The notes below the pieces were generated by a model. It was given only the letters and a program-made list of their open reading frames with translations. It did no database searches and was not told where the DNA came from. A program made the position numbers and the translations under genes. Shown here in pieces: positions 1-64,000 of a stretch of DNA of 64,000 nucleotides (position 1 is the stretch's first letter; the number at the start of each line of letters is the position of its first letter). This DNA is from Acidobacteriota bacterium (lineage in GTDB: Bacteria > Acidobacteriota > Polarisedimenticolia > J045), in assembly GCA_030949985.1 (NCBI GenBank), contig JAUZRX010000058.1:1-64000 (forward strand), read 5' to 3'.

Positions 1-188
1 GGCCAGTCCATGCCCCGTGGGAGAGCAAGAGCGGGGCCAGTTTGAACCCGCGCTCGGGCGCGGAGTTTGGGGACGAGGTGTCCGCATGCGGACAGGTGCC
101 GCGGACAGGGTCCGGACACCCCCGGCGGCTTGCGCCCCCCCGGCCCCCGGGGCCACGGGGTACATTCTTCGCTCCACGGTGGGGGGGA
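1..188. other. Non-coding stretch downstream of the TPR gene
   Basis: No convincing gene is seen here. The open frames crossing it are Pro/Arg/Gly-rich composition artefacts with no family resemblance. It lies 3' of the minus-strand TPR gene. A C/G-run-rich imperfect palindrome around 139-152 could form a hairpin in the 3' end of that transcript, but no T-tract follows it. What lies beyond the left edge cannot be seen. Confidence 0.5.
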
Positions 189-1670
189 TCAGGGGATTGG
201 GGGGCCTAGTTCCTGCAGCAGGGCCGCGGCCTCGGCCTTGTGCCCGCCGGCGCTCTCCGCCACCGCCGTGAGCAGTTCGGTGGCCCGCTTGTCCCGCCCC
301 AGTCCCAGGGCGGCGAGGGCCTGCTCGAAGCGGGTGTCGATGGACGCCTTCTCGACGCTGCGCGCCAGTTCGGAGGCTTGCTGGAAACGCTCGAGTCCGA
401 GCAGCGCCTGGACCTTCTGCAGCTCGATTTCAGCAGGCGCATAGGGAGAATCCGGCCCCAGTTTTTCGGCCGCCGCCAACGCGCCGTCGAGGGTCTCGAG
501 GGCCATGTCGAAGCGCAGGGCGCCGCGATGGAAACGGGTGAGCATCAGCCAGCCTTCGATCAGTGTGGGGTCCTGTCGTATGGCGGCCATGGCCTCGACG
601 AGGGCGGGCATCTCCAGGCGCCGGCCGATGAAGTGGCGGGCTCCACGCAGGCGCATGGGGGCATCCGGTCGGGCCGCGGATCCCAGCAAGCGCTGGTAGT
701 GCTCGATCAGTTCGGTGGCCCGGGGATCGGGTTTTTCCTGGCGGGCCAGGCGCGCGGCGACCTTCTCCCAGATGGGCAGGGCCGAGGCATTGCCGGCGAC
801 GCTGCGGGCCAGGGCCAGCCAGAGTTCCAGCTCACCGCTGCTGGGTGCCAGCGGCACCAGGGTAGCGGTCGCCTCGTCCAGGCGACCGGCGACGAGTTGC
901 AGAAGGGCGAGTTGGCGCCGCACCTGGGGGTGGCGGTTGCCCCGTTCCACGGCACGCGCGTAGGCCTTCATGGCCTCGAGGGCCTGCCCCTGTTGCTCGA
1001 GGACCAGGGCCTGGGCGGCGTGGCTCTGGGCCGATCGGGACAGGATGCGAACCAGCGCGTCGGCCACGCGGCGTGCCCGCTCGATCTGGCCCATCCGCAG
1101 TTGATCCTGGACGAGTTGGCCCAGGTCCTGGTGCGCGGAGGTCTCGAGGGAGGGAGCATGGTCCTCGAGGATCCGAAGCGCCCGGTCGAGTTGTCCCGTG
1201 TCCAGGTGGGCGGCGACGGCCCCGACGACGATATCCCGCCGGGTCGGTGCGAGTTTCAGTGCGCGGTTGAACAGGTCGAGGGCCTGGTCCCGGGCGGCTT
1301 CGTCGCTGTAGCGATAGTCCACCCGGAACAGGCGCTGGCCCACCGTGGGGGGAAGCTTGTCCTTGCCGCTGGCGATCCGCAACAGCCGGTAACGACTGCT
1401 GTCGAAGTCGCGCTGGACGCTCCGGGCGCCCCGCAACCGGCAGTTGCCCTCGAGGGTCAGCAGGTCGACATCGTCGGGGTACTGGTGGCGCAGCTCCGAG
1501 CTGCGGAGCAGCAACTCGTCGCAGCGCTGCTGCTCGACGAGCAGGGTGAGTTCCTGGATCGTCTCGGCGGGCAGGGCCTCGCCCTGGGTGGCGCCGGCGA
1601 GCGGTGCGAACAGGCAGGCAGCCAGCAGAAGGCTGGAGGTCACCAGGCGGTCGAGGGGGGTGGCGTTCAC
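189..1670 (-). CDS. Periplasmic tetratricopeptide-repeat protein
   Basis: A 493-residue protein with an N-terminal signal peptide (hydrophobic stretch at about residues 10-25, ending in an Ala-Gly-Ala segment) followed by degenerate helical repeats of TPR type over most of its length, rich in Ala/Leu/Arg. No catalytic motif is visible. It is probably exported and acts as a scaffold or binding protein. The GTG start is chosen because it overlaps the stop of the upstream glycosyltransferase in a GTGA junction and directly precedes the signal peptide; the open frame upstream of it is low-complexity Arg/Pro/Gly. Translational coupling to the heptosyltransferase suggests an envelope role, but the precise function is unknown. 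Confidence 0.72.
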   Translation of the reverse strand: MNATPLDRLVTSSLLLAACLFAPLAGATQGEALPAETIQELTLLVEQQRCDELLLRSSELRHQYPDDVDLLTLEGNCRLRGARSVQRDFDSSRYRLLRIASGKDKLPPTVGQRLFRVDYRYSDEAARDQALDLFNRALKLAPTRRDIVVGAVAAHLDTGQLDRALRILEDHAPSLETSAHQDLGQLVQDQLRMGQIERARRVADALVRILSRSAQSHAAQALVLEQQGQALEAMKAYARAVERGNRHPQVRRQLALLQLVAGRLDEATATLVPLAPSSGELELWLALARSVAGNASALPIWEKVAARLARQEKPDPRATELIEHYQRLLGSAARPDAPMRLRGARHFIGRRLEMPALVEAMAAIRQDPTLIEGWLMLTRFHRGALRFDMALETLDGALAAAEKLGPDSPYAPAEIELQKVQALLGLERFQQASELARSVEKASIDTRFEQALAALGLGRDKRATELLTAVAESAGGHKAEAAALLQELGPPIP

Positions 1671-2719
1671 GGCTGCGTCTCCTTGGTCGAGGACTCGAGA
1701 ACCTGGAAGATACTGTCGATGACGCGCTGGGGCGAGATTCCGGGAAAACGGTCGGCGTCCCGGCGCGAGGTGGGCCGGGGGGGGGCCAGCACCCGGTGCC
1801 CTTTTCCGAAGGGGGCGTTGAGGGCGGGATCTGTGGGGCCGTAGAGCGCCACCACGCGGGCGCCTGTGGCCCAGGCCATGTGCATCGGGCCGGTATCCCC
1901 CCCGACGAGCACCGGGCAGGCGGCGATCAGGGCGGCCAGGCCCCGCAGATCCAGGTCGGTGGAGACCGCGGCGAGATGCCCCGCCGCTTCGGCCAGGGAT
2001 TCGGCCTCCTGCCGTTCCCCCGGCCCGCCGAGGATGATCACCCCCACGCCCCGTTCGGTCAGGCCGCGGGCCACGGCGCTCCAACGCTCGAGGGGATAGC
2101 GTTTCCAGGCCTGGCGTCGGCTGCTGAACGGTGCGAGAGCCACCACCGGCCAGGTCGGGCAGAGGGCCCGGCAACGTCGGCGTCCCTGGTCGAGTTCGGC
2201 GGGCCGGAGGGCCAGGTCGGCTTCCAGGGGACCGCCGGGGGCAACGCCTGCGGCTTCCACGAGGGCCGCGGCCCGCAGGACCCGGTGGCGGCGGGCGGGA
2301 TCCAGGGAAACGCGGTGGTTGGCGAAGAGGTGGCTGCCTTCCCGGGCCCACCGGGCGCCGAAGCCGAAACGCTTCGGGGCTCCCGCGAGGGCGGCGACCA
2401 GTCCCGATTTGAGGCTGCCCTGGAAGTCCAGGCTCACCTCGGCGTCGAAGGCGCGCAGGCTCTGGCGGTAATCGCGTATCCGGCGGACGGCTTCGGGGGC
2501 GAGGCGCCGCAGCAGGTGCTGGAGTCGGCGCCGGTCGAGGACCACGAGCTGATCGATGTGGGGGTGGCCCTCGAGGAGGGGGGCGGAGAGGGTCTCCACC
2601 GCCCAGGCCACCCGGGCCCGGGGCCAGGCTCGCCGCAGCAGCCCCACGGCGGGCAGGGTCCGCACCACGTCGCCCACCGCGCCGAGGCGGATCACCAGCA
2701 CCCTTCGAGGACTTTTCAT
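1667..2719 (-). CDS. GT9-family ADP-heptose:LPS heptosyltransferase
   Basis: A 350-residue glycosyltransferase family 9 protein, the family that adds L-glycero-D-manno-heptose from ADP-heptose to the LPS inner core at the cytoplasmic face of the inner membrane. Visible marks: the N-terminal motif VIRLGAVGDVVRTLPAV (residues 8-24), the second-domain start VALAPFSSRRQAWKRYP and the C-terminal signature GGDTGPMHMAWATG followed by VVALYGPTDP, which binds the nucleotide sugar. Its length is normal for WaaC/WaaF. It is divergent from the heptose-7-phosphate kinase gene, consistent with heptose-core assembly, and overlaps the TPR gene by 4 bases. Whether it is heptosyltransferase I (WaaC) or another family member cannot be decided from sequence alone. 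Confidence 0.85.
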   Translation of the reverse strand: MKSPRRVLVIRLGAVGDVVRTLPAVGLLRRAWPRARVAWAVETLSAPLLEGHPHIDQLVVLDRRRLQHLLRRLAPEAVRRIRDYRQSLRAFDAEVSLDFQGSLKSGLVAALAGAPKRFGFGARWAREGSHLFANHRVSLDPARRHRVLRAAALVEAAGVAPGGPLEADLALRPAELDQGRRRCRALCPTWPVVALAPFSSRRQAWKRYPLERWSAVARGLTERGVGVIILGGPGERQEAESLAEAAGHLAAVSTDLDLRGLAALIAACPVLVGGDTGPMHMAWATGARVVALYGPTDPALNAPFGKGHRVLAPPRPTSRRDADRFPGISPQRVIDSIFQVLESSTKETQP

Positions 2720-2733
2720 CGGAGCCCCACCAT
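2716..2733 (-). other. Five-codon mini-ORF coupled to the heptosyltransferase start
   Basis: On the minus strand an ATG at 2733 opens a 5-residue reading frame (MVGLR) whose TGA overlaps the ATG of the heptosyltransferase in an ATGA junction. A GGAGG Shine-Dalgarno sequence (2739-2743) sits 5 bases before the mini-ORF start but 19 bases before the heptosyltransferase start, which is too far for direct use. The arrangement suggests re-initiation after translation of the mini-ORF, but it may be chance. Confidence 0.3.
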
Positions 2734-2828
2734 GCGCGCCTCCGTGGTGTCCCCGGGGCGGGGAGCCGCGTTCGATTCTGCCACGAATCCCCGCGTCATC
2801 CCGGCTCCCCGGGCCCCGGCCCACGGTG

Positions 2829-2834
2829 TATTCT
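2829..2834 (+). promoter_or_regulatory. Possible -10 element for hldE1
   Basis: In the 145-base region between the divergent heptosyltransferase and hldE1 genes, TATTCT stands out in GC-rich surroundings. A start of transcription about 7 bases further on would leave a leader of about 24 bases containing the GAGGAG ribosome binding site (about 2854-2859) for the ATG at 2865. No good -35 hexamer is seen at 17 bases upstream. Confidence 0.35.
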
Positions 2835-2864
2835 TGGCGCCGCGAACGAGATCGAGGAGTGTCG

Positions 2865-3839
2865 ATGGCGCCCCATGAACCCTGGACAGGCAGGCGGCTG
2901 CTGGTGATCGGCGACGTGCTGCTCGATCGCTACCTCCATGGCCGGGTCGAACGGATCTCTCCCGAGGCCCCCGTCCCGGTAGTCCGCCTCGAAGGCGAGG
3001 AAGAACGGCCCGGGGGAGCGGCCAACGTGGCGGCGAACATTCTCGCCCTCGGGGGACAGGTGGATCTGCTGTCGGTGATCGGTGATGACGACGCCGGTCA
3101 GCGGCTGCGACGCTGGTGTGCGGACAGCGGCATCGACCCGGCGGGATTGCGCATCGATCCCCGCCGGCCCACCCCGGTCAAAACCCGGGTCCTTTCCCGA
3201 CATCAGCAGATGATCCGCCTCGACCAGGAGGACGACAGGCCCCTCGACGGCGAGATCGGCGCCTGGCTCGGGGCCGCCGCCGAGCGCCGGCTCGAGAAGG
3301 CGGACGGGGTGATCGTCTCGGACTACGCCAAGGGTGTGATCGGCGCCGACAGCCTCGGCAGCATCCTCCGGCGGGCCCGGCAGCGCTCCTTGCCGGTGGT
3401 CGTCGACCCGAAGATCCGCAACTTCGACACCTACCAGCCCGCCACCGTGGTGACGCCCAACCAGGCCGAGGCCGCCGCCGCCGCGGGTTGCGAGATCCGT
3501 GGCGACGGGGATGCCCGGGCGGCCGCCGGGCGGATCCTCCAGCGCCTCGACGTGGAGGCGGTGCTGGTCACCCGGGGCGAGCACGGCATGCTGCTCGTTC
3601 CGCGCCGGGGAGCGCCCACCACGATTCCCGCCCGGGCCCGGGAGGTCTTCGATGTTACGGGGGCGGGGGATACGGTCGCCGCGGTGCTGGGCATCGCCCT
3701 GGCCGCCGGGGAAGAGTTGGCCCGGGCGGCCCGCCTGGCCAACGCCGCCGCCGCCCTGGCCGTCGGGCGGCTGGGCACGGCGGTGGTGGCGGCCGGCGAA
3801 CTCGATGCTCTGGGAGAGGATGATCAAGATGGTCGCTGA
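2865..3839 (+). CDS. hldE1: D-glycero-beta-D-manno-heptose-7-phosphate kinase
   Basis: A 324-residue PfkB/ribokinase-family sugar kinase of the RfaE domain I type, which phosphorylates heptose 7-phosphate at C1 on the way to ADP-heptose for the LPS inner core. Marks: DRYLHGRVERISPEAPVPV at residues 21-39, the glycine-rich GGAANVAANILALGG (50-64), KTRVLSRHQQMIRLDQED, and the C-terminal DVTGAGDT (263-270) with the catalytic base Asp269. It is the stand-alone kinase domain: the RfaE domain II nucleotidyltransferase found in E. coli HldE is absent and must be encoded elsewhere. The ATG at 2865 follows GAGGAG by 5 bases. The divergent heptosyltransferase gene supports the role. Also known as rfaE1. 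Confidence 0.9.
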   Translation: MAPHEPWTGRRLLVIGDVLLDRYLHGRVERISPEAPVPVVRLEGEEERPGGAANVAANILALGGQVDLLSVIGDDDAGQRLRRWCADSGIDPAGLRIDPRRPTPVKTRVLSRHQQMIRLDQEDDRPLDGEIGAWLGAAAERRLEKADGVIVSDYAKGVIGADSLGSILRRARQRSLPVVVDPKIRNFDTYQPATVVTPNQAEAAAAAGCEIRGDGDARAAAGRILQRLDVEAVLVTRGEHGMLLVPRRGAPTTIPARAREVFDVTGAGDTVAAVLGIALAAGEELARAARLANAAAALAVGRLGTAVVAAGELDALGEDDQDGR

Positions 3840-3914
3840 ACACCCCGGAACTGGCACTTCCCCCGCCAGGGCTCCAGATTCGACTCCGTGGAAAAGGTTC
3901 TGGAAGAGAGAGCG

Positions 3915-6554
3915 ATGAGCGGCGAGCGCCTGCCGGGAAACGACGCGGGTCTGCCCCGTGCGGGGCGAATCGACGGCACACCGGTTCCGGAAGTGCTGTG
4001 GTCCCTGGCCCTCGAGCGCTTCTCCGGTTCCCTCGTGCTGACCTGCGAGGAGCAGCGGAAGGTGCTGTTCTTCCGCGAGGGCCGGCTGATCTTCGCCTCC
4101 TCCTCCGATGCGGAAGACCGCCTCGGTCCCTTCCTGTTGCGCCGCGGGCAGGTGGCCCTGTCCGTGTTGCTGGATGCCGGAGGCCGGGTCATGCGCGGCC
4201 GGCGCCTGGGGCAGGCGCTGGTGGAACTCGGGGCCATGACCCAGGAAGAGATCTGCAAGGCCGTTCTGGACCAGGTTCTGGACATCGCCCTGTCCGTGTT
4301 TTCCTGGCGCACCGGCACCTGGAGGCTGTCTCGCGCCAGCCTGCCCCTGGACGAGGCGATCACCCTCGACCGGCCGATGGAAGAACTGGTGCTCGAGGGA
4401 CTGCGGCGGGTGGAGGACTGGGCACGCATCCGTAAGGCCGTGGGTGGGCCCCGGGCGATCTACCGGGTGCGTGGTGGTCACCTGGACACGAAGGTCCTGC
4501 TGGGCCTGACCGAAAGGTCGCTTCTCGAGCAGCTGGTCCATCCCTGCCGGGTGGAGCGGCTCTGCCGCGAGGTCTACGCGCCTTCCTACGACGTCTATCG
4601 AGCCCTGTGGGGACTGTCGATCCTGGGACTGGTGCAGCGGGTCGGACCCGAGGCGGGAGCGGAGCCTTGCAGCGGAGCCGGGGAGGGGCTGCTCGAGGAG
4701 GAGCCTGCGGCGGACCTGGTGCTGCGCCTGGGGGACGAGGGGCTGACCGGTGTACTGCGCCTGTTCCGCGGGTCCGAGGAAGGGGCTCTCTTCTTCCGCG
4801 AGGGGCGCATCGAGTTCGCCACCACCAACGATCCCGAGCAAAGCCTCCTGGTGCACCTGTTGCGCCGTGGGGTGATCTCCGACCGGGATCACGAGATGGC
4901 TCTCCGCCGCCTGCTCACGGGCAAGCGCGTGGGCCAGCTGCTGGCCGAAATGGGCGCCTTGGGCGAGGACGACATCGAGCGCTTCGTCTGCGAGCAGGTG
5001 CTCGAGGTGGCCCGCCAGCTGGTGCTCTGGGAGCGGGGTGAGTACCGCGTGGAAGAAGAGCTTCCCAGCGAAGAGTCCATCGTTCTCGGTTGGTCCGCCG
5101 AGGATGTGGTGATGGCGGCGATGGAGCATTGCGAGTATTCGCAGATGATCCTCCGGGGCGTCGGAGGGCTGGAGACCGTCTACCGGTTGCGGCCCGAATA
5201 CCTCGACCGTCTCGATCGGATGCAGTTGCGTCCGGGAGCCTGGGAACTGGTATCGCTGTTGCGCGAGGAAAAGACTCTCGGCGAGTTGCTGGCCGCTCGG
5301 GAGGAGGCGGATTACGAAATTTGCCGTCGGCTCCATGGCCTGTGCCGGGTGCACGTGGTGGAGAAGGTGCCCGAGGAGGAAATCGCCGACCGGGTCCGGG
5401 TGGCTCGGACCGCTCCGGCGCCGCCGATTTTCGCCGAAACGCCGGCCGAGCCGGCGGCGCCGTCATCCCGGGAGACGGTCCAGGTGGAAGTGCGGCGGGA
5501 TTTGTCGGCCCCCGAGATGGCTCCCGAACTCTTCCCTGCCGACGTGACGGCCGGCGCCTCGAATGCCTGGCGCCCGGTGCTGCCCGAGGAGGAGGACGAG
5601 CCCCTGGGCGGGCCCGAGCCGCGAAAGATCGAAAATCGCCGGATCCCGGTGGAGAGCGCGCCGATGGAGACCGACTCCGGCGGCGAGAGCGCCCCGGTGG
5701 TGATCGAGGTGCCGATCACCGCTTTCGGCCCGTTCCATTCCCGGCGGGACCCTCAAACGGCCTCTCCGCCGGAGGCGGTCGACGCGCCCCTCGATCCGGA
5801 GGCGACCCTCAAGATCCCCCGCCACCTGCTCGATCTCGATGCGTCGCCCGCCGCCGAAGGGACGGGGGGGGGCGAGGCGGTGGAAGCTCCCGTGGATGTC
5901 GCGGCGGAACCGGAGTGCGGAGTCGAGGGAGCGTCCCCGGTCGAAGAAGCGGCGGAGGATGGCACGGGGTGGTCCGAAGCGTTCGCGTCCAGGGCCGAAC
6001 GGGATTCGCAAGCCGAGTCCGCCGCGGAGGCCGAACCGGCCGCGGAGTCCGCCGAACCGTTCGCGGAGCCTGACGCGGCCGCGTCGGCCGAGTCCGTGGC
6101 GGAGGCCGCACCGGCCGCGGAAGGCCCTCCCGCAGCACCCGTCGGGCCGCCGGTCCCGGCCGAGGAGGCCGAGACCGAGGCCGACGTTCCGGCTCTCGAG
6201 CCGGAGGCGACCGTGACTCCCGACGAGGCGGTGCTCGCGGAGGTGAAGCGATTCAATCGGCGGCATGCGGCGGTCTTCACCCGGCTGCGGGCCGAGATCG
6301 GCGCCGGAGTGCGCAACTACGTCAGGACTTGCCAGCGGCGCCTGGGGGTGCCCGTCTTCGGTGATCTGGAACCGGACTCCGAAGGCTGTTTTCCCGTGGA
6401 GGAACTGGCCCGCCGCATCGAGGATCTGCGCCGGGGCGGTGATGGCGCCGACCCCGAGGCGCTGATCACCACCGAGCTGTCGATGGTTCGTGAACTGCTC
6501 TCACCGGCGCGGCTGAAGGACATCGAACGCGCGCTGGCGGCTCTCGACGAGTAA
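3915..6554 (+). CDS. Two-module DUF4388 (PATAN-type) protein with acidic linker
   Basis: An 879-residue soluble protein without signal peptide or membrane segment. Two homologous DUF4388-like modules occur at about residues 20-190 and 245-420. Each contains a beta-rich segment ending in LFFREGRLIFA or LFFREGRIEFA and then a helical half with GRRLGQALVELGAM or GKRVGQLLAEMGAL. Residues about 480-775 form a Pro/Ala/Glu-rich low-complexity linker. A conserved-looking helical C-terminus (about 780-879) follows. DUF4388 proteins are found near signalling and gliding-motility genes in Acidobacteriota and Myxococcota; the biochemical role is unknown. ATG 3915 is preferred over GTG 3888 because AGAGAGAG precedes it. 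It follows hldE1 on the same strand by 75 bases. Confidence 0.8.
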   Translation: MSGERLPGNDAGLPRAGRIDGTPVPEVLWSLALERFSGSLVLTCEEQRKVLFFREGRLIFASSSDAEDRLGPFLLRRGQVALSVLLDAGGRVMRGRRLGQALVELGAMTQEEICKAVLDQVLDIALSVFSWRTGTWRLSRASLPLDEAITLDRPMEELVLEGLRRVEDWARIRKAVGGPRAIYRVRGGHLDTKVLLGLTERSLLEQLVHPCRVERLCREVYAPSYDVYRALWGLSILGLVQRVGPEAGAEPCSGAGEGLLEEEPAADLVLRLGDEGLTGVLRLFRGSEEGALFFREGRIEFATTNDPEQSLLVHLLRRGVISDRDHEMALRRLLTGKRVGQLLAEMGALGEDDIERFVCEQVLEVARQLVLWERGEYRVEEELPSEESIVLGWSAEDVVMAAMEHCEYSQMILRGVGGLETVYRLRPEYLDRLDRMQLRPGAWELVSLLREEKTLGELLAAREEADYEICRRLHGLCRVHVVEKVPEEEIADRVRVARTAPAPPIFAETPAEPAAPSSRETVQVEVRRDLSAPEMAPELFPADVTAGASNAWRPVLPEEEDEPLGGPEPRKIENRRIPVESAPMETDSGGESAPVVIEVPITAFGPFHSRRDPQTASPPEAVDAPLDPEATLKIPRHLLDLDASPAAEGTGGGEAVEAPVDVAAEPECGVEGASPVEEAAEDGTGWSEAFASRAERDSQAESAAEAEPAAESAEPFAEPDAAASAESVAEAAPAAEGPPAAPVGPPVPAEEAETEADVPALEPEATVTPDEAVLAEVKRFNRRHAAVFTRLRAEIGAGVRNYVRTCQRRLGVPVFGDLEPDSEGCFPVEELARRIEDLRRGGDGADPEALITTELSMVRELLSPARLKDIERALAALDE

Positions 6555-6572
6555 CGACGCGGGCTTCGGCCC

Positions 6573-7736
6573 TCAGCGGAAGGACTCCCAGGCCTGGCAG
6601 CGGGGGCAACGCCACTCGAGCTGCTCGGATTCGCGGCCACAACTGCGACAGACCCAGGGATCGATCCAGATCGGCTCTTCCTGCCAGCGGTGAAGGAGTT
6701 CCAGCAACGTCGAGCCGGCTTGCATGCCGTCTTCGGCGGCGGCAAGCCGGGCCCACAACCGGGCGGTGGTGGCGCTGCGGGGGGCGGCGGCCTCCAGCTC
6801 CCGGCACCAGCGCCGGGCCTCGCCCAGGGCGTCTCGACGCAAGGCTTCGTCGGTCAGCCAGGCCAGTACCCTCCAGCCCACGTCCGGGTCGAGGCCCTTG
6901 TCGGCTTCCGCGGTGGCGAAGTGCCGCACGGATTCCCGGTCCCCGGTGGCCGAGGCCAGAGATTCCAGGCGATCGAGACTGGCGGGCACCAGCCACGGAG
7001 CCAGGGTCGCCGCCTGGATCCAGGCTTCGCGGGCGGGGGCCACCTTGCCCAGCTGGTAGAGGGCATCACCCAGGGCGACCTGGGCGGCCGCCAGGTCCGG
7101 CACGTCGGCTGCCGCCTTGCGAGCCAGTTCCACGGCGCCCTTGGCGTCTCCTTCGGCCACCTTCTCGCGGGCCAGCAGCACCCGCCGCCGGGCCGCCACC
7201 AGCCGCCCCCGTTCCGGTGCCAGTCGCTGGAGCTTGTCGGCGCTCTCGATGGCCTCCTCCCAGCGGCGGAAGCGTGAGTGCAGCCGGCCCAGGGCGACGA
7301 CGGGCGGCACCCGGTCGGGGGCCGCCTCGATCGCCTGGCGGTAGGCCTCGAGGGCCTCGTCATGGCGGCCCTGGTCTTCCATCAGGCGTCCGCGGAGAAG
7401 GAGGCAGGTGGAGCGGATGCCGGGATCCAGTTCGCGGCGGGCGAGGACCACGTCGAAGATCTTCTCCGCCCGCGAGTAGTCTCCCGTCTGCCGCATTTCT
7501 TCCCCCAGCAGGAGGAAGATGGCGTCGTCGCCGGATTCGAGTTGAGTGGCTTCTCGCAGGGCCTCCCGCGCCGCCGCGTGGTCGCCCGCCGCCACGTGGG
7601 CCAGGGCGGCGTCCACCCGCTGGCGGTAGGGTCCCGAGCGCCGCCGGCCTCGTTGCCAGCGGAGGGTGCCCGAGGCCGCCAGGGTCCCGATGACCAGGCC
7701 CGCGATCAGCCCCAGAAGCAGCCAGAAGAAACTCAT
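6573..7736 (-). CDS. lapB: Lipopolysaccharide assembly protein LapB (YciM)
   Basis: A 387-residue protein (E. coli LapB has 389) with one N-terminal membrane anchor (about residues 3-22), a long array of TPR repeats facing the cytoplasm and a C-terminal rubredoxin-like metal knuckle with the pairs CRSC and CPRC within the last 30 residues. In E. coli LapB binds FtsH and LapC and controls LpxC turnover, matching LPS synthesis to phospholipid supply; it also acts as a hub for LPS enzymes. Here it is the last gene of the Kdo operon and overlaps lapA by an ATGA junction, the same lapA-lapB pairing as in enterobacteria, which strongly supports the call. Confidence 0.88.
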   Translation of the reverse strand: MSFFWLLLGLIAGLVIGTLAASGTLRWQRGRRRSGPYRQRVDAALAHVAAGDHAAAREALREATQLESGDDAIFLLLGEEMRQTGDYSRAEKIFDVVLARRELDPGIRSTCLLLRGRLMEDQGRHDEALEAYRQAIEAAPDRVPPVVALGRLHSRFRRWEEAIESADKLQRLAPERGRLVAARRRVLLAREKVAEGDAKGAVELARKAAADVPDLAAAQVALGDALYQLGKVAPAREAWIQAATLAPWLVPASLDRLESLASATGDRESVRHFATAEADKGLDPDVGWRVLAWLTDEALRRDALGEARRWCRELEAAAPRSATTARLWARLAAAEDGMQAGSTLLELLHRWQEEPIWIDPWVCRSCGRESEQLEWRCPRCQAWESFR

Positions 7737-8083
7737 GTTTCGTCGGTCGCCGTGGGCCCGGAGGAGGGGGGGGTGCGCGCCGGTGGGGCCGTCGCCCCTT
7801 CGAGGGCCATGTTGCGCAGGTCGTGGAGTTCTTCCTCGATCTTCCTCAGGCGGCGGCGCAGGCGGAGGTTCTCGAGGCGCAGAGAGAGCCCCTCGATGAC
7901 CGCCAGCAGGCCGGTGAACAGGGCTCCGGCGATCACGCTGCAGACGATCACCTCGGCCAGGCTCACCTCCCGCACTTCGCCGATGCCCAGCCGCAGCTCG
8001 GCGGGGGACCCGGCATTGGCCAGAGCGACCCAGAGCACGACGACGACGAAGACGGCGAGGAGGACGAACAGGACTACCCTCAT
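7733..8083 (-). CDS. lapA: LapA-domain inner membrane protein
   Basis: A 116-residue protein with two hydrophobic helices (about residues 3-23 and 45-65) followed by a charged coiled-coil stretch (LRLRRRLRKIEEELHDLR) and a Pro/Thr-rich tail. This is the LapA/DUF1049 layout. In E. coli LapA is a partner of LapB in LPS assembly. It overlaps kdsC upstream and lapB downstream by 4 bases each, so the three are translationally coupled. It is slightly longer than the E. coli protein because of the disordered tail. Confidence 0.82.
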   Translation of the reverse strand: MRVVLFVLLAVFVVVVLWVALANAGSPAELRLGIGEVREVSLAEVIVCSVIAGALFTGLLAVIEGLSLRLENLRLRRRLRKIEEELHDLRNMALEGATAPPARTPPSSGPTATDET

Positions 8084-8613
8084 GAATGATTCTCCCTTTC
8101 GTGTTCCGCGGTGGAGCGCTCGGCGAGGAGCCGGTCGATCACTTCCCGTACCGCTCCCTGGCCGCCCGCGGCACGGGTGACCAGTCGAGCCGCCCGGCGC
8201 ACCTCGGTCACCGCATCGGCGACGGCCACCGGCAGGCCGACCAGCGCCATGGCCGGCAGGTCGACCAGGTCATCACCGATGAAGCAGGCTTCCTCGCTCG
8301 AAATCTTGCGACGCTGGAGAATCTCCCGCACCACCGCGCCCTTGTCCTCGACGCCGAGGTGGATTTCTTCCAGGCCCAGCTCTTCCGCCCGCCGCCGCAC
8401 CTGGGGCGATGATCTCCCGGAAACCAGGCCGCCGACGATGCCCGCGGCCACCGCGCGTCGCAGGCCCAGGCCGTCGCGGACGTGGAAGCGCAGGGCGAAG
8501 CCCTGCCCGGCGAAGTAATACAGGCCGCCGTCGGTGAGAACGCCGTCGACATCCAGCAGCAGCAGGCGGATGCGGGAGAGGTCGGGAAAGGGTTTCAGCG
8601 TCGTCATGGGCAT
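8080..8613 (-). CDS. kdsC: 3-deoxy-D-manno-octulosonate 8-phosphate phosphatase
   Basis: A 177-residue HAD-superfamily phosphatase of the KdsC type (C0 subclass, no cap domain), which hydrolyses Kdo 8-phosphate to Kdo in the cytoplasm. Motif I is DVDGVLTDG with nucleophile Asp21 and Asp23; motif II is in GGLVSGRSS; motif III is GVEDKGAV; motif IV is FIGDDLVDLPAM. The ATG at 8613 shares one base with the kdsD stop in a TGATG junction; an internal ATG at 8607 is an alternative. The order kdsD-kdsC is also seen in enterobacteria. Confidence 0.92.
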   Translation of the reverse strand: MPMTTLKPFPDLSRIRLLLLDVDGVLTDGGLYYFAGQGFALRFHVRDGLGLRRAVAAGIVGGLVSGRSSPQVRRRAEELGLEEIHLGVEDKGAVVREILQRRKISSEEACFIGDDLVDLPAMALVGLPVAVADAVTEVRRAARLVTRAAGGQGAVREVIDRLLAERSTAEHERENHS

Positions 8614-9569
8614 CAAAAGAGGTTCGTGCGCCACAGGTCGTGGATCTGGATCAGTCCCTCGAGACGGCCCCGATCGTCCACGACGGGCAGCATGGTGATC
8701 TTTCGGCTCTCCATCAGGTGCAGGGCCACCGAAGCCAGTTCCCGGGAGGCGATGGTCTGCGGGTTGGGAGTCATCACTTCTTCGGCCACATGCTCGAGGG
8801 GGGCGGGATCCCGTTCCAGCAGGCGCCGCAGGTCGCCGTCGGTGATCAGTCCCACCAGGAGCCCTTCGTCCGTGCACACCGTGGTGCATCCCAGGCGCTT
8901 GCGGGAGATTTCGAGTACGACCTGCTTCATCGGTGTGGCCGGCAGGACCCGCGGCACCGCGTCGCCGTGATGCATCATCTGTTCGACCCGGGCCAGCTTC
9001 TTGCCCAGCCGGCCCCCGGGATGCAGTCGGGCGAAGTCTTCCTCGCTGAAACCCTTGGCCACCATCAGTGCCGCCGCCAGGGCGTCGCCCAGGGCGAGGG
9101 CCGAGGAGGTGCTGGCCATCGGCGCCAGGCCCAAGGGGCAGCCTTCCTCTTCCACCGAGGTGTCGAGCAGCAGGTCGGCTTCCCGGGCCAGGGTCGATTC
9201 GGCCGCCCCGGTCATGGCGATGATCTTCGCGCCCAGCCGGCGGATCGTCTCGAGCAGCGCGAGCAACTCGGCGGTCTCGCCGCTGTGGCTCAGGGCGAGG
9301 ACGACGTCGCCTTCGACGATCATGCCCAGGTCCCCGTGAATCGCCTCGGCGGGATGCAGAAAGAGCGCGGGCGTGCCGGTGGAGGCGAGGGTCGCGGCGA
9401 TCTTGCGGGCCACCAGGCCGCTTTTGCCCATGCCGGAGAGCACCACGCGGCCCCGGGCGCCCCGGATCAGCGCCACGGCGGCTTCGAAGCTCTCGCCGAG
9501 GCGCCCGGCCAGGCTCTCGATGGCCCGGGCTTCGATGCGCAACACCCGCCTGCCGGTCTCGAGACTCAC
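8613..9569 (-). CDS. kdsD: Arabinose-5-phosphate isomerase
   Basis: A 318-residue protein that interconverts ribulose 5-phosphate and arabinose 5-phosphate, the first step of Kdo synthesis. The N-terminal SIS domain (residues about 30-165) shows GMGKSGLVARKIAATLASTG, HPAEAIHGDLGM and LALSHSGET; a linker with HPGGRLGKKL follows; two CBS domains fill the C-terminal third. The length is close to E. coli KdsD (328). The GTG start overlaps the kdsA stop in a GTGA junction. Confidence 0.93.
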   Translation of the reverse strand: MSLETGRRVLRIEARAIESLAGRLGESFEAAVALIRGARGRVVLSGMGKSGLVARKIAATLASTGTPALFLHPAEAIHGDLGMIVEGDVVLALSHSGETAELLALLETIRRLGAKIIAMTGAAESTLAREADLLLDTSVEEEGCPLGLAPMASTSSALALGDALAAALMVAKGFSEEDFARLHPGGRLGKKLARVEQMMHHGDAVPRVLPATPMKQVVLEISRKRLGCTTVCTDEGLLVGLITDGDLRRLLERDPAPLEHVAEEVMTPNPQTIASRELASVALHLMESRKITMLPVVDDRGRLEGLIQIHDLWRTNLF

Positions 9570-10417
9570 GAGGGCTCTCCGGAATGCCCGCGCACCAGGG
9601 CGTGCAGGGCCGCCAGTTGGACGAGCAGGGGTTCGAGGCGGTCGAGGGGCAGGGCGTTGGCCCCGTCGGAGAGGGCGCTGGGAGGATCGCGGTGGACCTC
9701 GAAGAAGACCGCGTCGGCACCGGCGGCAACCGCGGCCCGGGCCAGGGTGGGAATGTAGGCCGGATCTCCGCCGGAAACGCTACCGCCGGCCCCCGGGCGC
9801 TGCACCGAATGGGTGGCGTCGAAGACCACGGGAACGTCGTGTCCGCGCAGGGCCGGGATCGAGCGCATGTCCACCACCAGATCGCCGTAGCCGAAGCTCG
9901 AGCCCCGCTCGGTCAGCATCACGCCCGCGGCGCCCGCGCGACGCAGCTTGTCCAGCAGCGGGCCCACTTGCCCGGGAGCGAGGAACTGGCCCTTCTTGAC
10001 GTTGACCGGGCGGGATGTGGCCGCGGCGGCGGTCAGCAGGTCGGTCTGCCGGCAGAGGAAGGCGGGAATCTGCAGGATGTCCAGCACTTCGGCCGCGGGC
10101 GCCGCCTGCCCGGGGAGGTGGATGTCCGAGAGCAGGGGCAGGCCGGTGACCTCCCGCACCTCGGCGAGGATCTCCAGGCCGCGAGCCAGCCCGGGGCCGC
10201 GGAAGGAGTCGAGGGAGGTGCGGTTGGCCTTGTCGAAGGAGGCCTTGAAGACCAGGGGGAGTCCTGTACGCGCCGCGATCTCGGCCAGGGCGCGCGCATG
10301 ATCGAGGGCGCTGTCCCGGCTCTCGATCACGCAGGTGCCGGCGATCACCAGCAGCGGGGCATCGCCGCCGCAGCGTAGCCCCCTGCCGAGGCTTACCGGC
10401 GTGACCGGGGCGGGCAT
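9566..10417 (-). CDS. kdsA: 3-deoxy-8-phosphooctulonate synthase, metal-type
   Basis: A 283-residue TIM-barrel enzyme that condenses arabinose 5-phosphate with phosphoenolpyruvate to Kdo 8-phosphate. Signatures: VFKASFDKANRTSLDSFRG, VNVKKGQF, TERGSSFGYGDLVVDMRS, DATHSVQRPG and FFEVHRDP. In AGTCVIESRD the Cys29 occupies the position of the metal-ligand Cys of the Aquifex-type enzymes; E. coli has Asn there. This suggests the metal-dependent class. Its ATG follows the pyrG stop directly (TAGATG). Confidence 0.93.
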   Translation of the reverse strand: MPAPVTPVSLGRGLRCGGDAPLLVIAGTCVIESRDSALDHARALAEIAARTGLPLVFKASFDKANRTSLDSFRGPGLARGLEILAEVREVTGLPLLSDIHLPGQAAPAAEVLDILQIPAFLCRQTDLLTAAAATSRPVNVKKGQFLAPGQVGPLLDKLRRAGAAGVMLTERGSSFGYGDLVVDMRSIPALRGHDVPVVFDATHSVQRPGAGGSVSGGDPAYIPTLARAAVAAGADAVFFEVHRDPPSALSDGANALPLDRLEPLLVQLAALHALVRGHSGEPS

Positions 10418-12037
<1,620 letters not shown>

Positions 12038-12820
12038 CTAGTTTTCCTGTGGGCCGTTCGGGGCCCTGCAGCAGCGGGCCTCGGCCCGGCGAAGGTCTTC
12101 AGGTGTGTCGATGCCGAAGGGCTGGCCCGCGACGGGCCGTACCCGGAGGGTCCAGCCGGCCTCGAGGGCCCGGAGTTGTTCGAGCCCCTCGCTGATCTCG
12201 AGGGTGGAGGGGGGCAGGGTGGCGAAATCGAGCAATCGCCGTCGCCGCCAGCCGTAGACTCCCAGGTGCACCCGGCACGTGTCGGGCAACTCGGCCTGCT
12301 CGGGGCGGGGGAAGGAGCCGGTGGCCGGGCGGCGGTAGGGAATCGGCGAGCGGGAGAAGTAGAGCGCCCGCTGGTCGTTGTCGGTGACCACCTTGACCAC
12401 GTTGGGGTCGAGCCATTGCCGGCGATCGCGGATCGGGGCCGCCAGGGTGGCCAGGTCGGTTCGCGGGTCGGAGCGCAAGGCCTCGACCAGGGTGTCGATG
12501 TCGGTGGGGTCGAGAAAGGGTTCGTCGGCTTGCAGGCCGACGATCCACTCGGTGTCCAGCCCGTGGGCCACCTCGGCAACCCGGTCCGTGCCGCTGGGGT
12601 GGGCGGTGTCGGTCATGACCGCCTCGAACCCGGCATCCTCGACCACGCGCTGCACGCGCGGGTCGTCGGTGGCCACCATCACCCGTCCAACCGATCGGGA
12701 AGAGTGGGCGAGCTGGCAGGCGTGCAGGACGAGAGCCTTGCCGCCAAGACTCGCCAGGACCTTGCCCGGAAACCGGGAGGAGGCCCACCGGGCCGGGATC
12801 ACGACGACCGCATCGCCCAC
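12038..12820 (-). CDS. kdsB: 3-deoxy-manno-octulosonate cytidylyltransferase
   Basis: A 260-residue CMP-Kdo synthetase that activates Kdo with CTP for transfer to lipid A. The N-terminal nucleotide-binding motif is VVIPARWASSRFPGK (residues 6-20), followed by VMVATDDPRV, MTDTAHPSGTDRVAEVA and VGLQADEPF, all typical of KdsB. The GTG at 12820 is chosen: GGAGGA lies 9 bases upstream, whereas an in-frame ATG 24 bases earlier would put that ribosome binding site inside the gene. It is the first gene of the Kdo operon, with a promoter about 30 bases upstream. Confidence 0.92.
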   Translation of the reverse strand: MGDAVVVIPARWASSRFPGKVLASLGGKALVLHACQLAHSSRSVGRVMVATDDPRVQRVVEDAGFEAVMTDTAHPSGTDRVAEVAHGLDTEWIVGLQADEPFLDPTDIDTLVEALRSDPRTDLATLAAPIRDRRQWLDPNVVKVVTDNDQRALYFSRSPIPYRRPATGSFPRPEQAELPDTCRVHLGVYGWRRRRLLDFATLPPSTLEISEGLEQLRALEAGWTLRVRPVAGQPFGIDTPEDLRRAEARCCRAPNGPQEN

Positions 12821-12852
12821 GTGGCATGCTCCTCCGGCTGGCAACGGGCTGG

Positions 12853-12881
12853 ATCGTAGACGACCGCGGCAGGCCGGTCAA
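12853..12881 (-). promoter_or_regulatory. Sigma-70-type promoter of the kdsB operon
   Basis: On the minus strand the -35 hexamer TTGACC (12876-12881) and -10 hexamer TACGAT (12853-12858) are separated by exactly 17 bases. Transcription would start near 12846, giving a leader of about 26 bases with the GGAGGA ribosome binding site. This is the best housekeeping promoter match in the window and probably drives all seven genes kdsB to lapB. Confidence 0.7.
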
Positions 12882-12908
12882 GGCATCGAAAACGAACCGG
12901 AAGAGTGC

Positions 12909-12914
12909 TAGTTT
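12909..12914 (+). promoter_or_regulatory. Possible -10 element, leaderless start of ABC genes
   Basis: TAGTTT ends 7 bases before the GTG at 12922, and no Shine-Dalgarno sequence lies between them, so the mRNA may begin at or next to the start codon. It shares the 100-base divergent region with the kdsB promoter. No clear -35 hexamer. Confidence 0.35.
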
Positions 12915-12921
12915 TCCCGCT

Positions 12922-13932
12922 GTGATCTCTCATGCCCCCAGAGCCGCTCGCCCGGCGATTCTCCTCGAGACCGTCCAGAAGCGTTTTCCCCGGCGACGCA
13001 CGGTGCGTGAACTGCTGACCCACCCCTGGAGGCGGAGCGAGCGGGTGGAAGCCCTGCGGGGAGTCAGCCTGGAGGTCGGTCACGGCGAGATCGTCGGCCT
13101 GCTCGGTCCCAACGGCGCCGGCAAGACCACTCTGCTCAAGATCCTCTGCGGACTGGTGCTGCCCGATTCGGGACGCGCCGAGGTGATGGGCGTGGGAGTC
13201 GGCAGCCCGCGCCTGCCCGAGGTGCTCGGCCTGGTTCACGGCGAGGAACGGTCTTTTTATTGGCGCCTGACCGCACGCGAGAACCTGGACTTCTACGCCC
13301 GCCTGCATGGGGTGGAAGCCCGCCGACGCGGGGCGCTGATCGACGGCCTGCTCGAGCGGGTCCGGCTGAGCGAAGACGCCAACCGCCGCTTCGGCGACTT
13401 CTCCTCGGGCATGCGCCAGCGCCTGGCCATCGCCCGGGCCCTGTTGGCCGATCCGCCGGTTTTGCTGATGGACGAGCCGACCCGCTCGCTCGATCCGGTC
13501 AGCGCCGCCGAATTGCGCCGCTGGGTGGTCGACGAACTCCATGGCCGGGACGGCAAATCGATTCTGCTGGCGACCCACAACCTCCACGAGGCGGAGACGG
13601 TCTGCCACCGGGTGGCCATCCTCTCCGGGGGGCGGATCCTGGCCGATGCCAGCCCCGACCGTCTACGGCGGGAGGGCATCGGCGGCCACCACTACCGGCT
13701 GACGCTGGAGGGAGCGGAACTGCCGGACCTCGGCGACGCCCGGGTCCTCGAGCAGGAAGAGCATGACGGGCGGCGGGAGATCGTCGTGCAACTCGGGCCC
13801 GCCGGCCTCGATGGACTGCTGTGCCGCCTGGTCGGTGGCGGGGTGCGGGTGCTTTCCTGCGGACCGGAAGTCCCGGAACTCGAGGCTGTTTTTCAGCGAC
13901 TGGTGGCCCGGGGGAGCGGAACGGCGTCATGA
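12922..13932 (+). CDS. ABC-2 type exporter, ATP-binding subunit
   Basis: A 336-residue ABC ATPase. Walker A is GPNGAGKTT (62-70), the signature is FSSGMRQRLAIARAL, Walker B is VLLMDEPTRSLD and the switch His is in LLATHNLHEAE. A positively charged insert (VRELLTHPWRRSERVEALRG) sits before the Walker A strand, and there is a C-terminal extension of about 100 residues, as in DrrA/NatA-like exporters. It is coupled by an ATGA overlap to the permease. The substrate is unknown; the divergent Kdo operon suggests but does not prove an envelope lipid or glycan. GTG 12922 is preferred over an upstream frame whose first 32 residues overlap the kdsB promoter. Confidence 0.85.
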   Translation: MISHAPRAARPAILLETVQKRFPRRRTVRELLTHPWRRSERVEALRGVSLEVGHGEIVGLLGPNGAGKTTLLKILCGLVLPDSGRAEVMGVGVGSPRLPEVLGLVHGEERSFYWRLTARENLDFYARLHGVEARRRGALIDGLLERVRLSEDANRRFGDFSSGMRQRLAIARALLADPPVLLMDEPTRSLDPVSAAELRRWVVDELHGRDGKSILLATHNLHEAETVCHRVAILSGGRILADASPDRLRREGIGGHHYRLTLEGAELPDLGDARVLEQEEHDGRREIVVQLGPAGLDGLLCRLVGGGVRVLSCGPEVPELEAVFQRLVARGSGTAS

Positions 13933-14750
13933 GAGCCCTGCTGCAATGCATCCGCGCTTTTCTCGTGCGGGACTTCCAGGTGGAAAGCTCCTACCGGCTG
14001 GCCTTCCTGCTCCAGGGGCTGGGGCTGTTCGTCTCGGCCACCCTGTGGTACTACATCGCGGGAGTGCTGGGGGGCGCCCGCAACCCGGCCCTCAGCGCGG
14101 CCATGGGAAACGTGGAGTATTTCCCCTTCGTGCTGATCGGCCTGATGGTCAACCGTTTCCAGGAAGTCTCGCTCAACGCCTACGCGGCGCAGATCCGCCA
14201 GGAACAGACCACCGGCACCCTGGAGGCGATGCTGGTCACCCCCGCGCGCCTGGGTCACCTGATGCTCGCCGCGTCGAGCTGGAGTTACCTGATGGCGGGG
14301 CTGCAGTCGGCGATGTACCTGATCTTCGGCGTGTTCGTCTTCGGTGTCGACCTGGTGCCCGGCAATCTTCTCGGCGCCCTGCTGGCGGTGGTGCTGACCG
14401 TGGCGGCGATTTCCGGCATCGGCATCCTCTCGGCGGCGTTCGTGCTCTATTTCAAACGCGGCAACCCGGTGAACTTCGTGATCTCCGCCACCAGCGCCCT
14501 GTTCGGCAACATCTTCTTCCCCGCCGAGATGCTGCCCGAGTCCCTGGCCTGGCTCGCCCGCTTCGTGCCCCTCTCCTATGCTTCCGACGCGGTGCGCGGG
14601 GCCCTGCTGCGGGGTGCCGGTCTCGGCGAACTGGCGCCGGACCTGGCGGCCCTGGCCCTGTTCGCGGGAGTTCTGGTGCCCACGGGGCTCTTCGGCGCCC
14701 GGCTGGCCATCCGGCGGGCCAAGCGCGAAGGTACGCTGGTGCAATACTGA
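13929..14750 (+). CDS. ABC-2 type exporter, permease subunit
   Basis: A 273-residue inner membrane protein with six hydrophobic segments (about residues 25-47, 58-78, 112-137, 140-165, 178-195 and 235-255) and the ABC-2 fold. It contains EQTTGTLEAMLVTPARLG, the coupling-helix signature common to these permeases. It forms the exporter with the preceding ATPase, with which it overlaps by 4 bases. The substrate cannot be read from the sequence. The thioesterase gene follows 24 bases downstream and probably belongs to the same transcript. Confidence 0.85.
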   Translation: MRALLQCIRAFLVRDFQVESSYRLAFLLQGLGLFVSATLWYYIAGVLGGARNPALSAAMGNVEYFPFVLIGLMVNRFQEVSLNAYAAQIRQEQTTGTLEAMLVTPARLGHLMLAASSWSYLMAGLQSAMYLIFGVFVFGVDLVPGNLLGALLAVVLTVAAISGIGILSAAFVLYFKRGNPVNFVISATSALFGNIFFPAEMLPESLAWLARFVPLSYASDAVRGALLRGAGLGELAPDLAALALFAGVLVPTGLFGARLAIRRAKREGTLVQY

Positions 14751-14774
14751 GTCGCACGACCGCGGGAGGAGCAC

Positions 14775-15224
14775 GTGCCCATCCATCGTTACAGTCGGGA
14801 CGAACTGCTGGCCGCCCCCCCGGGGGCCTGGAGCCTGCCCCTGCAGGTGCGTCTGCAGGACGTGGACGCCGCCGGCGTGGTGTTCTTCGTCCGCTACCTG
14901 GAGTACTTCCACGACGCGTTGATGGCCTTTCTCGCCGCAAAGGGTTTCGACCTTCCGCGGCTGCTCGAGGAAGGCCGGGTTCTCGCTCCGGTCAAGCATG
15001 CCGAAGTGGACTACCTGCGGCCCCTGCGTTTCGGTCAGCGCTTCGTGGTGGAAGTGCTCACCGCCAAGGTGGAGCCGACCCAGGTCACCGTCGCCTATCG
15101 GCTGCAAACGGAAGACGGCGAGATCGCCGCGGTGGGCCAGAGCGTCCACGTGGCGGTCGACGCCCGCACCTTCGAACGCACCGGCCTGCCTGAGGGCATC
15201 GCCCGGGCCCTGGGCGCCGTCTGA
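14775..15224 (+). CDS. menI: Hot-dog thioesterase, probable DHNA-CoA hydrolase
   Basis: A 149-residue 4HBT-family (YbgC-like) acyl-CoA thioesterase. The motif VRLQDVDAAGVVFFVRYLEYFHDA (split: catalytic Asp in QDVDAAGVVFF) is diagnostic. Such enzymes hydrolyse 1,4-dihydroxy-2-naphthoyl-CoA to DHNA in menaquinone synthesis; the nine-gene men operon that converges on this gene lacks that step, so MenI is the likely role. A general acyl-CoA or 4-hydroxybenzoyl-CoA thioesterase is the alternative. The GTG start has the ribosome binding site GGGAGGA 5 bases upstream. Confidence 0.72.
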   Translation: MPIHRYSRDELLAAPPGAWSLPLQVRLQDVDAAGVVFFVRYLEYFHDALMAFLAAKGFDLPRLLEEGRVLAPVKHAEVDYLRPLRFGQRFVVEVLTAKVEPTQVTVAYRLQTEDGEIAAVGQSVHVAVDARTFERTGLPEGIARALGAV

Positions 15225-15235
15225 TCCCCGGCGCC

Positions 15236-15250
15236 GCCCGGATCCCGGGC
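15236..15250. terminator. Possible bidirectional terminator hairpin
   Basis: A perfect 6-bp inverted repeat, GCCCGG and CCGGGC with a 3-base loop, lies in the 38-base gap between the convergent menI and menE genes. No T-tract accompanies it on either strand, so termination activity is uncertain. Confidence 0.3.
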
Positions 15251-15262
15251 TCCGTCCGCCGC

Positions 15263-16645
15263 TCAGTCGCGGCGCTGGAAGGAGGCGCGGGCGCGGTGCC
15301 GGGATAGTTTGCCGCCGGCAGTGCGGGGCAGGGCTTCCACCCAGCGCAGCAGTCTCGGCCGGGCGTAGGCGGGCAGATGTTCGGTGAGCCACTGTTCGAA
15401 GAGGGCCGGGGGGGGAGGATCGGCCCGGGCCACCAGCAGGGCCGCGACCCGTTGGCCCCAGGTGGAGTCCTCCACACCGAAGACCAGGCATTCGGCCACC
15501 GCGGGGTGGGCCAGGAGAGTGGCCTCCACCTGCTCGGGGCAGACGTTCTCGCCGCCGGAGATGAGCACCGCGTCCGCCCGGCCCAGGGGATGCAGGCGGC
15601 CCCGTTCGTCGATGCGGCCCAGGTCGGAGGTGGTCAACCAGCCTTCCGCGTCGGGCAGCGGGGCCTCCGGGTCCGGTGGTTGGTAGCCGGTGAGCAGGCT
15701 GGGGCTGCGCACCTGGATCCGCCCGTCGCCGCCGATGCGCAACTCGTAGCCGGGGAGGGGCGGGCCGGCGCCCTCGTCGGCGTCGGGAGGGGTGCCCGGG
15801 AGCCGGGTGGCGACCTGGGAGCCCGCTTCGCTCAAGCCGTAGGTCACCAGCACCGGCAGGCGTCGGAGGGCCGCCTGGGTGAGCAGGGCCGGGTCCGCCG
15901 CGGCCCCGCCCAGGAGAATCGCCCTCAGGGGCGGTCGGCCCTCCAGCGCGGGGTCCGCGGCGAGGATCTGCCGGAGCTGGGTCGGGACCAGGGAGGCCAG
16001 GGAAACCCTTCCGCCTCCCAGCAGACCGGCCAGGGTCGTCGGTGAGAGATCGGCGGGCACCACCATGCAGCGGCGGGCCGCCAGGCAGCGCAGCAGCACC
16101 GACAGGCCCCCCACGTGGGCCAGGGGCAGGGCGAGCAGCCAGCGATCCGCCGGCTGCCAGCCCAGCCGCCTGCCGCTGGCCGCCACGGCGAAGCGCAGGC
16201 CGCCGCGGGAGAGCACCACTCCCCGCGGGCGGCCGCCGCTCCCGGAGGTGGAGACGATGACCAGCGGCCTGTGGTCGTCGGCCGGTGTCGCGGGCAGTGG
16301 CGTCGGGCCCGGGGCGGGAAGGTCGTCCGCCCCGTCTCGATCGAGGTTCTCGAAGTCGGGCAGGTGCCCGGCGAGCGCCTCGCGCTCGCCGGGGGGGAGG
16401 CGCGGGTGCATCAGCCGGACGGGAAGGCCCAGTTCGAAGAGGGCCAGCAGGCGCGAGAGGGATGGCGCTGTCGGACGCGGGGTGAGCAGCGCCCCCGCGC
16501 GGCCGGCCAGCAGGGGGGCCAGGCGGCGTGCCTCCCGCTCCACCCGCCCGGCCAGCTCCCGGTAGGAAAGGATCTCTCCGGCCAGGTCCAGGGCGGGGGC
16601 GTCCGGTGCTTCGGCGGCGGCCCGGCGCACACTGAACGCGCTCAT
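15263..16645 (-). CDS. menE: 2-succinylbenzoate--CoA ligase
   Basis: A 460-residue acyl-adenylate ligase activating o-succinylbenzoate with ATP and CoA. The phosphate-binding loop is VSTSGSGGRPRGVVLS (the usual Lys is replaced by Arg), then YGLSEAGS, GWLTTSDLGRID, the hinge GRADAVLISGGENV and the C-terminal catalytic Lys in PRTAGGKLSRH. The start at 16645 overlaps the menC stop as ATGA. It is the last gene of the menaquinone operon. Confidence 0.9.
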   Translation of the reverse strand: MSAFSVRRAAAEAPDAPALDLAGEILSYRELAGRVEREARRLAPLLAGRAGALLTPRPTAPSLSRLLALFELGLPVRLMHPRLPPGEREALAGHLPDFENLDRDGADDLPAPGPTPLPATPADDHRPLVIVSTSGSGGRPRGVVLSRGGLRFAVAASGRRLGWQPADRWLLALPLAHVGGLSVLLRCLAARRCMVVPADLSPTTLAGLLGGGRVSLASLVPTQLRQILAADPALEGRPPLRAILLGGAAADPALLTQAALRRLPVLVTYGLSEAGSQVATRLPGTPPDADEGAGPPLPGYELRIGGDGRIQVRSPSLLTGYQPPDPEAPLPDAEGWLTTSDLGRIDERGRLHPLGRADAVLISGGENVCPEQVEATLLAHPAVAECLVFGVEDSTWGQRVAALLVARADPPPPALFEQWLTEHLPAYARPRLLRWVEALPRTAGGKLSRHRARASFQRRD

Positions 16646-17697
16646 CGAAACCCCTCGCCGGCGAGTCCGAGGCCCGGGGTGCCCAGCGAGCGCAGCTCCG
16701 GACCGGACCAGGCCGGCGGACGGTGACCGTCGGGCAGGAAAGGATGCTCGGCCAGGCCGCTGCACGAGGCCCCCGAGGCCAGCGCCAGTGCCACGGCCAG
16801 GGCCCGTTCGACACCGCTGCCGAGGGTGTGGCTCAAGGCCCAGCGCATCCCCCGTCGACGGGCGGCTTCGGCCAGGGCCAGGGCCCGGAGTGGACCGCCG
16901 ACACATGGGGGTTTGAGCACCAGTGCCGCGCATACCCCCGCGTCGAGGATCTCCGCGGCGAGGACCGGATCCTGCAGGCTTTCGTCCGCGGCCAGGGGGA
17001 CGGGGACGTCGGGCAGGGTGAGCAGGCCGGGAGGGGCCACGGGCTCCTCGACGTAGTCCAGTCCGAGCGCCGCCAGGGCTTCGAGGCGCCCTGGCGCTCG
17101 ATCGGGGGGCCATCTTCCGCCCACGTCCAGGCGCAGGGTCAATGGCTCGCCGAAGGTCCGGCGGAGGCGCTGCAGCAGGGCTTTCTCCCGGGTGAAGTCT
17201 TCTCCCCCCTTGACCTTCAAGGTGCGGAAGCCGCTGGCCCAGAGCCTCCGGGCCCGGCTCAGGGCCGCGTCCGGGGCCAGCAGCGGGACCAGCCCCTGGC
17301 AGGACACCACCTCGGCGGCGTCGGTCGCCAGCCAGCGGTGCAACGGCCGGTGCGCCCTCCGGGCGGCCAGATCCAGCAGGGCGCCCTCCACCGCGCAGCG
17401 GGCGGAAGTGGGGAGACTTGCGGTGCGTGCGCCTTCGAGGCGGAGGCCCGGGGCGGCGGAGAGCGTGACGGCTCGCGGCATCTCCGCGAGCCAGGCCTCC
17501 AGCGCCTTTCGCGCTTGCTCGAGGGTGTCGGGAGAGTAGCCGGGGAGCGGACAGGCCTCGCCCCAGCCCTTCTCGCCGCGGTCGTCCTCCAATTCGAGCA
17601 GCAGGACCTTCCTGTGGGTGAACCGCCCCGCGGCGCTTCGCCATGGACTGCCTTCGAGCGTCAGCTCCACCAGGCGGCCCCCGCCGATGGTCATCAT
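16642..17697 (-). CDS. menC: o-Succinylbenzoate synthase
   Basis: A 351-residue enolase-superfamily enzyme that dehydrates SHCHC to o-succinylbenzoate. The catalytic acid/base pair and metal ligands are visible: KVKGG, RLDVGGRW, YVEEPV, LAADES and LVLKPPCVGG, in the order Lys-x-Lys, Asp, Glu, Asp, Lys. The N-terminal capping domain has GWGEACPLPGYSPDTLEQAR. It overlaps both neighbours by ATGA junctions. The first of two consecutive ATG codons is chosen because it forms the overlap with menA. Confidence 0.9.
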   Translation of the reverse strand: MMTIGGGRLVELTLEGSPWRSAAGRFTHRKVLLLELEDDRGEKGWGEACPLPGYSPDTLEQARKALEAWLAEMPRAVTLSAAPGLRLEGARTASLPTSARCAVEGALLDLAARRAHRPLHRWLATDAAEVVSCQGLVPLLAPDAALSRARRLWASGFRTLKVKGGEDFTREKALLQRLRRTFGEPLTLRLDVGGRWPPDRAPGRLEALAALGLDYVEEPVAPPGLLTLPDVPVPLAADESLQDPVLAAEILDAGVCAALVLKPPCVGGPLRALALAEAARRRGMRWALSHTLGSGVERALAVALALASGASCSGLAEHPFLPDGHRPPAWSGPELRSLGTPGLGLAGEGFR

Positions 17698-18605
17698 GGT
17701 CCCGCGGCGGTGGCCAGCAGGCCGCCCGAAAAAAGCAGGCCGTGAAGCAGGAGCAGGGTGGCGGTGGCCGCCAGGGCCCGGTTGAGCCGCAGCGGATCCG
17801 AAGAGCGCCCCACCACCCGCACCAGGCGGAAGGCCAGGGGCAGGGTCAGCGCCGTGGCCAGCACGCCGACGGGGGCGATCCCGGTGCGGAAGGCCAGCGC
17901 CGGCAGCAGGTAGCTCAGACCCAGCAGGCCGGCGTACTCGACCCTCCCCAGGCCGCGGCCCAGCAGTACCGGCAGGGTGCGCTTGCCGGCGCGACGGTCG
18001 TCGTCCACGTCCCGCACGTTGTTGACCACCAGGATCGCGGTGGCGAGGACTCCCACGGTGGCCCCTGCCACCCAGGCCAGGGGACTCAGGCGCAGGGCCT
18101 GCACCCAGACCGTGCCGCAGACCGCCACGAAGCCGAAGAAGATCAGCACGAAGAGATCCCCCAGCCCGTTGTAGGCCAGGGGGAAGGGGCCGCCGGTGTA
18201 GGCCAGTCCGGCGAGCAGGGAGGCCAGGCCGATGGCGATCACCGGCCAGCCGCTGACCGCGGCGAGGTAGGCCCCGCAGGCGGTGGCGGCGCCGAAGCTC
18301 AGGGCGATGCCGCCCCAGACCTGGGAAGGGCTGAGCCATCCCGCCTGTACGGCGCGCAGGGGGCCCTGCCGGTCGGGGGTGTCCGCGCCCTTCTGGTAGT
18401 CGAAGAGATCGTTGGCGAAGTTGGTGCCGACCTGGATCAGCAGGGCGCCCGCCAGCGCCGCCAGCGCGGGGCCGAGACGGAAACCTCCCATGGCCCCGGC
18501 CACGGCGCTGCCCACGATCACCGGGGTGGCGGCGGCGGGGAGCGTGCGTGGGCGGCTGGCCAGCAGCCAGACGCCCACACGGCCCAGCGGCGGTCGAGGA
18601 TCCAT
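17694..18605 (-). CDS. menA: 1,4-dihydroxy-2-naphthoate polyprenyltransferase
   Basis: A 303-residue UbiA-family membrane enzyme that prenylates DHNA to demethylmenaquinone. It has eight or nine predicted membrane helices, the first Asp-rich motif in [14 protein letters not shown] and the second in [19 protein letters not shown] 18605 is chosen; a GTG five codons earlier, immediately after the menB stop, is an alternative. This is the only junction of the operon without an overlap (17 bases). Confidence 0.92.
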
Positions 18606-18622
18606 CGGCTTCCGGTTCACCT

Positions 18623-19444
18623 TCAGGGAAAGCGTGGGAACTTGTCGAAATCGGGCCGCCGTTTCTCGAGGAAGGCCCGTTTGCCTTCCTTGGCTTCTTC
18701 GGTGAGGTAGAACAGCAGGGTGGCGTCGCCGGCGAGTTGCTGGAGGCCCGCCTGCCCGTCGCAGTCTGCGTTGAGTCCGGCCTTGAGCAGGCGCAGGGCG
18801 GTGGGCGAGTTTTGCAGGATCTCGTCGCACCAGCGCAGGGTCTCCTCCTCGAGTCGTTCGAGGGGGACGACGGTGTTGACCAGGCCCATGGCCAGAGCCT
18901 GTTGCGCGTCGTACTGGCGGCAGAGGAACCAGATCTCGCGGGCCTTCTTCTGGCCCACCACCCGGGCCAGGTAGGACGCCCCGTACCCCCCGTCGAAACT
19001 GCCCACGCGGGGGCCGGTCTGGCCGAAACGGGCGTTGTCGGCGGCGATGGTCAGATCACAGATCAGGTGCAGGACGTGACCGCCGCCGATGGCGTAACCG
19101 GCCACCTGGGCGATCACCGGCTTGGGCAGCGTGCGGATCAGGCGCTGCAGGTCGAGTACGTTCAGCCGCGGGACGCCGTCGCTTCCCACGTAGCCGCCGT
19201 CGCCCCGCACGGACTGGTCGCCCCCGGAGCAGAAAGCCTTGTCGCCTTCGCCGGTGAGGATCACCACTCCGATCTTCCGGTCGTCCCGGGCGTCGCTGAA
19301 GGCGCGGAGCATCTCCTCGACGGTCAGGGGCCGGAAGGCGTTGCGCACCTGGGGGCGATTGATCGTCACCCGGGCGATCCCGCCGGACTTCTCGTAACGA
19401 ATGTCTTCGTAGCCCTCGATGATGGACCACTGGCGCTTGGTCAT
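18623..19444 (-). CDS. menB: 1,4-dihydroxy-2-naphthoyl-CoA synthase
   Basis: A 273-residue crotonase-fold enzyme catalysing the Dieckmann ring closure of o-succinylbenzoyl-CoA. Marks: [17 protein letters not shown] (oxyanion hole and flexible loop), [20 protein letters not shown] and [19 protein letters not shown] with the active-site Asp, and the C-terminal [13 protein letters not shown] typical of MenB. Length and motifs are those of a normal enzyme. It overlaps menH by ATGA. Confidence 0.96.
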
Positions 19445-20256
19445 GGACGGCTCTCCATCCAGCGGAGCAGCAGCTCCGGATGTTCGAGTACAAGGTTGTG
19501 GCCGGCTCCCGGAACCACCTCCAGGGTGGCCCGGCCGTCCGTCGCCCGGGCGATCTGTCGGCCCAGGTCGACGAACTTGCGGTCATCTTCTCCGACCGCC
19601 AGGTGCATCGGCAAGTTCATCGTTCCGATGCGCCCGAGGCAGGCCGGCATCACGCCGAGCCCGAGGGTGTCGAGGGCCCCGGCCAACGCCGCCGCCCGGT
19701 GGCGCCGGCGAAGCCGATTCTGCCGGCCTCGCACCCCGGGGTCGAGGCGCGCCTGGGACGCGAACAGGGGGCGGCTTTCCCACCAGGAGAGAAAGGCCAG
19801 CAAACCTTGATCCCGGAGACGGCTCTGCCAGCGGCGCTCCTCCGCCCGCCTTCGTTCCCGCGCCGCAGGCTCGAGTCCCGGATGGACTCCCACCAGGAGC
19901 AACGCCCGCACCAGTTCCGGTCGCTCGAGGGCCAGCACCAGGGCCACGCGAGCCCCCATGGAGTAGCCCACCAGCCGGCAGGGTTCGTCGAGCATGGCCT
20001 CGAGGATCCGGCCCAGGCGCCGTGCGGCATCCACGAAGCCTTCACCCTCCAGGGGCGGCGAGAGGGGGTCGTGTCCGGGCAGGACGGGCGCCCACAGGCT
20101 TCCGCCACCGTGGGCGACGGCCCGGCCGAGGTTCTCGAAGGACAGCCCGTGGCCGGTGAAGCCGTGGAGGGCGACGACGGGATCCGGCCCGCCGCGGCCC
20201 CAGCGCAGGACCAGCAGCCCCTCGTGGCGGAGGCGATGGATCGTCGGGGCGGTCAT
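19441..20256 (-). CDS. menH: Alpha/beta hydrolase, probable SHCHC synthase
   Basis: A 271-residue alpha/beta-hydrolase fold protein. It has [14 protein letters not shown] (oxyanion region), the nucleophile elbow [10 protein letters not shown], Asp in VGEDDRKF and His in [12 protein letters not shown], matching the MenH Ser-Asp-His arrangement. MenH eliminates pyruvate from SEPHCHC to give SHCHC. Its place between menD and menB, with ATGA overlaps on both sides, supports this specific role over a generic hydrolase. Confidence 0.86.
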
Positions 20257-22007
20257 GGCGCCAGGCGGTCGAGCCGGCGGCGGAGGGCCCCGGTGACCTC
20301 CGCGATGGTCCGGGCGGCGGCGTCGCCCACCTGCGCCTCGATCAGGGTGCAGCCCGCCCGGGCCCCCGCCTCCTGCAGGCTGCGGGCCAGCCCGGGGGCG
20401 TCGCTGCAGGACCGGTAGGGAATGCCGAAGCCCCGGGCCAGGGACTCGAGATCCAGGGTCTGCCCGGCGGTGAAGAGGGCGTCGAAGTGCTCGGCCAGGC
20501 CCGCGTGGCGGGAGGCGGGCAGAAGATCGAAGAGGCGTCCGCCCCCGTTGGCCAGCACCACGATCGCCAGCGGGGCGCGTGAGCGGCGGGCCGCTGCCAG
20601 GCCTCCCAGGTCATGGAGCAGGGCCAGGTCGCCGCAGAGCAGGACCACCGGGCGTCCGCCGGCCCAGCCGGCGCCGGCGGCGGCGGCCACCAGGCCGTCG
20701 ATGCCATGGGCCCCCCGCTGGTGCAGAACCGGTGCCTGTGCCATGGAGGGGGGGCAGAAAAGATCCACCTCCCGTATCGGCAGGCTGTTGGCCAGGGCCA
20801 GCAGAGCGTCGTCCGGCAGGTGCCGCACCACGGTCCGCACCGCGATGGCCTCGCCGAAGGCGGCGTCCGCGTCGAGGGTTTGCTCGAAAAAGCGCCAGAC
20901 CTCCCTGTCGAAGCGGTCGATGCGTGCGCCCCAGCGCTGGTGGGACCCCGGCCCCCGGCCGGCCCGCTGGATCAACCCTTCGAGGACCCGTGCGGGGTCG
21001 GCCTGTAGGAGAAGGTGCGCGCCATCGGCCGGGTCGCCTTCCGCGGTGGGATGCACCACGACGAGGGTCGCTTCGGGAAAGGCTTCGGCCAGGGTGCCCG
21101 CGCCGCTGGGGGTCGCGGGGGGGCCGAAGTGGATCAGCAGGTCCGGGGGACCTTGGTCCGCCAGGCACCCGCATCGCAACAGCCATTCCCAGCTCGCACA
21201 GGAGGGGTGCCCGGAAGAACGGGCCCATCGCTGCTGGCTGGCCGCCTCGGCCACCAGGGGCATGCCCGTGGAGCGGGAGAACTGCGTGAAGAGGGCGTGA
21301 TCCGGCGCCGACCAGGGGTGGGCCGGCCCGGCGACGATCAGTCCGCGGCGCTTGACCCGGCAGAGTTCGGCCAGGGTGTCGAGACTCGTCGCCGACGGGG
21401 CGGGTTGGGGTGGGTGGACCCGGGGCAGCGACACGTCGACGATGGGCGGCGCGTCGGGCGCGGGCTCGAGGGGCTTGCGCAGCCGCAGGTTGAGCTGCAC
21501 CGGACCTGCCGGCGCGCCCGCCGCGCCCCGGGCGCGCGCCACGGCCTGGGCCACCGTGCGGGCGGTGGCCCCCAGCAGGGCGGGAGCCGCTTCGGCGGGG
21601 CCCAGGTCGAAACAGCCCCGGCAGTGGGCGCCGTAGAACGCCACCTGTTCGATGGTTTGGGGGGCGAGACGGTGATGCCGTTCGGGAGGGCGGTCGGCGG
21701 TGAGCAGCAGCAGGGGGAGGCCCGCGCGACCGGCCTCCACCACCGCCGGGTGGTAGTGCGCACCGGCGCTGCCCGAAGTGCAGAGGGCCGCGGCGGGCTT
21801 GCCCGTGGTCCGGGCGACACCGAGGGCGAAGAAGGCGGCGACGCGCTCGTCGACGATCACCTCGGTGCGCAGGCGCGGGTGTTCGGTGAGGGCCAGCGCC
21901 AGGGGGGCCGAGCGGGAGCCGGGACTGATGGCGACGGTTTCCACGCCGGATCGCGCCAGGGCGTCGGCGATCTGCCGGACCCAGGTGGTCTGGGCCGCCG
22001 CGCTCAT
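20253..22007 (-). CDS. menD: SEPHCHC synthase
   Basis: A 584-residue thiamine-diphosphate enzyme joining isochorismate and 2-oxoglutarate. The N-terminal domain has VAISPGSRSAPLALAL and the ThDP-activating Glu in VIVDERVAAFFALG; CTSGSAGAHYHPAV and LTADRPPERH follow; the C-terminal cofactor-binding motif is CGDLALLHDLGGL with the Asn in VVLANGGGRLFDLLP. It is full length. The ATG at 22007 overlaps menF as ATGA. Confidence 0.94.
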   Translation of the reverse strand: MSAAAQTTWVRQIADALARSGVETVAISPGSRSAPLALALTEHPRLRTEVIVDERVAAFFALGVARTTGKPAAALCTSGSAGAHYHPAVVEAGRAGLPLLLLTADRPPERHHRLAPQTIEQVAFYGAHCRGCFDLGPAEAAPALLGATARTVAQAVARARGAAGAPAGPVQLNLRLRKPLEPAPDAPPIVDVSLPRVHPPQPAPSATSLDTLAELCRVKRRGLIVAGPAHPWSAPDHALFTQFSRSTGMPLVAEAASQQRWARSSGHPSCASWEWLLRCGCLADQGPPDLLIHFGPPATPSGAGTLAEAFPEATLVVVHPTAEGDPADGAHLLLQADPARVLEGLIQRAGRGPGSHQRWGARIDRFDREVWRFFEQTLDADAAFGEAIAVRTVVRHLPDDALLALANSLPIREVDLFCPPSMAQAPVLHQRGAHGIDGLVAAAAGAGWAGGRPVVLLCGDLALLHDLGGLAAARRSRAPLAIVVLANGGGRLFDLLPASRHAGLAEHFDALFTAGQTLDLESLARGFGIPYRSCSDAPGLARSLQEAGARAGCTLIEAQVGDAAARTIAEVTGALRRRLDRLAP

Positions 22008-23347
22008 CGCTCCAGCGCCCCGAGGGCGGCCAGCAGGGGGCGGAACTTGATCTCCGTCTCCCGGAACTCTGCAGCGGGCCGCGAGCCGGGCACGATGCCC
22101 GCGCCGGCGTGGAGCCAGGCGGTGGAGCCCTCGAGCCTTCCGCAGCGCAGGGCGACGCGGAACGCGCCGTCGCCCCGGGCGTCGATCCAGCCCAACGCTC
22201 CGGCGTACCAGCCCCGGCTCGTGCCTTCGAGCCGGTGGATCATCTCCCGCGCCCGGGTGGTGGGGGTGCCGCCGACGGCGGGCGTGGGGTGCAGGGCGAG
22301 GGCGAGCTGCAGCGCGTTGGTCGTGGGGTCGCGCAGTCGCCCCTCGATGGGCGTTTTCAGGTGCCTGACATGACGCAGGGAGAGCACCCGCGGTTCGGGC
22401 GCGACGTGGCACGCTTGGCAGAAGGTCTGCAGCGTGCGCTGGATGCCTGCGATGGTCAGGGCGTGCTCGGCCAGGTTCTTGGTGGTCGCGAGCCGGTCGT
22501 CCTCCGTCGCGGAGCCCGCCAGGGCCTCGCTGCGGACCTGCCCGCCCATGCGGGCGACCAGGAGTTCGGGACTGGCGCCGAGAAAGACGGCGCCCTGGCA
22601 GCGGGCCGCGAAGGCCGTCGCGTGGGGCGAGGATTCGGCCAGGCGGGCGAGGACTTCCGCCGGGTCGGGAGCCTGGGCCAGGCGCAGTCGCAGGCGGCGG
22701 GACAGGACCACCTTTTCGATCGCTCCCGCTTCCAGGGCTTCGAGGGCCGTGTTCACCATCGCCTCCCATTGCCGGGGGCCGGGAAGTTCTTCCCGCTCGA
22801 GCACGGCCGGCAGCCCGGTCCGTGACCGGGGGGCGTCCAGCAGGCGCTTCCAGCGCTCGAGTGCCTCCCTCAGGGCTTCGAGCGTGGCGGGGCTCTCACG
22901 GCCGTCGAGGCCCAGCGCCAGGCTGCCCCGACCGCCCTGCCGGCGGTAGAGCCAGCGGGGGATGAAGACCAGGTCACGGCCGAAACGTGAACTCTCGGCG
23001 CCGGGAGGGTGCCGGGGATCGAAGGCCAGCACCGCCACGGCCAGGGGACCCGCGCCGGTGACGGTGAACTCGGCCAGGCGACGCTGGACCCCCACGGCCC
23101 AGGCGCCCCCGTCGTCTTCCGTTCGGGGCAGGGCCCGCAGCAGGTCGCAGGCGACCCAGCCCGAGCCGTTCGGCGGGGCCCAGACCACTCCCGTGTGCTC
23201 CGGGAAGGCGCCACCGAGGGCCGCGGGGGCGACGGCGGGTGCGGAAACGGTCCACCAGGCGGGGCCCGCGGGCGGTGCGGCCAGGGCCTGCGCCAGCGGC
23301 GCCGCCCAGCTCGTGTCACGGGCGGGGAGGGGGTGCCCGGCGTTCAT
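22004..23347 (-). CDS. menF: Isochorismate synthase
   Basis: A 447-residue chorismate-utilising enzyme opening the menaquinone branch. The conserved C-terminal half has VVLSRRLRLRL, FLGASPELLV, EALAGSA, LKTPIEGRL, LHPTPAVGGTP and EFRETEIKFRPLL. The genomic setting with all other men genes identifies it as MenF and not a salicylate or anthranilate enzyme. It overlaps menG and menD by ATGA. The N-terminal third is Pro/Ala-rich and poorly conserved, as usual in this family. Confidence 0.92.
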   Translation of the reverse strand: MNAGHPLPARDTSWAAPLAQALAAPPAGPAWWTVSAPAVAPAALGGAFPEHTGVVWAPPNGSGWVACDLLRALPRTEDDGGAWAVGVQRRLAEFTVTGAGPLAVAVLAFDPRHPPGAESSRFGRDLVFIPRWLYRRQGGRGSLALGLDGRESPATLEALREALERWKRLLDAPRSRTGLPAVLEREELPGPRQWEAMVNTALEALEAGAIEKVVLSRRLRLRLAQAPDPAEVLARLAESSPHATAFAARCQGAVFLGASPELLVARMGGQVRSEALAGSATEDDRLATTKNLAEHALTIAGIQRTLQTFCQACHVAPEPRVLSLRHVRHLKTPIEGRLRDPTTNALQLALALHPTPAVGGTPTTRAREMIHRLEGTSRGWYAGALGWIDARGDGAFRVALRCGRLEGSTAWLHAGAGIVPGSRPAAEFRETEIKFRPLLAALGALER

Positions 23348-24096
23348 CGGTGGCTTCCCGTCCCGGGAGTGGCCACGAACAGGCAGCAGGCCCCGAAGGT
23401 CATCGGCTCGAGGGTCAGCACCCGGAGTCCCGCCGCTTCCATCTCGCCGGCGAAGCTCTCCGGTGGCGGGAAGGCGCCGATGGAGTCCCGCAGGTAGCTG
23501 TACTCCCGGGCGCCGGAGAGCAGGGCGCCGAGCAGGGGCACCACGTGTCGCACGTGCAGGCGGGCGAGGGGGGCGAGGGGGCCGCGGTGGGGCTCGGTCA
23601 ACTCGAGCACGGCGATCCGGCCCCCGGGGCGGGTGACCCGCTTCATTTCCTGCAGGGCCTGGTGGCGCCGGGGCACGTTGCGGATGCCGAAGGCGATGGT
23701 CACCGCGGCCATCGACGCGGAAGCCAGGGGAAGGTTTTCGGCGGCGCCCCGCTGCATGGCGATGCGTCGGCCCAGGCCGGCGCGGTGGATCTTGGCGCGC
23801 CCCCGCTCGAGCATGGCCCGCGAGGGGTCGAGGCCGATCACCTTGACCCGCCGATGGGCCCGCGCGATGGCCAGGGCCAGGTCGCCGGTGCCCGTCGCCA
23901 GGTCCAGCACGGGGCCCTCGCCCAGGTCGGTTCCCAGCGCCCGCACCGTCTCGCGCCGCCAGCGCAGGTCGAGGCCGAAGGATGTCAGGCGATTGAGCAG
24001 ATCGTAACGCCGGGCGATGCCGTCGAACATCCGGCCGCTACCGCCGCGGACCGCGTCGGCGGGGGGCTGGCTCGGTCGTGGCGAAGGGACGGTCAT
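23344..24096 (-). CDS. menG: Demethylmenaquinone methyltransferase
   Basis: A 250-residue SAM-dependent methyltransferase of the UbiE/MenG family that completes menaquinone. Motifs: MFDGIARRYDLLNRLTSFG, the SAM-binding VLDLATGTGDLALAIA, TIAFGIRNVPRRHQALQEM and SGAREYSYLRDSI. Because the window has a full men set, menaquinone is the expected substrate; a ubiquinone role is not needed. It overlaps aroF and menF by ATGA. Confidence 0.93.
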   Translation of the reverse strand: MTVPSPRPSQPPADAVRGGSGRMFDGIARRYDLLNRLTSFGLDLRWRRETVRALGTDLGEGPVLDLATGTGDLALAIARAHRRVKVIGLDPSRAMLERGRAKIHRAGLGRRIAMQRGAAENLPLASASMAAVTIAFGIRNVPRRHQALQEMKRVTRPGGRIAVLELTEPHRGPLAPLARLHVRHVVPLLGALLSGAREYSYLRDSIGAFPPPESFAGEMEAAGLRVLTLEPMTFGACCLFVATPGTGSHR

Positions 24097-25124
24097 CGGC
24101 CCGCGCGGTCGGCCCGGCCGGCGGGGGGCGCCGGTGGGGTGCGGATCGCGGGGGTGGCGGTCTCGAGGCTGTCGACCAGGGCGTCGAAATCGTCCAGGCG
24201 CAGGGCCTGGGGGCCGTCGCTCAGGGCCTGGCCGGGGGAGGGGTGGATCTCGACCAGCAGGCCCGCCGCGCCGGCGGCCAGGGCGGCCCGGGCCAGGGGG
24301 GGCATCAGGTCGCGGCGGCCGAGGGCATGGGAAGGGTCGACCACCACGGGAAGCTGGTGGACGTGGCGCAGCAGGGCGACGGCGCCCAGGTCGAGCAGGT
24401 TGCGGGTCGAGGCGTCGAAGGAGCGGATGCCCCGTTCACAGAAGACCACCGCGCTCGCGCCGTGGAAGAGCAGGTACTCCCCCGCTTGAAGCCATTCTTC
24501 CACCGTGGCGGCCATGCCGCGCTTGAGCAACACCGCCTTGCCGCGACGGGCGATGGCCTGCAGCAGCGCGCTGTTGTGCATGTTGCGCGAGCCGACCTGG
24601 ATCAGGTCGGCGACTTCCGCCACGGCGGGAACGGAGGCCTCGCTCAGGGCTTCGGTCACGACTTTCAGGCCGTGGGCGTCGGCGGCCCGGCGGAGCCAGG
24701 CCAGGGCCTGCTCCCCGTGACCCTGGAAGGCGTAGGGCGAGGAGCGGGGCTTGAACGCGCCGCCGCGGAGGAAGGTCACCCCGCGGGCCGCCAGCCGACC
24801 GGCGACCTGTTCGATCTGCCCGGGGGTCTCCACGCTGCAGGGGCCCGCCATCAGCACCGGCCGGGAGCCGCCGATCCTCACCCCGGCGACCTCCACGGGC
24901 AGGGTGGCGGCGTCCACCAGCCTGTGGCTCGAGGCGGGGGCGGCGACCGAGGCGACCCCCTCGATGCCCCGAAGGGTCTCGAGGGGAACCTTGCGGGACC
25001 AGGGTTGCACCGAGAATCCCACCGTCCCTTCCGGGCCGTCGAGGCGGAGCGCCCAGAGTCCGAGGTCCGCCAGCACCCGCTGGACGTATGAGGCGTCGGC
25101 ACCTTTCTCGAGCCAGACGATCAT
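24093..25124 (-). CDS. aroF: 3-deoxy-7-phosphoheptulonate synthase (DAHP synthase)
   Basis: A 343-residue type I-beta DAHP synthase, the first enzyme of the shikimate pathway, with an N-terminal ferredoxin-like regulatory domain (residues about 1-70) as in Thermotoga. Catalytic barrel marks: LMAGPCSVET with the metal-ligand Cys, RGGAFKPRSSPYAFQG, QVGSRNMHNSALLQ, VLLKRGMAAT, FCERGIRSF and VVDPSHALGRR. ATG 25124 is taken; an in-frame GTG at 25130 is possible. As first gene of the men operon it raises chorismate flux towards menaquinone. The N-terminal domain could allow feedback control. Confidence 0.92.
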   Translation of the reverse strand: MIVWLEKGADASYVQRVLADLGLWALRLDGPEGTVGFSVQPWSRKVPLETLRGIEGVASVAAPASSHRLVDAATLPVEVAGVRIGGSRPVLMAGPCSVETPGQIEQVAGRLAARGVTFLRGGAFKPRSSPYAFQGHGEQALAWLRRAADAHGLKVVTEALSEASVPAVAEVADLIQVGSRNMHNSALLQAIARRGKAVLLKRGMAATVEEWLQAGEYLLFHGASAVVFCERGIRSFDASTRNLLDLGAVALLRHVHQLPVVVDPSHALGRRDLMPPLARAALAAGAAGLLVEIHPSPGQALSDGPQALRLDDFDALVDSLETATPAIRTPPAPPAGRADRAGR

Positions 25125-25161
25125 GGCCACGATCCGGTGGCGGCCGGGGGGCCGCGGAGAA

Positions 25162-25194
25162 GGCAGCCGTCCTCCCCGGTGGAGGGCGGCTGCC
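25162..25194 (-). terminator. Strong hairpin between icd and the aroF-men operon
   Basis: In the minus-strand transcript an 8-bp outer stem (GGCAGCCG with CGGCTGCC) continues into a 6-bp inner stem (CCCTCC with GGGAGG) across a 4-base loop, with one bulged A. It begins 10 bases after the icd stop and is followed by UUCUCC rather than a real U-run. It could terminate or attenuate icd transcription before aroF, or stabilise the icd 3' end. Confidence 0.6.
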
Positions 25195-25203
25195 GGAGGT
25201 CAG

Positions 25204-26547
<1,344 letters not shown>

Positions 26548-26593
26548 AGCTATTCGCCTTTATCGGAAACACGGGATGGTGGGGGTCCGCGCC

Positions 26594-26622
26594 ATGATAC
26601 GGACCGTCAGGGCTCTTGCCCA
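26594..26622 (-). promoter_or_regulatory. Possible promoter of icd
   Basis: On the minus strand TGGGCA (26617-26622) and TATCAT (26594-26599) are 17 bases apart. This would start transcription near 26587 and leave a 40-base leader. It overlaps the last codons of the upstream small gene. Moderate match only (4 of 6 at -35). Confidence 0.35.
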
Positions 26623-26891
26623 GCCCGGCGATCGGCCTCGGCCAGTTCGATCTCCCGCAGCAGCGCACGAACGGCGGCCGCCGCGGCGGAGAGACCCGCC
26701 AGCACCCCGTGCTCGTAGAGAAAATGGGGGTCACTTCGGAGGCGGGGGATGTCGTCGGGGCAGTAGAGATCGTCCAGGCTGAGATCCGGGCAGATCGCCT
26801 CGCCGATGCGACGCAGTTTGGCTTCCTGCTGGGCGACCAGTTCCTCGCTCAGGGTGATGAGCCTGGCCTGCAGGGACTGCTGGCTGTCCAT
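26607..26891 (-). CDS. Small hypothetical helical protein
   Basis: A 94-residue protein that I do not recognise. It is predicted mostly helical: a Gln/Glu-rich N-terminal helix (residues 1-25), a central segment with ICPDLSLDDLYCPDDIPRL carrying two Cys, and an Ala-rich C-terminal helix. No signal peptide. The ATG at 26891 is preceded by GGAGAGG at suitable spacing, which favours translation. It lies 59 bases upstream of icd on the same strand and is divergent from the sulfatase-like gene. It may be a small partner or regulator, but nothing in the sequence says so. Confidence 0.6.
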   Translation of the reverse strand: MDSQQSLQARLITLSEELVAQQEAKLRRIGEAICPDLSLDDLYCPDDIPRLRSDPHFLYEHGVLAGLSAAAAAVRALLREIELAEADRRAGQEP

Positions 26892-26944
26892 GGTCTCGCC
26901 TCTCCCCGGGGTTTGTGGGCGGGCGTCCGCCGCCGGGGCAAGGA

Positions 26945-26950
26945 TAGAAT
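26945..26950 (+). promoter_or_regulatory. Possible -10 element for leader ORF and sulfatase-like gene
   Basis: TAGAAT in GC-rich surroundings ends 7 bases before the ATG at 26958, the spacing expected for a leaderless transcript. No -35 hexamer at 17 bases. It lies in the 66-base gap to the divergent small gene. Confidence 0.4.
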
Positions 26951-26957
26951 AGCCCGC

Positions 26958-27029
26958 ATGTTTCCACGACCGCCCGTAGAACGGGCCCGCCATCGAGAGC
27001 CCCGACCCTTGGCCCGCGCTCCCCGATGA
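26958..27029 (+). CDS. Putative 23-residue Arg/Pro-rich leader peptide
   Basis: An ATG placed 8 bases after the TAGAAT element opens a 23-codon frame (begins MFPRPPVERARHRE) whose TGA overlaps the ATG of the following membrane protein in an ATGA junction. Thirteen of 23 residues are Arg or Pro. No ribosome binding site lies before either the leader or the main gene start, so leaderless initiation on the peptide followed by termination-reinitiation is a consistent reading. Poly-Pro and Arg codons could stall ribosomes and tune expression. It could equally be a chance frame in GC-rich DNA. Confidence 0.4.
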   Translation: MFPRPPVERARHREPRPLARAPR

Positions 27030-29059
27030 TCGACCCGCGCCGTTGGAGTGCCCGGGTTGCGAACCTGGGGCTGGTGGTCTTCGGGCTGGCGGTGGTGGTG
27101 CTGCTGGGCACCGGTGGGACCCGCGTGCACCTGGGGACCCTGGGCATCAGCCTCTTCCGCCTGACCAACCCGCTGCAGGGCCTGTTCCTCTTCGCCGCGC
27201 TGAGGGTGCTCACCGCGCGCCGGGGCGCGGGCCTCGAGGGGTGGCTGATTCGTTTCTACGCCCGCCAGGGTATGGCGCCGCGCCACGCGCCCGCCGGGCC
27301 GCCGTCCGCGCTGCGTTCCGGGGTCTGGCTGGGGGCGGGGTTCGGCACCGTACTGGGCCTGGTCGACGCCCTGCGGGTGCTGACGGCGGGTTTTCACCCG
27401 GGACCGCGCTGGCTCGACGCCATCGCGTTGCTGCTGCTCTCCGTGCTGGCGGGGTGGCTGCTGGGCGCCGGCCTGGGCGCGGCCTTCTCCATGACCGCCC
27501 TGGGCGTCGGCCGCCTGTTCGGCGCTCGGCCCGGGCGCTATGCCCTGGGTCGCTGGACGGTCGCCTTCCTGCTGGCCGTCTCGCCCTTGCCCCTGCGCTG
27601 GGGATCCGGCACCGCGCCCCCCGGCCGACTGCTCTTTCTCGCCGCCCTGGCGCTGGTGGTGACGGCGACCGTCTTCCTGCTCCTGCCGGCGGTGGTCCTG
27701 CGGGCGCGGCGGGGAAGCTGGGGGCTGGCGATCACCAGCGGTGGGGCCCTGGCCCTGGCCGTCGGGTTGCTGGCGACCGGCGCGGTGGGCCCTGCGCTGC
27801 GCGACGGAAACCGGCCCGCCGGCACCCATCCCAACCTGTTGCTGGTCAGTGTCAGCGGCTTGCGGGCGGACGTCCTCAGCCTCTACCGGTCCCGGGCCGA
27901 ACCCACCCCGAACTTCGACGCCCTGGCCTATCGGGGCGTGCACTTCCGCGCGGCCCAGGCCCCTTCGACCTCGGTGGTCTCCTCCGCCGCCTCCCTGCTC
28001 ACCGGGCTCTACCCTTCCTCCCACCGGCAGGAGGGGCCGGTGCGCGGCTGGCGCCCGCCGAGCCTGCCCGGAGCGCTGGCCTCCCACGGCTACGCCACCG
28101 CGGCCTTCGTCTCCTGGCGGCGCCTGGACGGGCAGCGCACGGGACTGGCCGACTATTTCCATGTCTACGATGACCTGACCGGCCTGCAGGACTGGCTGGC
28201 CCGGGCCACGCTGGGCCGCTTCTGGCGGTCCTTCTCCCGGGTCCCCGGGCGGAGCATCCGGCCCGCGGGAGAGACTGTCGAGCGCTTTCGGCACTGGCTC
28301 GGCCGATCGAGCGGGGGGCCCTGGTGCGCCTGGGTCGAACTGGCGGGTCCGGCCCGCCCGACGCCCCGGCCTTCGGCGAGCGGGAGGCGGGCCGGCGAGG
28401 TGGATCCGATTCCCCTGCCGCCCCGCTGGGCCGACCCGGACCAGCGGAGCCAGCCTCTCAACGCCTGGCTGAGGGGCTACCAGGAGCAGGTGCTCGAGGC
28501 CGACCGGGCCGTGGGGGAAATGTGGGAATTGCTGCGCGCGCGGGGGGAATTGCACCGCACGATCGTGGTGCTGGTCGCCGAGCACGGTATTTGCCTGGGA
28601 GAGGGCGGGGTGTGGTTCGAGGCGGGGTCCGCCCTCCCCGAAGGGGTGCTCCACGTCCCCTGGATCGTCGCCGGTCCGGGGGTCGATCCCGGGGGCAGCG
28701 TGCAGGGGCCGGCCTCCCTGGTGGACGTGGCGCCCACCGTGCTGGGACTGATCGGCCTGGCCAGCGGGCGCCGCTGCGAGGGGGAGGATCTCTCCCGTTA
28801 TCTCGTCGATCCTCGTTCGATTCCCCGCGATCCCCAGTCCGGCCCCGTTTTCAGCGAGTCCCTGCCCGGTCCCGTGAGCGGGGACCGGCTCTACGCCGTG
28901 CGTTTCGGCCCCTGGAAGCTGGTGCGCCATCCCGACGGCAGCGAACGCTTCTACATCATCGAGGGGGTGGAGCGCGAGGTCCTGTCGTTCCGAGGCCGCC
29001 AGGAACGCCTGCGTCGACAGATCTCGGACATGCTGGGCGACTGGCTGGCCAGGCGATAG
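27026..29059 (+). CDS. Membrane-anchored, degenerate sulfatase-like protein
   Basis: A 677-residue protein with about seven membrane helices in residues 1-260, then a periplasmic alkaline phosphatase/sulfatase-fold domain. The fold is recognisable from LRADVLSLYRSRAEPTPNFDALAYRGVHF, STSVVSSAASLLTGLYPSSH (motifs read separately), VVLVAEHG and a normal sulfatase C-terminus with ISDMLGDWL. But the first metal-ligand Asp of the family motif (D-T-x-R-A-D) is Ser277, and the Asp of the late DHG motif is Glu519. No Cys/Ser in a C/S-x-P-x-R context is present. It is probably catalytically altered or inactive. It precedes bamA by 35 bases on the same strand. Confidence 0.75.
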   Translation: MIDPRRWSARVANLGLVVFGLAVVVLLGTGGTRVHLGTLGISLFRLTNPLQGLFLFAALRVLTARRGAGLEGWLIRFYARQGMAPRHAPAGPPSALRSGVWLGAGFGTVLGLVDALRVLTAGFHPGPRWLDAIALLLLSVLAGWLLGAGLGAAFSMTALGVGRLFGARPGRYALGRWTVAFLLAVSPLPLRWGSGTAPPGRLLFLAALALVVTATVFLLLPAVVLRARRGSWGLAITSGGALALAVGLLATGAVGPALRDGNRPAGTHPNLLLVSVSGLRADVLSLYRSRAEPTPNFDALAYRGVHFRAAQAPSTSVVSSAASLLTGLYPSSHRQEGPVRGWRPPSLPGALASHGYATAAFVSWRRLDGQRTGLADYFHVYDDLTGLQDWLARATLGRFWRSFSRVPGRSIRPAGETVERFRHWLGRSSGGPWCAWVELAGPARPTPRPSASGRRAGEVDPIPLPPRWADPDQRSQPLNAWLRGYQEQVLEADRAVGEMWELLRARGELHRTIVVLVAEHGICLGEGGVWFEAGSALPEGVLHVPWIVAGPGVDPGGSVQGPASLVDVAPTVLGLIGLASGRRCEGEDLSRYLVDPRSIPRDPQSGPVFSESLPGPVSGDRLYAVRFGPWKLVRHPDGSERFYIIEGVEREVLSFRGRQERLRRQISDMLGDWLARR

Positions 29060-29094
29060 CGAGCCCCTGCGATGCAGGCTAGTCTGTGGCGGAC

Positions 29095-31719
29095 ATGAGC
29101 TTGGAGACCGGAAAACAGAGGGCCCCGCTGCGGGCATGGGCCATGCTGGGGGTCCTTTTGGGGACCCTTGTCGGGGCCGTCGCCCAAGGCACAGGGGAGG
29201 GGCAGGACTGCTCGACGATCTACGCCATCGAGGTCCGGGGCAACCGGCGGATGAGCGCCGACGCCGTGCGCTTCGATCTGGGTATCAAACCCGGCGATCC
29301 GTGGAACGAGGCGCAGATCCGGCGCGAGTACCGGCGGTTCTGGGAGAGGGGTTACTTCTCCGACCTGCGCTTTTTCAAGCGCTGCGACCCCGAGGGGGCG
29401 GTCCTGATCGTGGAGCTCGAGGAGCGACCCACGATCCTCGAGGTCGACTACCAGAAGGTCAAGGCGGTCAGCCAGCAGCAAATCGAGGACTACTACGAGG
29501 AACGGGATTTCACCCTCGGCGTGGGTTCTCCGCTGGACCGCAAGAAGCTCTGGCGGGCGGAGGCCCTGATCCGGGATCTGCTCGGCCAGAAGGGATATCT
29601 CGACGCCAAGGTGAAGGCGGTGGTGGAGGAGCGCTCACCCTCCACTCGTTCGGTGTTCTTCCGCATCGTGCCCGGTGGCAAGACGAAGATCCGCAAGCTG
29701 GATTTCGTCGGCAACAAGGCCTTCAAGGACGGCAAGCTGAAGGATCGCCTGGAACTGACCCGCGAGTGGCGCTGGTGGTGGCCGTTCTCCCGCAAGGCGC
29801 TCTATCACCCCTTGAAATACCAGCAGGACGTGACCCACGTCCTGCAATACTACCGCGATCACGGGTACCTGGACGTGGACGTCCGGCCGCCGATCGTCGA
29901 AATCAAGACCGTGCGCAGTCGCCGGGCCGAGGACAAGGCCCGCAGGCGCGCCGAGAGGGAGGCCCGCAAAAAGAGGCGGAAGGCTGAGCGTGAGCGCCGG
30001 AAGCAGGCGAAGACGGCTGACCTCGAGGACGAGCTTCCCCCCCTGCCGCTGGCCCGGGGCGACCGCGCCGGGGCGGAAGCCGACGCAGATCTTGAACTCG
30101 AAGTCAAGGAAAAGAAATGGGTCTACCTCACCATTCCCGTCGAGGAAGGGGAGGTCTATCGGCTGGGCGAAATCACCTTCGAGGGCAACCAGCTTTTCGA
30201 CGACCGGTTCTTGCGCGCCCTGTTCCCGCTGCGCGAAGGATCGGTGCTGGCCGACGGGGCCATCGAGGCGGGACTGGAGAGGATCAAGCAGTTCTACGGC
30301 CGGCGGGGCTACGTCTACGCGGTGGCCTCGCGGCGCTTCGAGCGTCACGAGGGGGAGTTCGTCGCGGACGTGGTGGTGCAGATCGACGAGGACCAGGCCT
30401 ACACCATCGACACCATCGAGTTTCGCGGCAACACCACCACCCGCGACGAGGTTCTTCGCCGCGAGCTGAACGTGGTCGAGGGCGGCGTCCTCGACCGCCA
30501 GGCCCTCGATGTCTCGATGCAGAAGTTGCGGCAGCTCGCCTTCTGGGTGCCGGGAGAAGAACCGACCCTCGAGCCCGATCCGGACGCCGCGGAAGTCGAC
30601 GTCATCATCGACGGCGAAGAGCAATCCCGTAACGAGATCCAGGTCGGCGGCGGTTACAGTGAGCTGGAGGGCGGCTTCTTCCTCGCCAGCTACCAGACCC
30701 GGAATTTCCTGGGGCGGGGCGAATCACTGAGTTTCTATGCCTCGGTGGGCGGCCGTGCGAGCCGCGCGGCGATCTCCTTCGTCGAACCGTGGTTCATGGG
30801 CAAGCCCTATACTTTCGGCTTCACCATCTCCCGCCGTTCGCTGGACTTCGGGCGGGCCCGGGACGCGGCCGGCGCCTTGCAGCGGTTGTCCCAGACCTCC
30901 ACGGGCGGGTCGATCATGGTGGGCAAGCGACTGGGCAACTACAGTTCGTTCCAGGTGCGCTACAGCTACGAGAACATCAGCGCCGACACCCTCGACCTCT
31001 CCCAGGACTTCGCCCAGACCGAAACCCGCATCGCCTCCATCACGCCGCTTTTCAATTACCGCAACGTCAATAACTTCCTTCGTCCGACCCGGGGCTTCGA
31101 GTTGCTGATCCTTCCGCAGATCACCTCGGATCTGCTGGGCTCGGAGGCGAGTTACTTCAAACCGCGGATCGAGAGCAGTTGGTACAAGCCGGTCTTCCGG
31201 CGCTTTTTCCTGGCGATCCACGGCGAAGTGGGCTGGGTCCGGCCCTTCGGCGGCGTCCACCGGGAGGCGGGCTTCGTCTCCGGCGTGCCGCGCTTCACCC
31301 GCTTTTTCATGGGGGGTGACACCATCGGGCCGCGGGTTTTCGAAACCCGCTCGCTCTCGCCGGTGCGCTTCATCCTGCCCGTCGATCAGAGCGGCAACCC
31401 GATCCCCGATCCGATCACCGGCATCGCGGTGCCGCGGCCGGTGCTGGTCGGGGGGAGCAAGTTCGGCCTGCTGCAACTCGAGTTCGGCATCCCCATCGGT
31501 CGCACGGCGACGATGGCGGCCTTCTTCGACGCCGGTGGTGTGTACGACAACGGCGAGAGCTGGAGCCTGTCGACCGCCCGCATGGCCGCCGGGTTCGAAT
31601 TCCGGGTCTTCCTGCCGGTCTTCCAGGCGCCGATCCGCCTGATCTACGGCTGGCCCGTGCGTGAGCAGCCCGGTGACCGCACCAACAGTTTCCAGTTTTC
31701 CATCGGCCTGCCTTTCTAG
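29095..31719 (+). CDS. bamA: Outer membrane protein assembly factor BamA
   Basis: An 874-residue Omp85-family protein that folds and inserts beta-barrel proteins into the outer membrane. Signal peptide at about residues 12-32; POTRA-type repeats (VRGNRRMSADAV, VDYQKVKAVSQQQI, LDFVGNKAFKDGKL, ITFEGNQLFDDRFL, IEFRGNTTTRDEVL) up to about residue 500; then a 16-strand barrel with GFTISRR, MGGDTIGPRVFE (lid region) and a C-terminal beta-signal ending in Phe. A very basic insertion (residues 273-338) separates the third and fourth POTRA repeats. ATG 29095 is preferred to GTG 29086, which lies inside a possible -10 element (TAGTCT, 29080-29085). Its stop shares CTAG with the convergent dacB stop. 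Confidence 0.9.
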   Translation: MSLETGKQRAPLRAWAMLGVLLGTLVGAVAQGTGEGQDCSTIYAIEVRGNRRMSADAVRFDLGIKPGDPWNEAQIRREYRRFWERGYFSDLRFFKRCDPEGAVLIVELEERPTILEVDYQKVKAVSQQQIEDYYEERDFTLGVGSPLDRKKLWRAEALIRDLLGQKGYLDAKVKAVVEERSPSTRSVFFRIVPGGKTKIRKLDFVGNKAFKDGKLKDRLELTREWRWWWPFSRKALYHPLKYQQDVTHVLQYYRDHGYLDVDVRPPIVEIKTVRSRRAEDKARRRAEREARKKRRKAERERRKQAKTADLEDELPPLPLARGDRAGAEADADLELEVKEKKWVYLTIPVEEGEVYRLGEITFEGNQLFDDRFLRALFPLREGSVLADGAIEAGLERIKQFYGRRGYVYAVASRRFERHEGEFVADVVVQIDEDQAYTIDTIEFRGNTTTRDEVLRRELNVVEGGVLDRQALDVSMQKLRQLAFWVPGEEPTLEPDPDAAEVDVIIDGEEQSRNEIQVGGGYSELEGGFFLASYQTRNFLGRGESLSFYASVGGRASRAAISFVEPWFMGKPYTFGFTISRRSLDFGRARDAAGALQRLSQTSTGGSIMVGKRLGNYSSFQVRYSYENISADTLDLSQDFAQTETRIASITPLFNYRNVNNFLRPTRGFELLILPQITSDLLGSEASYFKPRIESSWYKPVFRRFFLAIHGEVGWVRPFGGVHREAGFVSGVPRFTRFFMGGDTIGPRVFETRSLSPVRFILPVDQSGNPIPDPITGIAVPRPVLVGGSKFGLLQLEFGIPIGRTATMAAFFDAGGVYDNGESWSLSTARMAAGFEFRVFLPVFQAPIRLIYGWPVREQPGDRTNSFQFSIGLPF
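29911..30108 (+). other. Basic, coiled-coil-like insertion in BamA
   Basis: This codes for residues 273-338 of BamA. The first half is almost only Arg, Lys, Ala and Glu (for example ARRRAEREARKKRRKAER), predicted as a long charged helix; the second half is acidic and Pro-rich. It lies between POTRA 3 and POTRA 4 and is not part of the POTRA fold. Confidence 0.7.
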
Positions 31720-33233
31720 CCCACCCTACGCCTCGGCCCTCCGGGCGCCGGGCGGCTCGCCGCCGGATGCGCGTCCCCCGGCGCCGGCAAGGCATCGTCG
31801 ACGGCCTGCGAGTTCTCCGGACCGGGCGCCGGGAGCGCCTCTTCGACGGCGGCGAGCAACTCGTCGACCAGGGCCGCCGGGGCCGGTCGGGGCGGCTTGC
31901 GCTGGACGAGGATGGCGAAGAGCAGCCGTCGGCCGTCTTCGAGCACGAGCTTTCCTGCCAGCGTCGACACACCGGTGAGGGAACCGGTCTTGGCGCGCAG
32001 CCGGCCCCGGTAGGAGGCCAGGCGCCGGCGCAGGGTGCCGTCTTCGGCCGCCCGGGGCAGGGATGTCAGCAGTTCGGGGCCCCAGTCGGCGGCCCGTTCG
32101 GCACGCTGGAGTACGGCGACCAGGCTGCGCGGAGTCAGGCGGTCGACGGGAGCCAGGCCGGAGCCGTCGGCCAGGATCAGCCGGCTGCGGTCGATGCCCC
32201 AGCGGTCGAGGCAGCCTTCGAGAACCTTCAGGCCGGCACGGGTGGTGGCCGGGGGGTCCCCGGGGCGAACCGCGAGCAGGCGGAGCAGGATCTCGGCGGC
32301 GAAATTGCTCGAGAACTTGTTCGTCGCCGCCACGATCTCGGCCAGGGGTGGGGAGGTCCGGCGGAGCAGAACGGGAGCCGTGTCGGGGGCCCGCCCCCGG
32401 CGCAGGCCGCCGTGGAGGTGAATGCCCGCCGCCGGCAGGAGTTCGGACAGGGCGCGCCCGGCCACCATCAGGGGCTGGCCCAGGTGAAGCCAGCGCCGGT
32501 AGGGCGGGCCTCCCGCCGCCACCGTGCCCTGCACCAGGATGCGGCCTGCCCGCCCCTTTTCGCCTGGCTGGTAGCCGGCGGTGATGGAGGTGGAGGTGCC
32601 CGTCCGCGGTCGGCCTGCGAGTTCCACGCCGGCGGCGAGGGGAAAGGTGGCGATCCTGGCGGGGGTTCCCGGCGCGGGGCCGGGGAGCACGATCACCTCG
32701 ATGCTGTTCCAGGCCAGGGCCAGGGCCTGCTGGTCGGCTTCGTAGGGCTGGCTGCGCCGGGCCGGCGGCCAGGACGCCGGTCGCGCGGGGGGGCCGAAGA
32801 GATGGCCGTCGACCACCAGGTCGCCGGAGATCTCGCGGGTGCCGAGGGCGGCCAGCTCCCGCAGCGCGACCCACATGTCCTCGCCCCGCAGGAGGGGATC
32901 GCCTCCCCCCACCACGTAGAGGGAGCCCTCGATCCGGCCTTCGGCGTCGGGCCGGCGGTCGGCGCGGAAAACGGTCTCGAAGCGACGGGTCGGGCCCAGG
33001 CGCTCGAGGGCGCAGGCGGTGGTCAGGAGTTTCATGGTGGAGGCCGGGCGCAGGGGCTGGTCGGGGCGGTGGGCCAGGACCGGGCGGAAGGTGTCGGCGT
33101 CCACCGCCAGGAGGCCCAGCTCGCCCGGCTCCAGCTGCCAGCGTTCCATCACCCGCCGTATGGGCACGGGGGGCGCCGGGACCGGCACGCCGGGGCCCGG
33201 GGCGAGGAGGAGCAGGGGCAGCAGGACAGGCAC
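31716..33233 (-). CDS. dacB: D-alanyl-D-alanine carboxypeptidase/endopeptidase (PBP4 type)
   Basis: A 505-residue penicillin-binding protein of the DacB class (peptidase family S13) that trims or cleaves peptidoglycan cross-links in the periplasm. The three active-site motifs are present: ASTMK with nucleophile Ser65 and Lys68, KFSSNFAAE (SxN) and AKTGSL (KTG). A hydrophobic N-terminus serves as signal peptide; the C-terminal 50 residues are Pro/Ala-rich. The GTG start has C-runs instead of a ribosome binding site but lies 7 bases after TAAAAT, so leaderless translation is likely. Divergent from sucC. Confidence 0.9.
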   Translation of the reverse strand: MPVLLPLLLLAPGPGVPVPAPPVPIRRVMERWQLEPGELGLLAVDADTFRPVLAHRPDQPLRPASTMKLLTTACALERLGPTRRFETVFRADRRPDAEGRIEGSLYVVGGGDPLLRGEDMWVALRELAALGTREISGDLVVDGHLFGPPARPASWPPARRSQPYEADQQALALAWNSIEVIVLPGPAPGTPARIATFPLAAGVELAGRPRTGTSTSITAGYQPGEKGRAGRILVQGTVAAGGPPYRRWLHLGQPLMVAGRALSELLPAAGIHLHGGLRRGRAPDTAPVLLRRTSPPLAEIVAATNKFSSNFAAEILLRLLAVRPGDPPATTRAGLKVLEGCLDRWGIDRSRLILADGSGLAPVDRLTPRSLVAVLQRAERAADWGPELLTSLPRAAEDGTLRRRLASYRGRLRAKTGSLTGVSTLAGKLVLEDGRRLLFAILVQRKPPRPAPAALVDELLAAVEEALPAPGPENSQAVDDALPAPGDAHPAASRPAPGGPRRRVG

Positions 33234-33239
33234 GGGGGG

Positions 33240-33245
33240 ATTTTA
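33240..33245 (-). promoter_or_regulatory. -10 element of dacB, leaderless
   Basis: On the minus strand TAAAAT is followed by six C and then directly by the GTG of dacB. Transcription 7 bases after the hexamer would start on the G of the initiation codon. A stop codon overlaps the hexamer in the dacB frame, so no longer protein is possible. Confidence 0.5.
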
Positions 33246-33278
33246 GGCCGAATCGCGGGGCGCGGGGGGGTGGATCTG

Positions 33279-33307
33279 TTGCCCCCGGGGCTGCAGGCGA
33301 CTAGGAT
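33279..33307 (+). promoter_or_regulatory. Probable sigma-70 promoter of sucCD
   Basis: TTGCCC (33279-33284) and TAGGAT (33302-33307) are spaced by 17 bases in the 177-base region divergent to dacB. Transcription would start near 33314 and leave a leader of about 97 bases before sucC. Confidence 0.5.
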
Positions 33308-33410
33308 GCCCTTCGCTCTGCATTCTCCCTTTTCGGAGCCGGGCCGCATCCCACCCCCGCCGCTCGAGCCGGTGGGCCCGCTCGCCTCGAAAGGGCCAGG
33401 AGGAACAGCC

Positions 33411-34576
<1,166 letters not shown>

Positions 34577-34580
<4 letters not shown>

Positions 34581-35449
34581 GTATTCTGATCGATGCGGGC
34601 ACCAAGGTCGTCGTCCAGGGGATGACGGGTGCGGAAGGCTCCTTCCACACCAGGAAGATGGTCGAATCGGGAACCCGGGTCGTGGCGGGCGTCACGCCGG
34701 GCAAGGGCGGGCAGATCCACGAGGGGATCCCGGTGTTCAACACCGTCGCCGAAGCCATGGCGGCCACCGGGGCCAACGCCTCGGCGGTCTTCGTTCCCGC
34801 GGCCTTCGCCGCCGACGCGGCCCTCGAAGCCATCGACGCGGGTATCCCGCTGCTGGTGACGATCACCGAGGGGATTCCCGTCAGGGACATGGTCAAGGTG
34901 GCGCAGGCTCTCTCCGGCTCGCGGACCCGGATGATCGGCCCCAACTGCCCGGGCATCATCACGCCGGGCCGCTGCAAGATCGGCATCATGCCGGCCCAGA
35001 TTCACCAGCCGGGGACCGTGGGCGTGCTGTCGCGCTCCGGTACGCTGACTTACGAGGCTGTCGACCAACTCAGCCGGGCGGGCCTGGGCCAGAGCACCTG
35101 TATCGGCATCGGTGGTGATCCGATCATCGGCTCGCCGTTCACCTCGCTGCTGCCCGAGTTCGAGGCGGACCCCCAGACGGAGGCCGTCGTGCTGATCGGA
35201 GAGATCGGCGGCACCGCCGAGGAAGAGGCCGCGGCCTGGATCCGCGACAACATGAGCAAACCGGTGGTCTCGTTCATCGCTGGGGCCACGGCGCCTCCCG
35301 GACGGCGCATGGGGCATGCCGGCGCCATCATCAGTGGCGGCAAGGGTACGGCGGCGGAGAAAAAGCAGGCCCTGCGGGACGCGGGCATCCTCGTGGCGGA
35401 CTCGCCGGCGGAAATCGGCAAGAGGGTGCTCGAGGCCCTGGGCCGCTGA
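34577..35449 (+). CDS. sucD: Succinate--CoA ligase, alpha subunit
   Basis: A 290-residue CoA-binding subunit. The Rossmann domain has [18 protein letters not shown] and [15 protein letters not shown]; the ligase domain has [42 protein letters not shown] and the phosphohistidine site [14 protein letters not shown] (about His247). Full length compared with E. coli SucD (289). Translationally coupled to sucC. Confidence 0.97.
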
Positions 35450-35483
35450 GCCCGTCGAAGGCGTAGGTATCGAATTGGAGAGA

Positions 35484-35509
35484 GCGCCGCGGCCAACCGG
35501 CTGCGGCGC
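35484..35509 (+). promoter_or_regulatory. Stable hairpin in the sucD-ndk gap
   Basis: An 11-bp stem (GCGCCGCGGCC with GGCTGCGGCGC, one G-U pair) closes a 4-base AACC loop. It ends just before the GGGGAGAGGA ribosome binding site of ndk. It lacks a T-run, so it may be a transcript-processing or stability element, or limit read-through and ribosome access. Confidence 0.45.
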
Positions 35510-35526
35510 CGGGGAGAGGAATCCTC

Positions 35527-35952
35527 ATGGCTCGTGAACGAACCCTGGCGATGATCAAGCCGGATGTCGTGAAGAAGAACGTACTGGGAGCTGTTTTCAC
35601 CGCGATCGAGGAGGCCGGCTTGCAGCCTGTGGCCCTGCGGAGGGCCCAACTGAGCAAGAGCCAGGCCGAGGGCTTTTACGCGGTCCACCGTCAGCGGCCC
35701 TTCTTCGGTGAACTGACCGACTTCATGAGCAGCGGTCCGGCGCTGTTGATGGTTCTCGAGGGAGAAGACGCCATCCGCCGCTGGCGGGAGCTGCTGGGTG
35801 CCACCAATCCGGCGGAAGCCGCCGAGGGCACTCTGCGGCAGCGTTTCGGGACGAACATCCAGTGCAACGGTTTCCACGGTTCCGACGCGCCCGAAACGGC
35901 GGCTTTCGAGATCGGCTACCTGTTTCCGGGGATGGATCTCGTTCCAGCCTGA
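35527..35952 (+). CDS. ndk: Nucleoside diphosphate kinase
   Basis: A 141-residue enzyme (E. coli 143) that equalises nucleoside triphosphate pools by a ping-pong reaction. The N-terminus RERTLAMIKPDVVKKN, the central GPALLMVLEGEDAI, the motif GATNPAEAAEGTLR and the active-site NGFHGSDAPETA with phosphorylated His117 are all canonical. It follows sucCD on the same strand by 77 bases; the pairing of succinyl-CoA synthetase with Ndk is functionally sensible because the ligase supplies ATP or GTP that Ndk redistributes. Confidence 0.96.
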   Translation: MARERTLAMIKPDVVKKNVLGAVFTAIEEAGLQPVALRRAQLSKSQAEGFYAVHRQRPFFGELTDFMSSGPALLMVLEGEDAIRRWRELLGATNPAEAAEGTLRQRFGTNIQCNGFHGSDAPETAAFEIGYLFPGMDLVPA

Positions 35953-35971
35953 GCTGCGTCCAGGGGGCGGG

Positions 35972-38041
35972 TCAGCGGGGCAGTTCCCGAAGGATCTCGC
36001 GGATGCGTCCGGCCTCCCGCCCGTCGGGATCGAGGCGCAGGGCGGTTTCGAAGGCCTGGCGGGCGGCGGGAATGTTCTCGAGAGCCAGGTAGATCGAGCC
36101 CAGGGTCCGGGCCAGTTCCGGGCGGGGCGCGGCGGCCAGGGCCTGCCGGTAGTAGTCGGCGGCCTGCCCGGGCCGGCCCCGGGTCCAGGACAGCTTGCCC
36201 ATCGCTTCGAGGACCGCGGCGTCCGTGGGATCGAGTTCGAGGGCCCGGCGGAAGGCCTGCAGGGCCGGTTCGCCCCGGCCCGCCGCCGCGAGCAGCGAGC
36301 CGCGAAGCAGCAGCAGGCGCGGGTCTTCCACGTCTCGGGCCGCTGCCTGGTCGAGGACGGCCAGAGCCTGATCGGCGCGGCCGAGATCGATCAGGGTCTC
36401 GGCCAGGCCGCCGGTGGCCTCGGGGTTGCGGGGACGCAGTTCCAGGGCCCGGCGGAAGGCGGCCGCGGCGGTGGCCAGGGACTCCTCGGTGACCGGGCGC
36501 CGGGCGCGCCAGGCCCGGCCGAGGAGCTGATGGACCCGGTCGTCGTCGGCGGCGCGGCGGAGCGCCTGCTCGTAGACGGTGATCGCCCGGGCGACCTGCC
36601 CGCGGGCCAGCCACAGGTTGCCCAGGGTGAGTCGGGCGGGGAGGTTGGCGGGGTTGTCGGCGAGCATGTGTTCGAGCCGGGTGGTGGCCTGGGCCAGGGC
36701 CCGGGGGTCGGCGTCGGGAGCGGCGAGGACCTCCCGGGCGTGATGCAGCACCTGGAGGGAAGCCACCGCTTCGAGGGGATCCGGTCGCCGGTCGCCGGGC
36801 AGGGGGGGGGCGCCGGCGGCGTAGCCCAGTGAGCGCAGGGTGGCCAGCCGCTCGGTATCGGCCGCCGTCTCCTCTCCCGGGGCCGCCGCCCCGTCCAGGG
36901 CGGGGAGCCGATCGACGAGGGCGGCGACGACGCGAGGGTGCGTGGTGGCCAGGTCACGCCGCTCGGCCGGGTCGGCGGCCAGGTCGTAGAGGTGGGGACG
37001 GCCCGCACTCAGGAGCTTGAATCGACCCTTGACCACTCCGGCCAGGGGGCGCCAGCCGTAGGCCCGGGCCCCGTGCAGGGCTTCCATCTCGAAGGCGCGG
37101 TCGGCAGGTGCGCTGACCCGGCCGTCGTCGATCAGGGGCCGCCCCTCCATCGTCTTCGGCACTTTCACGCCGGCCAGGCGCAACAGGGTGGGCGCCAGGT
37201 CCACCAGGCCCACCGGCGTGCGGACCACCCGGCCGGCCGGGACGGAGGGGCCGGCGAGGATCAACGGTACTCGCTGGGTGGTCTGGAAGAGCAGCACTCC
37301 GTGGTCCTTCTCCCCGTGCTCGCCCAGGCTCTCGCCGTGGTCCCCCGCCACCGCCACCAGCACCGCCGGCCAGCGGCGACGCACGGCCGCCAGCAGCCGC
37401 CCGAGCTGGTCGTCGGCGAAGGCGATCTCGGCCTGGTAGGGGTGGCCCTCGAAACGGCTGCGCCAGGGTTCGGGGGCGACCCAGGGCAGGTGGGGGTCGT
37501 AGAGGTGGACCCAGAGCAGGAACGGGGACTCGAGCCTTGCGACTTCTTCGAGGGCCCGATCGACCACCTGGCTGGCGGCCCGCTCCCGCCAGTCGAACCA
37601 GCGCCGGGGGCCCTGCCGCACCTGATCGTCGAAGACGGCGAATCCGCGGTCGATGCCGGTCGCCCGGTCGAGCACCGCCGAGCCCACCACGGCGGCGGTC
37701 TGCCAGCCGGCATCGGCGAGAGCTTCTGCCAGGGTCTTGACCCCGGGGGGCAGTCGCTCGCCGTTGTCCCGGGCGCCGTGAAGGCGCGGCGGCAGGCCGG
37801 TCATCACGCTCGCGTGGGCCGGCAGGGTCAGGGGCGCGGGGGAGAGGGCCTGGTCGAAGCGCACTCCGGCGGCGGCCAGGACGTCGAGGTTCGGGGTGGG
37901 AGAGGGGCTGCGGCCGTAGCAGCCCAGGTGATCGGCCCGGGTGGTGTCCAGGGTGATCAGTACGATCCCCGCGGGACGCCCGGAGGGAGCGCTCGCCGGT
38001 GCGGCTGCCAGGAACAAACAAGCCGCCAGCAGGGCCAGCAC
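35972..38041 (-). CDS. Secreted sulfatase-family protein with C-terminal TPR repeats
   Basis: A 689-residue exported protein. Signal peptide (1-18); sulfatase/alkaline phosphatase-superfamily domain (about 25-400) with intact metal motifs LITLDTTRADHLGCYG (Asp32) and VAGDHGESLGEHG (about residue 233). The catalytic position reads SPAPLTLPAHAS, suggesting a Thr72 nucleophile in place of the formylglycine Cys/Ser. Five or six TPR repeats (about 455-685) follow. This domain pair is common in Acidobacteriota; substrate unknown (sulfate, phosphate or phosphonate ester). GTG start. It follows the metalloprotease gene by 32 bases and may be co-transcribed. Confidence 0.85.
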   Translation of the reverse strand: MLALLAACLFLAAAPASAPSGRPAGIVLITLDTTRADHLGCYGRSPSPTPNLDVLAAAGVRFDQALSPAPLTLPAHASVMTGLPPRLHGARDNGERLPPGVKTLAEALADAGWQTAAVVGSAVLDRATGIDRGFAVFDDQVRQGPRRWFDWRERAASQVVDRALEEVARLESPFLLWVHLYDPHLPWVAPEPWRSRFEGHPYQAEIAFADDQLGRLLAAVRRRWPAVLVAVAGDHGESLGEHGEKDHGVLLFQTTQRVPLILAGPSVPAGRVVRTPVGLVDLAPTLLRLAGVKVPKTMEGRPLIDDGRVSAPADRAFEMEALHGARAYGWRPLAGVVKGRFKLLSAGRPHLYDLAADPAERRDLATTHPRVVAALVDRLPALDGAAAPGEETAADTERLATLRSLGYAAGAPPLPGDRRPDPLEAVASLQVLHHAREVLAAPDADPRALAQATTRLEHMLADNPANLPARLTLGNLWLARGQVARAITVYEQALRRAADDDRVHQLLGRAWRARRPVTEESLATAAAAFRRALELRPRNPEATGGLAETLIDLGRADQALAVLDQAAARDVEDPRLLLLRGSLLAAAGRGEPALQAFRRALELDPTDAAVLEAMGKLSWTRGRPGQAADYYRQALAAAPRPELARTLGSIYLALENIPAARQAFETALRLDPDGREAGRIREILRELPR

Positions 38042-38073
38042 GAGGCGGGCGCTGCCGGCGGCGTCGAGAGTGA

Positions 38074-41000
38074 TCAGGGACCTTCGTTGTCGCAGGGGTT
38101 GGATCCTTTCACCAGGTAGAACCAGGTGTCTGCCACGTCACCCTGGTTGCGGTCCTCGTAGTGCAGGGTCGTCGTCGTGCCCAGCAGGGTGAAGTTTCCG
38201 TCCGGAGTGCTGGAGCGGTAGACATTGTAGACCGTCGCGTCGGGAGCCGCGTCCCACGACAGCCGCACGTGGGCCTTGCCCACCAGGTCTACCCGCACCT
38301 GTTGCACCGCCGGCGGCGTGGGCCAGCTCGTGGTCTCCGAGACGGTCACGTGGACGTCGTTGGCGTCCTCGTTGCCGGAGTTGGCCGGGCCGCTGCCGCA
38401 GGTCTCGTCGGTCTCCGCGCGGACCACGTAGTAGAGGGTGCTGTCGGTGGGGGCTGCGGTGTCGTCGTAGGAAAGGGTCGTCACACCGCTGGCCACCAGG
38501 GTGGAAGCGGAGGGAACGAAAGCGGGGTCGGTGCTGCGGTAGACGTTGTAGCTGCCGCCGCCGCCGGTGCCCCAGGAAACCGCCTTGTCCCAGGAAACCG
38601 TCACGCCGCTGGCGCCGCAGGCGTCGTTGTCCTTGGCGCTGGTGGCTCCGCGGAAGGAGGGGATCGACGAGCAGTCCGAGCAGCTTCCGAAGTCCGGCAG
38701 GCTGCCGTCCTTGAGGATCACGTCGTCGATGGTCCAGCCACCTTCCTGGACCGATCCGTCGGCGCTCTGACGGAACTCCAGGTGGACTTGGGGCCTGCCG
38801 TCCACCAGGCTGGTCAGGTCGTTGCGCTGCAGGCTGTAGGTGGACTCCCGCAGGGTCGCACCGTCGTTGCGGTAGAGGGGATAGCCCGGTCCGGCGAAGA
38901 CCCACAGGGAGGCGTCGTCGGAGCCGTGTACCCGCAGGCGTCTGCGGTAGAGCAGTTCGGTGTGGGTCCAGTTCGTCGCGTCGAGCACCGGCGAGGAGGC
39001 CACCGTGGCCGCGCCGGGCTCGTAGCGACCGGCGTCACTGCCCAGGCCGCTGAGGTCGTCGCCCAGCACGCCCTGGTTGTTGTAGGCGTCGGCGGGATCA
39101 CCGCCCAGGCCCTGGGGGCTGTCGACCTCCCACTCGCCCTGGAGGGTCCAGCCGTTGGTGCCGTTCTCGAAGGTCTCGCGGTAGTACAGACCGGGGATGT
39201 TACCCAGGGCGAAGCGCAAGGGCTGGCCACTGTCGTCGATGGTGGTGGTATTGCCGTAGGCGTCGGTGCTCGAGACCCGGAAGTAGACCTCCTGGCAGTC
39301 GCTGAACTGGTTGAGGGTCACCGAGTGCCCGCCGGTCAGCGAGCTGGAAGAAGATGTCTGGCCCAGCGACGGGGTCGTGCCCCACTCCACCACCGTGTCC
39401 CCCGGCTCGTCGGTGTTCCAGCGAATCGTCGCCCGCTGGTCGGTGATGGTGTCGACCTGCAAGTCCTTGACCGGGGGACCACCACAGTCGGCATCGGCCA
39501 CGTCGAAGTTGATCGCCGGGCTGCCGCTGCCGTCGTCGGCATCCTCGTAAGTCACCGTGATCACGTCGCCGTCGGAGAGTTGCAGCAGGCCGTCGCCCGG
39601 TGTCGCCGCGCCGGAGACCGTGCTGATGCTCCCGGTGAACTTGGAAGTGTTGACGCCGGTCTCGGTGACGGTGACCAGCTCACCGGTGGTATCCGTCGAG
39701 GAGGTCACCTTCAGGACGGCGGTCTCCACCACCTCGGGATCCGCGTTGAGGTCCAGGTCGGTGACCCGGAAGGTCACCGAATCGGAGCAGGAGTAGACGG
39801 CGTTGTCGATGCGGGCCTGGCCGGCGTGGCAGGGCTGGAGCCCGTCGCCGAAGTCCCCCAGGGTTTCGAAGTGGTAGTAGGCGCCGGAATTGTCGTCGGC
39901 GGCCAGGTTGCCCGCCGGGTCGGTGGACTGCACTTCGTAGTAGTACACCGTGCACTCCGCCAGGCCGGTGAGGGTCACGTCGTGCTGGGTCACCCCGTTG
40001 GCTCCGGTGGCCGTCTGGCTCGGCGGCTTGACCTCACCCCAGATCAGCACCGTGTCGGAGATCTCGTCGGTGTTCCAGCTCACCGTGGCCTGGGAGCCGG
40101 TGATCCCCGACTCGCCCACGTTGCTGATGACGGGGAAGATGCAGTCGGAGGCGGCGGTGTCCTGGCGGGTGACGTTGGTGCCGCCGGCGCCGTCGTCCGC
40201 GTCGATGTACTCGGCGGTCAGCAGATCGCCGTCGGTGGTGCTGAGCAGGCCGTCACCGTTGACCGGACCGGAAGAGGTCGTGGTGATGGTGCCCTCGTAC
40301 TTGCCCGAGCCGGCGGCGGTCTCGTTGAGGATCACCGTCTCGGGAGTGGGCTCCGTGTCGGACCAGACCGTCACCGAGACCGTCGCCGCGCCCACGTTGG
40401 CGTCCGTTACGCGCAGGGTGATCAGGTTGCTGCAGCCGTAGGTGGCCTGGTCGAAGCGCACCTTGCCGGCGAAGGGCTGGGGCGCGGTCTCGATGCAGGC
40501 GGAGACGGGACCGGCGCACTGGGGATTGGTGCCGAAGGCCTGTACCCGGTAGTAGACCGTGAAGTCGTTGATCACTTCGTCATCGGTGTAAGTGGTCGCG
40601 GGGGCTTCGATCCGCGCCAGCGGAGTGTGGCCGCGGTTGCAGCCGATGTCGGTGCGGTGGATCACGTAGCTGCCCGCGTCGGGTACCGGGTCCCAGGTCA
40701 GCTCGACCGCGTTGGTCGTGGGGTTGGCCGTCACCACGGGGGGCGCCAGGGTGGGGCAGGCGGATTGGCTCTGGTTCTCGGGATCCGAGGCCAGGCCGCA
40801 GGCGATGTCGTGGCGGTCGAAGGCGGCGAAGATGGCCGCCGCGTTGGGAGTGCCGTTGGACAGGTCGCCGTCGTCGTCGTCGGCGACCCGCATCCGGTGG
40901 TACCACGTGCCGGTGCCGCAACTGTCGGCGTCGGGCAGCGAGCAGTTGTACACGTCGCCGGTGGAGCCGTCCCGGGAGGAGTACCACAGGTATTCGGCGA

Positions 41001-42789
41001 TCTGCCAGGCGCTGGCCTCGTCCCAGCCGGCGGCGGGCAGGTCGCGGGTGGCCAGGTCGTAGATCGCCTCCGAGATGACGTAGCTCTCGCAGTGGACTTC
41101 CTTGCCGCACGGGCCGCCGCCGCCGCCGCAGCGGTCACCGGTGAAGTTGGTGGGAGTCGCCGGGGTGTTCGCCTCGCGGGCCGCCCAGTCCATGTCGCGA
41201 ATGCCGGTGCAGGTCAGGCAGTTGTCACCGTAGCCGCTGCAGGTCCGGCCGTCGGCGTAGAAGCCGCGGCCGACGCAGGACTCGCGGCTCTCGAAGATCG
41301 CCACCACGTCGGCGTAGGCCTCCGACGGGTTGTCGTAACCGCCCCCGTCGTTCTGGTCGAAGCCGTGACCCCATTCGTGGGTCACCACGCCGTTGATCAG
41401 GCTGGTGTTGTTGCAGCCGCCACCTTCCCTGTACATGTTGATGGTGCCGTTCCAGAAGGCGTTGCAGGTACCGCTGACGTTGGATCGGCAGTTGACGCGG
41501 CCGTTGAGCCAGGAGTTGTCGGGCAGGTAGAAGCGCGCCTTCTGGCCGACCCGGTTCACCGAGTGATACATGGTGCGGGAGGCTTCGGTATTCCCCGCCG
41601 AGGCGCCGGGGGCCACCGTGCAGTTGGGACCCGCGCTCAGGCCGAGGTCCACGTCGTCGTCGCAGACGCCGGGCTCGTCGATCGCGCCGCAGGTATCGGT
41701 GATGTAGTAGTACTGCCCGCTGAGGTTGGTCCGCACCTCCGAGCCCAGGGTGGCGCAGGTGTAGACGCCGAAATCGCCGGTGTAGACATCCGCGCCGCCG
41801 TCTTCGGCCACGTCGACGAAGGGCATCGGGTAGCCGGCCACCTCGCAGCCGTCGTTGGCGCAGTCGCCGTCGGGAGAGATCGGGTAGATCGCGCCGCGCA
41901 CCGCTTCGTAGTGGGTCGAGTCGAAGAAGGCCAGCATCTCGCCGCTGTGGGCGTCGATCTTGGCCACCCAGCGGGCGGGCTCACCGGGCGCCTGGAGGAC
42001 GAAGCTCCAGTACAGGCGATGGGTGATGCCCGTACCGCGGTTTCCCGTCCACTCCTGTGCGCCGGCGAGATCGGGGCTGACGGGCATCAGGCCCAGGCGT
42101 GCGCCTCCCACCATGTGTGCCAGGCCCATCCGGTCGGGGCCCACGTAGGCCTCGAGCACCGCGCGGGCCTCGTCGGCGCTGAGGGTGGGGGTCAGGGAGA
42201 TCCGCACCGGGGCCAGGCGGCTGGCTCCGAAACTGACCAGGTTGCCCCGTACCACCTGGAAGTCGTAGTGGGCGCCATCCACCTGCAGATCGCCGACACG
42301 CTGGCGGAAGGTGACGCGGCTGGCGCCCTGGGGATCGAAGCGGCTGGCTGCCGGGTCGAGGACGAGCTGGTCGCCGAGGGGGCCGAGGAGGTCGGGGTAG
42401 CGTTCGATCAGGCGGCGGGCCAGGGCTTCGAGATCGCCGAGCCCGGCGGCCGGGGCACCGGTCAGGTCGTTGCCCGGTCCGGGGATCCAGGGCGTCCGGC
42501 CCTGGGCCAGGGCCGGCAGGCCGGAACGCGGGTCGAAGCGCAGGCTCCAGCCGGCGCCTTCGTGGGCGCGGAAGGCCTCCCAGGCGCGTCGGAGGGGATC
42601 GGCCTCGCCCAGGGTGCCGATCGGGTGGGTGCGGGTCGAGAGCACCGCTCCCGGATCCGGTTGGGCCAGGTCGTCGAAGACGCTGGCCTCCGGACGCACG
42701 GTCGCTGCCGCCGCGTAAGAGAGGCCCAGCAGCAAGGCCAGCAGGAGGGGAACACAGAACGAGGCACGGCGAACGGGGGGCTTGCTCAC
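38074..42789 (-). CDS. Large secreted zinc metalloprotease with fibronectin-like modules
   Basis: A 1571-residue secreted gluzincin. Signal peptide (about 8-30), an FTP-type propeptide region (about 100-300), and a catalytic domain with VVTHEWGHGFDQ (zinc ligands His471 and His475, base Glu472) and SEAYADVVA (third ligand Glu490). Cys-rich loops surround the site. The C-terminal 900 residues hold fibronectin type III-like domains (SWNTDE/WNTDEP and VYRS motifs), two tandem copies of an approximately 210-residue module (774-986 and 987-1197), a jellyroll-like segment (about 1197-1350) and two last FN3 domains. It resembles M4/M36 peptidases. Likely degrades extracellular protein. GTG start, AAGGAG 8 bases upstream. 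Confidence 0.85.
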   Translation of the reverse strand: MSKPPVRRASFCVPLLLALLLGLSYAAAATVRPEASVFDDLAQPDPGAVLSTRTHPIGTLGEADPLRRAWEAFRAHEGAGWSLRFDPRSGLPALAQGRTPWIPGPGNDLTGAPAAGLGDLEALARRLIERYPDLLGPLGDQLVLDPAASRFDPQGASRVTFRQRVGDLQVDGAHYDFQVVRGNLVSFGASRLAPVRISLTPTLSADEARAVLEAYVGPDRMGLAHMVGGARLGLMPVSPDLAGAQEWTGNRGTGITHRLYWSFVLQAPGEPARWVAKIDAHSGEMLAFFDSTHYEAVRGAIYPISPDGDCANDGCEVAGYPMPFVDVAEDGGADVYTGDFGVYTCATLGSEVRTNLSGQYYYITDTCGAIDEPGVCDDDVDLGLSAGPNCTVAPGASAGNTEASRTMYHSVNRVGQKARFYLPDNSWLNGRVNCRSNVSGTCNAFWNGTINMYREGGGCNNTSLINGVVTHEWGHGFDQNDGGGYDNPSEAYADVVAIFESRESCVGRGFYADGRTCSGYGDNCLTCTGIRDMDWAAREANTPATPTNFTGDRCGGGGGPCGKEVHCESYVISEAIYDLATRDLPAAGWDEASAWQIAEYLWYSSRDGSTGDVYNCSLPDADSCGTGTWYHRMRVADDDDGDLSNGTPNAAAIFAAFDRHDIACGLASDPENQSQSACPTLAPPVVTANPTTNAVELTWDPVPDAGSYVIHRTDIGCNRGHTPLARIEAPATTYTDDEVINDFTVYYRVQAFGTNPQCAGPVSACIETAPQPFAGKVRFDQATYGCSNLITLRVTDANVGAATVSVTVWSDTEPTPETVILNETAAGSGKYEGTITTTSSGPVNGDGLLSTTDGDLLTAEYIDADDGAGGTNVTRQDTAASDCIFPVISNVGESGITGSQATVSWNTDEISDTVLIWGEVKPPSQTATGANGVTQHDVTLTGLAECTVYYYEVQSTDPAGNLAADDNSGAYYHFETLGDFGDGLQPCHAGQARIDNAVYSCSDSVTFRVTDLDLNADPEVVETAVLKVTSSTDTTGELVTVTETGVNTSKFTGSISTVSGAATPGDGLLQLSDGDVITVTYEDADDGSGSPAINFDVADADCGGPPVKDLQVDTITDQRATIRWNTDEPGDTVVEWGTTPSLGQTSSSSSLTGGHSVTLNQFSDCQEVYFRVSSTDAYGNTTTIDDSGQPLRFALGNIPGLYYRETFENGTNGWTLQGEWEVDSPQGLGGDPADAYNNQGVLGDDLSGLGSDAGRYEPGAATVASSPVLDATNWTHTELLYRRRLRVHGSDDASLWVFAGPGYPLYRNDGATLRESTYSLQRNDLTSLVDGRPQVHLEFRQSADGSVQEGGWTIDDVILKDGSLPDFGSCSDCSSIPSFRGATSAKDNDACGASGVTVSWDKAVSWGTGGGGSYNVYRSTDPAFVPSASTLVASGVTTLSYDDTAAPTDSTLYYVVRAETDETCGSGPANSGNEDANDVHVTVSETTSWPTPPAVQQVRVDLVGKAHVRLSWDAAPDATVYNVYRSSTPDGNFTLLGTTTTLHYEDRNQGDVADTWFYLVKGSNPCDNEGP
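39199..40470 (-). repeat. Tandem duplication of a 210-residue module in the metalloprotease
   Basis: Residues 774-986 and 987-1197 share one layout: K/QxRFDxAxYxCS or RIDNAVYSCSD, ITLRVTD/VTFRVTD, DGLL then DGD, YxDADDG, a Cys-containing break, then a fibronectin-like half with WNTDE, DTV, WG and C-x-VYF/VYY and STDxxGN. The protein-level identity is clear; the DNA has diverged, so the duplication is old. Confidence 0.75.
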
Positions 42790-43202
42790 GACCGGATCTC
42801 CTTGGCGGCCGGCATCCCGGCCAAGGTGCGTGTGGCGTAGCGGAACTGCGGGCGAATTACGATGGCCGAAAAGGCGCGGACGAAAACGAACAAAAACGAG
42901 GCAGGCCGAACCCTCGCCTCCCGCCGCAGCATGCCTCGATGCCCCGGCGAAGGTCCTGGGCGACCCCCGCTTTCTAGTTTTCGCGATGCGCCTCCACGGA
43001 CCCTCTTCGCCCCGATTCTGCTCCCTGCTATACGGCTTTTCCGGGCTCCGTTCAAGGAAAAGCCCCCGGACCCGCTGGGGGCGCGGGGGGAGGGGGGGCG
43101 CGCCGGGAAGGGCGATCGAGACGCCGGCGCGGCCGGCCGGGAGGGTCGGGGAAGAGGGTAGAATGCTCCCCGGTCGGCCCTCGGCCGGTGGCGGGAGGAG
43201 GC
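42790..43202. other. 413-base intergenic region between divergent genes
   Basis: No gene is recognised. It must hold promoters for the metalloprotease (minus) and the propeller lipoprotein (plus). A 6-bp GC hairpin (43062-43082, GCCCCC with GGGGGC) follows an AAGGAAAA run. TAGAAT (43159-43164) is a plausible plus-strand -10 element about 38 bases before the lipoprotein start. A TAATTC (42854-42859, minus) is a weak -10 candidate for the protease. The open frames here are compositional. Confidence 0.4.
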
Positions 43203-44084
43203 ATGTCGGTGCGGCGGATCATCGCGGGTGCGCTTTTTCTGGGTCTGTCCTGGGGGGGGATCACCGCTTGCGCCGGCCGGCCGGCGGGTGAGGTCCGGCA
43301 GCTCTGGCGGCTCGACGATGCCGGCCTGTCGACTCCCGAATCGGTGCTCTGGGATCCCCGGGCCGACGTCTACCTGGTGAGCAACATCGTCGGCTCGCCC
43401 TCGGACGAGGACGGTGACGCCTTCATCGCCCGGGTCTCCCCCGACGGCAAGGTGGCCGCACTCAGGTGGATCGACTCCCGCGGCGCGGGCGTGCGACTCG
43501 ACGCCCCCAAGGGGATGGCCCTGGTGGGCGACAGCCTGTGGGTGGCGGACATCCATTCCGTGCGGCGTTTCGACCGGGTCAGCGGCGCTCCACAAGGCAG
43601 CGTTCCCATCGCGGACTCCGTCTTCCTCAACGATCTCTGCCCCGATGGGCGAGGCGGGGTCTATGTCAGCGACAGCGGTACCGGGCGCGTCTACCAGGTG
43701 GACGCCGACGGCGCCGTACGGCTGGTGGTGGAGGATCCGCGCCTGAACCAGCCCAATGGATTGCTCGACACGGCCGGGGGCCTGGTGGTGCTGAGCTTTG
43801 GTGGAGAGCAGGCTTTCCGCCTGACGGCCGGGGGTGAGCTGGTGCCGTGGGCCTCCCTGCCCGCGGCGGGTCTCGATGGCGTGGTGGCGGCGGGGGACGG
43901 GAGCCTGATCGTCTCGAGCTGGAAAGGGCGGGCGCTCTACCGGATCGACGCGAACGGCCGCAGCGAAGTCCTCGTCTCGGGCCTGGCCGCGCCAGCCGAC
44001 ATCGGCTGGGATGCCTCACGCAGCGCCGTGCTGGTGCCGCTGTTCACGGACGACGCGGTGATCGCCCTGCAGGTCACGGAGTAG
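43203..44084 (+). CDS. SMP-30/gluconolactonase-like beta-propeller lipoprotein
   Basis: A 293-residue protein with a lipoprotein signal: hydrophobic stretch then ITAC with Cys23 as lipidation site. The mature part is a six-bladed propeller of the SMP-30/NHL kind, with repeated motifs such as GMALVGDSLWVADIHSVRRF, GVYVSDSGTGRVYQVD, LNQPNGL and GSLIVSSWKGRALYRID. Conserved Asn/Asp at propeller-centre positions (LNDLCPDG, QPNGL) suggest a metal-dependent lactonase or a binding propeller. ATG 43203 is preceded by GGGAGGAGG. Substrate unknown. It lies convergent to the subtilisin-like protease. Confidence 0.75.
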   Translation: MSVRRIIAGALFLGLSWGGITACAGRPAGEVRQLWRLDDAGLSTPESVLWDPRADVYLVSNIVGSPSDEDGDAFIARVSPDGKVAALRWIDSRGAGVRLDAPKGMALVGDSLWVADIHSVRRFDRVSGAPQGSVPIADSVFLNDLCPDGRGGVYVSDSGTGRVYQVDADGAVRLVVEDPRLNQPNGLLDTAGGLVVLSFGGEQAFRLTAGGELVPWASLPAAGLDGVVAAGDGSLIVSSWKGRALYRIDANGRSEVLVSGLAAPADIGWDASRSAVLVPLFTDDAVIALQVTE

Positions 44085-44106
44085 CCCGCCGCCCAGGGGC
44101 CATTTC

Positions 44107-47100
44107 CTACGGCAGGGTGTCGGAGGTGCCGGCGGCGTTGGTCGCCAGCACCAGCCAGGCATGGAACGGTGGCTGCGGGTCGGCGGCGCCGGCGTCGATC
44201 CAGGACAACACGGGGGCCGGGTCGACCACCTCGTCCCGGGGCTGCCAGCCGCCGCTGGGAGTTTCGGACCGGTGGATCGTGTAACTCTCCGCCTCCCCGT
44301 GGCCGGGGTCGGCCGCCGGGCGTTGCCAGGTCAGTTCCACGTCGCCGGCCTGGCGTTGGAGGCGGAGGGTCCGGATCGGTGCCGGCGGAGGATTCCACGT
44401 CTCGCACAGGGGGTCCCACCAGCTCAACGCGTCGATGGCCGCCTCGATGATGTTACCCGTGGCCGGCCCGTCGGCGGCCGCGACGCGGAGCTGGGTTTCC
44501 GCGCTGGGCGCGATGAACTCCGCCACGCGGAAGCTCACCTCGGTCCAGCGGGGAGCCGAGTCGTTCGTGCCGAGCCGCTCGAGGAGGACCTCGGGTGCCG
44601 TGGAGGACTTGCGAATCGACAACTCGAAGTAATCTCCCGCGTCCTCGCCCGTGTCCCGGTTGGCGAACCATCGCTCGAGTGTCAGCCGCGCTTCGGGGTG
44701 GGCCGACAGGTCGACAGGCGCCGAGCGGGCGACGACCACGCCGTCGTCCACGTCATCGACCCCCGCCTGGCCGCCGGGGTTGGGTGCGGTGTACAGGCAG
44801 CGCAGCCCCGGGTCCGGGCTGGCGTCGTCTTCCGGTTGGTAGTCGGTGCCCACCGGATCGCCCACCACCCAGTCGCCGCTCACCGCGTCGCTCTCTTCCG
44901 GCACGTGCCGCCAGCCCGTGGTCCCCTCGAAGTCGTCGGTGGCGAAGACCTCCCGGCGGCCCGTCGGCAGGGTCAGGTCTTCCCGGCGCTGGTAACCCTC
45001 GGCGCGGTAGGTCAGGCGCAGTGTCACCGGTTCGGTGCAGGGATGGTCCAGGGCCAGGTGGATTCTCAGGTGAGGGGGGCTCGAGAGGGCCTGCCGGCCA
45101 CCGGCCAGGTCCGGAAAAACCGTCGTCGCCCGGGGTACGTCCACGGTGGCGGTCAGGCTGGTCAACTCGGCCGTCACGCCTGTGGCCGGGCTGTCGCCGC
45201 TGTTGAGCAGGGTCAACGGGAGGTCCGCCCATTCGCCGGGCTCCAGCACGCCGTCTCCGTTTCCGCCAACGGCGTCATCGATGATCAGCTCCATCCGCTC
45301 GAGGACCACACCGGAGGCGGGCAGTCGCCCGGTGACCACCATTGCGTAGCCCTGGCCGGCTTCGGCGATCACCCGCGGGACGACCCGCAGGATCCAGTTT
45401 CCCGCCCGGGGCGTTTCGATGCGCACCACTTCCACGTTGTTCCGCGCGTCGGCGACTCCGCCGGGAACCGAGAAACCACCGCTGAAGTTGTTGCCCCGGT
45501 AGAGGGTGCCGTCAGGCGCCTGCACCTCCAGGTCGAGGTCGTTGACCAGGTTGAGGGCCGCGGCGGGAGTGGAGGGGAAGTCGGTCCAGCTCAGCACGAC
45601 CTTCAGTGGTCGGCGGTCGTCGAGCACCTCGATCACCGCCTCGTCGGGGCTCTCCCCCGACGTGCTGAATCGGTCGATCGCATCGGTCACGTGCAGACGG
45701 AGGGGGTCGTCGGCCAGGTAGAGCACGTCGTCGAGCAGGATCCTGCCCCAGCCCTGGTCGTCGGAGGGAGGGGGGGGGCTGAGTTCTTCCATCGGCCTGG
45801 CCGAGGCGATCAGGGCCGCCTTGAGCAGAGCGGCGCTGGCCGACAGGGCGTCGGACAGGCTCTCCCGGCCCGTGGGGTAGAAGCCCTTTTCGAAGTACTC
45901 GCGTACCAGGGCGGCGAGGCCCGCCGCGGTCGGGGTGGCCATCGATGTGCCACTCATGGAGATCGTCGAGCAGTTGTCGGTCTCGACGCTGCCGTCCGCG
46001 TCGGCGGAGATCACTCCGGCCCCGGGAGCCGTCACGTCGGGTTTGATGCGTCCGTCCTCGGTCCGGCCCCGGGAAGAGAACGAAGCCATGGCGCCGGCCG
46101 ACGCGCCGTGAGCGGTGGCCCCCACCGCCACCACGTTCTTGGCCGTGGCGGGGCTCCCCACGGTGTTCGGTCCGGGGCCCGAGTTGCCCGCGGCGAAGAG
46201 CAGCAGGAAGTCGGGGTGTTCCCACATGAAGGCGTCGGCGTCGGCGGAACCTTCGGAATAGATGTTCGGCGGCGAGAAGTTCTCCCGGTCGCCCCAGGAG
46301 TTGGTGTGGATTCGCGCCCCCTGCCGGTAGGCCTGGAGGAAGAAGGGTTGCAGGTCGGCGGCCGGGCAGCCGATGGCGGGAAGGTCGGCGCAGTCGTCCA
46401 CCTGGTAGCCCCCGTCCTGGATCACCAGGCTGGCCCGGGGCGCCATGCCGTCCCCGGGGTCCCGCAGGCCCACCGTGGCCAGGTCGTCGGCGGCCACCGA
46501 TCCGGCCACGTGGGTGCCGTGGCCCTGGCTGTCCCAGTCGGCGGGGTTGGCCGGGTCGTCCTGGTTCCAGAGGAAATCCACGATGCGGACTTTGCGCTGG
46601 GCCGGGTCGGGGGCGCCGGGGTCCGTGCCCAGGGCCACCGGAGGCAGGCCCAGCAGGTCGTCTCGAAAAAAGCACATGTCGGCGTCGAGGCCCGTGTCGA
46701 AGACGGCCACCACCTGGCCCTGGCCCAGCAGGCCCGCGTCGTGGATCGGCGTCGCCTGTCCGCCGTCGAGACCGGACTGGCCGACCCACGCCGAGGCGTC
46801 GTTGAGCAGGCGGTAGCTCGGCCGGCGACCGATCCACAGCACCTCCTCCCATTTCGCCCACTCGGAGCGCAGTGCGGCGATACGTGCCGGTGTCGCGAGG
46901 AAGACCAGCCGGGCCCCGCGGGGGGCGCTGCCCGACCGGGGCGGCGCCAGCCCCGGCACGTCGATGCCCTGGCGTCGGAGGCGCCGGAGGAGAGGGGCGG
47001 GGTCGAGATCGGGGAACATTTCGATCACCACCGGAATCCGTCGCCGGGGATCGTCCGCCTGCACTGCGGCAAGCTCCGGGGCCAGGCGCAAGCCGGGGTG

Positions 47101-47445
47101 GAAGGGCGCCAGCCAGGCCACCTCCGGCAAGGCCCGCACGGCCTCCAGGCGTCCCGGTGCCAGGGTGGCGATCAGGGAGCGGGGGCCGAGCCAGGCGGCC
47201 ACCCGGGCTCCCGCGTTTTCGAGACGAGTCCGCGCCGCCGGGGAGGGCGGCGCCGCCAGCCGCAACAACACGCCCCCGCCGGCGGTCAACGCCGCCGGTT
47301 CCCGGCGCAGGCCCGCGTCCAGGCCTCCGCTGTCGTCGGGACCGGCCAGGTGGCCGCTGCGCAGGGTGATACCGTCGTCGGTGGCGAAACAGGGGGCAGG
47401 GGAGAGCACGCCGAGCAGAGCGACGGCCGTCAGCAGCGAACGCAT
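44107..47445 (-). CDS. Secreted subtilisin-like serine protease (S8)
   Basis: A 1112-residue exported protease. Signal peptide (1-21); an N-terminal region of about 210 residues acting as propeptide; catalytic S8 domain with VFDTGLDAD (Asp250), GHGTHVAGS (His309), FAAGNSGPG (oxyanion hole Asn) and SGTSMATPTAAG (Ser501). After it come a P-like/jellyroll domain (RNNVEVVRIETPRAGNW), a CARDB-like domain (GDGVLEPGEWADLPLTLLN), a lectin-like jellyroll and a final FN3-like domain (VELTWQRP, YTIHRSETP). Probably an extracellular, broad protease working with the nearby metalloprotease. Its start is preceded by GGAGG. Confidence 0.9.
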   Translation of the reverse strand: MRSLLTAVALLGVLSPAPCFATDDGITLRSGHLAGPDDSGGLDAGLRREPAALTAGGGVLLRLAAPPSPAARTRLENAGARVAAWLGPRSLIATLAPGRLEAVRALPEVAWLAPFHPGLRLAPELAAVQADDPRRRIPVVIEMFPDLDPAPLLRRLRRQGIDVPGLAPPRSGSAPRGARLVFLATPARIAALRSEWAKWEEVLWIGRRPSYRLLNDASAWVGQSGLDGGQATPIHDAGLLGQGQVVAVFDTGLDADMCFFRDDLLGLPPVALGTDPGAPDPAQRKVRIVDFLWNQDDPANPADWDSQGHGTHVAGSVAADDLATVGLRDPGDGMAPRASLVIQDGGYQVDDCADLPAIGCPAADLQPFFLQAYRQGARIHTNSWGDRENFSPPNIYSEGSADADAFMWEHPDFLLLFAAGNSGPGPNTVGSPATAKNVVAVGATAHGASAGAMASFSSRGRTEDGRIKPDVTAPGAGVISADADGSVETDNCSTISMSGTSMATPTAAGLAALVREYFEKGFYPTGRESLSDALSASAALLKAALIASARPMEELSPPPPSDDQGWGRILLDDVLYLADDPLRLHVTDAIDRFSTSGESPDEAVIEVLDDRRPLKVVLSWTDFPSTPAAALNLVNDLDLEVQAPDGTLYRGNNFSGGFSVPGGVADARNNVEVVRIETPRAGNWILRVVPRVIAEAGQGYAMVVTGRLPASGVVLERMELIIDDAVGGNGDGVLEPGEWADLPLTLLNSGDSPATGVTAELTSLTATVDVPRATTVFPDLAGGRQALSSPPHLRIHLALDHPCTEPVTLRLTYRAEGYQRREDLTLPTGRREVFATDDFEGTTGWRHVPEESDAVSGDWVVGDPVGTDYQPEDDASPDPGLRCLYTAPNPGGQAGVDDVDDGVVVARSAPVDLSAHPEARLTLERWFANRDTGEDAGDYFELSIRKSSTAPEVLLERLGTNDSAPRWTEVSFRVAEFIAPSAETQLRVAAADGPATGNIIEAAIDALSWWDPLCETWNPPPAPIRTLRLQRQAGDVELTWQRPAADPGHGEAESYTIHRSETPSGGWQPRDEVVDPAPVLSWIDAGAADPQPPFHAWLVLATNAAGTSDTLP

Positions 47446-47586
47446 GGGTAGCCTCCGCGACCGCTTCCGGCCGCCATGGGGGTCGGCTCCAAGATACCGT
47501 GATTCACCGGCGGCGCCCGCGGGCTGCTAGCATGGTCGGCCGTCGCGGCGGCGGGAAGGGGGTCGTCGCGGGAAAGGTGACGATTC
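47446..47586. promoter_or_regulatory. Divergent promoter region of the S8 protease and propeller-amidohydrolase
   Basis: A 141-base region. Minus strand: TATCTT (47491-47496) is a -10 candidate about 46 bases before the protease start. Plus strand: TAGCAT (47528-47533) is a -10 candidate, with GGAAAGG as ribosome binding site before ATG 47587. No convincing -35 hexamers. Confidence 0.3.
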
Positions 47587-50500
47587 ATGATGTCCTCGAC
47601 TCGCGGCCGGGTCCCGGCGCTCTTCGTGTTGGCGCTCTTCGTGTTGCTGGTGTGCGTTCTGTTCCCGGCTCTCGCGGTGGACGAGCCGGATGTCCCGGCA
47701 TCCAAGTGGGATGTGTCCGATCCTCCGGGATCGTGGACGAGCGTGACCATCGACACGCGTGAGACCACCTGGTCCAACGTGGACGTCAGTCCCGACGGCC
47801 GCACCCTGGTCTTCGACATGCTCGGTGACATCTACACCGTGCCCCTGGCCGGCGGCGAGGCCCGGCCGTTGACCTCCGGCATCCCCTGGAACTTTCAGCC
47901 GCGTTTCTCCCCCGACGGCTCCCGCATCGCCTTCATCAGCGACCGTGACGGCGCCGACAACGTTTGGATCATGCAGGCGGACGGCAGCGATCCGCGGGCG
48001 GTGAGCCGGGAGAAGGAGCACCTGGTCCACAACCCCTCCTGGAGTCCGGACGGCGAGTCCATCGTCGCCCGCAAGGGTTTCACCTCCACCCGCTCGATCC
48101 CCGCCGGTGAGATCTGGCTCTTCCACGTGGATGGCGGCGAAGGCCTGCCACTGGTCGAACGTCCCGACGGGCCCCAGAGCCAGAAGAACATCGCCGAGCC
48201 GGCCTTCTCGCCCGACGGGCGGTATGTCTACTACTCCCAGGACGTCACGCCGGGCCGGGTGTGGCAGTACAACAAGGACTCCACCGGCCAGATCTTCGTC
48301 ATCAAGCGTCTCGACCCCGCCACGGGCAAGAGCGAGGTGGTGGCGGGCGGACCCGGTGGCGCGATCCGGCCCACGCCTTCACCCGACGGCCGTTACCTGG
48401 CCTTCGTCAAGCGTCTTCCCGGGCTGGTCAGCGCCCTCTACCTGCTCGACCTGCAGACCGGCCTCCAGCGCCCGATCTACCAGCCCATGGACCGGGATCT
48501 CCAGGAGGCCAACGGGAGCCAGGGCAACACGCCCGCCTTCGCCTGGACCCCGGACAGTGCCGGCCTGGTGTTCTGGGCCGGTGGCCGGATCCGGCACCTG
48601 GAGCTGGCCTCGGGGCGGGCGACGGTGGTGCCCATCCACGTGCGTGACCAGCGCAAGATCCGCCAGGCCCTGCGTTTCCCCGTGGAGGTGGCGCCGGAAC
48701 GCTTCACGACCCGGATGCTGCGCTGGGCCCAATACTCTCCCGACGGCCGCCGTGCCCTCTTCCAGGCTCTCGGCCGGCTGTGGATCGTGGATCTCGACAG
48801 CGGTGAAAGACGACCGCTGTGTCCCGGCAAGGAGAACCGTTTCGAGTTCTATCCCTCCTTCGCTCCCGACTCCAGGCGGGTGGTGTTCACCACCTGGAAC
48901 GACGCCGAACTGGGCGCCGTGGTGGTGCGAGAGCTGGATTCGGGCCGGGAGCGGGTGCTCACGCCCCGGGCCGGGCACTACATCGAACCCCGTTTCTCCC
49001 CCGACGGCGGCCGGGTGGTCTTCCGCCGCATCACCGGCGGGCACCTGCTCTCGCCGGTGGGGTCGCTGGAGCCGGGAATCTACGTGGCCGAGCTGGGGGG
49101 CGGTCCGCCCCGGCGCCTGGTCGACCACGGATTCGACGCGCAATTCTCCGCCGATGGGGAGCGGATCCTCTTTTCCAAGGTCGTGGAGACGACCCGCCTG
49201 GCCCTGGCCAGTGTCGACCGGCTGGGCCATGACGAACGGATCCATCTCGTCGGCAAGACGGTGACTTCGTGGCGTGTTTCCCCCGACGGCCGCTACGTGG
49301 CCTTCACCGAGCAGAACCGGGTGCACGTGGCGCCCTTCGTGCTGACCGGCAAGCCGGTCGAGCTGGGGCCCCGGTCGAAGGCGCTGCCCGTGCGGCGGGT
49401 GTCGCAGACGGCCGGGGAGTTCCTCCACTGGTCGGCGGACAGCCGCGCCCTGCACTGGTCCCACGACTCCCGCCTGTTCACCCGTCGCCTGGCCGACGCC
49501 TTCGCCTTCCTGGCCGGGGGCCGGGAGCTGCCCGAGCCGGTGGCCGAGGGTCGCGAGTTGGGCTTCGAGGTGGAAACCGCCCGCGGCCGGAAGCCGGTGG
49601 CGGTGGTGGGAGCCAGGATCGTGACTTTCCGCGACGCGGACAGGCGGGAAGAGGTGATCGAAGACGGTGTCGTGGTGATCGAAGAGGGGCGGATCGCAGC
49701 GGTCGGACCCCGTGCCGCGGTGAGGGTGCCCGGAGATGCCTGGGTGCTCGACGCCCGCGGCATGACCGTGATCCCGGGCCTGGTGGACGTGCACGCCCAC
49801 GGAGCGATGAGCCGGTCGGGGATCACGCCCCTGCAGAACTGGCAGCAGTTCTCGAACCTCTCGCTGGGAGTGACCACGATCCACGATCCCTCCAACGACA
49901 CCAGCAGCATCTTCGCGGCGGCCGAACTGCAGCGGGCCGGGCGGATCACCGGGCCCCGCGTCTTTTCGACGGGGACGATTCTCTACGGTGCCCACGCGCC
50001 GGCCTATCACGCGAAGATCGATTCCCTCGAGGACGCCCTTTTTCACGTGGGCCGGTTGGCCCGGGCCGGGGCGATCAGCGTCAAGAGCTACCAGCAGCCC
50101 CGCCGCGACCAGCGCCAGCAGGTGATCGAAGCCGGGGCGCGCCTCGGGGTGATGGTGGTTCCCGAGGGGGGCGCCAAGTTCCAGCACAATCTGACCGAGA
50201 TCGTCGACGGTCACACGGGCATCGAGCACGCGCTGCCCCTGGCCCGCCTCTACGACGACGTGCTCCAGCTCTGGGCGGCCTCGGCCACGGGCTACACGCC
50301 GACCCTCGGCGTGGCCTACGGCGGCATCTCCGGAGAGAACTACTGGTACGACCGGACCGAGGTGTGGAAGGACCGGAACCTGATGCGCCTGGCTCCCCGC
50401 TCGGTGATCGAGCCCCGCTCCATGCGTCGGACCCGGGCGCCGGACGACCACTACAACCACATTCTCGTCGCCCGCCAGGCCTTGCGGCTGCGGGAGAGGG

Positions 50501-50913
50501 GCGTGCGGGTCCAACTCGGCGCCCACGGGCAGAGGGAGGGCCTGGCGGCCCACTGGGAGCTGTGGATGCTGGTCCAGGGGGGCTTTTCACCCTGGCAGGC
50601 GCTGCGTGCCGGCACGATCGACGGGGCCCGCTACCTGGGTCTCGACGGCGCCATCGGCTCGATCGAGGTGGGCAAGCTGGCGGACCTGGCGATCATCGAT
50701 GGAGACGTCCTGGCCGACATCCGGCAGAGCGAGAAGGTTCGCTGGGTGATCCAGGGCGGCCGGGTCTGGGAGAGCGAGACGATGAACCGTCTCTACCCGG
50801 ATCCCCGGCCTCGCGAACCCTTCTTTTTCGAGAAGGTCGGCGGCGACACGATTCACCCCGACACCAGCCTTTGGCTGGAGACGCTCTCCCGAGCTCTCGG
50901 CTGGGACCACTGA
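47587..50913 (+). CDS. TolB-like propeller/amidohydrolase fusion protein
   Basis: A 1108-residue protein. An N-terminal hydrophobic signal or anchor (about 8-32); a long TolB/tricorn-like beta-propeller region (about 45-640) with repeated SPDGRxLxF motifs (VSPDGRTLVF, FSPDGSRIAF, FSPDGRYVYY, YSPDGRRALF, FSPDGGRVVF, VSPDGRYVAF); and a C-terminal amidohydrolase (about 670-1090) with the metal motif VDVHAHG, a later HTGIEHAL, QLGAHGQREG and the closing GSIEVGKLADLAIIDGD. Likely a periplasmic metal-dependent hydrolase, for example a peptidase or imidase working on products of the neighbouring proteases. Exact substrate unknown. Confidence 0.85.
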   Translation: MMSSTRGRVPALFVLALFVLLVCVLFPALAVDEPDVPASKWDVSDPPGSWTSVTIDTRETTWSNVDVSPDGRTLVFDMLGDIYTVPLAGGEARPLTSGIPWNFQPRFSPDGSRIAFISDRDGADNVWIMQADGSDPRAVSREKEHLVHNPSWSPDGESIVARKGFTSTRSIPAGEIWLFHVDGGEGLPLVERPDGPQSQKNIAEPAFSPDGRYVYYSQDVTPGRVWQYNKDSTGQIFVIKRLDPATGKSEVVAGGPGGAIRPTPSPDGRYLAFVKRLPGLVSALYLLDLQTGLQRPIYQPMDRDLQEANGSQGNTPAFAWTPDSAGLVFWAGGRIRHLELASGRATVVPIHVRDQRKIRQALRFPVEVAPERFTTRMLRWAQYSPDGRRALFQALGRLWIVDLDSGERRPLCPGKENRFEFYPSFAPDSRRVVFTTWNDAELGAVVVRELDSGRERVLTPRAGHYIEPRFSPDGGRVVFRRITGGHLLSPVGSLEPGIYVAELGGGPPRRLVDHGFDAQFSADGERILFSKVVETTRLALASVDRLGHDERIHLVGKTVTSWRVSPDGRYVAFTEQNRVHVAPFVLTGKPVELGPRSKALPVRRVSQTAGEFLHWSADSRALHWSHDSRLFTRRLADAFAFLAGGRELPEPVAEGRELGFEVETARGRKPVAVVGARIVTFRDADRREEVIEDGVVVIEEGRIAAVGPRAAVRVPGDAWVLDARGMTVIPGLVDVHAHGAMSRSGITPLQNWQQFSNLSLGVTTIHDPSNDTSSIFAAAELQRAGRITGPRVFSTGTILYGAHAPAYHAKIDSLEDALFHVGRLARAGAISVKSYQQPRRDQRQQVIEAGARLGVMVVPEGGAKFQHNLTEIVDGHTGIEHALPLARLYDDVLQLWAASATGYTPTLGVAYGGISGENYWYDRTEVWKDRNLMRLAPRSVIEPRSMRRTRAPDDHYNHILVARQALRLRERGVRVQLGAHGQREGLAAHWELWMLVQGGFSPWQALRAGTIDGARYLGLDGAIGSIEVGKLADLAIIDGDVLADIRQSEKVRWVIQGGRVWESETMNRLYPDPRPREPFFFEKVGGDTIHPDTSLWLETLSRALGWDH

Positions 50914-50952
50914 CCCCGGAGCGCTCCCGCTGCCCATCGCCGCGCCGCCGGC

Positions 50953-51828
50953 CTATCCGAAGGTGACCAGCAGAATGCCGGCGAGGGCCAGCGCTCCGGC
51001 GGCGACCTTGCGCGGCGTGAGCTTTTCGCCCAGGAAGATGGCGGCGAAGAGAAGGGTGTAGATCGTCGAGGTCTGGTTGAGCACCGCCGCGGCGCCGGCC
51101 TGGGCGTATTTCATGCCTCCGATCCACAGCAGCAGGGCCGCGTAGGAGCCGAGAAGAGTACCGGGGAGGCTGAAGCGCCAGCCCGGACCGGGGCGGAAGG
51201 CGGCGGCCACCTGGTGGCGCCTTTTTCCGGTCAGGGCGAGGGGGGCCAGGGCCAGCAGGCTGGCCAACTGGCGCACCGTCGTGGCCCAGAGCACCGGGCT
51301 GCGTTCGAGCACGGGTTTGGCGATGACGATGCCGAAGGCCAGGGTGCCCATGGCCAGCACGCCCCACAGCACCCCCAGGGCCAGGCGGCGGCCGTCGAGG
51401 CCGGGCGGTGGCTCGTGGCGGGCGGCGATGAACACCGCCAGCACGACCAGGCCCATGCCCGCGTAGCGAGCGGTGGAGAGCCGCTCGTCGATCAGAGCCC
51501 AGGCCAGTACCACCACCATCGGTGAGTAGAGGCAGTCGACGATGGCGGTCAGTCCGGCCCCGATCCGGTTCAGAGCGTGGTGGAAGAGGGTGTCGGAAAT
51601 CGCGATGGCGATGATCCCGCTGGCGGCGAGGGTGGCGTAATCCACCAGGGGCAGGGGAGCGAACAGGCTTTGGCCGGTCAGAAGCAGGGTCAGCAGGAAG
51701 AGCAGGCTGGAGACCGTCACCCGGAAGACATTGAGGGTGAACGGCGAGAGGCTCTCCCCGGAGCGGCGGAAGAGAATCACCGCCAGCGCCCAGACGACCG
51801 CCGCGCCCAGGGAAAGCAGTTCACCCAC
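50953..51828 (-). CDS. EamA/DMT-family permease
   Basis: A 291-residue inner membrane protein with ten hydrophobic helices arranged as two EamA repeats (about 1-137 and 150-290). The second repeat has AAAVLNQTSTIYTLLFAAIFLGEKLTPRK, the usual family motif near the end (NQ...LGE). Such proteins export or import amino acids, nucleosides or other metabolites; the substrate is not predictable. It lies 15 bases downstream of the oligoendopeptidase gene on the same strand, so amino acid or peptide-derived substrates are attractive but unproven. Confidence 0.85.
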   Translation of the reverse strand: MGELLSLGAAVVWALAVILFRRSGESLSPFTLNVFRVTVSSLLFLLTLLLTGQSLFAPLPLVDYATLAASGIIAIAISDTLFHHALNRIGAGLTAIVDCLYSPMVVVLAWALIDERLSTARYAGMGLVVLAVFIAARHEPPPGLDGRRLALGVLWGVLAMGTLAFGIVIAKPVLERSPVLWATTVRQLASLLALAPLALTGKRRHQVAAAFRPGPGWRFSLPGTLLGSYAALLLWIGGMKYAQAGAAAVLNQTSTIYTLLFAAIFLGEKLTPRKVAAGALALAGILLVTFG

Positions 51829-51843
51829 CGGGCACCTCGATCT

Positions 51844-53769
51844 TCAATCGTCCGCGGCCAGCAAGGCCTCCAACTCGTCCATCGCGTCTTCGAAGGACTC
51901 GAGGGCGGCTACCACCGGGGCTGGAGTGGTCAGGTCCACGCCGGCTCGGCGCAGCAGATCGAGGGGCGGGGCCGACGAGCCACCCTTGAGCATGGCCAGG
52001 TAATCGTCAGCGGCGCTCTCGCCGCCCTCGACGATGTGGCGGGCCAGGGCGATGCCGCTGGAGAGCCCGGTGGCGTAGGTGAAGACGTAGTACTTGTAGT
52101 AGAAGTGGGGGATGTAGGCCCACTCCATGCCGTCGTCCGGGTCGAGCCGGTAGTCCGGGCCGTAGTAGCGCTCGACCAGGCCGCGGTAGACCTGCTCGAG
52201 CCGTGTGGCCGTGACCGGTGCGCCCTGTTCCACCAGGCGATGGACCCGCCACTCGAATTCGGCGAACAGGGCCTGGCGGTAGATCGTCGTGCGGATGCCC
52301 TCCAGGCGCTCGACCAGCAGCGCCGCCTTCTCCCGGCGGTCCTTCGCGTGGGCGATCAGGTAGTCCCCCAGCAGCGCCTCGTTGCAGGTCGAAGCGATCT
52401 CCGCCAGGAAGGGCGCATAGCGGAAGCTGGAATAGGGCTGGTGGGTCATGGCCAGGTGGCTGTGCAAGGCGTGGCCGAATTCGTGGGCCAGGGTGAACAT
52501 GTCGTCCACGCTGTTCTGGTCATTCATCAGCACGTAGGGATGGGTGCCGTAGGCGCTGGCCGAAAAAGCCCCGGACTGCTTGTCGCGGCTCGGGTAGAGA
52601 TCGATCCAGCCGTTGCGCGGATCGGTCCCTTCCCGGAGGACGTCCAGGTAGGCTTCGCCGAGAGGCGCGAGGGCCTCGATGATGGTTTCCCGGGCCTGGG
52701 GAAAGGGGACCCGGGTCCTGGTGCCGGCGAGCAAGGGCACGTAGAGGTCGTAGAGGTGGATCGTGTCCAGGCCCAGCAGCTTCTTCCGCAGTCGTACGTA
52801 ACGGTGCAGGGGCGCCAGGTGCGCGCCCACCGTGGCGATCAGGTTTTTGTAGACCCGGGGCTCGAGCGCGTCCTTGTCCAGGTAGGCTTCGAGAGCGGTG
52901 TCGTAGCCCCGGGCCCGGGCGAGGAAGACGCTGAAGGCGTACTGTCCGGCCAGGGTTCCCGCCAGGGCGTGCTGGTACTGGCGCAGGGTGCCGAGGAAGG
53001 CCGTCACGGCTTCCCGGCGGACCTGGCGCGAGGAAGAGGCGCGATAGCGGGGGTAGTTGGCCAGGGTGAGTTGCACCGGTCGGCCCTGTTCGTCGTGGAC
53101 TGTCGGCCAGGGAATGTCGGCCAGCAGGGCGCCGAAGGTCTTCTCATGGGCTGACGGGATCTCGTTGAGGTCGATCTCGGCCCAGAGGTTGTCCCCCGCC
53201 AGGGCCAGCAAGCGCTCGCCTTCCCCGGAGAGCCGACGGTTGCGCCGGCGCCGGAGATTGTCGAGGTAGGGACGGAAGGTCGCCAGCCCCGGGCGGGCGG
53301 CGCAGGCCCGCTCGAGGCTCGCCTCGTCGAGCTCGAGTATTTCCGCCCTCAGAAAGCCGGCCTTCGAGTTCAGCCGGTCGAGCAGGGCCAGGGTCTGCTG
53401 CCGCAGCCCCCGCAGATGGTCGTCGGACTGGGCCGTGGCCAAGGCCAGGTTGGCGTAGAGCGTGGCGTGGTTGATGCCGTCATGCAGTTCGAAGTAGAGC
53501 TTCAGACAGCTTTCCAGGGTGACGGGGTCGCCCAGTTGGCCCCGGCAGGATTCCAAGCTGGGGATTTTTTCGTCCAGGGCCGCCATGGCGGCGGTCAGGG
53601 CCTGTTCGGAAGGGTAGAGCGCCGTGAGGTCCCACTTGTAGACATCGGGAATCGCGCTGCGCTCGCCGGCGGCGTCGGGGTCGAAAGGGGGAAGCCCGGG
53701 GGCAGGCCCGGCGGCGAGCGCCGGCACCGCGACCAGTGCGGCCAACAGGGCAAGCAGGGGCGTACGCAT
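51844..53769 (-). CDS. pepF: Oligoendopeptidase F-family metallopeptidase (M3B), exported
   Basis: A 641-residue zinc peptidase. The active site is TLAHEFGHALHSHLA with ligands His429 and His433, base Glu430, and the downstream Glu in FLAEIASTCNEALL. Typical family regions include RYRASSSRQVRREAVTAF and YKYYVFTYATGLSSGIALA. Unlike cytosolic PepF it carries a signal peptide (residues 1-20, MRTPLLALLAALVAVPALAA), so it probably finishes peptide degradation in the periplasm. ATG 53769 has GGCGGAG 8 bases upstream. A longer form from 53793, overlapping the HD gene stop by ATGA, is possible. Confidence 0.9.
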   Translation of the reverse strand: MRTPLLALLAALVAVPALAAGPAPGLPPFDPDAAGERSAIPDVYKWDLTALYPSEQALTAAMAALDEKIPSLESCRGQLGDPVTLESCLKLYFELHDGINHATLYANLALATAQSDDHLRGLRQQTLALLDRLNSKAGFLRAEILELDEASLERACAARPGLATFRPYLDNLRRRRNRRLSGEGERLLALAGDNLWAEIDLNEIPSAHEKTFGALLADIPWPTVHDEQGRPVQLTLANYPRYRASSSRQVRREAVTAFLGTLRQYQHALAGTLAGQYAFSVFLARARGYDTALEAYLDKDALEPRVYKNLIATVGAHLAPLHRYVRLRKKLLGLDTIHLYDLYVPLLAGTRTRVPFPQARETIIEALAPLGEAYLDVLREGTDPRNGWIDLYPSRDKQSGAFSASAYGTHPYVLMNDQNSVDDMFTLAHEFGHALHSHLAMTHQPYSSFRYAPFLAEIASTCNEALLGDYLIAHAKDRREKAALLVERLEGIRTTIYRQALFAEFEWRVHRLVEQGAPVTATRLEQVYRGLVERYYGPDYRLDPDDGMEWAYIPHFYYKYYVFTYATGLSSGIALARHIVEGGESAADDYLAMLKGGSSAPPLDLLRRAGVDLTTPAPVVAALESFEDAMDELEALLAADD

Positions 53770-53789
53770 GATCGTCTCCGCCGGGTGGG

Positions 53790-54365
53790 TCATCGGGAGC
53801 CGGGGCCGGTCAGGCCCAGTTCCTCACCATGGGGTTTGAGGGCCTCGATCACGAAGCCCACGTGTTCGCGCAGGTCGACGCCGAGCATCTCGGCACCGGC
53901 CCGGATTTCGGCGCGGTCCACCTTCGCGGCGAAGGCCTTGTCCTTGAGTTTCTTCATCACGCTCTTGACGGGGATCCGGTCGATGCCTCCCGGCCGGACC
54001 AGGCAGCAGGCGCCGACGAATCCTGTCAGCTCGTCGCAGGCCAGCAGGGCCTTGTCCAGCAGCGTGTCGTAGGAGACGCCCCACTGGGTGTAGTGGGCGC
54101 TGATGGCGTGGGCCATCTCTTCCTCGCCCCGCTCGCGGAGCCAGGCCACGATGCGCCGCGGGTGCTCGTCGGGCCATTGCTCGTAGTCGGCGTCGTGGAG
54201 CAGTCCCGCCAGCCCCCAGGTGTCGGCGACCTCCGGTCCCGGTCCGTAGGTTTGCGCCGCGGCGCGCATGACGATCTCCACGGAGCGGGCGTGGCGGCGA
54301 AGAGCTTCTCCCGGCGTCCAGGCGCAGAGCAGTTCCCAGGCTTCCTCACGGCTCAGTCGTGTCAC
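53790..54365 (-). CDS. HD-domain phosphohydrolase
   Basis: A 191-residue cytosolic protein with the HD motif LAGLLHDADYEQWPDEHP (metal ligands His and Asp, about residues 56-57) and a preceding conserved His in LRRHARSVE. The family hydrolyses nucleotides or other phosphates, and this subtype is widespread and uncharacterised. The GTG start is supported by GGGAGG 4 bases upstream. First gene of a probable HD-pepF-eamA operon; the functional link with peptide degradation is unclear. Confidence 0.82.
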   Translation of the reverse strand: MTRLSREEAWELLCAWTPGEALRRHARSVEIVMRAAAQTYGPGPEVADTWGLAGLLHDADYEQWPDEHPRRIVAWLRERGEEEMAHAISAHYTQWGVSYDTLLDKALLACDELTGFVGACCLVRPGGIDRIPVKSVMKKLKDKAFAAKVDRAEIRAGAEMLGVDLREHVGFVIEALKPHGEELGLTGPGSR

Positions 54366-54401
54366 GATGCCTCCCGGCGGTCGGCGGATGACCAGCGCGG
54401 A

Positions 54402-54407
54402 AGTATA
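54402..54407 (-). promoter_or_regulatory. -10 element for the HD-pepF-eamA genes
   Basis: TATACT on the minus strand, in an AT-rich island, about 36 bases before the GTG of the HD gene. No recognisable -35 hexamer. Confidence 0.45.
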
Positions 54408-54505
54408 TCAGCCGGCGGCGGCCGTCGATCATGGCTCCTGCGGCCGGTCGGAGATCGGGGTTCCTTGGGGGGTGGGGGGCTGCCGTCGGCCCCGGAAGGT
54501 CTCCG

Positions 54506-54511
54506 TATAAT
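54506..54511 (+). promoter_or_regulatory. Consensus -10 element for the hybrid sensor kinase
   Basis: A perfect TATAAT within TATAATAATAT, the most AT-rich spot of the region. The position 17 bases upstream (CCGTCG) does not resemble -35, so an alternative sigma factor, an extended -10 or an activator may be involved. Transcription would start near 54518. Confidence 0.5.
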
Positions 54512-54552
54512 AATATCGGTGAGATCGGGGGCATTTGCCATTCGAGGGTCAG

Positions 54553-57500
54553 GTGAGCGTTCTTGCGTTCTCGAGTCTTGCGCGCCGGTCGGGGGGCGGG
54601 GTCGGTCCCGTTCGGGTCTGGGCCGTGCGGCTCTGTCTGCTCGCCCTGCCGGGAATCGGTGCCGGTGTTCAGCCGGCGTGGGCCCAGCATTACCAGGTGC
54701 GGACCTACTCCGTCGAGGACGGGTTGCCCAGCCCCATCGTCTACGACCTGCTCCAGGATCCGGCGGGGCGCATCTGGTTCGCCACCCGGGGCGGCGTAGC
54801 CAGCTTCGACGGTACCGAGTGGCGGGCCTACGGCGTGGCCGAGGGCCTCGCCTCGACCGCGCAGGGCAAGCTGGCCCTCGACGGGCGGGGTGGCGTCTGG
54901 TCGGCGGGGGGAACACTGCCGTGGAGAGTCGCCTTTTTCGACGGTGAGCGCTGGCATGCGCTGCCCGCCGCCGGCTCCCACGCGAGAGGAGGGGGGCGCG
55001 TGGTGGGTCTGCGGGTCCGGCACGGCGTCGATGGGGCACAGGTCCTGTTGGCCCTGGGCAACGGGCTCCTGTTGCGCTGGAATGGTCGTCGCTGGGAGCG
55101 AGGCGGGTTGGGAGAAGGCGAAACCCGGATCCACGACGTGCTCTTTCGCCGGGGCCGAGCGTTCTATGCCACCTCCAACGGCCTCCTCCAGCAGGCGGTC
55201 TTCGCAGGGGTGGAGGCCGCGCGGCCCGTGGCCGGCGCGCCGAGGGAAGTTCTGCTCGCGGTGGAGGCGGATCCGGCGGGAGGGCTGTGGCTGGTCGGCC
55301 AGGATTGGGTCGGGCGACTCGATGAAGGCCGTTTCGAGATCAAGGTCCGCGGCCTGGAACTGGGAACCCGGGAAGCCCGTGCGCAGGTGGCCGCCGTCGC
55401 CGACGACCGGGGAGGGATCTACGTCGCCGATCTCCATCGCCTGCACTATGTCTCGGCGGATGGAGAGGTGGAGACATTCAGCGAATCCTCCGGGCTGACC
55501 ACCGGCGGGGCGTCGAGCCTGCTGATCGACCGGGAGGGCCTGCTCTGGGTCGGAAGCCTGCGAGGCGTGAGCAAGCTCGTCTCGCGGCGTTTCGCCAACT
55601 TCAACAGTTCCGAAGGGCTGCTGGCCGACGAGGTGACGTCGATCCTCCCGCTTCCCGGCGGGGAAGTGCTCCTCGGGCACATGGGTGGCCTGACCTACTG
55701 GCCGTCGGGACGAAAGGTCGTTCTGGGACGGTTCGGGATCGATGGCCGCGTGCTCGACCTGGCCCTCGCGGATGACGGGGCGGTGCTGGCTGCCGCGAAC
55801 TGGTTCGGCCTGGTGCGGATCGCGGGTGAGGATTTTCGGCGGCTGGAACTGGGGAAGGGCGACGAGGCGGTGGTCGCTGTCGAGTCGGCGGGCGATGGGT
55901 GGTTCTGGGTCGCCACGTCACGGGGGCTGGCCCGGTGGAAGCGTGGCCGGAATCTCCAGCGTATCGAGTTGGGGGGGGCTGACCTGCGGGTGCGCGCCCT
56001 GCACCGGGGTCCCAGCGGCTTGTGGGTGATGACCACGGGAAAAGGGCTCTACCTGGTCCGCCAGGGGGCTCCCCGGCGGCACTGGGCGGATCCCGCGGAC
56101 AGCGGCGGGAACTCCGTCTTCTGTGTGCTGGACCAGGGAGGCGGTGACGCGCTGGTGGGCACGGCGGGCGGGCTGTACCGGACCGGGGCCGCGGAACTCG
56201 AAGCGGCTCCTCTTGCCGGTCGGACGATCGAGCGACCGGTGTACCTGTTGCTGGAAGACACGAACTCCGGTTTGTGGATCGGTACCGACAGCGGCTGTTT
56301 CCGGTTCCACCACGGCCGCCTCCAGCGTTTCGGCAACAACGACGGCGTGATCGGAGGCGAGGCGAATCGCACGGCGGGTTGGGCCGATTCGGGCGGGCGG
56401 GTCTGGATCGGGACGGATCGCGGCCTTTCGATCTACCGCCCCGAATTGGATTCGACGCGGCGGACTCCGCCGCTGCTGGATCTTCTCCAGGCCGAGGCCG
56501 GCGGCCGGAGCTGGTCCCTGCCGGCAGATCGGACGATCCGCCTCGAGCAGGCGGCGCGAGCACTGGTCTTCCGCTTTCGCGCGGTGTCCTTTCTCGACGA
56601 GCGCAAGGTCAGGTTTCGTACCTGGCTCGAGGGCTTCGATCCGGACTGGCTGCCGGCCCGTTCGATTCCACGTCAGGAACTGATCTATACCTTCCTGCCA
56701 CCGGGGAGTTATCGCCTCCACGTGCAGGCCATCGCCGCGGACGGGACTCCCAGTGAAGAGCGGGTTTCACCGTTGATCGTCATCCGCCCGCCGTTCTGGA
56801 GCCGGCCGTTGTTCATCGTCGGCGGGATCGTTTTCGGGGCGCTCTTTCTCGTCGGACTCGTCAGCCTCGTACAACAGCGCCGCTACAACCTGCAGATGGA
56901 GCGGGAGGTGCAGCGCAGGACGGAAGACCTGGCGACTTCGCGGGAGGCGCTCAAGCGGGAAAAAGAGCGTCTGGCAGCGACCCTGACGGCGATCACCGAC
57001 GGGGTGCTCGTGGTCAATACGGAAGGTCTGATCGCCCTGGCCAATCCCGCGGCGGGACACACCCTCGACTGTCCCGCGGCCGAACTGGTGGGCCGGCCGG
57101 CGCCGCGCTGGTTGGTGGAAGGGGAGGCGAGTCCGGTGGAGTTCGTCGGCCCTGACGGCAAGCGTCGCCTGGTGGAACGTTCCATCACGCCGCTGAGGCT
57201 CGGATCGGGGTCGGGGCTGTCGGCCCGGGTGGTCGCCTTCCGGGACGTGACCGAGCGGGCGCGTACCGAACAGGAGTTGATCCGGACCCAGAAACTCGAG
57301 AGCCTCGGCCTTTTGGCGGGAGGCATCGCTCACGACTTCAACAACCTGCTGACGGTGATCCTCGGGAATCTCAGCGTTCTCCGGCAAGAGGTGGGAGATG
57401 CCCGGCTGGCCGAGGGGATTGCCGACGCGGAGCGTGCTTGCCGCGTCGCTCGCGAGTTGACGGATCAGCTGCTGACCTTCTCCAAGGGGGGGCAGCCCCT

Positions 57501-58485
57501 CAGGGAGCCGGTTCGTCTCGACGCGTTGGTCCGCGAAATCATGCCCCTGGCCCTGTCGGGGTCGAGGGTGCGGGGCGAGGTCGAGGTGGACCCCGCTCTG
57601 CCCCTGGTGGAAGTCAATCGGGGGCAGGTGGACCAGGTGCTGAGCAACCTGCTGATCAACGCCGTCCAGGCGACTTGTGCCGCCGACGATGGTTCGGGGG
57701 CCCCCGCCGTGATCGTGCGCCTGCGCCACACGGTGGACGAACCCCTTTCGCCGGGGCCGGGCCCATGGGTCTTGCTCGAGGTCGAGGACCGGGGCGTGGG
57801 CATCCGGCGCGAAGATCTGCCGCGGATTTTCGATCCCTACTGTTCCACCAAGCCGGGGGGCCATGGCCTGGGTCTGGCTGTGGCCCATTCCATCGTGCGG
57901 CGGCATGGGGGCTACCTCCAGGTGGACAGCGTGCTCGGCCGGGGCAGTGTGTTCCGGGTGTGGCTTCCCGCATCCCAGGCGGTCGGTCGATCCGCTGAGC
58001 CCGATGCCTCCCTCCCGGCCACCGATCGCCTGCGGATCCTGGTGATGGACGACGAAGCGGCGATTCGCCGTATCCTGGCCCAGATGCTCGAGCGTCTCGG
58101 TCACCAGGTCGAGACCGTGCCCGACGGGGCGGCCCTGGTCGAGACCTACCAGCGGACATGGAGCGGTGCCGGCGCCTTCGACGTGGTGATCACGGATTTG
58201 ACAGTCCCCTCGGGAATGGGTGGGCGAGAGGCGGCTGCCCGATTGCGGCGGTTCGACCCCGACGCGCGGATCGTCGTCGCCAGTGGTTTTTCCTCCGACC
58301 CGGTACTCGGCCACTTCGAGGAGTACGGCTTCGACGCCGCCCTCGAGAAGCCGTTCGATCTGGCCGGCCTGAAACGCATCCTGGGCCGTGTGCTCGAACG
58401 CCGTCCGCTCAGGCGGCGGGACGGGGGCGGCGATCCGACCGAAGGGGCGAGCGGCTCGAGTCCCGACGCGCCGTCGACGGGGTGA
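54553..58485 (+). CDS. Hybrid sensor histidine kinase with periplasmic propellers
   Basis: A protein of about 1310 residues. Signal peptide; two seven-bladed propellers made of Reg_prop repeats (for example YDLLQDPAGRIWFATRGGV, LLIDREGLLWVGSLRGV, LLLEDTNSGLWIGTDSGC); a Y_Y_Y domain (about 640-745); one membrane helix (about 753-776, FIVGGIVFGALFLVGLVSLV); a coiled coil; a PAS domain; HisKA with GGIAHDFNNLLTVILGN (His927); HATPase with LINAVQA, DRGVGI and HGLGLAVAHSIV; and a receiver with phospho-acceptor Asp1215 (VITDLTVP) and Lys in ALEKPFD. It has no DNA-binding domain. Family members often sense glycans. The start is uncertain: TTG 54535, GTG 54553 and GTG 54625 are all in frame. Confidence 0.88.
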   Translation: MSVLAFSSLARRSGGGVGPVRVWAVRLCLLALPGIGAGVQPAWAQHYQVRTYSVEDGLPSPIVYDLLQDPAGRIWFATRGGVASFDGTEWRAYGVAEGLASTAQGKLALDGRGGVWSAGGTLPWRVAFFDGERWHALPAAGSHARGGGRVVGLRVRHGVDGAQVLLALGNGLLLRWNGRRWERGGLGEGETRIHDVLFRRGRAFYATSNGLLQQAVFAGVEAARPVAGAPREVLLAVEADPAGGLWLVGQDWVGRLDEGRFEIKVRGLELGTREARAQVAAVADDRGGIYVADLHRLHYVSADGEVETFSESSGLTTGGASSLLIDREGLLWVGSLRGVSKLVSRRFANFNSSEGLLADEVTSILPLPGGEVLLGHMGGLTYWPSGRKVVLGRFGIDGRVLDLALADDGAVLAAANWFGLVRIAGEDFRRLELGKGDEAVVAVESAGDGWFWVATSRGLARWKRGRNLQRIELGGADLRVRALHRGPSGLWVMTTGKGLYLVRQGAPRRHWADPADSGGNSVFCVLDQGGGDALVGTAGGLYRTGAAELEAAPLAGRTIERPVYLLLEDTNSGLWIGTDSGCFRFHHGRLQRFGNNDGVIGGEANRTAGWADSGGRVWIGTDRGLSIYRPELDSTRRTPPLLDLLQAEAGGRSWSLPADRTIRLEQAARALVFRFRAVSFLDERKVRFRTWLEGFDPDWLPARSIPRQELIYTFLPPGSYRLHVQAIAADGTPSEERVSPLIVIRPPFWSRPLFIVGGIVFGALFLVGLVSLVQQRRYNLQMEREVQRRTEDLATSREALKREKERLAATLTAITDGVLVVNTEGLIALANPAAGHTLDCPAAELVGRPAPRWLVEGEASPVEFVGPDGKRRLVERSITPLRLGSGSGLSARVVAFRDVTERARTEQELIRTQKLESLGLLAGGIAHDFNNLLTVILGNLSVLRQEVGDARLAEGIADAERACRVARELTDQLLTFSKGGQPLREPVRLDALVREIMPLALSGSRVRGEVEVDPALPLVEVNRGQVDQVLSNLLINAVQATCAADDGSGAPAVIVRLRHTVDEPLSPGPGPWVLLEVEDRGVGIRREDLPRIFDPYCSTKPGGHGLGLAVAHSIVRRHGGYLQVDSVLGRGSVFRVWLPASQAVGRSAEPDASLPATDRLRILVMDDEAAIRRILAQMLERLGHQVETVPDGAALVETYQRTWSGAGAFDVVITDLTVPSGMGGREAAARLRRFDPDARIVVASGFSSDPVLGHFEEYGFDAALEKPFDLAGLKRILGRVLERRPLRRRDGGGDPTEGASGSSPDAPSTG

Positions 58486-58777
58486 CCGTGTCGGGCGGGG
58501 CCGGTTTCCTGCCGCCCCGGTTCTGTGGGCGGACGACGTCTTTACGGATCCGGGGGGGCGGGTAAAGCGCCGGGCGCTGCGCTCCGTTCTCCGGGGGGGG
58601 TTCTTGGAAACGGGCCGTGAGGGGCGATCTCGATGATGCGGCCCGATCTCCGTTCGGCGGGCGGCCGGGTGGAGCGGGATCGTCCCGCTCCGAGGGAAGA
58701 CTGGGATTCCCGTCCGGCTTTGGGTATCCTTCCGGTTCCCGTCTTGCGCGGAGAGGATCCGCGGGAAGGGTATCGAC
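58486..58777. other. 292-base gap between the sensor kinase and DUF349 gene
   Basis: No gene seen. It holds several G-runs and a possible plus-strand -10 element TATCCT (58725-58730) about 47 bases before the next start. There is no clear terminator hairpin with T-run after the kinase. Confidence 0.4.
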
Positions 58778-60190
58778 ATGGTGGACGACAGCCCTCAGGG
58801 CGAGCAGCAGCATCCGGCAGACGCCGAGCCGAACTCTCCGCCGCCCCCCGGGCCGCTGGACGAGGGAGCGTCGGCGCGGCCGACTTCCGAGGTGGCGGAC
58901 ACTCCGTCCGCCCGGGCCGAGGGCTCCCTGTCTCCCTGGTGCCGGATCGACGACGAGGGGCGGATCCACCAGCAGGGCAGTGAAGTGCTCGACAATCGGG
59001 TGGTGGGCCGGCTCGAGGGACGAGCGCCCCACGTGGCCCTGGCGTTCTTCGAAGAGCGCTTCAAGCTCCTCGAGCGCAACGTGGAAGAGCTCGAAGAACA
59101 GTTTCGGGCGGCGGAGAACAAGGGCAAGTTCTCCGAGCGCACCGAGCGCCTGATCGCCCGGGTTCGCACCGCCGATGCGATCGGCGATTTCGACGGGCTG
59201 ATGCGCCGCCTGACCAATCTCCGGGGTGCCGTGCGCGCCTACCAGGACGCCATGCGGGAGCGCAAGGCCAGCCTCTGCGAGCAGGCGGAGGCGCTTGCGG
59301 ACTCCACCGCCTGGGCGGCGACGACGGACAAACTGCGCGCGCTGCAGGCGGAGTGGAAGACGCTGGGTTCTTCGACCCGTGCCGATGACGAGGCCTTGTG
59401 GGCCCGCTTCCGGGGCGCGATGGATGTCTTCTTCGCCCGTCGTGACGAAGATCGCGCCCGGCGCCAGCAGGAGCGGGAAAGCGCCCGGCGGCTGAAGGAA
59501 GAACTCTGCGCCCGGGCCGAGGCCCTGGCGGAGTCGAGCGACTGGGAAGCGACGGCCAGGCTGCAGGAAGAGCTGATGGAAGGCTGGAAGAAGGCCGGTT
59601 GGGCCGGCAAGGGGCCGGACGAGGCCCTCTGGGAGCGCTTCCGCACGGCCCGCGCTGCATTTTTCGATCGTCGCCGGGCGCACCGCAGCCAGCGGAAGGA
59701 AGAGCTGGAAAGCAACTACCGGCGGAAGGACGAACTGTGCAAGGCCGCCGAGGCCCTGGTGGACAGCGACGACCTGCCGGCGGCCTGCGAAGAGGCCAAG
59801 CAACTCCAGGCCCGCTGGAAAGCCATCGGGCCCGTGCCCCGCGCGGTTTCGGAGACCCAGTGGAAGCGCTTCCGCGCTGCCTGCGACCAGCTCTTCCGGC
59901 GGGCTCAGGGACAACGGGGTCGAGGCGGGGGGCGTCCGCGTCAGCGGGACGAGCGGCGCACACCCCCCGGGGGCAGCCGCAAGCGGGAGCAGGCCGAGCA
60001 GATTCGCGAGGCCATCGCGCGGGATCGCGGAAACCTTGCCCGCTGGAAGAGCGCCATCGAGGGTTTCGCCGGGGCTTCCGCTTCCCTGCGCGGGGGGCTC
60101 GAGGAAAAGATCCGCGAGGTGGAATCCCAGTTGGCCCGGCAGGAGGAGCAGCTCGCCGCCCTCGAGGAAGAAATCCGCAACGAACGCTAG
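58778..60190 (+). CDS. DUF349-repeat coiled-coil protein
   Basis: A 470-residue soluble protein. After an acidic, Pro-rich N-terminus (1-50), residues about 80-400 carry at least three DUF349 repeats, each a helical pair with the core [AL]xxLQxxWKxxG then DExLWxRFRxAxDxFFxRR (for example LQAEWKTLGSS and ALWARFRGAMDVFFARR). A coiled-coil C-terminus (about 405-470) follows. It lacks signal and membrane segments. DUF349 proteins occur in many bacteria and are thought to be structural or RNA/DNA-associated; there is no assigned activity. ATG 58778 is preceded by GGGAAGGG. It converges on aat with 9 bases between stops. Confidence 0.8.
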   Translation: MVDDSPQGEQQHPADAEPNSPPPPGPLDEGASARPTSEVADTPSARAEGSLSPWCRIDDEGRIHQQGSEVLDNRVVGRLEGRAPHVALAFFEERFKLLERNVEELEEQFRAAENKGKFSERTERLIARVRTADAIGDFDGLMRRLTNLRGAVRAYQDAMRERKASLCEQAEALADSTAWAATTDKLRALQAEWKTLGSSTRADDEALWARFRGAMDVFFARRDEDRARRQQERESARRLKEELCARAEALAESSDWEATARLQEELMEGWKKAGWAGKGPDEALWERFRTARAAFFDRRRAHRSQRKEELESNYRRKDELCKAAEALVDSDDLPAACEEAKQLQARWKAIGPVPRAVSETQWKRFRAACDQLFRRAQGQRGRGGGRPRQRDERRTPPGGSRKREQAEQIREAIARDRGNLARWKSAIEGFAGASASLRGGLEEKIREVESQLARQEEQLAALEEEIRNER

Positions 60191-60199
60191 GCGGCCGTT

Positions 60200-60958
60200 T
60201 CAGGGGGCGGGATCCGGGGCGGAGTCGGCAGGTCCGGCGAGGGGGTAGGTCAGGTCCTCGTCCAGTTGCCAGCGTCCGCGACGGGTCGGTTGCTCGACCA
60301 GGCGGGCCAGCACCTTCAGGTAGCGGCTGCGAGGCCAGGGACGGGCGCCGTAGCGCCTGACATGGTCGGTCGGCACCTGGGCATCGAGCAGACCGAAACC
60401 CCAACGGCGGATTTGCAGGACCAGGGCGATGAAGGCGGCGCGGGAAGCGCCGTCCGCCCGGTGGAACATGGACTCGCCGATGAACGCGCCTCCCAGGCTC
60501 ACCCCGTAGATTCCGCCCACCAGTGCCTCGCCGCGCCAGGCCTCGGCGCTGTGGACGAAGCCCAACTCATGCAGGCGGACGTAGGCCTCGATCATCTCGG
60601 CCGTGATCCAGGTCCCCGTCTCCCGGCCGCGGGGGACCGTCGCGCAGGCCTCGATGACCCTGGGGCAGGCCGTATCGAGGGTGACGCGATAGGGTCGTTG
60701 CCGCAGGCGCCGACGCAGGCGGCGGGCGACGTGGAGCCGATCGGGCACCAGCACCATGCGGGGGTCCGGCGAAAACCACAGCAGAGGGTAGCCCTCGTGG
60801 GGCCAGGGGAAGATTCCCGCGGCGTAAGCGGTCAACAGGCGCCGGGGGGAGAGGTCGCCGCCCACGGCGAGCAGACCCCCGGGTTCGGCGAAGTGCGGGG
60901 GCGGAAAAGTGGGGGCGTTGTCGAGTTCGAATACCGGCACGGTGGACTCCGGAATCAC
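60200..60958 (-). CDS. aat: Leucyl/phenylalanyl-tRNA--protein transferase
   Basis: A 252-residue enzyme of the N-degron pathway that adds Leu or Phe to N-terminal Lys/Arg of proteins, marking them for ClpS-ClpAP. Signatures: FPPPHFAEPGGLLAVGGDLSP, LLTAYAAGIFPW, LLWFSPDPRMVL, TWITAEMIEAYVRLHELGFVHSAEAW (split), GGIYGVSLGGAFIGESMFH and LLDAQVPTDH. Length is normal. The GTG start follows GAGG by 4 bases. Only 35 bases separate it from the divergent radical SAM gene. Confidence 0.94.
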   Translation of the reverse strand: MIPESTVPVFELDNAPTFPPPHFAEPGGLLAVGGDLSPRRLLTAYAAGIFPWPHEGYPLLWFSPDPRMVLVPDRLHVARRLRRRLRQRPYRVTLDTACPRVIEACATVPRGRETGTWITAEMIEAYVRLHELGFVHSAEAWRGEALVGGIYGVSLGGAFIGESMFHRADGASRAAFIALVLQIRRWGFGLLDAQVPTDHVRRYGARPWPRSRYLKVLARLVEQPTRRGRWQLDEDLTYPLAGPADSAPDPAP

Positions 60959-60981
60959 TGTACCTCATCGGGCGGGGCGGC

Positions 60982-60987
60982 TATCCT
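60982..60987 (+). promoter_or_regulatory. -10-like element, leaderless radical SAM gene
   Basis: TATCCT ends 6 bases before the ATG at 60994, so transcription would start at the initiation codon. The bases between them (CCTGAC) do not contain a ribosome binding site. No room for a classical leader: the divergent aat start is 35 bases away. Confidence 0.4.
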
Positions 60988-60993
60988 CCTGAC

Positions 60994-61884
60994 ATGACCG
61001 CCGGATGGCCCATTGCCTATGTCGAGCCCGTGTTCAGGCCGCCCTCTGAAGCGGAGTCTTTGATCCTCCAGCTCACCGTGGGCTGTTCGTGGAATCGCTG
61101 CACATTCTGCGCGATGTACCGCGGGAAGCGATACCGGGTGCGTTCAGTCCGGGAAGTCGTCGAAGAGATCCGCGCGGCCGCGCGCCGGACCGCGCCGCGC
61201 AAGGTTTTCCTGGCTGACGGCGATGCCCTGGCCGCGCCGCCGAATCGGCTCGAGGAGATCCTGGAGACGATCCGGGCCGAGCTGCCGTCGGTCGGTCGGG
61301 TGGGCATCTACGGCGATTCCCGGGCGATCCTGCGCTGCGGTGCGGAGGGGCTTCGTCGCCTCGCGGAGCGGGGGCTGGGTATCGTCTACTTCGGTGCCGA
61401 GAGCGGCGACGACGCGACCCTCAGGGCGATCCGCAAGGGTGCCACCGCGGCCCGACAGCTCGAGGCCTCGAAACTCGTGCTCGAGGCCGGGATCAAGTTG
61501 TCGGTGATGGTTCTCGTCGGCCTGGGAGGCAAGGCCGGTTCCCGGCGCCACGCGGAAGCCACCGGGCGTTTCCTGGTGGCCGCTTCGCCGACCTATGCCG
61601 CGGCGCTGACGCTCACGCCGGTGCCGTCGAGTCCGCTCTACGAGGCCTGGAAGGCCGGCGAGTTCGAGCTGCCCGACCGCTGGGGCATGCTCGAGGAAGT
61701 ACGCGTGCTGCTGACCTCCATGGAGGGCTACCGGGGGTTGTTTCACGCCAATCACGCGTCCAACTATCTCCCTTTGCGCCTGCGGCTGCCCCGGGATCGC
61801 CAGCCGGCGCTGGCGCTGCTGGACCGGGTTCTCGAGCGTCGCGATCCGAGCCTGCTGGTTCCCGACTCCGCCCGGGGACTGTAG
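60994..61884 (+). CDS. Radical SAM protein with CX4CX2C cluster motif
   Basis: A 296-residue radical SAM enzyme. The iron-sulfur motif is GCSWNRCTFCAMY with Cys31, Cys36 and Cys39, which is C-x4-C-x2-C instead of the usual C-x3-C-x2-C. The rest fits the Elp3/MiaB-like barrel: FLADGDALAAP, GIYGDSRAIL, IVYFGAESGDDATLRAIRKG and LVGLGGK. No cobalamin-binding or TRAM domain. The substrate is unknown. Related proteins are annotated only as radical SAM superfamily (COG1032). The reader should keep it as an uncharacterised oxidoreductase-type radical enzyme. Confidence 0.82.
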   Translation: MTAGWPIAYVEPVFRPPSEAESLILQLTVGCSWNRCTFCAMYRGKRYRVRSVREVVEEIRAAARRTAPRKVFLADGDALAAPPNRLEEILETIRAELPSVGRVGIYGDSRAILRCGAEGLRRLAERGLGIVYFGAESGDDATLRAIRKGATAARQLEASKLVLEAGIKLSVMVLVGLGGKAGSRRHAEATGRFLVAASPTYAAALTLTPVPSSPLYEAWKAGEFELPDRWGMLEEVRVLLTSMEGYRGLFHANHASNYLPLRLRLPRDRQPALALLDRVLERRDPSLLVPDSARGL

Positions 61885-61904
61885 TCACGACGGGGCCGGC
61901 AATG

Positions 61905-61966
61905 CGGTGAGCGAGGCGAGGCTGCCATGGACGCCGGCGGCGTGCGGGCGTTCGCCCCGCTCACCG
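61905..61966. terminator. Inverted repeat in the convergent gap
   Basis: A 9-bp perfect inverted repeat (CGGTGAGCG at 61905-61913 and CGCTCACCG at 61958-61966) with 44 bases between arms lies in the 102-base gap between the radical SAM gene and the convergent Spy-like gene. It may fold in either transcript; no T-run. Confidence 0.25.
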
Positions 61967-61986
61967 AGGGGGGTCGACGGGATCGA

Positions 61987-62610
61987 TCAGCGGCGTGGCC
62001 GGCGAGGGGAAGGGGCGATCAGCGCCGTGGCGCGGAAGGCGGGCAGGAGGCGTGCGAGCCGGGCGGCGGAGTCGATGGCCTCGAGACGTCGCGTCTGCTC
62101 ACCGTCGAGGAGGCGGCGGAAGTCCTCCTGGTACCGCCGCCGGGCGGCAGCGATCGCCGTCTTCTTCTCACGGGCTTCCAGCAGCAGGTTGCCGAGGGTC
62201 GCGGCGTCGGGCTCGGAGGCGTCGAGCGCCGCGCGGAGCGCCGCGCGTGCCCTGTGCACTTCTTCCCGGAGAGGGGCGGTCTGCCGGCGCAACTGGGCCA
62301 GCAGTTCCTTCCACTCCGCTCGTTGAGCCTGGTCGAGGTCGAGAAAGCGGGCCACGGTGCGGAAGGCCTCGATCCGGTGCCGGGGAGCGCCATCGGCACC
62401 GTTCCTTCCGGCTCGCGCCGGATCCGGGTCGATCTCGGCCGCCGGGGGAAGGTGGGGCGCGCCGGTGCCGGCAGACAGGCGACCGATTCCCGTCGTGGGG
62501 CGGTCCGGGGCCGGGGCGGCGCTCCGCTCCGCGGCCATCGCCGGCGCGAGGAGGAGCAGGGTCAGCAGCAGGGGGATGGGTTTTTCGCGGAAAACGCGCG
62601 GCATGCTCAT
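61987..62610 (-). CDS. Small secreted Spy/CpxP-like helical protein
   Basis: A 207-residue protein with a signal peptide (about residues 1-25, ending LLLLAPAMA), a disordered Pro/Ala segment to about 90 and a helical domain with LDLDQAQRAEWKELLAQL, which resembles the LTxxQ helix of Spy/CpxP-family periplasmic chaperones and metal sensors. The remainder is Arg/Ala/Glu-rich helices. ATG 62610 is preferred because AGGAG lies 8 bases upstream. It may act as periplasmic chaperone or stress protein; the family match is distant. Confidence 0.6.
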   Translation of the reverse strand: MSMPRVFREKPIPLLLTLLLLAPAMAAERSAAPAPDRPTTGIGRLSAGTGAPHLPPAAEIDPDPARAGRNGADGAPRHRIEAFRTVARFLDLDQAQRAEWKELLAQLRRQTAPLREEVHRARAALRAALDASEPDAATLGNLLLEAREKKTAIAAARRRYQEDFRRLLDGEQTRRLEAIDSAARLARLLPAFRATALIAPSPRRPRR

Positions 62611-62805
62611 GGTCAGGGCTCCTGGCCCGCTCCGGGAGCGGGCGGTGTCGGGTGTCCCCGAAGGCGTCGAAACGCCCTCTCCACGTGACATGACGCGGGC
62701 CGCGCCGTGGGGTTGACCGCGGGCGGCGATTTCTCGCTCCGGCTCGAGGCTTTTGGGGGTATTTTCTGGACGGGGGCCATGCCGGGGGAGGAGAGGAGGT
62801 CACTG

Positions 62806-64000
62806 ATGCTCCGCTTCCGCCTGTTGTCGGTTTGCCGGGGCCTGAGCCTGCTTGTGCTGGGGCTGTCGCTGCCTGCCGCGGCGGCCTACACGCCGGGCGG
62901 TGGCACGGTCTACAGCGACGATTTCGAAGGCGAGCTGGATCCCGACTGGGAACAGGCCAATGGCCTGTTCGGGGCGCCTTCGCCGTGGGCCCAGGTGCTG
63001 GACTCCGGTGACACCTCGTTCAACGCCGACGGGCGGGGTCCCCTGCCCAACTCCAGTACCCGCCACTGGGCCCGACGGCCGGTGCATCCCGTCCCGGCGA
63101 CGACCTTTTCCGTGGCCTTCGAATACCGTTCGGAGCTGGGTCCGGGCTATGACTTCGCCCTCGACCTCTTCCAGCGGGCTCCCGCCCTGCGGCAGTACCG
63201 CCTGGCGATCGACGGGCAGGGAGGCCTGACCCTGCTGCGCAGCGAGGGCGGAGGCCTGGCGGCGTTGGCCTCCGCGGTCGGCGTGATTCCCGCGGGGGGG
63301 CGGCGCTGGATCCGCCTGGCCATCGAGGCCGGTGACGGTCATCGCTGGCTCCGCTGCCGGGTCTGGAGCGGCGGCGCGGAGGCCGAGCCGGGAGGTTGGA
63401 CCCTGGAGGCCTTCGACGACCTGGACGTGATCGAACGGGTCCACCGCCTCGATCTGACCGCCGACGGCCCGGTGGGAGTCGAGACATGGATCGACGACCT
63501 GGATCTCTTCGGTGACGCATCGATCGGGGTGGATTCCTCGGTCCGCACGATCTACCTGGTCGAGCTTTCCCACCTGGACATCGGTTTCACCCAACCCGTG
63601 GACGATATCGAGACTTTTGCCAAGACCCACCTGGACCAGGTGCTCGACAACCTGGACGCGGATCCGGACTACCACTGGACCATCGAGAACGGCTGGTGGC
63701 TCGACCGCTGGTGGGAGCGTTCCACCGATGCGGAGCGGGAGCGCATGAAGGGTCATCTCCAGGGGGGGCGGCTGGTCCTGGCAGCGGGCTACGCCAACCT
63801 GCACACCACCAAGGTGTCGCGGGAGGAACTGACCCGCTCGCTCTATTACTCGTCGACCATGGCCCGCGATCTGGGCATCGAGGCCCGGACCTGGTTCCAG
63901 GACGATGTTCCCGGGGCGAGCTTCGCCCTGCCGGAGCTGCTGGCCCGCGGCGGCGTCGACTACTACGTGGGCGGGATGAACACCGGCTTCGGCGGCAGGC
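62806..64000 (+). CDS. Secreted GH38-type alpha-mannosidase, 5' part
   Basis: The first 398 codons of a gene running off the right edge. Signal peptide (about 1-26); a beta-sandwich lectin-like domain of about 210 residues (SDDFEGELDPDWEQAN start, IDDLDLFGD end); then the start of a GH38 catalytic domain: LVELSHLDIGFTQP with predicted zinc ligands His256 and Asp258, and TWFQDDVPGASFALPELLA with the candidate nucleophile Asp366 or Asp367, at the spacing found in Golgi-type mannosidase II. Strong ribosome binding site (GGAGGAGAGGAGG) before ATG 62806. Likely degrades mannose-containing glycans outside the cytoplasm. Confidence 0.8.
   Translation, partial: MLRFRLLSVCRGLSLLVLGLSLPAAAAYTPGGGTVYSDDFEGELDPDWEQANGLFGAPSPWAQVLDSGDTSFNADGRGPLPNSSTRHWARRPVHPVPATTFSVAFEYRSELGPGYDFALDLFQRAPALRQYRLAIDGQGGLTLLRSEGGGLAALASAVGVIPAGGRRWIRLAIEAGDGHRWLRCRVWSGGAEAEPGGWTLEAFDDLDVIERVHRLDLTADGPVGVETWIDDLDLFGDASIGVDSSVRTIYLVELSHLDIGFTQPVDDIETFAKTHLDQVLDNLDADPDYHWTIENGWWLDRWWERSTDAERERMKGHLQGGRLVLAAGYANLHTTKVSREELTRSLYYSSTMARDLGIEARTWFQDDVPGASFALPELLARGGVDYYVGGMNTGFGGR

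Follow-up and report, generated by a model that had tools for sequence, protein, structure and literature searches.

The leader frame and its surroundings

The window, by which we mean the whole 64,000-nucleotide stretch of DNA analysed here, has a GC content of 68-75% and belongs to a genome of 3.7 Mb in 133 contigs. The features around the frame under study are the following.

26607..26891, minus strand: divergent small gene, 94 aa from the chosen ATG, on the far side of the promoter region
26945..26950, plus strand: -10-like hexamer TAGAAT, presumed leaderless promoter without a recognisable -35
26958..27029 including the stop, plus strand: leader ORF of 23 codons, putatively leaderless (read directly and recomputed)
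27026..27029, plus strand: ATGA stop-start overlap (read directly and recomputed)
27026..29059, plus strand: downstream gene, 677 aa, membrane/sulfatase-like, with a hydrophobic N-terminal half and a C-terminal sulfatase-superfamily domain
29095..31719, plus strand: bamA-type gene with POTRA repeats and Omp85 (Pfam), the next gene downstream

The short frame starts at ATG 26958-26960, 7 nt behind the TAGAAT box, and encodes the 23-codon peptide MFPRPPVERARHREPRPLARAPR with 13 Arg and Pro residues. Its TGA (27027-27029) overlaps the ATG of the next gene (27026-27028), which is the first ATG, GTG or TTG of the 677-aa frame. Direct reading and recomputation confirmed each element of this arrangement as given in a preliminary description of the locus. 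The same description had stated that the downstream gene lacks a Shine-Dalgarno (SD) sequence, and indeed no GGAG, GAGG or AGGA is present at positions -18 to -5 of its start. The stretch GGATAGAATAGCCCGCATG is identical in a relative from the same genus (L009).

At 16-18 nt from the TAGAAT box, the best match to the -35 consensus TTGACA covered only two of the six bases, and a promoter scan of 26500-27200 gave no prediction on the leader strand. In composition-matched shuffles of the leader that presuppose the TAGAAT box, the full layout arose in 0.65% of cases (p 0.0065). In this test the second codons were taken from real genes, which allows for the frequent RTGA at starts. Since 43 genes were called in the window, the single sighting is not significant alone.

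Conservation of the layout in orthologous loci

The 677-aa gene was matched at E<=1e-40 in 10 of the 12 genomes of the family, its own included. The compared genes are very likely orthologs since bamA adjoins them in 9/9 relatives and homologs of the small divergent gene lie beside them in six of the eight relatives with upstream DNA (L009, L011, L012, L014, L015 and L016). Outside the family, matches at E<=1e-50 were found in 4 of 29 other genomes of the class; they had partial coverage and much lower scores and were excluded from the counts. A scan of the genome contigs returned one locus, on the same contig as L009.

Nine of the ten loci had readable upstream DNA and were used, while L010 was dropped because its contig ends inside the gene. 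As found in the orthologs, the layout consists of a T[AG]GAAT box followed after 6-10 bases by an RTG, a frame of 16-28 codons and a stop that overlaps the gene start or lies 3 nt before it. In one fixed-rule scan within this Acidobacteriota family, whose rules had been set after visual inspection of these same ortholog loci, we found the layout in 8/9 loci, the window included, and in six of the seven testable genera. The absence of the small frame from close relatives had been named beforehand as one of two observations that would speak against a translated leader, and the scan gave the opposite result.

The leaders of the eight loci are 23, 23, 27, 16, 28, 17, 24 and 27 codons long and, in the same order, their box-to-start gaps are 7, 7, 7, 10, 7, 9, 7 and 6 nt. 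The deviations among them are the gaps of 9 or 10 nt in two loci and one box that reads TGGAAT. The distances between the two starts are 47, 57, 68, 68, 71, 80, 80 and 86 nt, and leader and gene are in the same relative phase in 7/8 loci. The junction is ATGA in five loci and GTGA in one. It is GTGATG in L014, where the gene may start at either the GTG or the ATG, and in L015 the gene GTG follows the TGA of the leader after 3 nt, in the same frame as the leader. The ninth locus, L011, lacks the layout despite full upstream DNA: its TAGAAT is 146 nt upstream and is not followed by a start codon.

With the box given, the shuffle probability per locus was 0.006-0.036, and at 0.036 each, at least five of the six other genera would be positive with a probability of 3.5e-7. 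It is the conservation, rather than the single sighting, that carries the case for the layout being more than chance.

Comparison with other genes

Six other coupled cases were found (L035, L037, L069, L168, L170 and L183). Four of the genes concerned were used for comparison, namely gpsA (L035), a 192-aa secreted protein (L037), a MerR-type regulator (L183) and a KorA-type gene (L170), each of them chosen for showing a leaderless coupled frame in one genome; L069 and L168 stayed outside the comparison. Of the 31 other usable loci, none keeps the layout with the strict box and two keep it with the loose box. Against the 7/8 loci of the 677-aa gene, Fisher's test gave 5e-7 and 2e-5, respectively. 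These values serve only as guides, as related genomes are not independent, and the contrast is softer than they suggest since some of the comparison homologs may not be orthologs. Protein similarity, and not synteny, was the criterion for picking them, and the weak matches reach E 4e-16 for the MerR-type regulator and 1e-16 for the secreted protein.

The 31 loci are counted without the four seed loci and without L104, which has no upstream DNA. L102, with about 65 readable upstream bases and the remainder N, is among them, and L113, a second adjacent copy in genome G003, lay outside the scan. The sister species (L106) keeps the leader frame of the secreted protein, with TAAACT as its box, and L112 shows a 12-codon match with the loose box.

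What is conserved in the leader

Compared with the nearest relative, which is 84% identical, the leader shows no indel in 69 nt and matches at 42/69 bases and 11/23 residues. The identities are spread evenly over the codon, with 14, 13 and 15 of 23 at positions 1, 2 and 3. For codons 1-100 of the gene the same comparison gave 88, 97 and 66 of 100, which is the usual coding pattern. The peptide itself is apparently not selected. What is kept is the start codon behind the -10 box, the open frame and the stop at the gene start.

Initiation signals at the gene start

None of the eight layout-positive gene starts has an SD core (GGAG/GAGG/AGGA at -18 to -5), while one is present in 173 of the 364 genes called in this genome, compared to 69 after shuffling. 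The probability of 0/8 is 0.0057 relative to called genes and 0.19 relative to shuffled sequence. No TANNNT was found 4-10 nt before any of the eight starts. Pairing with the anti-SD was at or above the genome median (-6.2) in L012 (-7.2), L016 (-6.2) and L017 (-8.6).

Leaderless-type starts across the lineage

In the own genome, TAGAATN{6,8}RTG occurs at 27 sites and the reversed pattern at 2. Across the 12 family genomes there are 292 TAGAAT-RTG sites and 31 sites of the reversed-pattern control. We examined 135 of the 292 (55 + 80), and 105 of these (36/55 + 69/80) open a long frame with coding-like codons, where long means at least 60 codons or running off the locus. A survey of 464 kb of this genome, in which 364 genes were called, placed the peak of -10-like boxes 7-8 nt in front of candidate gene starts. 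No -35 signal was detected in 97 TAGAAT promoters of leaderless-type genes of the family. The -35 scan and the stricter coupling test described below omit 10 of the 135 loci that are cut off by a contig end.

Since TAGAAT-RTG exceeds the reversed pattern, the frames behind it are coding-like and the boxes peak at 7-8 nt, leaderless starts seem to be commonplace in the lineage, alongside SD starts. TANNNT boxes about 10 bp before starts are interpreted in PMC3160421 as leaderless genes in many bacteria.

We then compared how often leaderless short frames of the family and other short frames close to gene starts are coupled, leaving the window locus out of the test side. A lenient test gave 6/23 leaderless frames and 82/202 controls, with no excess; its test set held three frames under 3 codons and the control held none. 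A stricter test likewise found no excess (5/20 and 39/197, p 0.38). Both are weak tests, since gene starts came from a home-made caller and leaderless starts were taken from the box rather than from mapped 5' ends. The high control rate is likely due in part to the A that follows the start codon in 49% of called genes, which makes RTGA common at starts. The 464-kb survey of the own genome yielded four candidates, the window locus included, in which a box precedes the frame by 5-9 nt. Coupling as a general mode of this genome, which 3 coupled cases among the 27 own-genome sites had suggested, was rejected as the two control comparisons showed no enrichment. Without a genome-wide excess, our claim is limited to the 677-aa gene.

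A leader that may deliver ribosomes to the overlapping start

We consider it probable that the 23-codon frame is a leader which delivers ribosomes to the overlapping gene start. Transcription would begin at or beside the A of ATG 26958, as the TAGAAT 7 bases upstream suggests. The ribosome would load on this 5'-terminal start codon without an SD sequence, presumably as it does at the many leaderless genes of the lineage, and would translate the short frame regardless of its sequence up to the TGA within ATGA. The terminating ribosome would then reinitiate at the ATG overlapping this stop. The membrane/sulfatase-like gene that begins there has itself neither an SD core nor a promoter box. Since the arrangement is kept in relatives while the peptide changes freely, the job of the leader is probably this hand-over. 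The preliminary description had proposed a translated leader that controls downstream initiation, possibly by ribosome stalling on Pro/Arg codons. A leaderless frame coupled to the gene start agrees well with the layout in 8/9 loci, and the stalling part of the proposal did not hold up.

Stalling would mean that pausing on the Arg/Pro-rich nascent peptide or its codons controls the initiation or the transcription of the gene. The leader of the window does invite this reading, with Arg and Pro making up 13 of the 22 residues after the first Met, compared to a shuffled mean of 7.8 (P 0.0045), and with 11/23 in L009. However, Arg+Pro falls below the shuffled mean in 4/8 loci (L012, L014, L016 and L017), the 16-28-residue peptides share no common motif by eye, and close relatives show no codon-position bias. 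Length and sequence both vary. Nor does the RNA point to a regulatory element: leader structure is no stronger than in base-shuffled copies (z -1.1 to +1.4), no terminator was found in 26500-27200, and Rfam at E<=1 gave no match in the leader. The sole match, RF02975 at 26578-26627 on the minus strand, lies outside the leader and scores 20.2 bits with a gathering score of 37.8. An RNA element was rejected on these grounds and an Arg/Pro stalling peptide on the composition, length and sequence of the orthologs; we regard stalling as very improbable. A functional microprotein made from the leader would explain the conserved open frame, but sequence, length and composition are all unconserved among the eight loci, and this reading has hardly any probability left.

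Translation of the leader might do no more than melt structure over the gene start so that a fresh 30S subunit initiates there. Structure prediction places most bases around the gene start in pairs (an unpaired fraction of 0.23-0.47 from -15 to +12), and three loci have moderate G-rich stretches, which fits such new initiation. On the other side stand the lack of an SD core at all eight starts and the stop-start distance, which ranges from a 4-nt overlap to a 3-nt gap and is tighter than melting alone requires. We therefore think new initiation unlikely. The frame might also be a chance product of a GC-rich 5' UTR, with the gene initiated independently. Short frames near gene starts frequently end at an in-frame RTG or TTG by chance, the single-locus p is only 0.0065 and the ortholog L011 lacks the layout. 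Against this, one and the same scan found the layout in 8/9 loci and in 0/31 comparison loci, and chance appears quite improbable.

The ribosome-delivery reading has a bolder version that we find doubtful, in which an obligatory leaderless entry route would have been kept in several genera for an envelope gene beside bamA, which would be expressed only via 5'-terminal loading and reinitiation. If this were true, the level of the gene would be tied to conditions that favour leaderless translation (IF2/IF3 balance, 70S pool, stress) in bacteria whose starts are otherwise widely of the SD type.

Relation to known coupled leaders

Leaderless coupled small ORFs are described in mycobacteria, with an RTG start, 5-50 codons and an RTGA overlap (Shell et al. 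2015, PMC4633059). For these, coupling is sometimes conserved above the peptide (the example in their Fig. 6B) and ribosome delivery was proposed. The leader described here has 23 codons, and 16-28 in the eight loci, thus lying within 5-50. It shares the RTGA overlap (ATGA or GTGA in 6/8 loci, GTGATG in one and a 3-nt gap in one). Its architecture also outlasts the peptide, with the layout in 8/9 loci and 11/23 residues shared with the nearest relative. It differs from the mycobacterial class in belonging to another phylum, in being seen in six genera at one locus and in the gene start without an SD core. Moreover, the coupled class is over-represented genome-wide in mycobacteria (PMC4633059), whereas we looked for such enrichment here and did not find it. 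We would regard the locus as a further case of this class in another phylum, as the locus-level features that could be tested were found.

Coupling was strict in 13/14 overlapping gene pairs of Haloferax and E. coli, and termination-reinitiation at ATGA/TGATG overlaps was shown experimentally, often aided by an SD motif (PMC6728339). The overlap geometry is the same as here, and in those pairs the downstream gene needs upstream translation. Unlike in those pairs, the frame in front of the gene is here a leader of 16-28 codons that presumably lies at the 5' end. A review (PMC12548453) presents a short upstream ORF that "delivers" the ribosome and serves only to drive translation of the downstream gene; our leader would have this role, which is treated there as a general concept rather than for this locus. 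Among the matches listed in the literature search (titles and the beginnings of abstracts, mostly of non-subscription literature), none reported a coupled leaderless leader in Acidobacteriota. Among the papers listed for Acidobacteria or Acidobacteriota and leaderless genes, PMC3160421 and PMC10783764 included, likewise none concerned a coupled leader, judged by titles and the beginnings of abstracts.

The conserved locus offers a comparative case for a bacterial leaderless mini-ORF that would owe its retention only to its frame and overlap. The case predicts that the starts which need coupling are those with neither an SD core nor their own promoter box. It also shows that richness in Arg and Pro does not by itself mark a peptide as a stalling one when the genome has a high GC content. 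Such short frames are easily overlooked by annotation. The cysteine-responsive leaderless leader ORFs of mycobacteria studied by Canestrari in 2020 reportedly need a particular amino-acid content. Our leader resembles them as a leaderless short ORF before a gene and is unlike them in that no amino-acid content is conserved. The Canestrari study is cited in PMC9094748.

The downstream gene, its neighbours and a second leader

In the 677-aa protein, Pfam places the sulfatase-superfamily domain PF00884 at residues 269-577, and the N-terminal half was judged hydrophobic by eye. In active members of this superfamily an Asp precedes LRAD, and a Cys/Ser nucleophile motif and DHG are present. The sulfatase-like domain looks degenerate, since the proteins of this family have at the corresponding places S/T/E, variable residues, and AEHG, TAGHG, SAERG and others. 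The protein is possibly a non-catalytic envelope protein that is kept beside bamA.

The listed frame of bamA opens at GTG 29086, and the start used here, ATG 29095, is our choice. An apparent leaderless-type box, TAGTCT (29080-29085), lies 9 nt before this ATG. The GTG directly adjoins the box and probably does not serve as a start. By eye, 9/10 family loci, our own included, have TAGNCT or TACGCT 8-10 nt ahead of the ATG presumed for bamA, and L011 has CATAAT 7 nt ahead of its ATG. Since bamA seems to have its own leaderless-type box in 9/10 loci, it is probably independent of the leader. The divergent small gene at 26607-26891 gave no Pfam match.

A second leaderless coupled leader, of 29 codons, stands before the gene of the 192-aa protein, by eye a probable lipoprotein, in L105 and L106 (G000:C44 and G001:C330). 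With the strict box, none was found in its more distant homologs. In both species of the genus this leader has equal length, and the middle of its peptide is largely different.
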